Source: Pantoea sp. 1.19
GTDB taxonomy: Bacteria; Pseudomonadota; Gammaproteobacteria; Enterobacterales; Enterobacteriaceae
Length of the DNA: 64,000 bases
Reading direction: 5' to 3'
NCBI RefSeq assembly: GCF_001922585.1
Contig: NZ_MRBS01000009.1
Location: 62,001 to 126,000, forward strand
Of this stretch, positions 1 to 64,000 are shown piece by piece. Both the position numbers and the translations under genes were made by a program. Every line of letters begins with the position of its first letter. Position 1 is the stretch's first letter. A model generated the notes under the pieces. That model saw only the letters and a program-made list of their open reading frames with translations, was not told the origin of the DNA and did no database searches.

Positions 1-288
1 ATAGGCATTAAACTCGTCCCACGCCGGATTGCCGATATAGTGCCAGCCAAACCAGATAAGATCGCTGGCGCCCAGCAGCAGCAGGGGCGCAAGCACCCAC
101 CAGTAGTGGCGCTGCAGACGCTGAAAGTCATAGCCGATCCCCAGCACCGACAGGTAAAAAGCCCAGTAAAAGGAGACCTTGGCCGCCTTCACGCTGAGGA
201 ACATCGACACAATCGAATAGAGCATCAATCCCAGCACGAGAAAATAGATAGTCCTGCGGTAATCTTTTAAAGCCATCAGTACAGACAT
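1..288 (-). CDS. Membrane protein, 3' part outside the window (possible O-antigen ligase)
   Basis: This reading frame runs leftward off the window edge, so only the first 96 residues are visible. They start MSVLMALKDYRRT and contain at least three hydrophobic spans: IYFLVLGLMLYSIVSMF, VSFYWAFYLSVLGIGY and HYWWVLAPLLLLGASDLIW. That is typical of a polytopic inner-membrane protein. Two start codons are possible (288 and 276). It lies next to lipopolysaccharide core genes, where enterobacteria usually keep waaL, the O-antigen ligase that joins O-antigen to lipid A-core at the periplasmic face. The ligase assignment rests on position and topology only; no diagnostic motif is visible in this fragment. 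Confidence 0.5.
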   Translation of the reverse strand, partial: MSVLMALKDYRRTIYFLVLGLMLYSIVSMFLSVKAAKVSFYWAFYLSVLGIGYDFQRLQRHYWWVLAPLLLLGASDLIWFGWHYIGNPAWDEFNAY

Positions 289-313
289 AGCGTTTCCAGT
301 CGTGGGGAGAGAA

Positions 314-1420
314 TTAACGGCCCAAATTGCCGGCGTCGCACACGGCGGCGATCGCCTCGGGCGTGGCAATCGTGCGCATCGCGCGTTCGGCGCGGGCGCC
401 CTCGTTCAGCGCCGTGCGCACCCCGTACAGTACGCGGTGACGTTCGACCTGTTGGTAAGGCCCGCTGGAGGAGGGCTCCTCGGTGACGAACAGGCACACC
501 GTCGGCACTTTCAGGGCGATTGCAATGTGCATCGGTCCGGTATCGCCGGTCAGCAGTACGTCAAAGCGGTTAATGGTCTCGACCAGCGCCGGCAGCGTGG
601 TGTTGCCTATCTGATTATCGATACGCGACTGCAGCTCGGGGCGCACCAGCGCCATAAAGGGATCGACCAGGTGCTTCTCTCCCGGGCCGCCAATCAGCAC
701 CACGCGCAGCTGCGCATCGCGCGCCAGCAGGGTATTGGCCACGGTGGCAAAATGGTCGGCCGGCCAGCAGCGCTCCGGCGAGGACGCCCCCATCTGAAAG
801 CCCAAAATACGCGTCGTCTCTCTGGAGGCAACCGGTGCCGGCCACTGCGGCAGCTTCATGGCCACATCGCGAATATCGCAACCCAGCGGGGCAATCAGCT
901 CCAGCTTGCGCTGGATCAGATGGCCGCGAAAGCCGATGGTGTAGTTAGTCAGCCACTTATTCATCGGCGCCACATCATCGTGATAATTATCCCGAAACAC
1001 AAAGCGCGCGCCCGACAGCACCGCGCTAAGGTAATCGTACGGTGGATGGGAATGCAGAATCACCGCCAGGTCCGGCGCACCGCGGTCGCGCAGCGTCCTG
1101 ACCAGCGCACCTACGGTTTTGACTTTACTGTTCCAGTAGACCACCCGGTCCCAGTCGCGACCGCCGTCAAAAAACGCCTTAAACTTTGGATGCGCTACCA
1201 GCGTAATGCGCGCGGCGGGAAAACGCTGGCGCAGCGCATAAATCGCCGGGGAGTTCATCATAAAATCCCCCAGCGCCGTCGTGGAGTAAATCACGATGTT
1301 GTTTAGCGTGTCGGTGACGCCCGGCTGCCGGAACGCCTCGCGCGACGCCAGCAGGTCGCGCTGCCCGCTGCGGGCCCGTAAGAAGAGATCGATTGCGGTA
1401 TATTTCCATGCCTTACGCAT
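314..1420 (-). CDS. Glycosyltransferase family 9 (LPS heptosyltransferase-like)
   Basis: A 368-residue protein with the GT9 (ADP-heptose:LPS heptosyltransferase) layout. The N-terminal Rossmann half begins after about 40 residues with NIVIYSTTALGDFMMNSPAI, whose GD dipeptide is typical of the family. The C-terminal nucleotide-sugar half contains LGFQMGASSPERCWP and the conserved TGDTGPMHIAIALKVPTV motif. It would act on the cytoplasmic face of the inner membrane in core oligosaccharide assembly. Its ATG meets the stop of the upstream deacetylase gene at 1420, so the two are translationally linked, and it precedes the possible ligase gene. It is less like WaaQ than the gene at 2539, so the acceptor sugar cannot be named. 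Confidence 0.85.
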   Translation of the reverse strand: MRKAWKYTAIDLFLRARSGQRDLLASREAFRQPGVTDTLNNIVIYSTTALGDFMMNSPAIYALRQRFPAARITLVAHPKFKAFFDGGRDWDRVVYWNSKVKTVGALVRTLRDRGAPDLAVILHSHPPYDYLSAVLSGARFVFRDNYHDDVAPMNKWLTNYTIGFRGHLIQRKLELIAPLGCDIRDVAMKLPQWPAPVASRETTRILGFQMGASSPERCWPADHFATVANTLLARDAQLRVVLIGGPGEKHLVDPFMALVRPELQSRIDNQIGNTTLPALVETINRFDVLLTGDTGPMHIAIALKVPTVCLFVTEEPSSSGPYQQVERHRVLYGVRTALNEGARAERAMRTIATPEAIAAVCDAGNLGR

Positions 1421-2379
1421 CAGGCTTCCTTCACTCTCTGATAATACTCTGCCAGCGTCATGCCCACCGTGCGTGAGGCCAGCCAGCGGAACACCTGTTC
1501 AAGATCGTCATATAAACGCTCAATGTCGGCGGCGGTCTGAAAGCCGGGGCTGCCGCCGGGCATGAACTCGGACGAGTGCAGCATAAACTCCACATAATCG
1601 GCACCGCCCGCCAGCGACTGTTCTGCCACCCGGATCATCTCGCGCGTGTTACCGCCGGTCGGGCGCAGCCAGCTCACTTTAGGCGAGCGGCGCTTGCCGC
1701 GCAGTGCATCGCTGATGGCGCGCAGGCGATTAACGAACGGCGAATACTTATACTGGATACTCATCGGCACTTCCAGCAGCGGCGACGCGCCGGGGCGGGC
1801 GATGTTTTGCGGATCAATAAACCACGGGCGGTCCGGGAAATGGCGGTAGTCGCTGCCCCCCGCACCGTGCGGAGAGCCGGGATTGCTGCGCCAGTCTACG
1901 CGCGGCGTGACGGAGCAGTCTACCTGATAACCCAGTTCGATCAGGATCGCGGCATAGGCCTCGTTAAAGGCCCAGCGTCCGGCCCGATGGCTGCGCATGG
2001 GAGTCTGGAAGGTCTCTTCCAGCAATCGGGTCATGTAAATCACTTTGTCGCGCAGGACGTCCGGCGGATACTCAATCAGATAGGGTTTATGCCGCCAGTC
2101 ATCGCCGGTCAGATCGTGCTCGGGCGGGCTGTGCCAGGCGTGCAGGTGCATACCCACCTCCCCCTGGCCGCGGGCAATCACATCCCGCGCAAAATCGACG
2201 TACACCGGATCGATGGCCATCTCATAGTTGGTCAGCCACGTCGGTTTAAAGCCGTATTTTTCACACAGCGACTGAAATCGCGGCAAAAAACGGGCGTTTT
2301 CTGTAGCAATCGTCCGGTGGTTTTGCCAGAGATTGTCGCCTTCGGTGTCGATAGTGATGAGAAATGCAGGTTGCGTCAT
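1420..2379 (-). CDS. Polysaccharide deacetylase family protein in the LPS core cluster
   Basis: The ATG at 2379 gives 319 residues starting MTQPAFLITIDTEGDNLW. The TIDTEGD segment corresponds to the metal-binding Asp motif of NodB-type (carbohydrate esterase 4) deacetylases. GEVGMHLHAWHSPPEHD supplies a likely metal-binding His pair, MRSHRAGRWAFN resembles the catalytic Arg motif, and FMLHSSEFMPG the C-terminal His motif. No signal peptide is seen, so it should act in the cytoplasm, perhaps on a core sugar or its lipid-linked precursor. In-frame starts further upstream (2388, 2439) are possible; I chose 2379 because the family fold begins immediately after it. Similar deacetylase genes are known inside some enterobacterial core clusters. 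The substrate is unknown. Confidence 0.75.
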   Translation of the reverse strand: MTQPAFLITIDTEGDNLWQNHRTIATENARFLPRFQSLCEKYGFKPTWLTNYEMAIDPVYVDFARDVIARGQGEVGMHLHAWHSPPEHDLTGDDWRHKPYLIEYPPDVLRDKVIYMTRLLEETFQTPMRSHRAGRWAFNEAYAAILIELGYQVDCSVTPRVDWRSNPGSPHGAGGSDYRHFPDRPWFIDPQNIARPGASPLLEVPMSIQYKYSPFVNRLRAISDALRGKRRSPKVSWLRPTGGNTREMIRVAEQSLAGGADYVEFMLHSSEFMPGGSPGFQTAADIERLYDDLEQVFRWLASRTVGMTLAEYYQRVKEA

Positions 2380-2538
2380 GATCCCCATAACCTCATTAAA
2401 TAGTCGGAGTATGTTACGCAGGGCAACCAGACAGCGCAAAGCAATTTAGCCGCAGGCGGTCGGGAATCCTCTGCAACTGTAGCCACGTGCCAGGCAGTTG
2501 ATTAGAATCACCCACTGGCCCACTGACAGTGATACGGA

Positions 2539-3621
2539 ATGAATAGCTTCACGGACGCCCTTTCACGTAAATCCTCTCTTCGTATTTTGGTGATCAAGTT
2601 TCGCCATCATGGCGATATGCTGCTCACCACGCCGTTGATCAATACCCTGCAGGCGACGTGGCCACAGGCGAAAATCGACGTGCTGTTAAATGAAGAGACG
2701 CGTCCGATGCTGCAGGCGCACCCGCATGTTCATCAGGTGTACGGCCTCGACCGCAACTGGAAAAAACAGGGTAAGCGCTATCGCCAGCGACGCGAATGGC
2801 ACGTCATGACCACCCTGCGCCGGCAGCGCTACGATGTGGTGCTCAACCTGGCCGACCAGTGGAAAAGCGCGCTGATCGCCCGTTTTACCGGTGCGGCAAT
2901 CCGCATCGGTTTCGATTTTGACAAGCGCCGCAACTGGCTGTGGCGGCGCTGCTATACTCATCTGGCCCCGGTCACTGATCATCAGCAGCAGCACACGGTA
3001 GAGCAGAATCTGTCGATACTGGCGCCGCTGGGCGTCATGACCCGCTGCGATCGCGCCACCATGGCCTGCTCCCCAGAGGATCGTCACACGGTAAGCGCCC
3101 TGCTGGCGCAACACCGGGTAAGCCAGGACTACATCGTCATCCAGCCCACCTCACGCTGGTTTTATAAGTGCTGGTCCGATGAAAAAATGGCGGCGACCAT
3201 CGCCGCACTGCGGCGTGAAGATCGTCCGGTCATCCTGACGGCGGGCCCGGACCCGCGAGAGCAGGCCATGGTAGAACACATTCTCGCCCTGCTGCCCGAC
3301 CGACGCTTCGTTCTCTCGCTGGCGGGTCAGCTGACCCTGACGCAGCTGGCGGCATTAATTGGCGGTGCACGGCTGTTTATTGGCGTCGACTCCGTCCCGA
3401 TGCACATGGCAGCGGCGCTGCAAACCCCCTGTATCGCGCTGTTTGGCCCCTCGAAGCTTACCTTCTGGCGCCCCTGGCAGGTTAAGGGGACGGTACTGTG
3501 GGCCGGTGATTACGGCCCGCTGCCCGATCCTGACCACATTGATACCCACACCACCACGCGCTACCTTGAGGCCATTCCGGTCAGCGCCGTGCTGGAGCAG
3601 GCAAACCGATGGCTAACATGA
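2539..3621 (+). CDS. waaQ: Lipopolysaccharide heptosyltransferase III
   Basis: A 360-residue GT9 enzyme predicted to transfer the branch heptose (HepIII) from ADP-heptose onto HepII of the LPS inner core, in the cytoplasm. The N-terminal segment LRILVIKFRHHGDMLLTTPL matches WaaQ proteins, as do ADQWKSALIARFTGA in the first domain and IQPTSRWFYKCWSDEKMA at the start of the second. FIGVDSVPMHMAAALQTP is the donor-binding motif. It is the first gene of a rightward run of seven genes ending with coaD. Its stop overlaps the start of the next glycosyltransferase gene, pointing to translational coupling. The ATG at 2539 has only a weak ribosome-binding site. Confidence 0.92.
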   Translation: MNSFTDALSRKSSLRILVIKFRHHGDMLLTTPLINTLQATWPQAKIDVLLNEETRPMLQAHPHVHQVYGLDRNWKKQGKRYRQRREWHVMTTLRRQRYDVVLNLADQWKSALIARFTGAAIRIGFDFDKRRNWLWRRCYTHLAPVTDHQQQHTVEQNLSILAPLGVMTRCDRATMACSPEDRHTVSALLAQHRVSQDYIVIQPTSRWFYKCWSDEKMAATIAALRREDRPVILTAGPDPREQAMVEHILALLPDRRFVLSLAGQLTLTQLAALIGGARLFIGVDSVPMHMAAALQTPCIALFGPSKLTFWRPWQVKGTVLWAGDYGPLPDPDHIDTHTTTRYLEAIPVSAVLEQANRWLT

Positions 3622-4751
3622 CCGGTATCCGACTGGCGCTGGTGCGCCAAAAGTATCGCCCCGACGGCGGCGCTGAGCGCTTCGTCGCCCGCGCGCTGCA
3701 GGCGCTGCAGGCGCAGCAGCTCGATCTGAACGTGATTACGCGCGAATGGCAGGGGGAGCGCAATCCCGACTGGCATCTGCATCTGTGTAATCCGCCCAAG
3801 TGGGGACGCATCAGCCGCGAACGCGGCTTCGCCGCCGCGGCGCGCGCGCTGTGGCAGCGCGAACGGTTTGACCTGGTGCAGAGCCATGAACGCATTGCCG
3901 GCTGCGATATCTATCGCGCCGGGGATGGCGTCCATCGCCGCTGGCTGCAGCAGCGGGCGCGCATTTTACCGGCCTGGCGCGGCAGCATGCTGATGGCCAG
4001 CCGCTACCATCGCTACGTGATGGCCGCTGAACGTGCTATGTATGAGGATCCGGCGCTGCGGGCAGTTATCTGCAACGCGGAGATGATAAAACAGGAAATT
4101 ATTGCCGATTTTGGCCTGCCGGAAGAGAACATCCACGTCATTTATAACGCCATCGACAGCGACCGGTTTATGCCCGGCGATGCCGCTGAGCGCGCGGCGC
4201 AGCGCGCGCGGGTCGGGATCCCGGCCGCTGCGCATACGCTGATCTTTGTGGGGTCCGGCTTTGAACGCAAAGGGCTGGCGGCGGCGCTGCAGGCCCTGTC
4301 GCGCACTGACAGCTATCTGCTGGTGATTGGTCAGGATAAAGCCCGTTCGCGCTACGAAGCGTTGGCCAACAGCCTCGGCTGCGGCGCGCGCGTACGCTTT
4401 CTCGGCGTGCAAAAAGAGACCCTGCCATGGTATCAGGCGGCGGATGGCCTGCTGTTGCCTACACTGTATGATCCCTTTCCCAATGTGATTCTGGAAGCGC
4501 TGGCCTGCGGACTACCGGTCATCACCAGTACCACCTGCGGCGGAGCGGAATTTATTCGCCGCGGCCACAACGGTTACGTCTGCGACGCGCTGGACATTCC
4601 GGCGCTCACCGCAGCCATCGCCGCGCTGGCCGCCAGCCCGCAGGCGCAGCGGCTAAGCGACAACGCGCGGGACACCATTTTGCCGCACTCCCCCGCCCGG
4701 CTCTCAGCGCAGCTGGTCGGGCTGTATCAGGGACTTCTCGGCCATGTCTGA
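3609..4751 (+). CDS. wabG: GT4 glycosyltransferase of the outer core (WabG/WaaG type)
   Basis: Up to 380 residues of a retaining GT-B glycosyltransferase (family 4). IRLALVRQKYRPDGGAERFV near the start and FDLVQSHERIAGCDIYRAGD around residue 80-100 are hallmarks of the WaaG/WabG group. The C-terminal half carries VGSGFERKGL and the donor-binding E-x7-E region (PNVILEALACGLPVITS). In Klebsiella and Serratia WabG adds galacturonic acid to HepII; in E. coli WaaG adds glucose. The neighbouring wabH- and waaE-like genes favour the WabG role, which is inference. Two starts are possible: 3609, with AGG 8 bases upstream, and 3618, which forms an ATGA overlap with waaQ and fits the family N-terminus better. 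Confidence 0.85.
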   Translation: MANMTGIRLALVRQKYRPDGGAERFVARALQALQAQQLDLNVITREWQGERNPDWHLHLCNPPKWGRISRERGFAAAARALWQRERFDLVQSHERIAGCDIYRAGDGVHRRWLQQRARILPAWRGSMLMASRYHRYVMAAERAMYEDPALRAVICNAEMIKQEIIADFGLPEENIHVIYNAIDSDRFMPGDAAERAAQRARVGIPAAAHTLIFVGSGFERKGLAAALQALSRTDSYLLVIGQDKARSRYEALANSLGCGARVRFLGVQKETLPWYQAADGLLLPTLYDPFPNVILEALACGLPVITSTTCGGAEFIRRGHNGYVCDALDIPALTAAIAALAASPQAQRLSDNARDTILPHSPARLSAQLVGLYQGLLGHV

Positions 4752-5844
4752 TCATATTCTGTTCATTATCGACGGCCTGCCCGGCGGCGGGGCGGAAAAC
4801 GTCACCCTGACGCTGGCGGCCGGTATCGCCGCGCGGGGCCATCGCGTCACCCTGCTGTCGCTGGGAACGCGGCTGGATTATGCCATCCCACCGGGCGTGG
4901 ATTATCAGGTCTGTGCTGACCGGCCACGCGGCCCGCTGCGCAAGCTGCGCGAGCTGCCGCGCCGCGCCCGCGCGCTGGACGCCCACCTCGCCACGCTGTT
5001 CGCCGATAAGGGCTTCCCGACGCTGGTGATCTCCAGCCTGCATAAAACCGATCGCATCGTGGTTCGCTCCCGCCGCCTGGCCGGACTGAACGTTTGGCAC
5101 TGTATTCACGGTATGCTCTCCCGCTCGTATCTCGGCAATAAAACCGGGCTGGCGCGCTGGCTGAAAAAACGCAAAATGCAACAGGTCTATCACCAGCGGC
5201 AGGTGATTACCGTCTCCGACGCGGTGGGGGAGGATTTGCGCCGGGAGATGGGCTGCCGTCCGGCCCGGCTGCAAACTTTGTATAACCCGTTTGATGCCCA
5301 CGCTATTCGCCAGCGGGCCAGTGCCCCCCATCCGTGGCAGGGAGAGGACTACTGGGTACACGTGGGCCGTTTTCACCCGGTAAAGCGCCACGACCGGCTG
5401 ATCGCCGCCTTTGCCCACAGCGGCCTGCGCTGCAAGCTGCTGATTCTGGGCCAGGGCGACGCGGCGATCCGCGATGCGATGGTGACGCAAATAGCGGCGC
5501 TTGGCCTGACCGATCGGGTGGTGCTGGCCGGCTTTCAGGCCAATCCGCTGCCGATTATCCGCGACGCGCGCGGGCTGGTGCTCAGCTCCGATTCCGAGGG
5601 GCTGCCCGGCGTCGCCATTGAGGCCCTGATTTGCCAAACCCCGGTGGTCAGCACCCGCTGTCCGGGCGGCGTAGCCGAGATCCTGAGCGGTCACCTCGCC
5701 GCATGGCTTACCGAGCTGAACGCCGAAGACTTAGGGAAGACAATGGCCGAAGCAGACGCCCATCCGCCGCAGATTAACGACGACGCCTGGGCGGCGTTCG
5801 AACAACAGCATATCATCGACGGCTGGCTGGCACTGGCCCGCTAA
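4744..5844 (+). CDS. wabH: GT4 glycosyltransferase of the outer core (WabH-like)
   Basis: A 366-residue GT-B fold enzyme. The N-terminal loop HILFIIDGLPGGGAENVTLT is the glycine-rich acceptor-side motif. YWVHVGRFHPVKRHDRLI and LVLSSDSEGLPGVAIEALIC form the nucleotide-sugar binding half. It overlaps the end of wabG by 8 bases and is followed 22 bases later by galE, so the genes are probably cotranscribed. In Klebsiella-type cores WabH adds the residue (GlcNAc) next after the WabG galacturonic acid. The name is assigned from family resemblance plus neighbours, so donor sugar specificity remains inferred. Confidence 0.75.
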   Translation: MSDHILFIIDGLPGGGAENVTLTLAAGIAARGHRVTLLSLGTRLDYAIPPGVDYQVCADRPRGPLRKLRELPRRARALDAHLATLFADKGFPTLVISSLHKTDRIVVRSRRLAGLNVWHCIHGMLSRSYLGNKTGLARWLKKRKMQQVYHQRQVITVSDAVGEDLRREMGCRPARLQTLYNPFDAHAIRQRASAPHPWQGEDYWVHVGRFHPVKRHDRLIAAFAHSGLRCKLLILGQGDAAIRDAMVTQIAALGLTDRVVLAGFQANPLPIIRDARGLVLSSDSEGLPGVAIEALICQTPVVSTRCPGGVAEILSGHLAAWLTELNAEDLGKTMAEADAHPPQINDDAWAAFEQQHIIDGWLALAR

Positions 5845-5866
5845 ACTCAAAAAAGGAAGGCGTACT

Positions 5867-6886
5867 ATGGCGATTTTGGTCACCGGCGGCGGCGGGTATA
5901 TCGGTTCACATACCGTGCTTCGCTTGTTGGAACAGCAGGAAGAGGTGGTGGTACTCGACAATTTCGTCAATGCCTCACCGCAGGCGCTGACGCGCGTCGC
6001 CGGGCTGGCGGGCCGTGCCCCGCACGTGATTGAGGGCGACGTATGCGACGCCGCGCTGCTGACACGTCTGTTTGCGACGCACCGCATTGATGCCGTGATT
6101 CACTTCGCCGGACTGAAAGCGGTCGGCGAGTCGGTTCGCGAGCCGCTGGCCTACTATCAGGTAAACCTCAGCGGTACCCTGACGCTGCTGGCGGCGATGC
6201 GCGCTGCCGGCGTTCATCATCTGATCTTCAGCTCCTCAGCGACGGTATACGGTCAACCCGAGCAGGTACCGCTTACCGAAGCGAGCCGCACCGGCGGCAC
6301 CACCAATCCCTACGGTACTTCGAAATGGATGGTCGAGCAGGTACTGCGCGATCTTGCGCTGGCCGCACCGGAGATGGCCCTGGTCGCGCTGCGCTACTTT
6401 AATCCGGTCGGCGCCCACCCCTCGGGACGTATCGGAGAGGATCCGCGCGGAACGCCAAACAACCTGCTGCCCTATATTGCCCAGGTCGCGGTCGGCAAGC
6501 TGCCATCAGTGACGGTGTTTGGCAACGATTATCCGACGCCCGACGGCACCGGCGTGCGCGATTATATTCACGTGATGGACCTGGCGGACGGTCATCTGCA
6601 GGCCCTGCGTCACAGCCGCGATCGCACCGGTTTCTCGGTCTGGAATCTCGGTACCGGCCGGGGGCATTCGGTGCTGGAGATGATCGACGCCTTTCGCCGC
6701 CTTTCCGGTCGGGACATTCCTTACACCCTCGCCCCTCGCCGCCCCGGCGACATTGCCGAATGCTGGTCCGATCCGTCACGCGCCGCGGTGGACCTGAAGT
6801 GGAGCGCCACCCGTGACCTTGATGACATGATCCGCGATACCTGGCGCTGGCAATCGCAAAACCCGCAAGGTTACTCAAGCGAGTAA
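5867..6886 (+). CDS. galE: UDP-glucose 4-epimerase
   Basis: A 339-residue extended short-chain dehydrogenase. The NAD-binding motif VTGGGGYIGSHTVLRLLEQ sits at residues 4-22. The catalytic Ser is in FSSSATVYG, and Tyr/Lys are in TNPYGTSKWMVEQ. The GalE signatures ALRYFNPVGAHPSG and DYIHVMDLADGH are both present. It interconverts UDP-glucose and UDP-galactose (and possibly the GlcNAc/GalNAc pair) in the cytoplasm. Here it lies inside the core LPS run rather than in a gal operon, after a strong AAGGAAGG ribosome-binding site, so it probably supplies UDP-galactose or a related donor to the surrounding glycosyltransferases. A stem-loop follows at 6904. Confidence 0.93.
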   Translation: MAILVTGGGGYIGSHTVLRLLEQQEEVVVLDNFVNASPQALTRVAGLAGRAPHVIEGDVCDAALLTRLFATHRIDAVIHFAGLKAVGESVREPLAYYQVNLSGTLTLLAAMRAAGVHHLIFSSSATVYGQPEQVPLTEASRTGGTTNPYGTSKWMVEQVLRDLALAAPEMALVALRYFNPVGAHPSGRIGEDPRGTPNNLLPYIAQVAVGKLPSVTVFGNDYPTPDGTGVRDYIHVMDLADGHLQALRHSRDRTGFSVWNLGTGRGHSVLEMIDAFRRLSGRDIPYTLAPRRPGDIAECWSDPSRAAVDLKWSATRDLDDMIRDTWRWQSQNPQGYSSE

Positions 6887-6903
6887 TTAGCCGGCGTTCT
6901 CCC

Positions 6904-6929
6904 TTCCGGGCGGCCAGCGCCGCCCGGAA
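6904..6929. terminator. Stem-loop between galE and waaA
   Basis: A perfect 10-base inverted repeat (TTCCGGGCGG / CCGCCCGGAA) with a 6-base loop lies just after the galE stop. No T-run follows on the plus strand, so it may be a weak or Rho-assisted terminator, or an mRNA-stabilising hairpin, rather than a strong intrinsic terminator. Confidence 0.5.
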
Positions 6930-6994
6930 AAGTGATAGCTTTAGCCGGGTGAAATACTTAGAATCGCCACTTTCTGGTTAGAAAAACGGATAAC

Positions 6995-8271
6995 ATGTTG
7001 CAATCGCTGTATACCGCCCTGCTCTATCTGATTCAGCCACTGATCTGGCTCCGGCTCTGGCTGCGCGGCCGTAAAGCCCCAGCCTATCGTCGGCGCTGGG
7101 CGGAGCGCTACGGCTTTTGCGCCGGTAAAGTGGCCCCGGACGGTATTCTGCTGCATTCGGTCTCGGTTGGCGAAACGCTGGCCGCGGTGCCGCTGGTACG
7201 CGCGCTGCGCCACCGCTATCCCACGCTGCCGATCACCGTCACCACCATGACGCCCACCGGCTCTGAGCGCGCACAGTCGGCATTTGGCAAAGATGTGCAC
7301 CATGTTTATCTGCCCTACGATTTGCCCGGCTCGCTGCGGCGCTTTCTGGATACGGTCAATCCACGGCTGGTGATCATCATGGAAACCGAGCTGTGGCCGA
7401 ATCTGATCGCCACCCTGCATGAACGCAAAATTCCGCTGGTGATTGCCAACGCGCGCCTGTCGGCGCGCTCGGCAAAAGGCTATGCCAAACTGGGCGGGGT
7501 TATGCGCCGCCTGCTGCAGCGCATCACGCTGATTGCGGCGCAGCATCAGGACGATGGCGACCGATTTGTACAGCTTGGCCTGAAGCGCTCGCAGCTGGCG
7601 ATCACCGGCAGCCTGAAATTTGATATTTCAGTGACGCCAGAACTGGCGGCGCGCGCCATTACCCTACGGCGCCAGTGGGCACCGCGGCGTCCGGTCTGGA
7701 TCGCCACCAGCACTCATGAAGGTGAGGAAGCTATCATTTTACAGGCCCATCGCCAGCTGCTGGCCAGTTTCCCGACCCTGCTGCTGATTCTGGTGCCCCG
7801 CCATCCGGAGCGTTTTACTACCGCGCGCGAACTGACGCAAAAAATGGACTTCAGCTACACCCTGCGCAGCAGCGGCGAAATTCCCTCCAGCAGCACGCAG
7901 GTGGTGATTGGCGACAGCATGGGCGAGCTGATGCTGCTGTACGGTATTGCCGATCTGGCCTTCGTCGGCGGCAGCCTGGTGGAGCGCGGCGGGCACAATC
8001 CGCTCGAGCCGGCCGCCCACGCGATACCGGTGCTGATGGGGCCGCATACCTGGAACTTTAAAGATATCTGCGGCAAGCTGCAGCAGGCGGACGGCCTGAT
8101 TACCGTGACCGATGCCAACGCGATCGAAAAAGAGGTGAAAACGCTGCTCACCGACGAGGATTACCGGTTGTGGTATGGCCGCCACGCGGTCGAGGTGCTG
8201 CACCAGAACCAGGGCGCGCTACAGCGCGTGCTGCAGCTACTGGAACCTTACTTACCCCAGCGGAATCACTG

Positions 8272-8272
<1 letters not shown>
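6995..8272 (+). CDS. waaA: 3-deoxy-D-manno-octulosonic acid (Kdo) transferase
   Basis: A 425-residue inner-membrane-associated enzyme that adds two Kdo residues from CMP-Kdo to lipid IVA, an essential step before core assembly. The N-terminal hydrophobic anchor [20 protein letters not shown] is followed by the family motifs [46 protein letters not shown] and [10 protein letters not shown]. The C-terminal domain has [10 protein letters not shown] and [20 protein letters not shown]. Its length equals that of E. coli WaaA (425). Its stop overlaps the waaE start (TGATG at 8270-8274), so the two are coupled. Confidence 0.97.
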
Positions 8273-10336
<2,064 letters not shown>

Positions 10337-10365
10337 GGCTGCTCCTCCTGGCCGGGCCTGAAATA

Positions 10366-10393
10366 AAAAAACCCCGCCGGGGCGAGGTTTTTT
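10366..10393. terminator. Bidirectional terminator-like hairpin between rpmG and mutM
   Basis: An A-tract, a GC-rich stem with a tetraloop and one mismatch, and a T-tract (AAAAAACCCCGC / GCGAGGTTTTTT) form a hairpin with U-runs on both strands. On the minus strand it lies between rpmG and mutM, so it should attenuate read-through from the ribosomal protein genes into mutM. Confidence 0.8.
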
Positions 10394-10407
10394 CAAGAAC
10401 GCTAAAC

Positions 10408-10578
<171 letters not shown>

Positions 10579-10585
10579 TTATTCC

Positions 10586-10843
<258 letters not shown>

Positions 10844-11093
10844 TCAGCTCGAGCTTTAAAACTAAGGTATTGGCCGCCTCGTCAGGCTCATAGCCCACCA
10901 AAGCGAGTTCTATGTGAACCCGCTGAGCAGGCCCATATGCCAAACCCGAGATTCTCAAAGGTGGCGTAGTATACGCCGCTAAGCGCATGTGCTCAAGTCC
11001 CGAACAGATAAAGATCCCGATGGATCGCGCAAAATTCTCGCACTCTGCCCGATAACCGGGGGGAAAACGCACCGGACGCCTAAAAAACCCGCG

Positions 11094-11750
11094 CTATAGC
11101 CAGCCGCGTTCGCAAAACGAGACGTAGCATCCTCGCCCGACAATCACGTGGTCTAACACCCGCACGCCGATCAGCGCGCAGGCCTCCACGGTGCGCTGGG
11201 TGATGTCGCGATCGGCCCTGCTGGGCTCCGCCACGCCGCTGGGGTGATTGTGCGCCAGGATCAGCGCCGCGGCGTTGTGGCGCAGGCAGGCGCGGACGAT
11301 TTCACGCGGATGGACCTCTACGCTGCGCAGGCTGCCGCGAAACAGCGGTTCACAGGCAATCATCCGGTGCTGATTATCCAGATAGACCACCACAAACACT
11401 TCACGCGGCTCGCCGTGGAGCAGCTGCTGCAGGTAGCGATAGGTGGACTGCGGAGACTGCAGCGCGCCGTGCCGGCTCAGGCGCGTCTCCAGGATTCGCC
11501 GGCTCAGCTCGGTAACGGCCTGCAGCTGCGCCCGTTTGGCTGGCCCAATGCCGCTCAGACGCAGGCCCTGCAGCTCCTCCTCCTGCATCAGCTGATGCAG
11601 CGAACCGTAGCGATCCAGCAGCGCCGCAGCCAGCTGCAGCACCGGCCGCCGTCGGGTGCCGGTGCGCAAAAAGATCGCCAGCAGTTCCGCGTCGGTGAGC
11701 GCCGCAGCGCCAAACAGCGCCAGTTTTTCTCGCGGCAGTGGCCCGTTCAT
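11094..11750 (-). CDS. radC: RadC/YicR family JAB-domain protein
   Basis: 218 residues (E. coli RadC about 222). A helix-hairpin-helix-like segment (LRLSGIGPAKRAQLQA) is followed by a JAB/MPN metalloprotease-like domain. Its metal motif LILAHNHPSGVAEPSRADRD holds the H-x-H-(x)-D ligands, and VLDHVIVGRGCYVSFCERGW forms the C-terminus. RadC was once linked to repair, but its biochemical role is not settled. It is transcribed away from coaBC, which starts 180 bases off on the other strand. The N-terminus is slightly shorter than in E. coli. Confidence 0.93.
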   Translation of the reverse strand: MNGPLPREKLALFGAAALTDAELLAIFLRTGTRRRPVLQLAAALLDRYGSLHQLMQEEELQGLRLSGIGPAKRAQLQAVTELSRRILETRLSRHGALQSPQSTYRYLQQLLHGEPREVFVVVYLDNQHRMIACEPLFRGSLRSVEVHPREIVRACLRHNAAALILAHNHPSGVAEPSRADRDITQRTVEACALIGVRVLDHVIVGRGCYVSFCERGWL

Positions 11751-11930
11751 CCCCCCTCCCTGTCGTCAACGTCCGGCGGTCATCATAGCGCCTCGCAGCG
11801 TGACGGTTTGCGAGGCTGAACGTAAAAACGCCGCGCGGCCACCGACCGTGCCACCCGCGCTTTGTGGTAATATTGACGTTTCTGAATGCGCGGCCGGGCT
11901 GCGCTGGCCACCGAGTAAGGCGGAAGACCG

Positions 11931-13145
11931 ATGACAGGATTAGCCGGAAAAAAAATTGTGCTGGGTATCAGCGGCGGCATCGCGGCCTATAAGGCGCCGG
12001 AGCTGGTGCGGCGGCTGAAGGATCGCGGCGCCGAGGTGCGCGTGGTGATGACGCCGGCGGCCAAAGCCTTTATCACGCCGATGACGCTGCAGGCCGTCTC
12101 CGGCTTTCCGGTATTCGACGATTTGCTCGATCCAGCGGCCGAGGCGGCGATGGGACATATCGAGCTGGGTAAGTGGGCGGACCTGGTGATTCTGGCGCCC
12201 GCCAGCGCCGATCTGATCGCTCGCGTCGCGGCCGGGATGGCTAATGACCTGGTCACCACCACCTGCCTGGCCACCGCCGCGCCGGTGGCGGTAGTACCGG
12301 CAATGAATCAGCAGATGTACCGTGCGGCGGCCACCCAACACAATCTGCAGACCCTCGCCGCGCGTGGCCTGCTGATTTGGGGACCCGACAGCGGCAGCCA
12401 GGCCTGCGGCGACGTCGGACCGGGACGCATGCTGGACCCGCTGGCGATTGTCGACGCGGCGCTACGCTGGGCCGCGCCGGTGCGGGACTGGCAGCATCTG
12501 AAGATGATGATCACCGCCGGCCCCACGCGGGAAGCACTGGATCCGGTACGCTTCATCAGTAATCACAGCTCAGGCAAAATGGGCTTTGCTATCGCCGCCG
12601 CCGCCGCCGCCCGCGGCGCAGCGGTGACGCTGATCACCGGTCCCGTCACTTTGCCCACGCCGCCCGGCGTGACGCGTATCGACGTGGCGTCCGCGCTGGA
12701 AATGCACGCTGCCGTCATGGCGCGCGTGCAGCAGCAGAGCATCTTTATCGGCTGCGCCGCGGTTGCCGATTATCGTGCTGAAACCATTGCCAGTGATAAG
12801 ATCAAAAAACAGGGCGATGAGATGACCCTGACGCTGGTCAAAAATCCGGACATCGTTGCCGGCGTCGGTGCGCTCACCGCCGGGCGGCCTTTTGTGGTAG
12901 GGTTTGCGGCCGAAACCCGGAATGTGGAAGAATACGCGCAGCAAAAGCGCCTGAATAAGCAGCTTGACCTGATCTGCGCCAACGACGTTTCCCTTTCTGG
13001 TCAGGGCTTTAATAGCGATAACAACGCACTTCACCTTTATTGGCAGGAGGGAGAGAAAGCCTTACCGCTCTGCGATAAGACGCTCCTTGGCCAACTGTTA
13101 ACCGACGAGATAGTCCGCCGTTATGAAGAAAAAAATAGACGTTAA
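11931..13145 (+). CDS. coaBC: Bifunctional phosphopantothenoylcysteine decarboxylase / phosphopantothenate-cysteine ligase
   Basis: 404 residues with both halves present. The CoaC flavoprotein half has [20 protein letters not shown], the active-site His in [13 protein letters not shown] (about residue 76), the PAMN clamp (PAMNQQMY) and the substrate Cys in [12 protein letters not shown]. The CoaB half starts near [20 protein letters not shown] and includes the Lys motif SDKIKKQGD. It converts 4'-phosphopantothenate and Cys (with CTP) to 4'-phosphopantetheine, so CoaD at the other end of this region acts next in the pathway. It overlaps dut by 23 bases. Confidence 0.97.
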
Positions 13146-13581
13146 GATTCTGGATCCCCGCATCGGCGACGCCTTCCCGCTGCCAACCTATGCCACCCCG
13201 GGTTCGGCGGGTCTCGACTTACGCGCCTGCCTGGATGAGGCGATTGAGCTCGCGCCGGGCGATACCACCCTGCTGCCGACCGGTCTTGCGATCCACATTG
13301 CCGATCCCAGCCTCGCCGCTGTTATCCTGCCGCGTTCAGGCCTTGGCCACAAACACGGCGTGGTACTGGGTAATCTGGTGGGCCTGATTGACTCCGACTA
13401 CCAGGGACAGCTGATGGTCTCCGTCTGGAACCGCGGCCAGCAGCGCTTTACCATCCAGCCCGGCGAGCGCATCGCGCAAATGGTCTTCGTGCCGGTAGTA
13501 CAGGCCGAATTCAATCTGGTCGAAGATTTTGACGCCAGCCAGCGCGGTGAGGGCGGCTTTGGCCACTCCGGTCGCCAGTAA
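13123..13581 (+). CDS. dut: Deoxyuridine 5'-triphosphate nucleotidohydrolase (dUTPase)
   Basis: A 152-residue trimeric dUTPase with all five motifs in order: [43 protein letters not shown] and the C-terminal P-loop-like [11 protein letters not shown]. It hydrolyses dUTP to dUMP, keeping uracil out of DNA and feeding thymidylate synthesis. It begins inside the end of coaBC, as in E. coli, and the two are cotranscribed; slmA follows 113 bases downstream. Confidence 0.98.
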
Positions 13582-13694
13582 GCCGGCGCCTTTTCTTCCG
13601 CCCAACGCTGTATTTGCACCTGGCAACGGCGCATTTCACCGCCGTTGCCTGATTGTTTGCCCGTGTTCGGTGATTTTCAGGGGTCGTTAACATC

Positions 13695-14291
13695 ATGGCA
13701 GAAAAAAAGAGTACGAAACGGAATCGTCGCGAGGAGATTTTGCAGGCGCTGGCCCACATGCTGGAGTCCAGTGATGGCAGTCAGCGCATCACGACTGCCA
13801 AGCTCGCGGCTAACGTGGGGGTGTCTGAAGCGGCGCTGTATCGTCATTTTCCCAGCAAAACCCGCATGTTCGACAGCCTGATCGAGTTTATCGAAGACGC
13901 GCTGATTACCCGCATCAATCTGATTTTAAAAGATGAAAAAGAGACGCTGACGCGCCTCAAACTGATTGTGCAGCTGATTCTCGGCTTTGGCGAGCGTAAC
14001 CCCGGGCTGACGCGCATCATCACCGGCCACGCGCTGATGTTTGAGCAGGACCGCCTGCAGGGGCGCATTAATCAGCTGTTTGAGCGTATTGAAGTGCAGA
14101 TCCGTCAGGTAATGCGCGAGCGGAAAATGCGCGAGGGTGAAGGCTTTCGCAGCGATGAAGCCCTGCTGGCCAGCCAGCTGCTGGCGTTTTGCGAAGGCAT
14201 GCTCTCGCGCTTTGTGCGCTCCGAGTTTCGCTTTCGCCCGACGGCGGATTTTGAGGCGCGCTGGCCGCTGCTGGCGGCGGCGCTGGTCTGA
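13695..14291 (+). CDS. slmA: Nucleoid occlusion factor SlmA
   Basis: A 198-residue TetR-family DNA-binding protein. The N-terminal helix-turn-helix is in [20 protein letters not shown], followed by [17 protein letters not shown]. SlmA binds chromosomal SBS sites and blocks FtsZ assembly over the nucleoid. The position between dut and pyrE is the conserved one. It ends at a strong stem-loop shared with the converging pyrE gene. Confidence 0.96.
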
Positions 14292-14297
14292 GTGAAC

Positions 14298-14319
14298 GGG
14301 CGGGCGCTGGCGCCCGCCC
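14298..14319. terminator. Convergent stem-loop between slmA and pyrE
   Basis: GGGCGGGCG / CGCCCGCCC with a short 4-base loop sits between the two converging stop codons. There is no clear U-run on either side, so it may act as a bidirectional transcript-end hairpin rather than a textbook intrinsic terminator. Confidence 0.6.
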
Positions 14320-14328
14320 GGCGGCCGG

Positions 14329-14970
14329 TTAAATACCGTACTGCTGCTGGTAAGCGCGCACCGCGGCCAGGTGCGTCGCCATCGCCGGCTGCTCCTCCAG
14401 ATAGCTAATCAAATCCCGCAGGGTAATGATCGACGTCACCTGACAGTGAAAATCGCGCTCCACCTCCTGAATCGCCGACAGCGCCCCTTGCCCCCGCTCC
14501 TGACGATCCAGCGAAATCAGCACCCCGGCCAGGCTGGCGCCGTTGGCCGCAATGATCGCCATCGACTCACGAATCGCCGTTCCGGCGGTGATCACATCGT
14601 CCACCAGCATGACCTTGCCTTTCAGCGGACTGCCTACCAGCGTCCCGCCCTCGCCGTGTGCTTTCGCCTCTTTGCGGTTAAAGCAGTAGGGTACGTCGCG
14701 CCGGTGGTGATCGGCCAGCGCTACCGCGGTGGTGGTCGCAATCGGAATGCCTTTGTAGGCCGGGCCAAACAGCAGATCAAACGGGACACCGCCGTCCACC
14801 AGTGCCTGGGCATAGAAACGCCCCAGCAGTGCTAAATCCCCACCGGTGTTAAACAGTCCGGCATTGAAAAAGTAAGGACTCGTGCGCCCGGATTTCAGCG
14901 TAAACTCACCGAATTTCAGTACCTGTCTGCTCAGGGCAAACTCAATAAACTGGCGCTGCCAGGCTTTCAT
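14329..14970 (-). CDS. pyrE: Orotate phosphoribosyltransferase
   Basis: 213 residues, the exact E. coli length. The N-terminus [20 protein letters not shown] matches PyrE after the ATG at 14970; an ATG directly before it (14973) is the alternative. The PRPP-binding motif [13 protein letters not shown] is intact, as is the flexible-loop region [13 protein letters not shown]. It converts orotate and PRPP to OMP in pyrimidine synthesis. A GAGGAGAGG ribosome-binding site precedes it. It lies downstream of rph and an attenuator, so expression should follow UTP supply. Confidence 0.97.
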
Positions 14971-14995
14971 CATCCTCTCCTCATTCTCTGGACAT

Positions 14996-15021
14996 AAAAA
15001 AGGCGACTCTGACGAGTCGCC
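14996..15021 (-). terminator. pyrE attenuator
   Basis: On the minus strand, an 8-base perfect stem (GGCGACTC / GAGTCGCC) with a 4-base loop is followed by six U residues. It lies 14 bases after the rph stop and 25 bases before pyrE. This is the known enterobacterial rph-pyrE arrangement: when UTP is low, RNA polymerase lags, the ribosome finishing rph reaches the hairpin and prevents termination. Confidence 0.93.
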
Positions 15022-15035
15022 TCTGAACACACTCT

Positions 15036-15752
15036 TTACGCGGCCAGCGCGGCCTTCTGCGCCGCAATCAGGCTGGCAATACCCTCACGGGCCAGCGCCA
15101 GCAGCGTCAACAGCTCATCGTGGCTAAAGGGCTCGCCCTCGGCGGTACCCTGCACCTCAATCATGCGCCCCTCTTCGGTCATCACCACGTTCATGTCGGT
15201 TTCGGCCGCGGAATCCTCGATATACTCCAGATCGCACAGCGCCTCGCCGTTAACGATGCCGACGGACACCGCAGCGACCATGCCTTTCATCGGATTGCTC
15301 TTCAGCTTACCCTTCGCCACCAGGTGGTTCAGCGCATCAGCCAGCGCCACGCAGGCGCCGGTGATCGCGGCGGTGCGGGTGCCGCCATCGGCCTGCAGCA
15401 CGTCACAATCGAGGGTAATGGTAAATTCACCCAGCGCTTTCAAATCAAGCGCAGCGCGCAGCGAGCGGGCGATCAGGCGCTGGATCTCCAGCGTGCGTCC
15501 CCCCTGCTTGCCTTTCGCCGCTTCGCGGGCGTTGCGGCTGTGGGTGGCGCGCGGCAGCATGCCGTACTCGGCGGTCACCCAGCCCTGCCCCTGCCCTTTC
15601 AGAAAGCGCGGCACGCCCTCTTCAACGGTGGCGGTGCATAGCACTTTGGTCTCACCGAACTCAACCAGCACCGATCCCTCGGCGTGTTTGGTGTAGTGGC
15701 GGGTCAGGGTAACGGGGCGCACGTCTTGAGCGCGACGACCTGCTGGGCGCAT
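15036..15752 (-). CDS. rph: Ribonuclease PH
   Basis: A 238-residue phosphorolytic 3'-5' exoribonuclease that trims tRNA 3' ends. [20 protein letters not shown] and [18 protein letters not shown] carry the RNA and phosphate-binding residues, [19 protein letters not shown] the active-site region, and [21 protein letters not shown] the C-terminal signature. The frame is intact, unlike E. coli K-12, whose rph has a frameshift that lowers pyrE expression. It also serves as the leader cistron for the pyrE attenuator. Confidence 0.97.
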
Positions 15753-15913
15753 AGGTTTTCTCCGGCTGGGAATGTCAGTTGGCTGCGCATTATACGGATT
15801 TCGTCCGCCGCTGCCTATCGCCGCGGCAACGCGCGGGAAAGTGGTGAAATCCGGCGCAAAATATGGCTAAAATGCGCGCCACCTTATTCTAAAAAAAGCG
15901 GATTGTGCTTTTT

Positions 15914-17098
15914 ATGTCCCCACTACTGCATTTTGTTCTCACACTTGGCGTCGTGTGCCTGCTGGCGCTGCTCGTCAGTCACGATCGTCAGCGCATTCGT
16001 TACCGCTACCTGCTCCAGCTGGTGGTGATTGAGGCGGTGCTGGGCTGGTTCCTGCTGAATGCCGAGAGCGGGCAGCGCGGCGTCGCGCTGTTTGCCGGTT
16101 TTTTTGACACCCTGCTGCGTTTTGCCGCCGAGGGCGCCAACTTCGTGTTTGGCAATATGAGTCAGCAGGGGCTGGCGTTTATCTTCCTCGGCGTGCTGTG
16201 CCCAATTATCTTTATCTCGGCGTTGATCGGCATTCTGCAACACTTTCGCATTCTGCCGATCGTGATCCGTATCGTGGGCACGCTGCTGTCGAAAGTGAAC
16301 GGCATGGGCAAGCTGGAGTCATTCAACGCCGTCAGTACGCTGATCCTCGGCCAGTCGGAAAACTTCATCGCCTATAAAGGGGTGCTGAGCGACATCTCGC
16401 CGCGCCGCCTGTACACCATGGCCGCCACCGCCATGTCGACCGTCTCTCTGTCGATCGTTGGCGCCTACATGACGATGATTGACGCGCGCTACGTGGTGGC
16501 GGCGTTGATCCTCAATATGTTCAGTACCTTTATCGTGCTCAGCATCATCAATCCGACCCATCCCGGCGATGAGCCGGACATTAAGCTGGATAAGCTGCAC
16601 GAGGATCAAAGCTTCTTCGAAATGCTGGGCGAATACATTCTGGCAGGCTTCAAGGTCGCGATGATCATCGCCGCGATGCTGATTGGCTTTATCGCGCTGA
16701 TCGCCGCGGTGAACGCCCTGTTCAGCACCCTGTTTGGTCACAGCTTCCAGCAGCTGCTGGGCTGGGTATTCTGGCCGTTTGCGTGGCTGATCGGCATTCC
16801 GGCGCAGGATATCCTGCACGCCGCCGGCATCATGGCCACCAAGCTGGTGGCCAACGAGTTTGTGGCCATGATCGAGCTGAAAAAGGTAGCGGCGGAAATG
16901 ACTCCGCGTGGCCTCGGCATTCTCTCGGTGTTTCTGGTCTCCTTCGCCAACTTCGCCTCGATTGGCATCGTTGCCGGCGCGATCAAGGGCCTGAATGCCG
17001 ACCAGGGCAACGTCGTTTCCCGCTTCGGCTGGAAACTGGTATACGGCTCCACGCTGGTCAGTCTGCTGTCGGCAGGCTTTGCCGGCCTGTTCCTCTGA
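15914..17098 (+). CDS. nupC: Nucleoside permease NupC (CNT family)
   Basis: 394 residues starting [20 protein letters not shown], close to E. coli NupC (400). It is an H+/nucleoside symporter of the concentrative nucleoside transporter family with many membrane spans. Conserved segments include [35 protein letters not shown] (nucleoside-binding region), [13 protein letters not shown] and [18 protein letters not shown] at 15905 in the same frame is possible, but ATG 15914 fits the family. In E. coli rph and yicC are neighbours and nupC is elsewhere, so its place here is lineage-specific. It faces away from rph. Confidence 0.93.
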
Positions 17099-17104
17099 CG
17101 GCCG

Positions 17105-17126
17105 CCGGGGGCGGCTCCGCCCCCGG
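17105..17126. terminator. Convergent stem-loop after nupC
   Basis: A perfect 10-base inverted repeat (CCGGGGGCGG / CCGCCCCCGG) with a 2-base spacer lies between the nupC stop and the converging lipoprotein gene. There is no U-run, so it is a candidate bidirectional transcript end. Confidence 0.55.
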
Positions 17127-17129
17127 TGA

Positions 17130-17564
17130 TCAAAACGCCACGCATACCGGCGCGTCGACGCGCATCACCGATTCCTGCTGGAACCGCTGCTGATACGCCG
17201 TGCGCAGCGCATCAATCTTAGCGGATGCCGCCGCGTCAGCGTCGTGAATCAGCATCAGCGCGCGGCTCGGCTCGCGCACCACCTGACCGTTATGTCCCAG
17301 CCACTGCCCCTGCGCGGCAAACACCGTTAGCCCGTCGCGAAAGCGCGGGGTCACTTCGCTGTCCACAAAGCGCTGCCACTGCGCTTCATCGATCGCCGGG
17401 CCGGCCGGGCGGCTGAGACCAAAGTAGAGCGTGGTTTGCTGCATCGCCTCGCCGCTGGCGCAGCGGATCGGTGCCGGGCTTCCGCCCGGGGCCTGGCAGC
17501 CGGTCAGCAACAGCGCCATCGCCAGCGCCGCCGCAGTAAAGGGAGGAGTCACACGCAGAGCCAT
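17130..17564 (-). CDS. DUF3574 family lipoprotein
   Basis: 144 residues. The N-terminal signal (AALAMALLLTGC) ends in a lipobox with Cys at residue 22, so the protein should be lipidated and exported. The mature part contains TTLYFGLSRPAGPAIDEAQW and FRDGLTVFAAQGQWLGHNGQ, which match the DUF3574 family as I remember it. No enzymatic motif is recognised. It converges on nupC and is divergent from yicC. Function unknown. Confidence 0.75.
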   Translation of the reverse strand: MALRVTPPFTAAALAMALLLTGCQAPGGSPAPIRCASGEAMQQTTLYFGLSRPAGPAIDEAQWQRFVDSEVTPRFRDGLTVFAAQGQWLGHNGQVVREPSRALMLIHDADAAASAKIDALRTAYQQRFQQESVMRVDAPVCVAF

Positions 17565-17751
17565 AAGGGTATCCGTTAATCAATCTGCCGACGCCGGGAT
17601 GGCGCCGCGCCGCAGCGTCCATCATAAGCGTATCTACCCGGCAGCGTCACCTGGCGCCGCACACCGGCAGGGAAATCCGGCGCCGCGCTGTCGTCCGCGG
17701 CCCTGCGCCGCTATAATCCCCCCACCACTCTTTTTTAACAGGTACGCCACG

Positions 17752-18615
17752 ATGATCCGCAGTATGACCGCCTACGCCCGACGTGAAATCAAAGGTGACT
17801 GGGGCAGCGCCGCCTGGGAGCTGCGCTCGGTTAACCAACGCTATCTGGAAACCTGGATGCGCCTGCCGGAGCAGTTCCGCAGCCTGGAGCCAATGGCGCG
17901 CGAGCGCATCCGCGCCCGGCTGACCCGCGGCAAGATTGAATGTAGCCTGCGCTTCGAGGCCGATCCGAGCGCGCAGAGCGCGCTGCACCTGAATGAGAAG
18001 CTGGCGCTGCAGCTGGTCGAAGCCGCCAACTGGGTGAAGCTAAAAAGCGATGAAGGGGAGATTAATCCGCTGGATATTCTGCGCTGGCCCGGCGTGATGT
18101 CCGCGCAGGATCAGGATCTCGACGCCATCGCCGGGGAGCTGATGGCCGCGCTGGACGACACGCTGGATGACTTTATCACCGCCCGCGAAACCGAAGGTGC
18201 CGCACTGAAGGGGCTGATTGCGCAGCGCCTTGAGGGCGTCAGCACTGAAATCACCAGGGTGCGCGCGCAGATGCCGGAGGTGCTGAAATGGCAGCGTGAG
18301 CGCCTGACCAGCAAACTGGAAGAGGCGCAGGTACAGCTGGATGGCAACCGCATTGAGCAGGAGCTGATCATGCTGGCGCAGCGCGTGGACGTCGCCGAAG
18401 AGCTGGACCGGCTGGAGACGCACGTCAAAGAGACCTGGAACATCCTGAAAAAGAAAGAGGCCGTTGGCCGCCGCCTCGACTTTATGATGCAGGAGTTTAA
18501 CCGCGAATCGAATACTCTGGCCTCGAAATCGATCAATGCCGATATCACCGCGTCCGCCATTGAGCTGAAGGTGCTGATTGAACAGATGCGCGAGCAGATT
18601 CAGAATATTGAGTAA
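17752..18615 (+). CDS. yicC: YicC family endoribonuclease-like protein
   Basis: 287 residues, the E. coli YicC length. MIRSMTAYARREIKG opens the YicC-like N-terminal domain and RVDVAEELDRLETHVKETWN with RRLDFMMQEFNRESNTLASK form the C-terminal DUF1732 domain. YicC-type proteins have been reported as endoribonucleases affecting sRNA stability. An open frame continues far upstream, but the ATG at 17752 gives the conserved N-terminus. It normally sits beside rph; here nupC and the DUF3574 gene intervene. Confidence 0.94.
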   Translation: MIRSMTAYARREIKGDWGSAAWELRSVNQRYLETWMRLPEQFRSLEPMARERIRARLTRGKIECSLRFEADPSAQSALHLNEKLALQLVEAANWVKLKSDEGEINPLDILRWPGVMSAQDQDLDAIAGELMAALDDTLDDFITARETEGAALKGLIAQRLEGVSTEITRVRAQMPEVLKWQRERLTSKLEEAQVQLDGNRIEQELIMLAQRVDVAEELDRLETHVKETWNILKKKEAVGRRLDFMMQEFNRESNTLASKSINADITASAIELKVLIEQMREQIQNIE

Positions 18616-19309
18616 GCGTTTTTTCCTCTGACCTGAACATCCAAACCCAACGGCCCTTCCGCACTGGCGAAAGGGCTTAAAGGCCCTGTTAATGTCACCG
18701 TTGTGCCCGAGGCGCCTGGCTGATGAGTGGTGCCAGGCGCGATTATGCAGGCTAAACAGCAGCCTTTAAGAGAAGATTCTGGCACAGAGGCAGCCGCCGT
18801 CGGCAGCAGGCGCATCATCACCCGCGAAAGAGACTCCCGCTGGGCGTGCCCAGCACCAACATCGGCAGGCCATCGACGCCGCCGAACGGCACCGCTCCAC
18901 CGCAACCAGGGCTATCCATGCGAGCATTCGGTGAGCAGGCCGATCGGGTCGCATAACCCAGCCACTGCGACGGCGTTGCGTAACGGACAGTCCACCTCAG
19001 CGTGCTGAACGCCGCCCCCCAGACTGGTCTCACCACCGGCCTATCCATCTGCGCGAAGAATTGTGCGGTTAGCTTTGCCATCTGCGTGGAGCCAGCCTGG
19101 GAAAGGTCGTCCACCTCGCCATTACGGTATGCCTCTGGCGAAATAACGCGGAGATCCTGTGAATCTTTTCACTTGGGTTGATGAGAAAAGTCCCGGAGTT
19201 CCAGCATATAGCCTCCGGCGTGGGCGGTATTTTGCGGATGACCGGGAGTGCCCGTTAGCGATGAGACTTGTTCGCGCGGAATTCAACGCTGTTCCCCTGC
19301 CAACGGCGG
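18616..19309. other. Gene-poor stretch, possible decayed coding remnant
   Basis: About 690 bases with no gene I can support. A short inverted repeat follows yicC near 18640-18665 (GCCCTT...AAGGGC). On the minus strand one frame from about 19215 to 18818 reads like protein (for example EAYRNGEVDDLSQAG, then MAKLTAQFFAQMDRP) and is broken by a single TGA near 19174. This could be a decayed gene, but I do not recognise the family. In E. coli the yicC-yicG interval holds dinD; nothing like it is visible here. Confidence 0.4.
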
Positions 19310-20032
19310 TTAATGCAGCGTGCTACTCTCCGGCATATCGGGCGCTGGCAGTTCCTGAACATTGGCGCGTCGCAGGGCGTCCAGCGCGCGCAGTCCCTGT
19401 TCGATACGCTGATCCAGCCTGTCGGCCTCGACAATATCGCTGCCGAAGCGCAGCAGCCCGTCCTTTAAAAAGCGCGCCTCAGACCAGATCACTGCTTTTT
19501 CGCGCTTAGAGCGACGCGGGGTTTCATTAAGTACCTCTTCCATAAACAGCACAAAATCCTGCGGCAGCGCGTGGCCGTCAGGCGGGTCGTAGCTGTCGAT
19601 CAGGTAACAGTTTTCATTGATATGGCCGTTGACGCTGAGGTCGACATTCTGGAAACACTCCAGATAGAAGTCCTGCTGGCGAAAGCCGATACAGAGGTCG
19701 GTGGCGCGCGCCTCCTCCACGATGCCAACGTTGATTGCCATCGCCACCAGATGACTCTCCCAGTTGCTGAGCAGCTCGCCCAACAGGGTGTCCAGCGGCA
19801 CCGGATTCGTGAACGGGAGAAGCAGGCTGAACCGGCTGTTGGCCTCCATCGCGATAACCAGGAAATCGCGCTCAGACAATTGATACAGTTCGCATTGCCA
19901 GCAGACCTGCTGCCTATCCGACGTCAGTTTTACCCGTCCCTTGAGCTCTCCCTCGGGCACCGGCATGGCGGGCAGGGCGCACCCCAGCCATTTCAGCAAA
20001 GAACGACTCATCGAAAAAATGACGCGCTGCAT
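19310..20032 (-). CDS. Unrecognised 240-residue protein
   Basis: I do not recognise this protein. It starts MQRVIFSMSRSLLKWLG after a strong AAGGAGGG ribosome-binding site, which makes it a credible gene. The body is mixed alpha/beta without a signal peptide or membrane span; segments include WQCELYQLSERDFLVIAMEA, FYLECFQNVDLSVNGH and YLIDSYDPPDGHALPQDFVL, and the C-terminus is charged. It is divergent from yicG, 157 bases apart, and downstream lies the gene-poor stretch. Composition is less GC-biased in amino acid use than random frames here, supporting real coding. Confidence 0.65.
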   Translation of the reverse strand: MQRVIFSMSRSLLKWLGCALPAMPVPEGELKGRVKLTSDRQQVCWQCELYQLSERDFLVIAMEANSRFSLLLPFTNPVPLDTLLGELLSNWESHLVAMAINVGIVEEARATDLCIGFRQQDFYLECFQNVDLSVNGHINENCYLIDSYDPPDGHALPQDFVLFMEEVLNETPRRSKREKAVIWSEARFLKDGLLRFGSDIVEADRLDQRIEQGLRALDALRRANVQELPAPDMPESSTLH

Positions 20033-20189
20033 AGGCCCTCCTTGTGGATCAACCTCCTGACTCTAACGCAAAATCCGCGGGCCGGCGGCAAAATTATTGC
20101 CATGGACGCCGCCGCTGGCGGGCGCGTAACAAAATGTGCTCGTCTAAGCTTGTGTTACCCGTTAGGCTTGCCGTCGGAGGAAGCCCACT

Positions 20190-23355
<3,166 letters not shown>

Positions 23356-23408
23356 GGACAACTCAGTATGATGCCGAGTCATTTCGTCACCCGTGGAGTA
23401 GCATAGTT

Positions 23409-23684
23409 ATGGCACGCGTAACCGTACAGGACGCCGTAGAGAAAATTGGTAACCGTTTTGACCTGGTGCTGGTCGCTGCGCGTCGCGCACGTCAGATGCA
23501 GGTGGGCGGTAAGGATCCGCTGGTACCGGAAGAGAACGACAAGTCTACCGTTATCGCCCTGCGCGAAATCGAAGAAGGCCTGATCACTAACCAGATTCTG
23601 GATGTGCGCGATCGTCAGGAACAGCAGGAGCAGGAAGCCGCTGAACTGCAGGCCGTTACCGCTATCGCTGAAGGTCGTCGTTAA
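23409..23684 (+). CDS. rpoZ: RNA polymerase omega subunit
   Basis: 91 residues starting [20 protein letters not shown], identical in length to E. coli omega. It assists beta' folding and, in E. coli, contributes to a ppGpp-binding site, which suits its place directly before spoT. It is 53 bases after gmk and 23 bases before spoT. Confidence 0.98.
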
Positions 23685-23707
23685 TTTGTCGCCGGAAGGC
23701 CCACAAC

Positions 23708-25822
23708 TTGTATCTGTTCGAGAGCCTCAATCAGCTGATTGAAACCTACTTGCCTGAGGAGCAGATTAAGCGCCTCAAGCAAGCCTATCTTGTCGCACGT
23801 GATGCCCACGAGGGACAGACACGCTCCAGTGGTGAGCCCTATATCACTCACCCGGTTGCCGTCGCCTGTATTCTTGCGGAGATGAAGCTCGACCATGAAA
23901 CCCTCATGGCCGCGCTGCTGCATGACGTGATCGAAGATACCCCCGCCACGTACCAGGATATGGAACAGCTGTTTGGTAAAAGCGTTGCCGAGCTGGTGGA
24001 AGGGGTGTCCAAGCTGGACAAACTGAAATTCCGCGACAAGAAAGAGGCGCAGGCCGAAAACTTCCGCAAGATGATCATGGCGATGGTGCAGGATATCCGC
24101 GTCATTCTGATCAAGCTGGCCGACCGCACGCACAACATGCGCACCCTCGGATCGCTGCGGCCCGATAAGCGCCGCCGTATCGCCCGCGAAACGCTGGAGA
24201 TATATAGCCCGCTGGCTCATCGCCTGGGCATCCATCATCTGAAAACCGAGCTGGAAGAGCTGGGCTTTGAAGCCCTCTATCCTAACCGCTATCGGGTGAT
24301 TAAAGAGGTGGTAAAGGCAGCGCGCGGCAACCGCAAAGAGATGATTCAAAAAATCCTCTCGGAGATCGAAGGGCGGCTGCAGGAAGCGGGTATTCCCTGT
24401 CGCGTCTTTGGCCGCGAAAAACACCTGTACTCGATCTATCTGAAAATGCACCTGAAAGAGCAGCGTTTTCATTCCATTATGGATATTTACGCCTTTCGGG
24501 TGATCGTGCGCGATGTCGATACCTGCTATCGCGTGCTGGGCCAGATGCACAGTCTGTATAAGCCGCGCCCGGGCAGGATGAAAGATTACATCGCCATCCC
24601 GAAGGCGAACGGCTATCAGTCGCTGCATACCTCCATGATTGGTCCGCACGGCGTGCCGGTCGAGGTGCAGATCCGCACGGAAGATATGGATCAAATGGCG
24701 GAGATGGGAGTCGCGGCGCACTGGGCCTATAAAGAGCAGGGTGAAAGCAGCACCACCGCGCAGATTCGCGCCCAGCGCTGGATGCAGAGCCTGCTGGAGC
24801 TGCAGCAGAGCGCCGGCAGCTCGTTTGAATTTATTGAGAGCGTAAAATCCGATCTGTTCCCGGATGAGATTTACGTTTTTACTCCGGAAGGGCGCATCGT
24901 AGAGCTGCCCACCGGGTCCACTCCGGTCGACTTTGCCTATGCGGTGCATACGGACATCGGCCATGCCTGCGTGGGTGCCCGCGTTGACCGGCAGCCCTAT
25001 CCGCTGTCGCAGCCGCTGACCAGCGGACAAACCGTGGAGATTATCACCGCCCCGGGCGCGCGGCCTAACGCTGCCTGGCTGAACTTTGTCGTCAGCTCGA
25101 AAGCGCGGGCCAAAATTCGTCAGCTGCTGAAGAACCTGAAGCGCGATGAGTCCGTCAGCCTTGGCCGGCGCCTGCTCAGCCACGCGCTGGGCGGCAGCCG
25201 CAAGCTGGCGGAGATCCCGGAGCAAAATATCCAGCACGAGCTGGAGCGGATGAAGCTCGCCAGCCTCGACGACCTGCTGGCAGAAATTGGCCTCGGCAAT
25301 GCGATGAGCGTGGTGGTCGCTAAAAATCTGCAGCAGAGCGAAGCTCAGGCGGAGCAGGTCAGCGTGAAAACCCGCGGCAAGCTGCCGATCAAAGGCGCCG
25401 ACGGCGTGCTAATCACCTTCGCCAAGTGCTGCCGCCCGATCCCCGGCGATCCCATCGTGGCGCACGTCAGTCCGGGCAAAGGGCTGGTGGTGCATCACGA
25501 GTCCTGCCGGAATATCCGCGGCTATCAGAAAGAGCCGGAGAAGTTTATGGCGGTGGCGTGGGATGATACCCTGAGCGATCAGGAGTTTGTCGCCGAAATT
25601 AAGGTGGACATGTTTAACCATCAGGGCGCGCTGGCCAACCTGACCGCGGCGATTAACACCGCCGGATCCAACATTCAAAGCCTGAACACCGAAGAGAAAG
25701 ATGGCCGCGTGTACTGCGCTTATATTCGCCTGACCGCGCGCGACCGCGTCCATCTGGCCAACATCATGCGAAAAATCCGCGTGATGCCGGACGTGATCAA
25801 AGTTCATCGTAACCGTAACTGA
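23708..25822 (+). CDS. spoT: Bifunctional (p)ppGpp synthetase/hydrolase SpoT
   Basis: 704 residues (E. coli 702). It begins with a TTG codon, as E. coli spoT does, giving (M)YLFESLNQLIETYLPE. The HD hydrolase site is in AALLHDVIEDTPA, the weak synthetase region in KDYIAIPKANGYQSLHTSMI, the TGS domain around IYVFTPEGRIVELPTGSTPV, the zinc-finger-like region in ITFAKCCRPIPGD, and a C-terminal ACT domain. It sets stringent-response alarmone levels. It sits in the gmk-rpoZ-spoT-trmH-recG operon. Confidence 0.98.
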   Translation: MYLFESLNQLIETYLPEEQIKRLKQAYLVARDAHEGQTRSSGEPYITHPVAVACILAEMKLDHETLMAALLHDVIEDTPATYQDMEQLFGKSVAELVEGVSKLDKLKFRDKKEAQAENFRKMIMAMVQDIRVILIKLADRTHNMRTLGSLRPDKRRRIARETLEIYSPLAHRLGIHHLKTELEELGFEALYPNRYRVIKEVVKAARGNRKEMIQKILSEIEGRLQEAGIPCRVFGREKHLYSIYLKMHLKEQRFHSIMDIYAFRVIVRDVDTCYRVLGQMHSLYKPRPGRMKDYIAIPKANGYQSLHTSMIGPHGVPVEVQIRTEDMDQMAEMGVAAHWAYKEQGESSTTAQIRAQRWMQSLLELQQSAGSSFEFIESVKSDLFPDEIYVFTPEGRIVELPTGSTPVDFAYAVHTDIGHACVGARVDRQPYPLSQPLTSGQTVEIITAPGARPNAAWLNFVVSSKARAKIRQLLKNLKRDESVSLGRRLLSHALGGSRKLAEIPEQNIQHELERMKLASLDDLLAEIGLGNAMSVVVAKNLQQSEAQAEQVSVKTRGKLPIKGADGVLITFAKCCRPIPGDPIVAHVSPGKGLVVHHESCRNIRGYQKEPEKFMAVAWDDTLSDQEFVAEIKVDMFNHQGALANLTAAINTAGSNIQSLNTEEKDGRVYCAYIRLTARDRVHLANIMRKIRVMPDVIKVHRNRN

Positions 25823-25825
25823 GCC

Positions 25826-26521
25826 ATGAATCCTCAACGCTTTGCCCGAATCCGTCAGATGCTGGCCGCCCGCCAGCACGATCTGACGGTGTGCATGGAG
25901 CAGGTGCACAAGCCGCACAACGTTTCTGCCGTGATCCGCACCGCCGATGCCGTGGGGGTACACCAGGTTCACGCCGTCTGGCCGGGCAGCCGGATGCGCA
26001 CCCAGGTCTCCACCGCCGCCGGCAGCAACAGCTGGGTAACGGTCAAAACCCACCCGACGATTGCCGACGCGGTCGCCGAACTGAAGGGTGCCGGGATGCA
26101 GGTTCTGGCCACCCATCTCTCGGCCAGCGCCGTCGATTTCCGCCAGATAGATTACACCCGCCCGACCTGTATTCTGATGGGCCAGGAGAAGACCGGCATC
26201 ACCGACGAAGCGCTGGCGCTGGCCGACCAGGATATCATCATTCCGATGGTCGGCATGGTGCAGTCACTGAACGTCTCCGTTGCCTCAGCGCTGATCCTGT
26301 ATGAAGCGCAGCGCCAGCGGCAGAACGCCGGCATGTATCAGCGCGACGTCAGCCTGCTGGAGGAAGCCGAGCAGCAGCGCCTGCTGTTTGAGGGCGGCTA
26401 TCCGGTACTGGCGCGCGTAGCGAAGCAGAAGCGTCTCCCCTATCCGCGCATCAATGCACAGGGCGAAATTGAAGCCGATCCGCAGTGGTGGGCGACCATG
26501 CAGGCGGCGAAAGTCCGATGA
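25826..26521 (+). CDS. trmH: tRNA (guanosine-18-2'-O)-methyltransferase
   Basis: 231 residues (E. coli 229). The three SPOUT motifs are NVSAVIRTADAVGVHQVHAV, ILMGQEKTGITDEALAL and VGMVQSLNVSVASALILYEA, which form the knotted SAM site. It 2'-O-methylates G18 in the tRNA D-loop. It begins 3 bases after spoT and its stop shares ATGA with the recG start, indicating translational coupling. Confidence 0.97.
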   Translation: MNPQRFARIRQMLAARQHDLTVCMEQVHKPHNVSAVIRTADAVGVHQVHAVWPGSRMRTQVSTAAGSNSWVTVKTHPTIADAVAELKGAGMQVLATHLSASAVDFRQIDYTRPTCILMGQEKTGITDEALALADQDIIIPMVGMVQSLNVSVASALILYEAQRQRQNAGMYQRDVSLLEEAEQQRLLFEGGYPVLARVAKQKRLPYPRINAQGEIEADPQWWATMQAAKVR

Positions 26522-28599
26522 CCGCTCGCCTGCTGGACGCCATTCCGTTAAGTACGCTTTCCGGCGTCGGCGCCAGCCAGGCGGGCAAGCTGGCGAAGCT
26601 GGGCCTGCATACGCTGCAGGATCTGCTGCTGCACCTGCCAATGCGCTACGAAGACCGCACTACGCTTTGGGCGATTAACGATCTGCTGCCCGGTATCTGG
26701 GCCACGGTCGAAGGTGACGTGCTGAACAGCGAGATAACCTTTGGCCGCCGCCGCATGCTGGTATGTCAGATAAGCGACGGCACCGGAGTGATCACGCTGC
26801 GCTTTTTCAATTTTAATGCCGGCATGAAAAACAGCCTCGCCCCGGGTCGGCGGGTGACGGCTTATGGCGAAATACGCCGCGGTCAGCGCGGCGGCGAGAT
26901 CATTCATCCGGAATACCGCCTGCAGGGCGACGGCAGCAGCCACGGGCTTGAGGAGACGCTGACCCCGGTCTATCACACTACTGAAGGCATCCGCCAGGCG
27001 ACGCTACGCAAGCTGACCGACCAGGCGCTGGCGCTGCTGGACACCTGCGCTATTGCCGAGCTGCTGCCGGCAACGCTCAGCAAGGGCCTCATGAGCCTGC
27101 CGGACGCGCTGCGCACGCTGCACCGTCCGCCGCCGGATATGCAGCTCAGCGAACTGGACAGCGGCCAGCACCCGGCCCAGCGCCGACTGATCATGGAGGA
27201 GCTGCTGGCACACAATCTCAGCATGCTGGCCGTCCGCGCCGGCGCCCAGCGGCACCACGCCCTGCCCCTGGCGCCGCTGCACAGCCTCAGCGATCGGCTA
27301 CTGGCGACGCTGCCGTTCCGCCCGACCGCCGCCCAGCGGCGGGTGGTCGCCGACATAGAGCAGGATCTGGCGCACGACTATCCGATGCTGCGCCTGGTTC
27401 AGGGCGACGTGGGATCGGGTAAAACGCTGGTGGCCGCTCTCGCGGCGCTGAACGTGATTGCGCACGGTAAGCAGGTAGCACTGATGGCGCCCACTGAACT
27501 GCTGGCGGAACAGCACGCGGCCAATTTTCGCCAGTGGCTCGCGCCGCTGGGCCTGGAAGTGGGCTGGCTGGCCGGTAAGCAAAAAGGCAAAGCGCGCCAG
27601 GCGCAGCAGGAGGCGATCGCGCGCGGCGAGGTGGCGATGGTGGTGGGCACCCACGCCCTGTTTCAGGAGCAGGTGCAGTTTAACGGGCTGGCGCTGGTGA
27701 TCATCGACGAGCAGCACCGCTTTGGCGTCCACCAGCGACTGGCGCTGTGGGAGAAAGGCGAGCAGCAGGGGTTTCATCCGCATCAGCTGATCATGACCGC
27801 AACCCCCATCCCGCGCACGCTGGCAATGACCGCTTATGCCGATCTCGATACCTCAACCATCGATGAACTGCCACCGGGACGCACGCCGGTTACCACCGTG
27901 GCGATTCCCGACAGCCGCCGCGAAGAGATCATCGCCCGCGTGAAGCGCGCCTGCGGCGAGGAGGGGCGTCAGGCCTACTGGGTGTGTACGCTGATTGAGG
28001 AGTCCGATCTGCTGGAGGCCCAGGCCGCGGAGGCCAGCTGGGAAGCGTTGAAGCTGGCGCTGCCGGCGCTAACGGTTGGCCTGGTGCACGGGCGTATGAA
28101 GCCCGCCGAGAAGCAGGCGGTCATGCAAGCCTTTAAGCAGGGAGAGATTCACCTGCTGGTCGCCACCACGGTGATTGAGGTTGGCGTCGACGTGCCGAAC
28201 GCCAGCCTGATGATCATTGAAAATCCGGAGCGCCTGGGGCTGGCGCAGTTGCACCAGCTGCGCGGCCGGGTGGGACGCGGCGCGGTGGCCTCGCACTGCG
28301 TACTGCTGTACAAATCGCCGCTGAGCCAGACCGCACAAAAACGGCTGCAGGTGCTACGCGACAGCAACGATGGCTTTGTCATCGCCCAGCGTGACCTTGA
28401 GATACGGGGCCCTGGCGAGCTGCTTGGCACTCGCCAGACCGGTAACGCCGAGTTTCGCGTGGCCGATTTACTGCGCGACCAGGCGCTGATCCCGGAGGTT
28501 CAGCGCGTGGCGCGCTATCTGCATCAGCACTATCCCGAGCAGGCGCAGGCGCTGGTCGAGCGCTGGCTGCCGGAAACCGAACGTTACTCTCACGCCTGA
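26518..28599 (+). CDS. recG: ATP-dependent DNA helicase RecG
   Basis: 693 residues, the usual RecG length, from the ATG overlapping the trmH stop. The N-terminal wedge/OB domain binds branched DNA. Walker A is VQGDVGSGKTLVAA, motif II is IIDEQHRFGVHQR, and motif VI is HQLRGRVGRGAVASHC. RecG regresses stalled forks and limits R-loops and over-replication. It converges directly on yidA with no spacer (stop ends 28599, yidA stop starts 28600). Confidence 0.98.
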   Translation: MTARLLDAIPLSTLSGVGASQAGKLAKLGLHTLQDLLLHLPMRYEDRTTLWAINDLLPGIWATVEGDVLNSEITFGRRRMLVCQISDGTGVITLRFFNFNAGMKNSLAPGRRVTAYGEIRRGQRGGEIIHPEYRLQGDGSSHGLEETLTPVYHTTEGIRQATLRKLTDQALALLDTCAIAELLPATLSKGLMSLPDALRTLHRPPPDMQLSELDSGQHPAQRRLIMEELLAHNLSMLAVRAGAQRHHALPLAPLHSLSDRLLATLPFRPTAAQRRVVADIEQDLAHDYPMLRLVQGDVGSGKTLVAALAALNVIAHGKQVALMAPTELLAEQHAANFRQWLAPLGLEVGWLAGKQKGKARQAQQEAIARGEVAMVVGTHALFQEQVQFNGLALVIIDEQHRFGVHQRLALWEKGEQQGFHPHQLIMTATPIPRTLAMTAYADLDTSTIDELPPGRTPVTTVAIPDSRREEIIARVKRACGEEGRQAYWVCTLIEESDLLEAQAAEASWEALKLALPALTVGLVHGRMKPAEKQAVMQAFKQGEIHLLVATTVIEVGVDVPNASLMIIENPERLGLAQLHQLRGRVGRGAVASHCVLLYKSPLSQTAQKRLQVLRDSNDGFVIAQRDLEIRGPGELLGTRQTGNAEFRVADLLRDQALIPEVQRVARYLHQHYPEQAQALVERWLPETERYSHA

Positions 28600-29415
28600 T
28601 CAGACGTCGAGCACATACTTCTCAATCGCCAGCGCCGCGCCGTCTTCGCGGTTGCTGGCGGTATGGTACGGCGTTATTGCCTTCACGCTGTCAACCGCAT
28701 TGCCCATCGCCACGCCAATACCGGCAAACGCGATCATCGCCAGATCGTTTTCCTGATCGCCCAGCGTCATCACCCGATCGCGCGCCAGTCCCAGCCGCTC
28801 GGCCAGCAGACTGACCGCCGTACCTTTATTGACCCGCTTATCGAGAATTTCCAGATAGTACGGTGCACTTTTCATGATGGTGTATTCTCGCTTGAGCTCT
28901 GCCGGAATACGCGCTATCGCCGCATCCAGTTTTGCCGGCTCATCGATCATCATGACTTTAGGAAAGCGCATCGCCGGGTCCATCTCCGCCAGCGTACGGT
29001 AGCGGAGCGGGATGCCGGTGAGCGAGGACTCGTGAACGGTGTATTCGCTGATGTCTTTATTTGGGGTGTAAAGATGATCTTTATCCATGGCGTGAAAGTG
29101 CACGCCCAACGACTCTGCCAGCCGGTAGAAACGCACATACTCGTCCAGGCTGAGGGTCACTTCCGCCACGCACTCGCCGGTGTCGGCACGCTGAACCAGC
29201 GCACCATTATTGGTCACGCAGTACTGTCCCGGCTCGTTAAGGCCCAGTTCCGCAAGGTAATTTTTTACCCCGACGAAGGGCCGACCGGTGGCCAGCACCA
29301 CGGTCACGCCGCGCGCGCGCGCCGCCTGTATCGCCTGTTTTACCCGCGGAGTGATCTCATGCTGCGGGTTCAGCAGCGTGCCGTCCATATCGATTGCGAT
29401 CAGTTGAATTGCCAT
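28600..29415 (-). CDS. yidA: HAD-family sugar-phosphatase YidA
   Basis: 271 residues (E. coli YidA 270) from MAIQLIAIDMDGTLLNPQHE. The HAD nucleophile motif is IDMDGTLL, motif III/IV is LGDQENDLAMIAFAGIGVAM, and KRVNKGTAV contains the conserved Lys region; a Cof-type C2 cap lies between. These enzymes dephosphorylate sugar phosphates. In E. coli yidA sits by the gyrB operon; here the oxidant locus separates it from gyrB. Upstream in-frame ATGs are ignored because the family begins with MAI. Confidence 0.92.
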   Translation of the reverse strand: MAIQLIAIDMDGTLLNPQHEITPRVKQAIQAARARGVTVVLATGRPFVGVKNYLAELGLNEPGQYCVTNNGALVQRADTGECVAEVTLSLDEYVRFYRLAESLGVHFHAMDKDHLYTPNKDISEYTVHESSLTGIPLRYRTLAEMDPAMRFPKVMMIDEPAKLDAAIARIPAELKREYTIMKSAPYYLEILDKRVNKGTAVSLLAERLGLARDRVMTLGDQENDLAMIAFAGIGVAMGNAVDSVKAITPYHTASNREDGAALAIEKYVLDV

Positions 29416-29547
29416 AACGCCCTCATTGAGTCCTGTTTTCATCATGCTAGCGTGATTTCGCGCACATTTTCCAGCCTGATTGTACAGCATGCGTGCGCTT
29501 TCGCAGTATACCGCAGGAGGCGAGGGCTTCCTCCCGCGGTCGATAAC

Positions 29548-29919
29548 TCAGTGGCTCATGGCGTCTTTGCCCATCGCGTCTTTTTTCATCTCATCCTTGC
29601 CCATGGCGTCTTTTTTCATGCCGTCATGAGACTGGGCATCTTGGCTCATTGCATCTTTTTTCATGGCATCTTTGCTCATCGCGTCTTTCTTCATAGCATC
29701 TTTGTTCATGCCGTCATGGGACATCTGGCCCATTTCGTCCTTTTTCATGGCGTCTTTGCTCATGGCGTCTTTCTTCATAGCATCTTTGTTCATGCCGTCA
29801 TGGGACATCTGGCCCATTTCGTCCTTTTTCATGGCGTCTTTGCTCATGGCGTCAGCCGCCCAGGCACTGGACATCATCAATACAGAGGCAGTCATCACAG
29901 CAGAGATTAATTTTTTCAT
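29548..29919 (-). CDS. Secreted methionine-rich MXKDX-repeat protein (MrpX-like)
   Basis: 123 residues from the ATG at 29919, which has an AAGGA site 7 bases upstream (the ATG at 29925 is too close to it). A signal peptide (KKLISAVMTASVLMMSSAWA) is followed by a 102-residue mature chain built of five-residue units such as DAMKK, SKDAM and NKDAM. I count 20 Met in it (about 20%), no Cys, and high Lys/Asp, so it is probably disordered and periplasmic. The family is called 'pentapeptide MXKDX repeat protein'. It is the last gene of an operon with a molybdopterin oxidoreductase and a cytochrome b. By analogy with Azospira MrpX it could be a sacrificial oxidant sink; that role is inference. Confidence 0.88.
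   Translation of the reverse strand: MKKLISAVMTASVLMMSSAWAADAMSKDAMKKDEMGQMSHDGMNKDAMKKDAMSKDAMKKDEMGQMSHDGMNKDAMKKDAMSKDAMKKDAMSQDAQSHDGMKKDAMGKDEMKKDAMGKDAMSH
29677..29844 (-). repeat. 84-base tandem duplication inside the MXKDX gene
   Basis: Bases 29677-29760 and 29761-29844 are the same 84-base unit twice, differing at one base (29680 versus 29764). Each encodes 28 residues with the order SKDAM-KKDEM-GQM-SHDGM-NKDAM-KKDAM. The near identity shows recent expansion by recombination or slippage, and repeat number may vary between strains. Confidence 0.95.
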
Positions 29920-29973
29920 TGTCATTTCCTTATTGCATTGAGCGCACGCGCGGTGCGCGGGGGATTAACGACA

Positions 29974-30750
29974 TTAACTCCCGCCAAACCAGTTATAGCC
30001 CTGGTCTTCCCAGTAGCCACCGGGAAAGCGGTTAGTTACTTCGATAATCTGAATGTGTTTCGGGTTCTTATAGCCGAGCTTGGTGGGTATCCGCAGTTTC
30101 ATCGGATAGCCGTATTTCGGTGGCAGTGGCCCCCCGTTCCAGCTCAGGGTCAACTGCGTCTGCGGATGCAGCGCCGTCGCCATATCGATGCTGGTGAAGT
30201 AATCGTCCGCGCAGGTAAACTTAATGTATTTCGCGGATAAATCAGCGCCGACGTGCTGCAGAAACAGGGAAAACGGCACACCGCCCCATTTGCCAATCGC
30301 GCTCCACCCTTCAACGCAAATGTGCCGGGTGATCTGCTCGACCTGCGGTAAACGCTGCAGCTCTGTCAGCCGCCAGGGTTTTTTATCGCGCACCTGTCCG
30401 CCGACCTGTAGCCGATAGTCGTGGCCGTCAACGTGCGGAATATCCTCTTCGCCATAAAAGGCGTTAAACGGGAAATTCGGATCCACCTGCGCCTGGCTAT
30501 AAACCGGGGCTAAATCCTGTGGGTCAAACAGCCACTGCTGCACGCGATCGTTAAGACGCGAGAGGCGCCCCAGGGTTGCTTCCACATCGGGATGACTGCT
30601 GATATCACAACCGGTTAATAGCACCACGCCACCGAGCGTCAGCCCCTGACGTAAAAAACGGCGGCGCGACTCCCCCTGCAGTTTCCTGGCCAGCAGCTGC
30701 GTGGCCTCCTTCACCAGTGCCTTACCGTCAACATGGATTGGCTTCGTCAT
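29974..30750 (-). CDS. Tat-exported molybdopterin oxidoreductase (sulfite oxidase/MsrP fold)
   Basis: 258 residues. The molybdenum ligand is Cys145 in RHICVEGWSAIGKWGGVPF, as in the sulfite oxidase and MsrP (YedY) families; YGYPMKLRIPTKLGYKNPKH is the C-terminal cofactor-binding part. The N-terminal region has a twin-arginine motif at residues 29-31 (SRRRFLRQGLTLGG) followed by a hydrophobic stretch ending LLTGC, a lipobox-like Cys48. It is shorter than E. coli MsrP (334) and is not a typical msrP. The cytochrome b gene lies 10 bases upstream and the Met-rich protein gene 54 bases downstream, so it may reduce Met sulfoxide in that protein using quinol electrons. Substrate is inferred. Confidence 0.88.
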   Translation of the reverse strand: MTKPIHVDGKALVKEATQLLARKLQGESRRRFLRQGLTLGGVVLLTGCDISSHPDVEATLGRLSRLNDRVQQWLFDPQDLAPVYSQAQVDPNFPFNAFYGEEDIPHVDGHDYRLQVGGQVRDKKPWRLTELQRLPQVEQITRHICVEGWSAIGKWGGVPFSLFLQHVGADLSAKYIKFTCADDYFTSIDMATALHPQTQLTLSWNGGPLPPKYGYPMKLRIPTKLGYKNPKHIQIIEVTNRFPGGYWEDQGYNWFGGS

Positions 30751-30760
30751 TTTTCTCTCC

Positions 30761-31372
30761 TTAGCGCCCGCGCAGCATGGCCAGCAGGGTTTTCGGTACC
30801 AGCAACACCATCACCAGATGGATGAGCACAAAGGTGACCAGCGCGGCCATGCTGAAAAAGTGGACGTAACGTGCGGCCTCATAGCCGCCCATCAGGGTGC
30901 GCAGCAGTGGAAACTGTACTGATTTCCATAACACCAGCCCGGACACGACCAGTAACACGCTATCCACCATGACAAACAGGTAGGCCGCCTTTTGCACCGC
31001 GTTATACTGGCGAAGATCGCCGTGTGACAGGCGTCCGCGGATCGCGGCAGCCAGGTCCCGCCAGATTGCCAGCGGACTGAGGGGGAAAAACCGATGGCGC
31101 AAGCGGCCAGTAACCAGGTTTAGCAGCAGGTAACACAGACCATTGATGCCGACGATCCACATTGCCGCAAAGTGCCACTGTAAGGCTCCCCCCAGCCAGC
31201 CGCCCAGCGTCAAACCGTGGGTAAAGTGGAAATCAAACAGCGGTGAGGCGTTGTAAATTCGCCAGCCGCTGGTGACCATTACCAGCACCGCCAGCGCGTT
31301 GATCCAGTGGCAAAGGCGCAGCCACAGGGGGTGTATAGCGATTTTCGTCGAGGAAACTGTCTTTGCTGTCAT
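30761..31372 (-). CDS. Cytochrome b561-type membrane subunit
   Basis: 203 residues from the ATG at 31372; in-frame starts at 31393 and 31417 are possible, and none has a strong ribosome-binding site. Four hydrophobic spans carry candidate haem His residues: HPLWLRLCHWINALAVLVMV (His22), HFAAMWIVGINGLCYLLLNL and RYVHFFSMAALVTFVLIHLV. This is the cytochrome b/b6 (b561, hydrogenase-type) fold, which passes quinol electrons to a periplasmic partner. The partner is almost certainly the molybdopterin protein encoded 10 bases downstream, a pairing like MsrQ-MsrP but with an unrelated type of membrane subunit. Confidence 0.87.
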   Translation of the reverse strand: MTAKTVSSTKIAIHPLWLRLCHWINALAVLVMVTSGWRIYNASPLFDFHFTHGLTLGGWLGGALQWHFAAMWIVGINGLCYLLLNLVTGRLRHRFFPLSPLAIWRDLAAAIRGRLSHGDLRQYNAVQKAAYLFVMVDSVLLVVSGLVLWKSVQFPLLRTLMGGYEAARYVHFFSMAALVTFVLIHLVMVLLVPKTLLAMLRGR

Positions 31373-31435
31373 GTTGCCGCCCCGGTCATCCATCCTGTCG
31401 ATACGAGCAGTCTGCACCGCTGGGGCTCATCAAAT

Positions 31436-31464
31436 CCTCACGCAAAGTTAACTTAAATGTGATC
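31436..31464. promoter_or_regulatory. Candidate response-regulator site in the divergent promoter
   Basis: A 29-base block framed by inverted TCAC and GTGA, with a central palindrome AAGTTAACTT (31445-31454), lies midway between the divergent operons. The block recurs at 53216-53244 upstream of a DUF1471 gene with 22 of 29 bases identical, including CCTCACGCAA, TTAAC and GTGATC. The most likely binder is the adjacent OmpR-type regulator, which usually autoregulates; this is inference. Confidence 0.6.
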
Positions 31465-31519
31465 ACTTCCGGCGGCGACTTTCGCTACTATCAAACTAAT
31501 CTTGGTAGGGGATATGCCG

Positions 31520-32239
31520 ATGGAAAACGCCCGTAATCTTCTGGTCGTGGAAGACGATTGCCACATAGCAGAACTGCTGCAGCTGCATTTACAGGACGAG
31601 GGGTTCAGGGTCACCCACGCCGCCGACGGGGAGCGGGGGATGGCGCTGCTGGAGCAGGGAGGCTGGGATGCGCTGATCCTCGACTTGATGCTGCCCGGTA
31701 TTGATGGCCTGGAAATCTGTCGCCGCGCGCGCAACATGACCCGCTATACGCCGATCATCATGATTAGCGCACGCAGTAGCGAGGTGCACCGCGTACTCGG
31801 CCTCGAGCTGGGGGCCGATGATTATCTGGCCAAGCCGTTTTCGATGCTGGAGCTGGTGGCGCGGGTCAAGGCGCTGTTCCGTCGCCAGGAGGCGATGGGT
31901 AAAAATTTACGTCTCGACGCCGGATTGCTCACCCTCGGAGAGCTGCAGATTGATCCCATCGCGCGTGAAGTACGCCTGAGTCAACAGAGCGTGGATCTGA
32001 CGCCGCGCGAATTTGATTTGCTGTTTCACTTCGCCCGTCATCCGGGCAAAGTGTTTTCCCGCCTGCAGCTGTTGGATCTGGTCTGGGGCTATCAGCACGA
32101 TGGCTATGAACACACGGTGAATACCCACATTAATCGCCTGCGGGTAAAAATTGAACGCGACCCGGCCGCGCCGGAGCGCATCCTGACCGTGTGGGGCAAA
32201 GGCTATAAATTCGTATTACCTGGAGAACATTCCGCATGA
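31520..32239 (+). CDS. OmpR-family response regulator
   Basis: 239 residues from the ATG at 31520, which has AGGGG 8 bases upstream (TTG 31502 and ATG 31514 are alternatives). The receiver domain has the acidic pair VVEDD, phospho-acceptor Asp55 in LILDLMLPG and the switch Lys in YLAKPFSML. The C-terminal winged helix includes DLTPREFDLLFHFARHPGKV and YEHTVNTHINRLRVKIE. It is divergent from the cytochrome/molybdopterin/Met-rich operon and overlaps the kinase gene by ATGA, so it is the likely controller of that operon, comparable in role to E. coli HprR (YedW), which controls msrPQ. Confidence 0.93.
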   Translation: MENARNLLVVEDDCHIAELLQLHLQDEGFRVTHAADGERGMALLEQGGWDALILDLMLPGIDGLEICRRARNMTRYTPIIMISARSSEVHRVLGLELGADDYLAKPFSMLELVARVKALFRRQEAMGKNLRLDAGLLTLGELQIDPIAREVRLSQQSVDLTPREFDLLFHFARHPGKVFSRLQLLDLVWGYQHDGYEHTVNTHINRLRVKIERDPAAPERILTVWGKGYKFVLPGEHSA

Positions 32240-33699
32240 GATCGCTGTCGCTGTCGCACAAGCTGGCGCTGAGTTTTACGCTGCTCATGGTGATCGGCTG
32301 TGCGGTTTCAGTCTGGCTACAAATGCACACCAGCAAAAATTACAGTCGCGCCACCATTCAGCAGCTGTCCGTCGGGCTGGCCAGCCACATCGCCGGGGCG
32401 ATTCCACTGATGCGCTCACAGGGCCTTGATCAGCAGGCGTTAAAGGCGCTGTTTGATCAGACGATGACGGTCAACCCCAGCGTTGAAGTCTACCTGCTGG
32501 ATAACCAGGGTAGGATCGTGGCCGATGCCGCCCCCCCGGGCCGTATCAAGCGTCATCAGGTCTCTCTGGCCCCGCTGCTGGCGATGCAGCAGGGTGCTGA
32601 GCTGCCAATCCTCGGCGACGACCCGCGCAGTATGGAGGGAAAAAAAGTGTTTAGCGCGGCGCCACTGGTGCGAAACAACCGGCAGCAGGGCTGGTTATAC
32701 GTGATCCTGCTGGGCGAGGACTATCAATTTTTAGCCGACAACGCCCAGCGCAGCGCGCTGCTGTTTTACTCCCTGTCTTCAATGGGAGTGTTATTACTGC
32801 TGACCCTGACCATCGGCATCGTGATTTTTCGCTGGGTAACGCGCCCGATGCGCCAGCTTATCCATCAGGTCAGCCAGCTGGATAAAGGTGGGATGGTGGC
32901 GATCAAGGCGCTGGCGGAGCAGGACGTACCGGTAGCCACGCCAAATGAAGTAAGCCAGCTGCAGCACGCGTTTATCGGCCTCAGCCGCCGTATCACCCGG
33001 CAGTGGGAACAGCTGGCCGGCCAGGATCAGCAGCGCCGCGAATTTATCGCCAACATCTCCCACGATCTGCGTACGCCGCTGACTTCGCTGCACGGCTATC
33101 TGGAGACCCTGTCATTTAAGGCTGACAGCCTGACCGCCGTCGAACGTCAGCGCTATCTGGCCATCGCGCTGGCGCAGAGTCAGAAAGTGGGCGTAATGGC
33201 GCAGCAGCTGTTTGAGCTGGCGCGGCTGGAGCACGGCGGTGTCCGCCTGCGCAAAGAGCGTTTCTCTCTCAGCGAGCTGGCGCAGGACGTCTGGCAAAAG
33301 TGCGAACTCAGCGCCGAACGCCGGCAGATTCAGCTGCAGCCGGAGATCGAACCGCGGCTGCCGCTGGTCTATGCCGATCTGTCGATGATTGAACGGGTGC
33401 TGACCAACCTGCTGGATAACGCCATCCGCCACTCACCGCCGGGCGGGAGCGTACGGCTGAGCATTCAGCAGCAAAGCCAGGGGCTGCGGGTGGAGCTGGC
33501 GGATGAGGGGCCCGGCGTGGCCGATGAACTGAAAGCAACGCTGTTTCATCGCCCATCGGTGCTGAATCACAATCAGCGCCAGCACGGCGGGCTGGGATTG
33601 ATGATCGTACACCGCATGCTGCAGCTGCATCATAGTGAGATCCAGCTGGTGGAGACACCCACCGGCGCCTGCTTCCGCTTTGTACTGCCGCTGGAGTAA
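32236..33699 (+). CDS. Sensor histidine kinase
   Basis: 487 residues. One N-terminal membrane span (LALSFTLLMVIGCAVSVWL), a periplasmic sensor domain of roughly 140 residues without Cys, a second span (LLFYSLSSMGVLLLLTLTIG), then HAMP, the HisKA phospho-acceptor His276 in FIANISHDLRTPLTSLHGYL, and an ATPase domain with NLLDNAIRHSPPGGS and GPGVADE. It pairs with the preceding response regulator (4-base overlap). The signal is unknown; an oxidant such as hypochlorite is suggested only by the target operon. Confidence 0.93.
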   Translation: MRSLSLSHKLALSFTLLMVIGCAVSVWLQMHTSKNYSRATIQQLSVGLASHIAGAIPLMRSQGLDQQALKALFDQTMTVNPSVEVYLLDNQGRIVADAAPPGRIKRHQVSLAPLLAMQQGAELPILGDDPRSMEGKKVFSAAPLVRNNRQQGWLYVILLGEDYQFLADNAQRSALLFYSLSSMGVLLLLTLTIGIVIFRWVTRPMRQLIHQVSQLDKGGMVAIKALAEQDVPVATPNEVSQLQHAFIGLSRRITRQWEQLAGQDQQRREFIANISHDLRTPLTSLHGYLETLSFKADSLTAVERQRYLAIALAQSQKVGVMAQQLFELARLEHGGVRLRKERFSLSELAQDVWQKCELSAERRQIQLQPEIEPRLPLVYADLSMIERVLTNLLDNAIRHSPPGGSVRLSIQQQSQGLRVELADEGPGVADELKATLFHRPSVLNHNQRQHGGLGLMIVHRMLQLHHSEIQLVETPTGACFRFVLPLE

Positions 33700-33719
33700 C
33701 GCTGGCGCCGGGCGCGCAC

Positions 33720-33742
33720 AAAAAAGGGCCCCAACGGGGCCC
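33720..33742 (-). terminator. gyrB intrinsic terminator
   Basis: On the minus strand GGGGCCC / GGGCCCC arms with a 3-base loop are followed by six U residues, 25 bases after the gyrB stop. The same hairpin lies just past the kinase gene on the plus strand, where it lacks a U-run. Confidence 0.9.
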
Positions 33743-33767
33743 CTGTCATTGGGTGGCGCACAGATGT

Positions 33768-37282
<3,515 letters not shown>

Positions 37283-37425
37283 AGCGGATGGGATCCCCAA
37301 ACAGCGGTGGTGAAAGCGCACGGTATTATCCGGCAGCCGCGCCGCGCGAGCGTCGCGGCCCTCACGGCGGTGAGGCGCTGACGCCCGCGCCCCGCACGGC
37401 GCGTCGGGCAGAGAGGCCTGACGCC

Positions 37426-38526
37426 TTATAACCGCATTGGCATGACGACGTAGTTAGCCGACTGGCTGGCCGCGTCCTCGATCTGCACGCTGGAAACGGA
37501 GTCGGTCAGCAGCAGCCGCACCTTTTCACACTTCAGCGCGTTGAGCACGTCCAGCACGTAGCTGACGTTAAAGCCAATTTCCAGGTCGCTACCGGCGTAG
37601 GTGACGTCGAGGATCTCTTCTGCCTCTTCCTGCTCGGGGTTATTGGCGGTGATGCGCAGCTGATTTTCACTGATGTAGAGACGCACGCCGCGGAATTTCT
37701 CGTTAGAGAGGATCGCCGCGCGGGCAAAGGCCTGCTTCAGCAGATCGCAACCGGCCTCCAGCGTCTTATCGGGATTTTTGGGCAGCACGCGGCGGTAATC
37801 CGGAAAACGTCCGTCCACCAGCTTGGAGGTAAAGATAAAGTCACCGACGTGGGCGCGAATGTTGTTGCTGCCGATCTGCACCTGCAGCGGCGTGTCGCCG
37901 CCATCCAGCAGGCGCAGCAGCTCAATCACCCCTTTACGCGGTACGATCACCGAATGGTTTGGCAGCGTCTGACCAATCGGCAGCGCACACACCGCCAGCC
38001 GGTGGCCGTCGGTCGAAACGGTGCGCAGCTCTTCGCCCTCGGTTTCAAACAGCATACCGTTGAGGTAGTAGCGCACGTCCTGGTGGGCCATCGAAAACTG
38101 GGTGGCCTCGATCAGGCGCTTTAACGTCGCCTGCGGCAGGGTGAACTCCACTTCGCTTTGCCAGTCGTCCAGATTCGGGAAGTCGCTGGCCGGCAGGGTC
38201 GAAAGCGAAAAGCGGCTGCGCCCGGAGCGCACCAGCATCCGCTCGCCCTCCAGCACCACGCTGATCTCCGCCCCTTCCGGCAGGCCGCGGCAGATATCGA
38301 GAAACTTACGCGCCGGCACGGTGGTCGCGCCCGGCTCGTGCTCCTGGGACAGCGCCACCCGGGCCACCATCTCCATTTCCAGATCGGTACCGGTCAGCAG
38401 CAGCGTGCCTTCGTTGACCTGCAGCAGCAGGTTACCGAGGATCGGCAGCGTGGGACGTCCTCCAAGCGGGCCGCTGACCTGCTGAAGGGGCTTCAGTAAA
38501 TGCTCACGTTCGACAATAAATTTCAT
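37426..38526 (-). CDS. dnaN: DNA polymerase III beta sliding clamp
   Basis: 366 residues, the E. coli length, from [20 protein letters not shown] to the conserved C-terminus YVVMPMRL. Three repeated clamp domains form a dimeric ring that tethers Pol [20 protein letters not shown] and [20 protein letters not shown] are conserved segments near the hydrophobic cleft. It begins 4 bases after dnaA and is cotranscribed with it. The 143-base gap to recF holds no gene. Confidence 0.98.
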
Positions 38527-38530
38527 AGCG

Positions 38531-39934
38531 TCAGGAAGATAATGTTCTGATTAAGTTTGAGAAATCTTCTTTGATGTCGTGACTCTCTTCACGCAGCTGC
38601 TCAATCTTACGGCAGGCATGCAGCACCGTAGTGTGATCGCGTCCACCAAACGCATCGCCGATTTCCGGCAGGCTGTGGTTAGTCAGCTCTTTCGCCATCG
38701 CCATCGCCATCTGGCGCGGACGCGCCACCGAGCGCGAACGCCGCTTGGAGAGCAGATCGGCCACTTTGATTTTGTAGTACTCGGCTACCGTCTTCTGAAT
38801 ATTGTCGATGGTAACCAGTTTTTCCTGCAGCGCCAGCAGATCGCGCAGCGCTTCACGCACGAAATCGATGGTGATTGCCCGACCGGTAAAGTTGGCATTA
38901 GCAATCACGCGATTCAGCGCTCCTTCCAGCTCGCGCACGTTGGAGCGCAGGCGCTTGGCGATAAAAAACGCCACTTCGCCCGGCAGGCGGATATCGTTTT
39001 CATCGGCCTTTTTCATCAGGATCGCGACCCGGGTTTCCAACTCCGGCGGCTCAATGGCCACCGTCAGCCCCCAGCCGAAGCGGGACTTCAGGCGATCTTC
39101 CACGCCGTTAATCTCTTTCGGATAGCGATCAGAGGTCAGGATAATTTGCTGGTTGCCTTCCAGCAGCGCGTTAAAGGTGTGGAAAAACTCCTCCTGCGAG
39201 CGCTCTTTATTCGCAAAGAACTGAATATCATCGATCAGCAGCGCATCCACCGATCGGTAGTAGCGCTTGAACTCTTCGATGGCGTTGTTCTGCAGCGCCT
39301 TAACCATGTCCTGCACAAAGCGCTCCGAATGCATGTAGACCACTTTGGCGTTGGGCTTGCGCGCCATGATGCCGTTGCCGACCGCGTGCAGCAGGTGGGT
39401 TTTACCCAGGCCGGTACCGCCGTACAAAAACAGCGGGTTATACGCACCGCCAGGGTTATCAGCCACCTGGCGCGCCGCCGCGCGCGCCAGCTGGTTCGAT
39501 TTACCCTCGACGAAGTTATCAAAATTGTGCCGGGTATTGACGTTGGAGCGGTAAGAGAGTTCCGCCGGCGCCGGCAGCGTATCCCAACTGGGCCGCACTG
39601 GCGCCGGACGCCCACCGGCGGCCGCAGGCGGCGGAGCCGCGGCGGCCGTAGTCATCGCCGCTACCGGCGGAGCCACCGGCTGGGTCGCCGGCTTGCTGCC
39701 GACTTCAAAACGCAGCTGTGGGGCATCCGCGCCGCAGAACTCATTCAGCAACGCGGTCAGGTTGTTCAGGTATTTATCCCGTACCCAGTCGAGGACAAAA
39801 CGGTTGGGCGCATACAGCGCCAGGGTGCTGTCGTTCTGTTCGGCCTGCAACGGACGGATCCACATGCTGAACTCTGTGGCAGGTAGTTCATCCTGCAAAC
39901 GGGCAAGACACTGTTGCCAAAGCGAAAGTGACAC
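38531..39934 (-). CDS. dnaA: Chromosomal replication initiator DnaA
   Basis: 467 residues from a GTG at 39934, preceded by GTGGAG, exactly as in E. coli (start [18 protein letters not shown]). Domain II is a Pro/Ala-rich linker. The AAA+ domain has Walker A in [20 protein letters not shown] and Walker B in [10 protein letters not shown]. Domain IV has the DnaA-box helix-turn-helix with [18 protein letters not shown]. It unwinds oriC, which is not in this window. Confidence 0.98.
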
Positions 39935-40135
39935 GGCGGACTCCACTCGAACAAGATCAATATAAGAAAGTGTGCTGAAGACGTTTCATCGTTGTTGACG
40001 CATACCGACCCGGTAGGCGAACCGCTGTCCGCGGTTACTCCCGTCACGATCCACGAAGAGGATCGCCAGAGGAAGGGCGGATCATAGCGCAAAGCGCCGC
40101 AGAGATCTTCACTTTCTACACCGTTTTGATCCCTT

Positions 40136-40144
40136 TTATCCACA
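40136..40144. promoter_or_regulatory. DnaA box
   Basis: TTATCCACA, a perfect R1-type DnaA box, lies about 200 bases upstream of dnaA, where E. coli also has a box between its two dnaA promoters. It should mediate autorepression. Confidence 0.88.
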
Positions 40145-40274
40145 GGCGCGCCGCCGCACCGTTGGCGCCCATTTTCTGCCGCCGGTCTCGCGCGGATCCC
40201 GCGCAGGGTCAGGCGCACGACGCGTTACGACCGGATACGAACAGGCACGATCGTCAGAAGATCCCGTGCGATCC

Positions 40275-40302
40275 TTGCGCTTTGGCAGGAAGCCCGTATA
40301 AT
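40275..40302 (+). promoter_or_regulatory. Sigma-70 promoter toward rpmH (distal)
   Basis: TTGCGC and TATAAT are spaced by 16 bases. The perfect -10 makes it a good candidate for an upstream rpmH-rnpA promoter. Confidence 0.6.
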
Positions 40303-40390
40303 CCCGAGCCCACGTGTTGCGCGTCTTGCTCTGATACTGTCTTTGGACAGCGCTCAGGCTTGCAAAGGCGCGGTTATTACACGAAGTAAA

Positions 40391-40419
40391 TTGACTCTGG
40401 ACTGTACAATTATTACAAT
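40391..40419 (+). promoter_or_regulatory. Sigma-70 promoter of rpmH-rnpA
   Basis: TTGACT, a 17-base spacer and TACAAT lie about 100 bases before rpmH; this is near consensus and probably the main promoter. Confidence 0.8.
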
Positions 40420-40503
40420 CCCGCCTCTTTATTAAGCCGCACTGAGGCGTCGGTCTTTTACGGACTGTAAACACGCGTCACCCAGTGAAATTTTCAAGTT
40501 TAG

Positions 40504-40656
<153 letters not shown>

Positions 40657-40671
40657 TAAAGCTAACCCTCT

Positions 40672-41031
40672 GTGGTTAAGCTCGCATTTCCCAGGGAGTT
40701 ACGTTTGTTAACTCCCGCTCATTTCACCTTTGTCTTCCAGCAGCCGCATCGTGCAGGCACGCCGCAAATCACTATCCTCGGCCGCCCAAACTCGCTGGGG
40801 CATCCCCGCATCGGTCTGACCGTCGCGAAAAAAAATGTTAAGCGCGCTCACGAACGTAACCGCATCAAGCGATTGACGCGGGAGAGCTTTCGTTTGCGGC
40901 AGCATGATTTGCCCGCCATGGATTTTGTGGTGGTGGCGAAAAAAGGGGTGGCCGATCTTGATAATCGCGCGCTGACGGAAGCGTTGGAGAAACTATGGCG
41001 TCGTCACTGTCGCCTGGCTCGCGGCTCCTGA
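40672..41031 (+). CDS. rnpA: Ribonuclease P protein component
   Basis: 119 residues from a GTG start, as in E. coli ([20 protein letters not shown]). The RNR motif is in [19 protein letters not shown]. It is the basic protein partner of M1 RNA in tRNA 5' maturation. Its end overlaps yidD by 37 bases. Confidence 0.98.
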
Positions 41032-41252
41032 TTGCGCTGATCCGCGTTTATCAACGCGTCATCAGTCCGCTTTTGGGCCCCCACTGTCGCTTCACACCGA
41101 CGTGTTCACATTACGGTATTGAGGCATTGCGCAGGTTTGGCGTGATAAAAGGCAGTTGGTTGACGATAAAACGCGTATTAAAATGCCACCCTTTACATCC
41201 GGGTGGCGATGATCCGGTGCCGCCAAAACCCTTTGATACCAGAGAACATTAA
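40995..41252 (+). CDS. yidD: Membrane protein insertion efficiency factor YidD
   Basis: 85 residues with the YidD signature [15 protein letters not shown] and [14 protein letters not shown]. It is a peripheral inner-membrane protein that helps YidC-dependent insertion. It starts inside rnpA and ends 2 bases before yidC, the conserved arrangement. Confidence 0.97.
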
Positions 41253-41254
41253 CG

Positions 41255-42901
41255 ATGGATTCGCAACGCAATCTTTTTCTCATCGCTTTTCTGTTCGTCT
41301 CTTTCATGATCTGGCAAGCCTGGCAGACGGACCACGCTCCGCAGCCGCAGCAAACCCAGACCACGCAGAGTGCGACCAGCGCCGCCGATGATGCCGCTAA
41401 CCAGGGCGTGCCCGCCAGCGGCCAGGGCAAAACGATCACCGTTAAGACCGATGTCCTGTCTTTGCAGATCAACACCCGCGGTGGCGACATTGACCAGGCA
41501 CTGCTGCTGACCTACCCGGATAAACTGGGTTCCACCACGCCGTTTGAGCTGCTGGAAACCACCCCGGCGTTTACCTATCAGGCGCAGAGCGGCCTGACCG
41601 GTCGTAACGGCCCGGATAACCCGAACAACGGTCAACGCCCGCTGTACACCACCAGCCAGGAGAGCTACACGCTGGCGGACGGCCAGGATGAGTTGCGTAT
41701 CCCGCTGACCTATACCGCAGACAATGGCGCGACCTACACCAAAACCTTCGTCCTGAAGCGCGGTTCCTTCGCCATTGATGTGGACTACGCCATCAATAAC
41801 GCCAGCCAGCAGCCGCTGGAAGTGGCGATGTTTGGTCAGCTGAAACAGTCGGTCGATCTGCCGAAGCACCGCGATACCGGGAGCAGCAACTTTGCGCTGC
41901 ACACCTTCCGCGGCGCGGCGTACTCGACCAATGAGACCAAGTACGAAAAATACAAGTTCGATACCATCACCGACAACGAAAACCTGAACGTCAAGACGCC
42001 GAACGGCTGGGTGGCGATGCTGCAGCAGTATTTTGCGACCGCATGGGTGCCGCGTACCGCCGGTGATAACAGCCTGTATACCAGCAACCTCGGTAACGGC
42101 ATGGTCGCCATCGGCTACAAATCGGCTGCGCAGACCATCGCTCCGGGTGCGCAGCAGTCGCTGGCCGCCACCCTGTGGGTCGGACCGGAGATTCAGGATC
42201 AGATGGCGGCCATCGCCCCGCACCTGGACCTGACCGTAGACTACGGCTGGCTGTGGTTTATCTCTCAGCCGCTGTTTAAGCTGCTGAAATTCATCCACGG
42301 CTTTATCGGTAACTGGGGCTTCTCCATTATCGTCATCACCTTCATCGTGCGCGGCATCATGTACCCGCTGACCAAAGCGCAGTACACCTCGATGGCGAAA
42401 ATGCGCATGCTGCAGCCGAAAATCACCGCAATGCGCGAGCGTCTGGGTGACGACAAGCAGAAGATGAGCCAGGAGATGATGGCGCTGTACAAATCGGAGA
42501 AAGTGAATCCGCTGGGCGGTTGTCTGCCGCTGCTGATTCAGATGCCGATCTTCCTGGCGCTGTACTATATGCTGATGGGCTCGGTCGAACTGCGTCACGC
42601 GCCGTTTATCCTGTGGATCCATGATCTGTCCGCGCAGGACCCGTACTACATTCTGCCGGTGCTGATGGGCGTGACCATGTTCTTCATCCAGAAGATGTCA
42701 CCGACCACCGTCACCGATCCGATGCAGCAGAAGATCATGACCTACATGCCGGTTATCTTTACCGTGTTCTTCCTGTGGTTCCCGTCCGGCCTGGTGCTGT
42801 ACTACATTGTCAGTAACCTGGTGACCATCCTCCAGCAGCAGCTGATTTATCGCGGGCTGGAGAAACGGGGCCTGCACAGCCGCGATAAGAAAAAAGCCTG
42901 A
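41255..42901 (+). CDS. yidC: Membrane protein insertase YidC
   Basis: 548 residues, the length of E. coli YidC. The first span [18 protein letters not shown] precedes a large periplasmic beta-sandwich domain (about residues 60-340), then five C-terminal spans with [20 protein letters not shown] and the basic tail [14 protein letters not shown]. It inserts and folds inner-membrane proteins alone or with SecYEG. Confidence 0.98.
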
Positions 42902-42953
42902 TAACGCCGGGGCCGGCCGCGCCCGCCCCGGGTTGTTCAGGACATACCCTGCG

Positions 42954-42982
42954 GGGCGGCAGCGATGCCGCCCTCTTTTTTT
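42954..42982 (+). terminator. Intrinsic terminator after yidC
   Basis: GGGCGGC / GCCGCCC with a 6-base loop is followed by TCTTTTTTT, just upstream of mnmE, so mnmE probably has its own promoter or depends on read-through. Confidence 0.9.
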
Positions 42983-43001
42983 GCATCTGAGAAGGTGAAC
43001 C

Positions 43002-44366
43002 ATGAGCCATCACGACACCATTGTCGCGCAGGCCACGCCCCCGGGACGCGGCGGCGTGGGCATTCTACGCGTTTCCGGCCAGCAGGCCGCCGAGGTCGCC
43101 CGCACGCTGCTGGGCAAACTGCCTAAGCCACGCTACGCCGATTATCTGCCGTTTCGCGACGGTGACGGTAGCACGCTGGATCAGGGTATTGCGCTGTGGT
43201 TTCCGGGCCCGCACTCCTTTACCGGCGAAGACGTGCTCGAGCTGCAGGGCCACGGCGGCCCCGTGATCCTCGACCTGCTGCTGAAGCGGATTGCGGCGCT
43301 GCCCGGCGTGCGTATTGCCCGTCCCGGCGAGTTCTCCGAGCGCGCATTTCTTAACGATAAGTTGGATCTGGCGCAGGCCGAAGCGATTGCCGATCTGATC
43401 GACGCCAGCTCCGAGCAGGCCGCGCGCTCCGCCCTGAATTCGCTGCAGGGGGCGTTTTCCACCCGCGTCAATCAGCTGGTCGAGGCCCTCACCCACCTGC
43501 GGATTTACGTCGAGGCAGCGATTGACTTTCCGGACGAGGAGATCGACTTCCTTTCCGACGGCAAAATTGAAGCCCAGCTGATGAGCGTGATTGCCGATCT
43601 CGACGGCGTGCGCGCCGAAGCGCGCCAGGGCAGCCTGCTGCGCGAGGGCATGAAGGTCGTGATCGCCGGGCGGCCGAACGCCGGTAAATCCAGCCTGCTG
43701 AATGCGCTGGCCGGCCGCGAAGCGGCGATTGTGACCGACATTGCCGGCACTACCCGCGACGTGCTGCGTGAACATATCCACCTCGATGGCATGCCGCTGC
43801 ACATCATCGACACCGCCGGACTGCGCGACGCCAGCGATGAAGTGGAGCGCATCGGTATCGCACGCGCCTGGCAGGAGATTGAACAGGCGGATCGCGTGCT
43901 GTTTATGGTCGATGGCACCACCACCGACGCTACCGAAGCGCAGCAGATATGGCCGGATTTTGTTGCCCGCCTGCCGGCGGAGCTGCCGGTTACAATCGTC
44001 CGTAACAAGGCCGACGTCACCGGCGAAGCGCCCGGTATGACCGGGTATGCCGATCGCACGCTGGTACGCCTGTCGGCCCACACCGGCGAGGGCGTTGACG
44101 CGCTGCGCGAGCACCTCAAGCAGAGCATGGGCTTTGCCGGCAATGTGGAAGGGGGCTTCCTCGCACGCAGCCGCCATCTGCAGGCGCTGGCCGAGGCGGC
44201 AACCCATCTACAGCAGGGAAAAGATCAGCTGCTGGGCGCCCGCGCCGGCGAGCTACTGGCCGAAGAGCTGCGGCTGGCGCAGCAGGCGCTCAGCGAAATC
44301 ACCGGCGAATTCACCTCCGACGATCTGCTGGGACGGATCTTCTCCAGCTTCTGCATCGGCAAGTGA
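43002..44366 (+). CDS. mnmE: tRNA modification GTPase MnmE
   Basis: 454 residues, the E. coli length. An N-terminal folate-binding domain is followed by a helical domain with an inserted G domain: [16 protein letters not shown] (P-loop), DIAGTTRD (K-loop region), DTAGL and NKAD. The C-terminal FCIGK motif is present. With MnmG it makes the cmnm5 modification of U34 in certain tRNAs. It ends the conserved dnaA-side block; variable DNA follows. Confidence 0.98.
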
Positions 44367-44579
44367 TGGGATGGTATCTGATGAGGTATATTCCGTGCCT
44401 TTTTTGAACCATGAGAACCTTCATTCGGTAAAGTGTGTGTTTCGCCCAAATCCTGTCAATCCAGGATAATGTCATCGCTATCACTGAACAGCTGCTCGCT
44501 AATAAAAAATGGATAAAAAAAGGGGTTAGCAGCTATTAACAAATAACCATTGGGTAACAGTGGATAAAAAGGAAAGCAC

Positions 44580-45491
44580 ATGAGTACGCCAAAACGGCCA
44601 CGCACCATTCAACTCTTTCTGCCAACGGGCGATCCGGCCGGGATTCGCATTGCTGAGCAGACCACGTCAATCATTCGGGTGATAGAAGTGCCCCGCAGTG
44701 ATATTGCAGAATTTCTCGCCATGCCTGAGGCCAGGCAGGTGGGGCTGTATTTTCTGGTCGCCGGTGACAACAAAGATGAAGTGTACATCGGCCAGTCTGG
44801 CGAGGTGGGTGGCAGGCTGATGCAGCACCATAAAGAAGGAACAAAAGACTGGGAGCGTGCTCTGGTGCTGGTGTCGCTCACCAATAACCTGACCCAAACT
44901 CACGTGCTGTATCTGGAGTCTCTGGCCATCGAAAAAGCCAGAAGCTGCCAGCGCTATAGCCTGCTTAATGGCAACAGCGGGCAGCGGACCCATACGCCTG
45001 TTCCCTTAAAAGCCGATTGTGACGAAATCCATGACATTGGCAGTTTGCTGTTGGCCACCCTGGGTTATCCTCTGTTTGAGTCGTTAACCGCAGCCACCAC
45101 CAGCAGTGTGCAGGTCTTCATTTGCAATCGTGCAAAAGTTACTGCCAGGGGCATCTATACCAATGAAGGTATGGTGGTCCTGAAAGGATCGTCGGCCCCC
45201 ATGACCACCACACGCAAAACCGAACAGCGCTACTTTGATAAGCGTGATCAGTTATTGGCCAAAGGCGTAATTGTGCAGCAGGGCGATCGTTTTGTGTTCC
45301 AGCGTGACCACCTGTTTCAAACCCCGAGCGGCGCCTCAATGTTTTTACTGCTGGGCACGTCAAATGGTTGGGTGGACTGGAAAACTGAACAAGGGATGAC
45401 GCTGCACGACTACCAAGGCCGTACCCTGGACTCGCTCAGTGGCCGGCCGATCCACAGCGATTTACTGGTCCAAGGCTCGGCCCATCCCTGA
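44580..45491 (+). CDS. GIY-YIG nuclease-domain protein with DUF4357-like C-terminus
   Basis: 303 residues. The GIY-YIG core has GLY at 55-57 and YIG at 69-71 (VGLYFLV ... EVYIGQSGEVGGRL), the catalytic Arg at about 79 and Glu at about 113 (YLESLAIEKA), so it may be active. The last 60 residues (SGASMFLLLGTSNGWVDWKT) look like DUF4357, found on various orphan nucleases. The start follows AAAGGAAAGCAC. Base composition is clearly lower in GC than the neighbours, and it sits alone after mnmE, suggesting horizontal gain. No restriction methylase or defence partner is adjacent, and the target is unknown. Confidence 0.82.
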   Translation: MSTPKRPRTIQLFLPTGDPAGIRIAEQTTSIIRVIEVPRSDIAEFLAMPEARQVGLYFLVAGDNKDEVYIGQSGEVGGRLMQHHKEGTKDWERALVLVSLTNNLTQTHVLYLESLAIEKARSCQRYSLLNGNSGQRTHTPVPLKADCDEIHDIGSLLLATLGYPLFESLTAATTSSVQVFICNRAKVTARGIYTNEGMVVLKGSSAPMTTTRKTEQRYFDKRDQLLAKGVIVQQGDRFVFQRDHLFQTPSGASMFLLLGTSNGWVDWKTEQGMTLHDYQGRTLDSLSGRPIHSDLLVQGSAHP

Positions 45492-46485
45492 TTCCGGAGG
45501 CGATAAAAAACGGACCGCCTGGGCCTTTATGCCAGAGCGTACAACTACATGACGGCGTTTATTCCAGCGCAGGGAATGATCAACGTGGAGAAGCCTGACA
45601 TGGATAACGATTTCATTCTCTACACCACCGAAAGGGTCAGTCCCAGTTGCTACTGTATGAGCGTGGGCTGATCTGCGACAAACCAACAAGCAGAATAGCA
45701 GTAATAGTATTAAAAATTTAGTCAGGCTGGAAGCGGACTAAAAAGATGATTGCCAACGTCTGATTAACCACAGCGGCGTTTAGCAAAACGTACGCAGCGT
45801 TATATCCTACAAATGATCATCTCGGTGAGCTATCGGATTCATTCGACGCGCGGCACGCCATTTAGCCAGTGGAAAATGATTGAAACCCCGTAACAGGATC
45901 AATGTGAGAAGCGGCCGCACGGTAAACGGGCGTGTTTTGAACAAACGAGATCCGCAGGCAAGGTTAACGTCCTGCCTGGATGACAGGTATAAAAACGCGC
46001 CAGATAATCCTTCGCCCAGTCCGGTTAATAAAAGGCAGGATCCAGCCCTGGTTGTGAGGTAGTTAAGCAAACGTCTGCCGCTTCGTACAATGATGATGCA
46101 GCCTCATGAGGCAACGGCTCTCCCCCGACCCGCATCATCCCTGCCCCCACCAGATGATAGCCCTTCACAAATGCATAGACGATGTCATCGATCCTGCATG
46201 AGCTTTATTATTACCTCGCCGGACCTAACCGCAGCATGCGGGTTCCTCCGGCTAATGAGGCAACGAAAACCTGGCTGAAGGGAAAAGATATCCGCGACAC
46301 ATCGTATGCCGCGTGGCAGAGGATTTCGGTCAGACAGGAAGGCCCCTCCAGATTTCCGGGGCTTGTTCAGTGTGTCACTGATAGTTAAAGACCCCATTTA
46401 ACCAATGGAAAATCGCCAGAAGTAGAGGCAGCTGTGCGTTGATCACAGATAAGAAGCGGCGCGAGATCGCGCGCCGCGAACAGGC
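45492..46485. other. Gene-free, apparently decayed stretch
   Basis: About 1 kb of lower-GC DNA without any frame I can support as a gene. Short protein-like fragments occur, for example MDNDFILYTTERVSPS at about 45600 and ILHELYYYLAGPNRSMRVP at about 46185, each soon broken by stops. A 20-base direct repeat (18 of 20 identical) occurs at 45858-45877 and 46394-46413, and a perfect 12-base palindrome GCCTCATGAGGC at 46101-46112. It looks like a graveyard of transferred genes; no transposase or integrase can be recognised. Confidence 0.5.
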
Positions 46486-47283
<798 letters not shown>

Positions 47284-48966
47284 TTACAGCAGCTGACTGA
47301 GATGTAGCTGCCCCATCAGCAGCGGGTTATCGCTGTAGTCAACCGGGATCGCCACGACCGCCGGTCCATCGACCTCCATCGCCTGCCGCAGCGTCGGTTC
47401 CAGCGCGGCAGCGCTGTCGACGGAGAAGCCCGCCGCGCCAAACGCCCTGGCGTAGGCCTTAAAATCCACCGGTCCGAAGTTGACGCCTGACACGCGCTGA
47501 TATTTTTTCTCTTCCTGCATCGCCACCATGTTGTAAGCGTTATCCACCCAGATGATGTGCAGAATATTGGCCTTCAGCCTGACCGCGGTCTCCAGCTCCA
47601 TACTCGACTGCAGAAAGCCGCCGTCGCCGGACACCGACACCACTTTGCGCGTGGGGTCGACCAACCAGGCGCCAATGGCCCACGGCAGGGCCACACCCAT
47701 GGTCTGCTGGCCGTTAGAAATCATGATTTGCCGGGCGCGAAAGCTGTAGAGATAGCGGGCGATCCAGATATGGAAACTGCCCATGTCCACCGTCAGGCTG
47801 ACATCGCTGTTAATGATGTCCTGCATCGCCCGCACGATACGCAGCGGATGCAGCGCAAACTGATTGAGGCTCGCTCCCTGCAGGGCCAGCAGCTGACGCT
47901 GCTGCTGACGATCCCGCAGGATTTCGGCAGCGCTGCTGCTGAGCTGCAGCGGCGCGTCGACCCGCTCGGCGATTTTACGAACCGTTTGCGCGATATCGCC
48001 GACCAGCTCCGCATCGGGCAGATAGTGGTTGTCCGTCTCGGCGGGCAGCACGTCGATATGTACCAGGATAGCGCTGCCGCGGTTCCACATCGCCGGCTCA
48101 TACTCTACCGGGCTATAGCCGATAGTGATGATCAAATCGGCCTGCTGTAAGAGCCGATCGCCCGCCTGGTTGTTGAACAGACCAATCCGTCCGGCAAAGC
48201 GGGAGAAATGTTCCTGACTCACCGCACCGGCGGCCTGATAGGTGCTGGTGACCGGAATACGGCTTGTGTTGAGCAGAGCATGAATGGCGGCGCTGTTTTC
48301 CGGCTGGCTGGCCATCAGTCCCAGCAGGATCACCGGATTTTTCGCACGGGCAATTTCTCGGCTTACCGCCTCGATCAGCGCATCGGGCGCTGCACCCAGC
48401 GTGACGCGCCCTTTCTGCTGCAGCAGAGTGCCGGAGACCGGCCGATCAACGATATCCTGCGGCAGGCTGATAAACGCTCCACCGCCGCGGCCGCTCTCCG
48501 CATGGCGGAAAGCGTTGACAACACACTCGGCCAGCGCCGATCCGTCGGTAACCTCCACGGCAAATTTCGTCACCGGGCGAAACATCGCCACGGTATCCAT
48601 GCTCTGATGTACCTGTTTGGCGCTGTCCGAACGCTTGACCGCGCCGCCGATCGCCACCACCGGATCGCCTTCGCTGGTGGCGGTGGCCATTCCGGTAACC
48701 AAATTTGAACAGCCGGGGCCGGAGGTCACCAGCGCCACGCCGGCCTTGCCGGTCAGACGGCCCACCGCTGCCGCCATAAACGCTGCGTTAGCCTCGTGAC
48801 GTACCGGGATAAGCGTCATCGTTGAATCGACCAGTGAATCAAACACCTTATCGATTTTGGCGCCCGGGATGCCAAAAACGTGATTGACCCCCTGCGCTTC
48901 CAACTGCGCGACCACCAGATCGGCGCCGCTGTTCCAGCGGGTCCGGGTATCAAGCTCTTTCATCAT
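47284..48966 (-). CDS. budB: Catabolic acetolactate synthase
   Basis: 560 residues of a ThDP-dependent enzyme. The catalytic Glu is in [19 protein letters not shown], and the ThDP-Mg site is [20 protein letters not shown]. It condenses two pyruvates to acetolactate. Its size and its place in a bud operon, with no regulatory small-subunit gene, mark it as the FAD-independent catabolic type (AlsS/BudB). It begins 12 bases after the budA stop. ATG 48966 or 48963 may be used. Confidence 0.95.
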
Positions 48967-48977
48967 TACCTCTGTGG

Positions 48978-49760
48978 TTAGCTTTCAACGGAGCGAATCG
49001 CTTCATCGAGGTTGTCAGGATTCAGATCGGCCTGCAGAAAATCGCGGTCCTGCGGCAAATCAATCACCAGCTTGCTGATCGCGCCGAAGGTCAGGGTACC
49101 CTGCTCCAGCACGTAGTCCAGAATATGCCCACCGCCCTGACGATCGGCGGTGATAAAGTGCTCGTGATAACCTGCCACGTTGATCCCCTGCATATACTGT
49201 GGCGTGCGAAAGCCGATCAGTTCGCCTTCGTCACCGCGAAAGGTAAAGGTCGGCTGATCGCCGAGGATCTCCGGCATCGGTCGGTAGGGCCGACACTGGC
49301 AGGGCACGGTGCGGGTTTGCACCGAAGCAAAGCGCCCGCTGATGCGTAGCGCACAGAAGTGGTTGTCTGACGTGACCACGCGATCGATGACCCGATGCAC
49401 GTCCTCCCGCGATGCGGTCTGGCTAAAGCGGTGCTGATAGTCCGGGGTGAAAAAGGTCATCACCGCAAACGGCGATTGTTGTTCCGGACGCGCAGGACGG
49501 GCGCTACCGTCCGCACGCAGCTGGTAGACCTGACTATCAAAGGCCACCAGCTCGCCATCCAGTTGGTTAAAGGTGCCGAGACCAAAGTCCCCCTGTCTGA
49601 GCAGATCCGCCACGGTGGTCTTGCCGTCATAGACGCCGTGCAGTAGCGCGCTCATCAGTGAGGATTGATAAATCACCTTATCTGCTGATTTTTCGGCCAG
49701 TCGGGTGACGGTCTGCCGCAGTTCATCTGCACATGAACATTCAGATACGCAATGCCCCAT
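48978..49760 (-). CDS. budA: Acetolactate decarboxylase
   Basis: 260 residues from the ATG at 49760, preceded by GAGG at 6 bases. [20 protein letters not shown] and [20 protein letters not shown] carry the fold and zinc-ligand His residues; the C-terminus [12 protein letters not shown] matches Klebsiella BudA. It decarboxylates acetolactate to (R)-acetoin, the step that limits acid build-up. It is the first gene of the operon and is divergent from budR. Confidence 0.95.
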
Positions 49761-49864
49761 TTGCTGCCTCATCGATAGATAGTTAAGCTGTTTTAATATC
49801 ATGGTGGGCCAGATTGCCTGCGGTATCCAATAGCGAAAGCTGCAAACTTTGAGACGTTTTTGAT

Positions 49865-50746
49865 ATGGAACTTCGCCATCTGCGTTATTTTGTTGCCGTG
49901 GCCGAGACGCTACATTTTACCCGCGCCGCGGAAATGCTGGGCATTTCCCAGCCGCCGCTCAGCCAGCAAATCCAGCGTCTGGAGCACGAGATCGGCACGC
50001 CGCTGCTGAAGCGGCTCACCCGGGGGGTCGCGCTGACCGAGGCCGGCAGCGCCTTTCTGCCGGAGGCCTTAGCCATCGTACAGTTAGCCGATCATGCCCT
50101 GGAGAAGGCGCGCGGCGTGGCGCGCGGGATGAGCGGACAGATGTCACTGGGGTTTGCCAGCTCGGTGGCGTTTGGTGCGCCGGTGTTCGATTTGCTCCAC
50201 CGCTTTAAAGCGCGCTATCCGGACATGGAGCTAATCACCCGCGAGGAAAATATGGCACTGCTGATGCAGGATCTGCGGGAGGGGCTGCTGGATGCAGCGT
50301 TTATCCGCCTGCCGTGTGAAAGCAGTAAAGCATTTAACCTGAAAGTGGTGGCCACCGAGCGGATGATGATTGCGCTGCCCGCCAAACACCCCCTCAGCCA
50401 GCAGCCCAGCCTGGCGCTGTCGCAGCTGGCCGATGCGTCGCTGATTATCTTTCCCAGCGAGGTGGCCCCCAGTCTGTATGAGCTGATCGTCAGCACCTGC
50501 CTGCGCGCGGGCTTCTCCGCCGCGCGCTTTCAGCAGGCACCGCAGATCGCCTCGTCGCTGGGTATGGTTAGCGCGGGCGGCGGAATTGCGCTGGTGCCGG
50601 CCTCCCTGTGCTGCGTCAACAATCCCCAGCTGCGGTTTTGCGAGATAGAGAACAACACGTTGTTTACCGATATCGCCTTCGCCTGGCGGCGCAATCATCC
50701 GGCCAAAACGGTCATGCACCTGCTGGCGCTCATGCAGGAAGCCTGA
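49865..50746 (+). CDS. budR: LysR-type activator of the bud operon
   Basis: 293 residues. The N-terminal winged helix (MELRHLRYFVAVAETLHFTR, then AEMLGISQPPLSQQIQRLEH) is typical of LysR regulators; an effector domain follows. It is divergent from budA with 104 bases between, the arrangement of budR/alsR with budABC, whose product activates the operon in response to acetate and low pH. The name is assigned from context and family. Confidence 0.88.
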   Translation: MELRHLRYFVAVAETLHFTRAAEMLGISQPPLSQQIQRLEHEIGTPLLKRLTRGVALTEAGSAFLPEALAIVQLADHALEKARGVARGMSGQMSLGFASSVAFGAPVFDLLHRFKARYPDMELITREENMALLMQDLREGLLDAAFIRLPCESSKAFNLKVVATERMMIALPAKHPLSQQPSLALSQLADASLIIFPSEVAPSLYELIVSTCLRAGFSAARFQQAPQIASSLGMVSAGGGIALVPASLCCVNNPQLRFCEIENNTLFTDIAFAWRRNHPAKTVMHLLALMQEA

Positions 50747-51360
50747 GCGAAGCGGCGAGAGTACCGCCCTGCCAGCGAACGTACTATCGACGCGGTGCGT
50801 CATATTGCGCAGGGCCGCCGGCAGCAGGCGGCCAGCTCTCCGCAGAGCCGCCTGACGGGGCATCCGCGACGGCAAGAATTGCGCGAGCGCCTCCGCCACG
50901 GCTATCACGAAGCGGCAGCGCGGTGTTTTGCCGTCCTGTCGGGGCCGGCTTCGGGCGTATCGGCCACGTTGATTTTTGCATCGCGGTTGATAAGCAAGGC
51001 GGCTGAACGGATGCCTTTTCGCCGCCCGGTGTTTTCGCTCGCCGGCCGCCGAATCAGAAGATCTGCGATCGATTCTATTAACGTTCTCATCGCGGGCTCC
51101 TGCGTGACAGTGTCTGTCAGAGAGAGTATCCCCTTCCCACAGACCCTGCCGATGAATATTCCGTCCAGCCGCCACCCCGGTCACGGTGCCTGCAGTCAGC
51201 GTCAAAAGAAATTCCTATGATCGGACAGTGACCCGCCGCGCCGGGCGCGGCGGCCGTTTACCGGCCAGCGCGCTGGGATAAGGGGTTCTGACGCGCGAGA
51301 TTTCGTGTTAAACACAGAGGGTACGCCGGCGCATCGCCGGCTCTTTGCCTGGAGAAGATC
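50747..51360. other. Intergenic stretch after budR
   Basis: About 610 GC-rich bases without a supportable gene. The only candidate is a 61-codon minus-strand frame (51090-50905) starting MRTLIESIADLLIRRPASEN with GGAG six bases upstream; its C-terminal half reads like random GC-rich sequence, so I do not call it. A plus-strand promoter for the nitroreductase gene should lie near 51300. Confidence 0.4.
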
Positions 51361-51948
51361 ATGTCCGCCGTTGATTCTGCTGCACTGCACACCCTGTTCC
51401 ATGACGCCCGCACGCACAGCTACTGGCAGGATAAACCTGTCGACGAGGCGCTGCTGCGTCAGCTGTATGCGCTGATCGCACTGGGGCCGACTTCAGCTAA
51501 CTGCTCGCCTGGCCGGCTGCTGTTTATCACCAGTCCTGAAGCGAAAACAGCGCTGAAACCGGCGCTCTCCGCCGGAAATGTCGATAAGACCATGAGCGCA
51601 CCGGTGACGGCCGTGGTAGCCTGGGATCCGGCATTTTATACCCAGCTGCCGGCGCTGTTTCCGCACGCTGACGCGAAAAGCTGGTTTACCAGCAGCCCGG
51701 AACTGGCGCAGGAAACCGCATTCCGTAACAGTAGTCTGCAGGCCGGATACCTGATCATGGCCGCCCGCTCCCTGGGGCTGGATGCCGGGCCAATGTCGGG
51801 TTTTGATTCACAGAAGATCAATGAAACGTTCTTCGCCGACAGCGGCTGGCGAGTCAATGTACTGATAAATCTGGGCTACGGTCTGCACGAGAAGCTGCAC
51901 CCGCGTCTGCCGCGCCTGACGTGGGACCAGGCCTGCCAGCTGCGCTAG
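51361..51948 (+). CDS. RutE-type nitroreductase (malonic semialdehyde reductase)
   Basis: 195 residues (RutE 196). [52 protein letters not shown] and [11 protein letters not shown] match RutE/HadB-type FMN reductases. In the Rut pathway RutE reduces malonic semialdehyde to 3-hydroxypropionate after uracil breakdown, but no rut genes are nearby, so here it stands alone and its substrate may differ. Confidence 0.85.
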
Positions 51949-52093
51949 CGTCCCGGAAATAATGGCCGACCGAGGGCGAAAACCTGAGCCTGGTCTGAAA
52001 ATGACCAGGCTATACCTTAGAGCAGATGCAATCAGGCAGGAAAATTCTTACACTTACCGTGATGTTCCACAGACCATTATCACGGAGCGACAA

Positions 52094-52831
52094 ATGGCAA
52101 GTCATTTTGCACGGTGGATCCCCCCTTCTCCGCACGCGTTTACCGGACGGTTGCCGCCTCAGCTGATCGTTGGCAGCGAAGGTTTACCTGAACGTCGTCG
52201 CGGTCGCTTTCTGGCCGCCCGGGCGCTGCTGGCCGAGCTGATGCTGCACGTATATGGCATGCCGGAACTGCCGCCGCTCACCGTCAGCGCCACCGGTCGC
52301 CCGGCGTTCAGCGATCCGGCTCTGCCGGATTTTAGTATTGCCTATGCAGGTAACGTGGTAGGCGTCTTGCTGGCCGACGAGGGCGGTCGCGCCGGGCTGG
52401 ATATGGAGATCGTCCGGGCACACAGCCGGCAGACGCTGGAACAGCATTATCAACACTTCACCTCCGCCGAACTGGCGTGGATCAACGCCCAAAGCGATCC
52501 GGCCGAGGCCGCGACGCAAATCTGGACCCTGCGCCAAAGCATTCTTAAACTGACCGGTGAACAGGAGTACGAGCGCCATCTGCAGCTGCATCCGGCCTCC
52601 GGGCGCCTGCGCGCTGCGGGACAACCGCCGATTCAGGTCGTCTCTGATGCCGAGACGCTGCTGGTCTGGTCCTGTGCATTTTCACCGGAAAATGACCGGC
52701 TGCGCCTGTGGGAGTATCAGGGCGGGCGACGCTGGGCGGAAATCCGCATGATTGCGCGGCATCCTCAGGAGATAAGTCCCCGCGCGCTGCGCCTGACCAG
52801 TCAGCCGCTGGAGAAAAGCCTGCACTACTAG
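52094..52831 (+). CDS. yieE: 4'-phosphopantetheinyl transferase-like protein YieE
   Basis: 245 residues from the ATG at 52094 (GGAG 8 bases upstream). RRRGRFLAARALLAELMLHV and GRAGLDMEIVRAHSRQTLEQ match the Sfp-type fold, including the Asp and Glu that bind Mg. The usual W-x-x-K-E-(A/S) motif reads W144-T-L-R-Q-S here, lacking the catalytic Lys-Glu; E. coli YieE, as I remember it, also lacks it. The protein may therefore be inactive as a transferase or use different residues. The gene lies near adeP as in E. coli. Confidence 0.82.
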   Translation: MASHFARWIPPSPHAFTGRLPPQLIVGSEGLPERRRGRFLAARALLAELMLHVYGMPELPPLTVSATGRPAFSDPALPDFSIAYAGNVVGVLLADEGGRAGLDMEIVRAHSRQTLEQHYQHFTSAELAWINAQSDPAEAATQIWTLRQSILKLTGEQEYERHLQLHPASGRLRAAGQPPIQVVSDAETLLVWSCAFSPENDRLRLWEYQGGRRWAEIRMIARHPQEISPRALRLTSQPLEKSLHY

Positions 52832-52874
52832 AGGGAAGGCGCCGGGACGCCAGGGTCCCGACGCAACGGCCCGC

Positions 52875-53123
52875 CTATTTATACAGCGTCGCCGAGCCCC
52901 ACGCCCGGTTGTCCAGCGTCGAAGCAGTGATTTTCCAGCTGGATGCCCCTTTCGCCATCGCCCGCTCGGCGAGCTTCATCGCCACCTCATCTGGCGTAGA
53001 ACCCGACGCAGACACGGTGCCGATGCGCTCACCGCGCATCAGGGTATCTTGCTGCGTCGCGGCGCCGGCCATGCCCACTGCCAGCGACGCCAGCAGCACA
53101 CCAAACATCATTACCTTTTTCAT
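52875..53123 (-). CDS. DUF1471 (YdgH/BhsA/McbA-like) periplasmic stress protein
   Basis: 82 residues: a signal peptide (MKKVMMFGVLLASLAVGMAG) and a small DUF1471 domain (RIGTVSASGSTPDEVAMKLA ... YK end). Members such as BhsA (YcfR) and YahO are induced by oxidants, chlorine, acid and other stresses. The 29-base motif found in the oxidant locus promoter recurs 93 bases upstream of its start, suggesting common control. Confidence 0.88.
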   Translation of the reverse strand: MKKVMMFGVLLASLAVGMAGAATQQDTLMRGERIGTVSASGSTPDEVAMKLAERAMAKGASSWKITASTLDNRAWGSATLYK

Positions 53124-53215
53124 GATCGTACTCCATCAGGAAGAGAGTCTGAACCCGCCTGCGCGGCGGGCTCGCCGTTGATGGAGTAAGTATAAGGAGC
53201 GACCGGTGACGAAAG

Positions 53216-53244
53216 CCTCACGCAAGCTTAACATTTTCGTGATC
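53216..53244. promoter_or_regulatory. Second copy of the candidate response-regulator site
   Basis: Same 29-base layout as 31436-31464: CCTCACGCAA, then TTAAC, then GTGATC, 22 of 29 bases identical, with TCAC and GTGA at the same distance. It lies upstream of the DUF1471 gene (start 53123) and after the stop of the permease gene, so it can only serve the DUF1471 promoter. Confidence 0.6.
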
Positions 53245-53265
53245 CTCGCTGGCCGCCCCGGGCGA

Positions 53266-54579
53266 TCAGTGGCCGTCAACAAACACAATCTTGAGCACAA
53301 ACAGCAGGGCCACGACGACTAAGCACGGGCTGATTTCCCGCCAGCGGCCGGTGCCCAGCTTCATCACGCAGTAGGAGATAAAGCCCAGGGCGATCCCCTC
53401 GGTGATGGAGAAGCTGAACGGCATCATGGCAGCGGTAACGAATGCCGGCACCGCTTCGGTAAGATCATCCCACTTGACGCGCGACAGGCTGGACGTCATC
53501 AGCACGCCCACGTAGATCAGGGCGCCGGCCGCCGCGTAGGTCGGCACGATGCCCGCCAGCGGTGACAGAAACATCACCAACAGGAACAGCAGGCCGGTAA
53601 CTACCGCCATCAGGCCGGTGCGGCCACCGACGGAGACTCCGGAGGAGCTTTCAATGTAGGCGGTGACGGAAGAGGTGCCGATAAAGGAACCGGCCACCGA
53701 GCTCACGCTGTCCACATACAGTGCCTGTTTCATCCGCGGAAATTTACCGTTCTCATCGGCCAGTCCGGCCTTGTCAGTCACGCCAATCAGCGTGCCGGAG
53801 GAGTCAAACAAGTTAACCAGCATAAAAGAGAAAATAATCCCGGCCATGCCGATATTCAGCGCGCCGGCTAAGTCCACCTGGCCCACTACGCTACCGATCC
53901 CGGTCGGCATCGAGAATACGCCGTTAAACGTCACGTCGCCCAGCGCCATGCCAATCAGCGTGGTCACCACAATCGACACCAGCACCGCAATGTGGATATT
54001 ACGCGAAGCGAGGATGGCGATAATAAAAAAGCCCAGCGCACCCAACAGCACGCTGTGTGAGGTCAGATCGCCAACCATCACCAGGGTGTCTTTATTCGCA
54101 ACGATGATACCGGCATTTTTAAGGCCGATCAGCGCAATCAGCAGGCCAATTCCGGCGGAGATCCCGACCCGCAGGCTGAGCGGAATATTGGCAATCATCC
54201 AGTAGCGAACGCGGAACAGGGTCAACAGCAGCAGCCCCACCGCCCCCCAAAAGATCGCGCCCATGCCGACCTGCCAGGAGACGCCCATCGCGCCCACGAC
54301 CACAAAGGCGAAAAAGGCATTCAGCCCCATCGCTGGCGCCAGCGCCACCGGCAGGTTGGCCACCAGCCCCATTAAAATACTGCCGAAGGCAGCAATCAGA
54401 CAGGTGGTGACAAACACCGCCCGGGTATCCATGCCGGCGACGCCGAGGATCTGCGGGTTAACAAAGACGATATACACCATGGTCAGGAAGGTCGTAATTC
54501 CGGCGATCACTTCGGTACGCACCGTCGTACCGTGCTCCTGCAATTTGAACACGCGCTGCAATAAACCCGGATGAGTCAT
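53266..54579 (-). CDS. adeP: Adenine permease (NCS2/AzgA-like)
   Basis: 437 residues with about 12-14 membrane spans. VIAGITTFLTMVYIVFVNPQ, LAPAMGLNAFFAFVVVG and SSVTAYIESSSGVSVGGRTG are the substrate and proton-site motifs of the AzgA-like NCS2 branch. The protein resembles E. coli AdeP (YieG, 445), a proton-linked adenine importer, and the neighbouring yieE supports that. Guanine/hypoxanthine paralogues (GhxP/GhxQ) are similar, so the base specificity is probable, not certain. Confidence 0.85.
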   Translation of the reverse strand: MTHPGLLQRVFKLQEHGTTVRTEVIAGITTFLTMVYIVFVNPQILGVAGMDTRAVFVTTCLIAAFGSILMGLVANLPVALAPAMGLNAFFAFVVVGAMGVSWQVGMGAIFWGAVGLLLLTLFRVRYWMIANIPLSLRVGISAGIGLLIALIGLKNAGIIVANKDTLVMVGDLTSHSVLLGALGFFIIAILASRNIHIAVLVSIVVTTLIGMALGDVTFNGVFSMPTGIGSVVGQVDLAGALNIGMAGIIFSFMLVNLFDSSGTLIGVTDKAGLADENGKFPRMKQALYVDSVSSVAGSFIGTSSVTAYIESSSGVSVGGRTGLMAVVTGLLFLLVMFLSPLAGIVPTYAAAGALIYVGVLMTSSLSRVKWDDLTEAVPAFVTAAMMPFSFSITEGIALGFISYCVMKLGTGRWREISPCLVVVALLFVLKIVFVDGH

Positions 54580-54776
54580 GAAAGGGCCCTGAGAGAAGAA
54601 AAAGTCAGCGGTTATCCTACCGCAAAAAACGTTATTTTGACGCGGCGCAGCGAGAAATTTTCACCGCGTTGGCTTTGCCGATTGCCGTGCGATAGCCGCG
54701 AGTCAGGGCAGTTTGACGGCACGGCTTCGCCAGGGTACCCGCGCCAAAACGACGCGGGTCAGCAGGCGCCGGCGGC

Positions 54777-56012
54777 TTAGCCGATCGCCCCCAGCGTATC
54801 CTCTCCTCCCTGCTGTTTCGGAAGCAGAAACAGGGTGGCGAGAATATCCAACAGGTAAATAAGCGCCAGCAGGGTGATGGCGGCCACGAATGACCACTGG
54901 GCCACCAGCAGGCCAATCACCAGCGGGCCGAAGCCGCCGACGCCGCGCCCCAGGTTAAACAGCACATTCTGCGCGGTGGCGCGCGCCGCGACCGGAAAGG
55001 TGTCGGAAATGAGCGCGCCGTAGCCGCCAATCATGCCGTTGACAAACATGCCCATGATGGCGCCGGTAAACAGCATCCACGTCGGATCGCGCAGCTGAGC
55101 GTACAGCACCACCATGACCACGGCGCCAAACTGATACAGCAGAAAAATTTTCCAGCGTGCGAAGCGATCCGCCAGCGCGCCAAACAGCCAGATGCCGATG
55201 GTCATACCGACCACGGTGACCGCCGTCCACAGCCCCGATTTGGTCAGCGAGAAACCAAACTGGCTGGAGAGGTAGCTCGGCATCCAAATCATCAGGCCGT
55301 AGTAACCAAAGTTTTGTACCGAACAGAGAATAAAAATACCCAGGCTGGCCCGGGCGGTTGCGCGGTCTTTCACCAGCAGCCCCAGCCGGGCGCGGAAGGA
55401 GAGCGGTGACGCCTCGCTGGCCTGGCGGGTAAAGGCCTCCGGCTCGCCCATGCTGCGGCGAATCACAAACGAGACCAGCGCCGGCAGCAGCCCCACCAGG
55501 AACATGCCGCGCCAGCCAATGACCTCCAGCAGCGGCGGGGTGATAAACGCCGCCAGCAGCACGCCAAGCTGCCAGCCCATACCGACCCACGCCGAGGCGC
55601 GATTACGCTTGTGCGGCGGCCAGGCTTCGGCAATCAGCGCCATGCCGATACCAAACTCACCGCCCAGCCCCATTCCGGCCAGCGTCCGGTAAGCCAGCAG
55701 ATCCCAGTAGCCCTGCGCCACCGCACACAGACCGGTGAACAGCGAGAACATCAGAATGGTAAAGGTCAGTACGCGGATACGTCCGAGCCGATCGCTGAGG
55801 TGGCCAAACAGGATGCCGCCAATGACCGCACCTATCAGCGTCCAGGTGACCAGCGAACCGGCTTCAGAGGCGCTGAGCGACAGTGAAACGGCGATCGCCG
55901 GCAGCATAAAACCGAGGATCAGCAGGTCGAAGCCGTCCATCGCATAGCCGCTGACGGCGGCCAGCATCGCTTTACCGGGCGTGGCGCCCGGGGCTGACGT
56001 GGGGTGAGTCAT
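54777..56012 (-). CDS. MFS transporter (sialic/aromatic acid transporter-like)
   Basis: 411 residues with 12 predicted spans. YAMDGFDLLILGFMLPAIAV is the D-x-F-D-type first helix of the AAHS/NanT-like branch, and GHLSDRLGRIRVL is the MFS loop 2-3 motif. GMGLGGEFGIGMALIAE (helix 5) fits the same branch. The substrate cannot be predicted; no catabolic gene adjoins it. The 190-base gap to adeP holds a short inverted repeat but no gene. Confidence 0.85.
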   Translation of the reverse strand: MTHPTSAPGATPGKAMLAAVSGYAMDGFDLLILGFMLPAIAVSLSLSASEAGSLVTWTLIGAVIGGILFGHLSDRLGRIRVLTFTILMFSLFTGLCAVAQGYWDLLAYRTLAGMGLGGEFGIGMALIAEAWPPHKRNRASAWVGMGWQLGVLLAAFITPPLLEVIGWRGMFLVGLLPALVSFVIRRSMGEPEAFTRQASEASPLSFRARLGLLVKDRATARASLGIFILCSVQNFGYYGLMIWMPSYLSSQFGFSLTKSGLWTAVTVVGMTIGIWLFGALADRFARWKIFLLYQFGAVVMVVLYAQLRDPTWMLFTGAIMGMFVNGMIGGYGALISDTFPVAARATAQNVLFNLGRGVGGFGPLVIGLLVAQWSFVAAITLLALIYLLDILATLFLLPKQQGGEDTLGAIG

Positions 56013-56130
56013 GATTCTTTTCCCTGAAAATAGTAAGTGCGGCGATTATAAGTTCGCCTGCCGCGGGATACCAGGGAAAGGGGGAGAGAGAAACAGGCGG
56101 GGCGGCGCCCGCCGGAGGCAAATAACCGCG

Positions 56131-56865
56131 CTACGCCGGATTGTTAGTCCCGTCGTCGCCGGCCAGCAGCTGATCGAGCTTATCGCCGCCGACGTGGCGG
56201 AAATCCTGACCTTTAACAAAATAGAAGATAATTTCGCAGATGTTTTGGCAGCGATCGCCGATGCGCTCAATCGCCCGCGCGCAGAACAGCGCGGTGAGCA
56301 CGCTGGGAATGGTGCGCGGATCTTCCATCATGTAGGTCATCAGCTGGCGAACGATACCTTCGTACTCCTGATCGACTTTTTTATCTTCGCGATAGATCTC
56401 AATCGCCTCGTCGAGATCCATGCGCGCGAAGGCGTCCAGCACGTCGTGCAGCATCTGTACCGTGTGGCGGCCAAGCGACTCAAGGCTGACCAGCAGCGGC
56501 TGCTGCTGCTGAGTAAACTTTTCCAGCGCGGTGCGGCTGATTTTCTCGGCCACGTCGCCGATACGCTCCAGTTCGGAGATGGTTTTGATGATCGCCATCA
56601 CCAGCCGCAGATCGCTGGCGGTGGGCTGGCGCTTGGCGATAATGCGCACGCACGCCTCGTCGATCTCCACCTCTTTCATGTTGATCTGCTGGTCGTCATC
56701 AATGACCCGCTGGGCCAACACCGCATCCTGATTGTGCATGGCGGTGATGGCGTCGCTGAGCTGCTTTTCTACCATGCCGCCCATGGTCATCACCTGGGTG
56801 CGGATGTGCTCCAGCTCGGCATTAAACTGACCGGAGATGTGCTTATTCAGATTCAGATTGTCCAT
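56131..56865 (-). CDS. phoU: Phosphate-specific transport accessory protein PhoU
   Basis: 244 residues starting [20 protein letters not shown]. Two three-helix bundles carry metal-binding E-x3-D type motifs such as [15 protein letters not shown] and [19 protein letters not shown]. It links the Pst transporter to the PhoR kinase and represses the Pho regulon when phosphate is ample. It is the last gene of pstSCAB-phoU, 16 bases after pstB. Confidence 0.97.
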
Positions 56866-56881
56866 GAGGTTCTCCCGTCAA

Positions 56882-57700
<819 letters not shown>

Positions 57701-58588
57701 TTAGTGTTTGCTCTTGGTGAAAATCACCCGCGCCAGGATATTCAGCATCAGCACGCACAGGGTAATGATCAGTACGCCGGCCCAGGCCAGGCTTTGCCAC
57801 TCGCTGAACGGGCTCATGGCGAATTTAAAGATGGTTACCGGCAGGTTGGCGATCGGCTGCATCATGTCGGTGCTCCAGAACTGGTTCGACAGCGCGGTGA
57901 ACAGCAGCGGTGCGGTTTCGCCGGCGATGCGCGCCACCGCCAGCAGCACGCCGGTGATGATCCCGGAGACCGAGGCTTTCAGCGTGATGGCGGAGATCAT
58001 CTTCCACTTCGGCGTGCCCAGCGCGTAGCTGGCTTCGCGCAGGCTGTCGGGTACCAGCTTCAACATATTCTCGGTGGTGCGGATAACGATCGGAATCTGC
58101 AGTAGCGCCAGCGCTATCACCCCGGCCCAGCCGGAGAAGTGCTGCATTTTCGCCACCACCAGCGTGTAAACAAACAGCCCAACCACAATCGACGGGGCCG
58201 ACAGCAGAATATCGTTGATAAAGCGGATCACCTCGGCAAGCCAGGACTTCCGGCCGTACTCCGCCAGGTAAATTCCGGCCATGATCCCCAACGGCGTGCC
58301 GATAACCGTCGCCCACAGGATCAGCAGACCGCTGCCGACCATCGCGTTAGCCAGACCGCCCCCCGCGGTATTCGGCGGCGGGGTCATTTCGGTAAACAGC
58401 GACAGCGACATGCCGTCAATGCCCTTGGTGAAGGTGGTCAGCAAGATCCATACCAGCCAGAACAGGCCGAAGGCCATGGTCAGCATCGACAGCGTCAACG
58501 CAATGCGGTTGCGGGTGCGGCGGCGCGCCTGCCGTTTACGTCGCGAGGCGTTCAGCGCCTGACGGGCCTGCTGTTCCAGCGTGGTCAT
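57701..58588 (-). CDS. pstA: Phosphate ABC transporter permease PstA
   Basis: 295 residues with six membrane spans after an Arg/Lys-rich N-terminus ([20 protein letters not shown]). The ABC-permease EAA-like loop is [20 protein letters not shown]. It starts 4 bases inside the end of pstC (ATGA overlap) and forms the channel with PstC. Confidence 0.97.
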
Positions 58589-59547
58589 GAGCGCGCTCCT
58601 TCATTCTTCGCCAGGCGGAGGATCAGCAGCTTCGAAATCGCCAGGACGATAAAGGTGATAACAAACAGAATCAGCCCCAGCTCCATCAGCGCGGCGGTAT
58701 GCAGGCCGGACTCTGCTTCGGCAAATTCGTTGGCCAGCGCCGAAGTAATACTGTTACCCGGCATATACAGCGATACGCTGTCGAGCTGGTAGGTGTTACC
58801 GATGATAAAGGTCACCGCCATGGTCTCCCCCAGCGCGCGCCCCAGGCCGAGCATGATGCCGCCGATTACTCCGTTTTTGGTGTAGGGCAGTACGATACGC
58901 CAGATCACCTCCCAGGTGGTGCAGCCAATGCCGTAGGCGGACTCCTTCATCATCACCGGTGTCTGCTCAAACACATCGCGCATCACCGAGGCAATGTAGG
59001 GGATTATCATGATTGCCAGGATTACCCCGGCGGCCAGAATCCCGATACCGAAGGCCGGTCCGGCGAACAACGCACCCACAATGGGAATACCGGAAAGTAC
59101 ATCGCCCACCGGGGTCTGAAAATATTCGGCAAACAGCGGGGCAAAAATAAACAGCCCCCACATGCCGTACACGATGCTGGGGATCGCCGCCAGCAGCTCA
59201 ATGGCAGTGCCCAGCGGGCGACGTAGCCAGCCGGGAGCCAGTTCGGTAAGAAATAGCGCAATACCAAAGCTGACCGGTACCGCAATGATCAGTGCGATAA
59301 GCGAGGTCACCAGCGTGCCGTAGATCGGCACCAGTGCCCCGAACTCTTCGTTCGGTGCATCCCAGGTTTTGGTCCACAGGAAACGCAGGCCGAATTTGTC
59401 GATACTCGGCCAGGCGGAAATGATCAGGGAAACGATAATGCCGGCCATCAGCAACAGCACCGTCAGCGCCGCCAGTTTGACCAGCGCGCTGAACAGGATA
59501 TCACCATACTTACCCGGGGCTTTAAACGTCGGCTTACTTGCAGCCAT
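58585..59547 (-). CDS. pstC: Phosphate ABC transporter permease PstC
   Basis: 320 residues with six spans; the EAA-like loop is [20 protein letters not shown], and [20 protein letters not shown] is the conserved central segment. It follows pstS after 73 bases containing a strong stem-loop, which should lower expression of the downstream genes relative to pstS. Confidence 0.97.
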
Positions 59548-59580
59548 AACAGTCTCGATAGTCAGGGGGGGTCAACCCGT

Positions 59581-59612
59581 TGCTGCCCGTCCGTCAGTCA
59601 AAACGGGCAGCA
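59581..59612 (-). terminator. Stem-loop between pstS and pstC
   Basis: A perfect 10-base inverted repeat (TGCTGCCCGT / ACGGGCAGCA) with a 12-base loop follows the pstS stop. No U-run follows, so it probably stabilises pstS mRNA or causes partial termination, giving more binding protein than transporter. Confidence 0.7.
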
Positions 59613-59620
59613 GGGAACGC

Positions 59621-60658
59621 TTAGTACAGGGCGTTACCGGCACTGTCTTTAATGTTGGTTTTCCACGCGGCGCGGATCTGCTCGGTCACTTCCGCCGGCA
59701 GGGTCGCGTAGTCCAGCGCGTTAGCCTCTTTGGCACCGTCTTTATACGCCCAGTCGAAGAATGTCAGCACGGCCTTCGCCTGCTCCGGCTTTGCCTGCTG
59801 CTTGTGCATCAGGATGAAGGTAGTTGAGGTGATCGGCCACACATTGTCGCCCTTCTGGTTGGTCAGGTCCTGAGCAAAGGTTTTGCTCCAGTCGGCGCCT
59901 TTTGCCGCGTTGCTGAACGAGGTTTCGGTTGGCGAAACCGCTTTACCGTCGGCATCCACCAGTCTGGTATAGGCGAGATTATTTTGCTTGGCGTAGGCGT
60001 ACTCTACGTAGCCAATCGACCCCGGCAGGCGCTGCACAAAAGCCGCTACGCCGTCATTGCCCTTTCCACCGAGGCCCGTCGGCCAGTTGACGGTGTTGCC
60101 TTTACCCACTTTGCTGGCCCAGTCGGCGTTCACCTTTGTCAGATAGCTGGTGAAGACAAAGGAGGTACCGGAACCGTCAGCGCGGCGCACCACGTTGATA
60201 TTGGTCTCCGGCAGGGTCACGCCCGGGTTGAGTTTAGTAATCGCCGGATCGTTCCACTTTTTCACGTTGCCGAGATAGATATCCCCCAGCGTTTTACCGT
60301 CCAGCACCAGCTGGTTTGATTTGATGCCCGGAATATTGACGGCCAGTACTACGCCGCCAATCACCGTCGGAAACTGGAACAGGCCGCCTTTCGCCAAATC
60401 CTCTTCCTTCAGCGGCGCATCTGACGCCCCGAAGTCGACCGTTTTGGCGTTGATCTGCTTGACGCCGCCCGAAGAACCGATGCCCTGATAGTTCACCTGA
60501 TTACCGGTGGCTTTTTGGTAGGTATCGGCCCACTTGTTGTAGATCGGTGCCGGGAAGGTCGCACCCGCGCCGGTCAGGTTTGCCGCGAAGACAGACACAG
60601 CGCTAAATGAAACGGCTGCGGCAATAAGTCGCGCTACGGTGCTTTGCTTCAGTGTCAT
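59621..60658 (-). CDS. pstS: Periplasmic phosphate-binding protein PstS
   Basis: 345 residues with a signal peptide ([20 protein letters not shown]). The mature protein starts near [20 protein letters not shown], and [20 protein letters not shown] and [20 protein letters not shown] form the phosphate site. It delivers phosphate to PstCAB. It is the first gene of the operon and is preceded by Pho boxes. Confidence 0.98.
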
Positions 60659-60730
60659 GTTCCCTCCGGGGGAGTTAAGCGTCAGTGTGGTTCAGGTGAT
60701 TATTTGAGTATTGCTGCTGGAGGGAAAATA

Positions 60731-60780
60731 GGACAGTTTGGTGACAGTTAAATGTCCACCATATGACAGTTTTATGACAG
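60731..60780 (-). promoter_or_regulatory. Pho boxes upstream of pstS
   Basis: On the minus strand CTGTCATAAAACTGTCAT (60763-60780) is a perfect 18-base Pho box and CTGTCACCAAACTGTCC (60731-60747) a second, with a partial half-site between. This is the tandem PhoB-binding layout of E. coli pstS, so the operon is activated in phosphate starvation. Confidence 0.95.
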
Positions 60781-60806
60781 CGGATCGTATGGCGGAGGGC
60801 GGGAAT

Positions 60807-60837
60807 AAAAAACCCGGCCGCGCAAAGGCGGGCCGGG
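60807..60837 (-). terminator. glmS intrinsic terminator
   Basis: On the minus strand CCCGGCC / GGCCGGG arms around an 11-base loop are followed by six U residues, 26 bases after the glmS stop. Confidence 0.9.
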
Positions 60838-60862
60838 CGGGTCAAACCGAAGGAGAGCGAGG

Positions 60863-62695
60863 TTACTCGACCGTCACCGACTTCGCCAGGTTACGCGGCT
60901 GGTCAACGTCGGTGCCCTTGATCAGCGCGACGTGATAGGAGAGCATCTGCAGCGGCACGGTGTAGAAGATCGGCGCAATCACCTCTTCCACGTGCGGCAG
61001 CGGAATGATGCGCATCCCGTCGCTGTCGCTGAAGCCGGCATCGCGATCGGCAAACACATACAGCAAACCGCCGCGCGCGCGCACCTCTTCAATGTTCGAC
61101 TTCAGCTTCTCCAGCAGTTCGTTGTTTGGCGCCACCACGATCACCGGCATATCGGCGTCAATCAGCGCCAGCGGACCGTGCTTCAGCTCACCGGCGGCAT
61201 AGGCTTCGGCGTGAATGTAGGAGATCTCTTTCAGCTTCAACGCCCCTTCCATCGCAATCGGGTACTGATCGCCGCGACCGAGGAACAGCGCATGGTGCTT
61301 GTCAGAGAAGTCCTCCGCCAGCGTTTCAATCAGCTTGTCCTGCGACAGCATGGCTTCGATGCGGCTGGGCAGCGCCTGCAGAGCGTGCACAATATCGCGC
61401 TCCTGCTGCGCCGGCATGCCGTTGAGGCGGCCGATTTTCGCCACCAGCATCAGCAGAACGGTCAGCTGCGTGGTGAAGGCTTTGGTGGACGCCACGCCGA
61501 TTTCGGTGCCGGCTTTGGTCATCAGCGCCAGATCGGATTCACGTACCAGCGATGAGCCAGCCACGTTACAGATAGCCAGTGAGCCAAGGTAGCCCAGCTC
61601 TTTCGACAGGCGCAGCGCGGCCAGCGTATCGGCGGTTTCACCCGACTGTGACAGCGTGATCAGCAGGCTGTTACGGCGCACGGCAGATTTGCGATAGCGG
61701 AATTCCGACGCGATTTCAACGTCGCACGGCACGTTGGCCAGCGCCTCAAACCAGTAGCGTGAGACCATCCCGGAGTTGTAGGAGGTGCCGCAGGCCACGA
61801 TTTGGATATGTTCCACTTTCGCCAGCAGGGCATCGGCGTCCGGGCCCAGCTCGGAGAGATCGACTTCACCGTGGCTGAAACGCCCGCTGAGGGTGTTTTT
61901 CAGCGCATTTGGCTGTTCAAAAATCTCTTTCTGCATGTAGTGGCGGTAGAGGCCTTTATCACCGGCGTCATATTGCACGCTGGACTCAATCTCCTGACGC
62001 TGCACCGCGGCACCGCGGCGATCGAAAATGCTCAGATCGCGACGGGTCACTTCGGCGATATCGCCCTCTTCCAGATAGACAAAGCGCCGGGTAACCGGCA
62101 GCAGCGCCAGCTGGTCGGAGGCAATAAAGTTTTCCCCAACGCCGCGGCCAATCACCAGCGGGCTGCCGGAGCGGGCGGCCACCAGCGTGGAGGGATCGCG
62201 GCTGTCCATGATAACCATACCGTAGGCACCGCGCAGCTGCGGAATAACGCGCTGGGCGATTTCACGCAGGCTACCGCCGTGCTGCTGCTGCTCGCGATGC
62301 ACCAGGTGCGCCACCACTTCAGTGTCGGTTTCTGAATTAAAACGGTAACCTTGTTCAGTTAACTGCGCCCGCAGCGGCTCGTGGTTTTCAATGATGCCGT
62401 TGTGCACGATGATGATGTGCCCGGAGACGTGCGGGTGCGCATTGGCCTCGGAGGGTTCACCGTGGGTCGCCCAGCGGGTGTGCGCGATGCCGGTGCCACC
62501 GTGCACCGGCGTCTGCGCGGCGGCATCCGCCAGCATCTGTACTTTGCCAAGGCGACGCAGACGCGTGACCTCACCTTCCTGATTGACCACCGCCAGACCG
62601 GCAGAGTCATAACCGCGATACTCGAGACGCTTTAAGCCTTCCAACAGGATTTCAGCAATATCACGCTGCGCCACGGCGCCAACAATTCCACACAT
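60863..62695 (-). CDS. glmS: Glutamine-fructose-6-phosphate aminotransferase
   Basis: 610 residues (E. coli 609). The catalytic Cys is exposed after Met removal in [10 protein letters not shown]. The glutaminase half has [16 protein letters not shown], and the two SIS domains contain [20 protein letters not shown] and [19 protein letters not shown]; the C-terminus is [11 protein letters not shown]. It makes glucosamine-6-phosphate, the entry to peptidoglycan and LPS amino sugars. In E. coli its mRNA is controlled by the sRNAs GlmZ and GlmY. Confidence 0.98.
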
Positions 62696-62782
62696 AGGTT
62701 AGATTCCTGACTTCACGGGGAGAATCCCCTTTCGTTGTCTTAGTACCCGATCGTGCCCCGAGCCTTGTAGAGAGAAGGGGCG

Positions 62783-62804
62783 CCCCGGCCGATCAGGGCC
62801 GGGG
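62783..62804. terminator. Hairpin between glmU and glmS
   Basis: CCCCGGCC / GGCCGGGG with a 6-base loop lies in the 141-base glmU-glmS spacer. It has no U-run. In E. coli this spacer carries an RNase E site and GlmZ pairing region, so it may be a processing or stability element. Confidence 0.55.
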
Positions 62805-62836
62805 TTATAGCGAGCCTCTCATTCGCGGAGGCCTTG

Positions 62837-64000
62837 TTATGTCTTTTTTACCGGCCGTTGCCAGTTGGTTTTAAGCTGCTGATCTTTGCGGTTGTAGACC
62901 AGGCCGGCGGCGGACACGTCCGTCATCACCGTGGTGCCGGCGGCAATAGTACTGCCCCGGGCGATGCGCACCGGGGCCACCAACTGGGTGTCCGATCCGA
63001 CAAACACGTCATCTTCTATCACGGTGGTAAATTTATTCGCGCCGTCGTAGTTACAGGTAATGGTACCCGCACCAATATTCACGCCGGCACCGATCTCGGC
63101 GTCGCCGAGGTAGCTGAGGTGACCGGCCTTCGAGCCTTTGCCCAGCGAAGCTTTTTTCATTTCCACGAAGTTGCCGACGTGAGCGCCCTGTGCCAGCACG
63201 CTGCCGGGGCGCAGGCGGGCAAACGGCCCGACGGTGACCTCCGCGTCCAGCGTGGCGTCTTCAATCACGCTGTAGGGGCTGATCACGCTGTCATCGGCGA
63301 TGGTGGCATTGCGGATCACGCAGCCGGCGCCGATTTTCACCCGGTTACCGAGCGTCACCTGACCCTCTATTACCACGTTGACATCGATCTCCACGTCGCG
63401 CCCGTGCGTCAGGCTACCGCGCAGATCGAAGCGTGCCGGATCGCGCAGCATCACCCCGGCCAGCAGCAGCTTTTCCGCCTGCTCCTGCTGATATACCCGC
63501 TCAAGGGTCGCCAGCTGCAGGCGGTTGTTCACCCCTTCGGTTTCGCTGGCGCGCTGCGGTTGCACCGCCTCAATACGGTGACCTTCCCGATGTGCCAGCG
63601 CGATAATGTCGGTGATGTAGTATTCGCCCTGCGCATTGTTATTGGTTAACTGCGCCAGCCAGCGCTTCAGGTCGCCACCGTTGGCAATCAGGATGCCGGT
63701 GTTGATCTCCTGCACCGCCAGCTGCGTCGGCGTTGCGTCCTTCTGCTCAACGATCCCGGTGATCACCCCGCCGTCGCGCAGGATACGGCCATAGCCGGTA
63801 GGGTTGTCCAGCGTGACCGTCAGCAGACCAATACCGCCCTGAGGTTTCGCTTCGCGCAGGCGCTGCAGCGTGTCCGCCGCAATCAGCGGCACGTCGCCGT
63901 ACAGCATCAGAATGTCTTCATCATCGGCAAAGTGCGGCGCCGCCTGCTGCATTGCATGGCCGGTACCGAGCTGCTCGGCCTGTAATACCCAGTTGAGGCT
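62837..64000 (-). CDS. glmU: Bifunctional GlmU (N-acetyltransferase / uridyltransferase), 5' end outside the window
   Basis: The frame is open to the window edge, showing 388 codons of about 456. The uridyltransferase part visible begins near [20 protein letters not shown] and has [11 protein letters not shown] and [12 protein letters not shown]; the left-handed beta-helix acetyltransferase half has [20 protein letters not shown] and [16 protein letters not shown]. It makes UDP-GlcNAc. The visible Met codon at 63952 is internal. Confidence 0.97.

Follow-up and report, generated by a model that had tools for sequence, protein, structure and literature searches.

In uropathogenic E. coli (UPEC), orhK/orhR lie beside c3566 (a cytochrome b), c3567 (MsrP-like), and c3568 (a Met-rich protein likened to MrpX). 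Binding by OrhR has been shown, the operon is peroxide-induced (by tert-butyl hydroperoxide and by macrophage H2O2), the cytochrome and Mo protein are needed for tert-butyl hydroperoxide resistance, and an inverted repeat of the form TCACA-N15-TGTGA has been proposed as the OrhR site (PMC8550376, 2021). Other systems resemble the locus studied here by description. In Azospira suillum, the SigF/NrsF–MrpX–YedY1/YedZ1 system likewise combines a Met-rich peptide, a YedY-type enzyme, and a membrane partner, but under ECF sigma/anti-sigma rather than two-component control (Melnyk 2015, as cited in PMC5748585 and PMC4623255); BcrS/AbcS–BcrXQP of Brucella melitensis unites an MXKDX protein with an MsrQP-like pair, is HOCl-induced and, unlike our locus, is under ECF control (PMC8315932). 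HprRS–MsrPQ of E. coli places a periplasmic Mo-dependent Met sulfoxide reductase under a two-component system (PMC10151825), as is proposed here.

Gene content and order of the Pantoea locus

The window (the whole 64,000-nucleotide stretch of Pantoea sp. 1.19 DNA that was analyzed) contains five intact ORFs at 29548–33699, three running leftward and two divergently rightward, as the first-pass annotation had described. Its further proposal, that an enterobacterial version with its own two-component system would be new, is not supported, since an identical order of these gene types is already published for UPEC (PMC8550376). In E. coli F11 (L085, a urine isolate whose sequence here stands for that of UPEC CFT073), the chromosome carries all five genes ordered and oriented as they are in the window, namely a divergent regulator–kinase pair and then cytochrome b, MsrP-like, and Met-rich genes; the encoded proteins are 59% (cytochrome), 62% (Mo protein), 66% (regulator), and 50% (kinase) identical to their window counterparts. 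The window copy sits between yidA and gyrB, whereas the UPEC pathogenicity-island copy lies beside hlyCABD; co-transcription with hlyCABD, a UPEC trait but not a defining one, is not seen at the window, where the operon is followed by a yidA-like phosphatase gene and then by recG on the opposite strand.

The first gene of the leftward operon (30761..31372, − strand) encodes a membrane cytochrome b in which His22, His67, His117, His171, and His185 are invariant in 83/83 homologs. It belongs to PF01292 (84 bits), the b561 type that had been proposed for it, and not to PF01794, the family found for MsrQ; the E. coli HprRS–MsrPQ operon presumably also differs in lacking a Met-rich gene. We presume that the cytochrome donates electrons from quinol to the Mo protein.

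The adjoining gene (29974..30750, − strand) encodes an MsrP-fold molybdopterin oxidoreductase of the sulfite-oxidase family (PF00174, 105 bits), a reading made at first pass and supported by MsrP/YedY (1xdq) being the closest solved structure both by sequence and by fold. Its presumed Mo ligand, Cys145, lies within an HICVEGW motif and is invariant, together with Arg29, Arg30, and Cys48, in 40/40 aligned homologs. Against curated models, the protein scores 75 bits for MsrP, 53 for SorA, and 45 for SoxC; the MsrP equivalog cut-off is 207 bits, and the canonical MsrP of the same Pantoea genome, where msrPQ is present, scores 503 bits. The window regulator likewise falls short of the HprR cut-off (146.6 vs 353 bits), and identity of the locus with HprRS/MsrPQ was ruled out by these two thresholds. 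Given that canonical msrPQ is already in the genome, repair by the window enzyme would be partly redundant. The literature examined yielded no substrate or activity for this Mo-protein family.

Of the earlier claim that the Mo protein is Tat-exported, the Tat-like signal stands, but a lipobox (LTGC, with Asp at +2) had been overlooked. Both motifs are found by pattern in 83/83 Mo-protein homologs (the lipobox counted near the catalytic Cys with a somewhat looser pattern), so that the protein is probably membrane-anchored, most plausibly as an inner-membrane lipoprotein. A tree of the Mo proteins built by a quick method groups the window with CwR94 (L005, support 99); regulator types are clustered on it, yet switched more than once, with 38 of 80 inner branches open.

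The last gene (29548..29925, − strand) encodes a 125-residue MXKDX pentapeptide-repeat protein, scoring 100 bits on TIGR02953 (cut-off 41) and thus falling among MXKDX/MrpX-like proteins; an 84-bp tandem repeat (2.6 copies, 29633–29853) lies inside the gene. As first noted, the presumed mature protein has 20 Met and no Cys in 102 residues (signal cleavage being placed after residue 23 by eye), and Sec export is likewise presumed from the sequence. The window protein is longer than the UPEC C3568-type protein and, unlike it, lacks Cys; exactly two Cys occur besides Met in 26/80 MXKDX proteins (with starts chosen by rule of thumb), and two E. coli homologs score slightly below the TIGR02953 cut-off (35 and 39 bits). 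An overlapping + strand ORF (28663–29910) was read as an antisense shadow.

The divergent regulator pair and its 25-bp repeat

Rightward of the operon lie an OrhR-like response regulator of the OmpR/PhoB family (31502..32239, + strand; PF00072 and PF00486) and an OrhK-like sensor histidine kinase (32236..33699, + strand; HAMP PF00672, HisKA PF00512, HATPase PF02518), which supports the dedicated two-component switch initially proposed. From the ORF sequence, an ATG at 31520 (or 31514) is a likelier regulator start than the TTG at 31502, leaving a gap of 129–147 bp in agreement with the ~150-base shared promoter region described before. The regulator is 66–86% identical to those of related loci (66% to that of F11, representing CFT073, and 69% to a plasmid copy), the next best match in its own genome being 40–42%, and it does not reach the cut-offs of the copper and heavy-metal regulator models.

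The kinase presumably has two transmembrane helices flanking a PAS/Cache-like periplasmic domain, as judged from a moderately confident model (mean pLDDT 75.9) with weak PAS/Cache fold matches, only one of them below E 0.001; the silver-bound CusS domain is among the many such domains that the model weakly resembles. Within this periplasmic domain, Met77 is invariant in 41/41 aligned kinases, and no Cys is conserved.

The intergenic gap holds a 25-bp inverted repeat, TCAC-N17-GTGA, at 31438..31462 (TCACATTTAAGTTAACTTTGCGTGA as read on the − strand), which we presume to be an OrhR-type operator. On the + strand, it reads TCACG-N15-TGTGA, retaining the outer TCAC…GTGA and fitting the family consensus while departing from the reported TCACA-N15-TGTGA (present intact in the F11 gap) at the fifth letter of one arm. 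The repeat is kept in 39/40 regulator–operon gaps, the window's included, the intact form being absent from one (L028); this cross-genome conservation is new here, the form having already been proposed as the OrhR site. In the 3.79-Mb genome, 31438–31462 is the sole match with up to three mismatches to the tested consensus, and the same scan found no match at the canonical msrPQ. A weaker operator-like sequence at 53218–53242 (three mismatches to a looser consensus), just past the 3′ end of a 437-residue permease-like ORF ending at 53266, was not accepted as a site.

Related loci and the placement of operator sites

The first-pass annotation had asked for a survey of co-occurrence. We compared 82 related loci, namely two E. 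coli copies and the 80 best matches of at least 594 confirmed stretches (594/597 candidates); this is not a random sample, and the fractions therefore apply to close relatives. The cytochrome gene is present in 82/82 and adjoins the Mo gene with similar spacing in each, an arrangement beyond chance that supports the earlier claim of a single unit; an MXKDX ORF is present in 79/82. A divergent regulator accompanies the core in 38/82, an ECF sigma/NrsF pair takes its place in 14, and neither is nearby in 30; no ECF/NrsF pair was found within 4.2 kb of the 38 regulator-bearing loci. Within E. coli, the cytochrome–Mo part was matched in 350/5426 genomes; a count of 890/5426 from a longer query was left unused, as paralogous regulators or kinases may contribute to it.

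Some loci retain the operator even though the regulator is not beside them. At 18 Pseudomonas loci of this kind, the operator lies 56–75 bp before the cytochrome gene, and in 7/7 genomes searched, a regulator (72–74% identity) is encoded elsewhere, divergent from exported msrB and msrA with an operator between them; all seven carry these two sites and no others. In one Citrobacter, the operon keeps its operator with no regulator beside it, and a second site lies between the regulator and msrPQ. Across 11 genomes, 19 operator sites were located, 18 of them at a core or a regulator/msr locus. In four Achromobacter loci and in one each from Bordetella, Xenophilus, and Pseudorhodoferax, msrB and msrA follow the core. 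Through the regulator and operator that it shares with msrB/msrA and with msrPQ, the system is linked to the repair of periplasmic methionine sulfoxide. The pattern varies: a Caballeronia genome has the operator at the regulator/msr locus and not at the core; the Edwardsiella core is without it, no msr gene was detected near the Edwardsiella regulator, and the single operator-like site of that genome lies within an IS-like stretch; and in 4/15 searched core-bearing genomes, no regulator relative was found at the cut-off used.

Proposed mechanism and alternative readings

We consider it likely that the locus is an OrhKR-type defense unit against periplasmic methionine oxidation, working as set out below. 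The comparisons made here show its anatomy, the co-occurrence of its genes, the conservation of the operator, and, in other genomes, the association of the same regulator and operator with MsrPQ and with exported MsrB/MsrA; what the enzyme does, where its electrons come from, the sink role of the MXKDX protein, and the exact signal are inferred. The kinase would sense periplasmic oxidants, or the oxidative damage that they cause, and phosphorylate the regulator, which would then bind the repeat at 31438–31462 and activate the leftward operon. The b561-type cytochrome would pass electrons from the quinol pool to the membrane-anchored MsrP-fold enzyme, which may regenerate methionine from its sulfoxide both in periplasmic proteins and in the MXKDX protein expressed with it, the latter acting as a rechargeable sacrificial methionine sink.

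That chance alone placed the two-component system next to the three-gene operon in the window is very improbable; the core does occur with an ECF/NrsF pair (14/82) or with neither type of control nearby (30/82), but the divergent pair is kept in 38/82 loci, the operator in 39/40 gaps, and the operator persists at the Pseudomonas and Citrobacter operons that lack an adjacent regulator. A metal-stress module, in which the Met-rich protein serves as a periplasmic binder of a soft metal such as copper(I), the kinase senses metal, and the Mo enzyme only secondarily repairs metal-catalyzed damage, would account for the two-Cys MXKDX proteins (26/80, by rule-of-thumb starts) and for the weak CusS likeness of the sensor model (among many PAS/Cache domains), and it recalls Caulobacter, where the SigF/NrsF regulon includes a YedY-type gene and responded to chromium and cadmium, not to the oxidants tested (PMC3511200). 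We think it unlikely, as the window MXKDX protein lacks Cys, the regulator falls below the metal-regulator cut-offs, 18/19 operator sites lie at core or regulator/msr loci, and the UPEC operon is induced by peroxide (PMC8550376).

Similarly doubtful is a respiratory or detoxifying role for the Mo protein on another small substrate (sulfite, a chlorine oxyanion, or some other S- or N-oxide), with the MXKDX protein shielding the enzyme rather than serving as its substrate. The sulfite-oxidase family fold and the proximity of the SorA and SoxC scores to that for MsrP would permit such an activity, ours being an inferred one; MsrP/YedY as the best match in both sequence and fold, and the recurrent linkage and common operator with MsrB/MsrA and MsrPQ, argue against it.

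The defense-unit reading assigns the window operon to a published system, correcting the claim of novelty. A wider reading, to which we give about even chances, is that OrhKR extends well beyond UPEC, serving Enterobacterales, Burkholderiales, and Pseudomonas as a regulator dedicated to periplasmic methionine oxidation, with one 25-bp operator driving three biochemically distinct methionine-sulfoxide reductase systems according to lineage: the lipoprotein Mo enzyme fed by quinol and paired with an MXKDX sink, a thiol-driven exported MsrB–DsbD-like–MsrA set, and MsrPQ. The UPEC hemolysin link would then be a late add-on, and what the kinase senses may be methionine oxidation as such, given the invariant Met77 and the lack of any conserved Cys in its periplasmic domain. 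Instead of a strain-specific virulence regulator, OrhKR would then be the controller of a conserved regulon for periplasmic repair whose operator is defined. That view predicts targets testable in harmless species and offers a handle on the kinase signal.

A sigma-70 promoter scan of the region found no candidates (1.9 expected in shuffles). Terminator-like sites number 10 against 4.4 expected and were not used as evidence; the best of them (33744–33724, − strand) reads as that of gyrB.

A five-gene unit and its published counterpart

The five ORFs that the first-pass annotation placed here were all found as described on ORF reading. Three on the minus strand encode an MXKDX protein (29548-29925; TIGR02953, 100 bits versus a cut-off of 41), a molybdopterin (Mo) protein (29974-30750; PF00174) and a cytochrome (30761-31372; PF01292), and two on the plus strand encode a response regulator (31502-32239; receiver and Trans_reg_C) and a sensor kinase (32236-33699; HAMP-HisKA-HATPase). 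The MXKDX protein is Met-rich and Cys-free, as claimed, with 20 Met and 0 Cys among its 102 presumed mature residues; Cys145 is the presumed Mo ligand. Among solved structures, the nearest relative of the Mo protein is MsrP/YedY, both by sequence (1xdq, E 1.1e-12) and by fold of its predicted model (1xdq_A, E 9.3e-13, TM-score 0.51; mean pLDDT 73.5). Canonical MsrP was ruled out as its identity (75 bits versus a cut-off of 207), as was an MsrQ-type identity for the cytochrome, which is b561-type (PF01292).

A two-component version of this module in an enterobacterium had been put forward as novel; the claim fails, since the same system is already published from UPEC. In that study (PMC8550376), the orhK/orhR two-component system adjoins c3566 (cytochrome b), c3567 (MsrP-like) and c3568 (Met-rich, and compared to MrpX by its describers), which form one operon whose promoter is bound by the regulator and contains the inverted repeat TCACA-N15-TGTGA. 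It gives tert-butyl hydroperoxide and macrophage H2O2 as inducers, and reports that mutation of the kinase, the regulator, the cytochrome or the Mo protein raised sensitivity to tert-butyl hydroperoxide. The window's five-gene order recurs in the chromosome of a urine isolate (E. coli F11) and on an E. coli plasmid (L004). The F11 cytochrome and Mo protein match the same models as the window's (identities between the two loci: Mo protein 62%, cytochrome 59%, regulator 66%, kinase 50%), and the F11 gap repeat is exactly the TCACA-N15-TGTGA of the UPEC paper; from gene content, order and repeat, the F11 locus appears to be the same as that of CFT073. We conclude that the window operon is real and functional-looking and belongs to the published OrhKR system, for whose gene names the papers listed from one open literature collection included nothing else relevant beyond PMC8550376 and one review citing it.

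Distribution of the core

A scan of genome contigs gave at least 594 confirmed stretches, the best 80 of which (Enterobacterales, Burkholderiales, Pseudomonas and others) were kept and joined with L004 and F11 to give 82 loci. The first-pass annotation had proposed a survey of gene co-occurrence, and in this set (best 80 of at least 594, plus two) the cytochrome adjoins the Mo protein, forming the core, in 82 of 82 loci. An MXKDX ORF lies inside 79 of the same 82, two of the three misses (L024, L042) being in sequences that stop 56 and 292 bases past the Mo gene. Of these 82 loci, 38 carry an OrhR-like regulator in divergent orientation (>250 bits, no further than 4.2 kb away; Pfam run on examples), 14 carry ECF sigma or NrsF, 30 carry neither and none carries both. 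ECF sigma plus NrsF replace the two-component system in Burkholderiales loci L048, L056, L061, L063, L064, L069 and L084, with the MXKDX gene upstream of the cytochrome in six of these seven (exception L048); DUF1223 genes adjoin L061 and L084, and also L050. Downstream of one cytochrome-Mo pair and its accompanying msrB-msrA genes, at a distance of a few kb, Bordetella genomosp. 2 carries a second pair with its own operator (L058:5339-6830).

Across the taxonomic order of the window's genome the Mo protein occurs patchily: at a threshold of E 1e-60 it was found in 7 of 295 sampled genomes, counting the window's own, and all seven belong to the same family. The core lies between gyrB and yidA, as in the window, in CwR94 (L005), Pantoea sp. 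SOD02 (L009) and a contig labelled Enterobacter ludwigii (L010), a common position by which it looks like an old resident of this group, not a recent island. The cytochrome-Mo part matched in 350 of 5426 E. coli genomes, with 75 of its 363 places plasmid-borne; these plasmid places and the transposase remnants that flank L004 point to possible mobility of the unit in this species.

The operator and a wider regulon

Gap alignment revealed a TCAC-N17-GTGA repeat in 39 of 40 regulator-cytochrome gaps (window and L058 included), lying at 31438-31462 in the window and with a consensus near TCACATTTWATTTAACTTTGCGTGA; the sole gap without an intact operator (L028) holds a degenerate copy. The bare pattern is weakly specific, with five matches in the 64-kb window; when the window gap was mononucleotide-shuffled 20000 times, 28 of the shuffled versions contained it. 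A fuller consensus, built partly from the window's own site, gave one match in the whole genome at up to 3 mismatches, at the window operator (reversed control, 0), and a looser consensus allowing two mismatches again matched this operator alone. A weaker look-alike at 53218-53242, which departs from the looser consensus at 3 positions and closely follows the 3' end of a permease-like ORF of 437 aa, is probably due to chance.

Bare matches also occur in 20 of 43 loci without a regulator beside the core. In 19 of them, 18 from Pseudomonas and one from Citrobacter, the match is a short way upstream of the cytochrome, and in the other (L039) it is within the cytochrome gene; ECF loci gave 0 of 14. 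The regulator was searched for in 15 of these 43 genomes, of which 11 hold a relative that reaches E 1e-60 (ten at 68-77% identity, one at 56%) and four hold none at that threshold. Because the next best regulator inside the window's own genome is just 40-42% identical, we take the 68-77% relatives as orthologues. The unlinked regulator-kinase pair is divergent from msrB and msrA in seven of seven Pseudomonas genomes, with the operator in the gap and, in five, a DsbD-like gene between msrB and msrA; curated models confirmed one such set as MsrB with a Tat signal plus MsrA. One Caballeronia (L106) has the same regulator-kinase/msrB/msrA set, and in the Citrobacter (L104) the operator accompanies a regulator-kinase pair that is divergent from canonical msrPQ.

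A consensus scan of 11 genomes (two mismatches) returned 19 sites, and 18 of these fall at the core or the regulator/msr locus; the backward control returned 1. Matches at these places were expected, since possession of the core was the reason for picking these genomes and such sites had supplied the consensus; the absence of others was not. All seven Pseudomonas genomes and the Citrobacter have exactly two sites, one per place, and the Caballeronia carries a single site, which is at the regulator/msr locus and not at the core. The odd site, in Edwardsiella (L112), falls among short IS-like ORFs and not beside methionine-repair genes. Elsewhere msrB and msrA follow the core (Burkholderiales loci L026, L031, L034, L035, L053, L058, L074), or msrA alone was detected there (L055 and ECF loci L046, L072); in total, 12 of the 82 loci (best 80 of at least 594, plus two) have msrA no more than 4.2 kb from the core, and in L047 and L052 it is upstream on the opposite strand. 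Perchlorate islands had earlier been noted to carry exported MsrA/MsrB next to mrpX/yedYZ (PMC4623255). The OrhKR regulon is broader and better defined than we found in print: among the papers listed from one open literature collection, no title, abstract opening or passage gave an account of the wider regulon.

Proposed mechanism

A Tat-like motif and lipobox are present in 83 of 83 Mo protein homologues (best 80 of at least 594, plus two and the window); by eye, the signal of the window genome's canonical MsrP has no lipobox. Asp occupies +2 in 33 of the 83, the window's among them, and under the E. coli sorting rule, by which such lipoproteins are retained in the inner membrane, the Mo protein would be held there. 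The cytochrome, whose His22, 67, 117, 171 and 185 are kept in 83 of 83 (same set), would fit a haem-bearing quinol oxidase passing electrons to the Mo enzyme held adjacent. By analogy with Azospira, as described in PMC5748585 and PMC4623255, the MXKDX protein would soak up oxidant and then be recharged.

Set against this role, we know of no enzyme activity for this Mo-protein subfamily. The window's genome also contains canonical msrPQ (G000:C39:135379-136386, L086), at which the whole-genome consensus scan found no operator match, and Edwardsiella keeps core and regulator with the operator at the core absent. In addition, Caulobacter SigF/NrsF is reported to answer chromium and cadmium, not the oxidants tested (PMC3511200).

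The periplasmic domain of the kinase is, with moderate confidence, PAS/Cache-like; its alignment contains no conserved Cys in this domain, and Met77 of the kinase is invariant (41 of 41). This invariance is of interest given that HprS is reported to sense via two periplasmic methionines (PMC10151825), although Met77 may equally well be structural. Exactly two Cys occur in the presumed mature part of 26 of 80 MXKDX proteins (e.g. MCKDxMCKD; L004, F11, L020 and others), possibly a metal- or disulfide-binding version of the sink. The window's MXKDX gene contains an 84-bp tandem repeat (29633-29853; 2.6 copies, 94% matches), and the length of the protein may therefore differ among strains.
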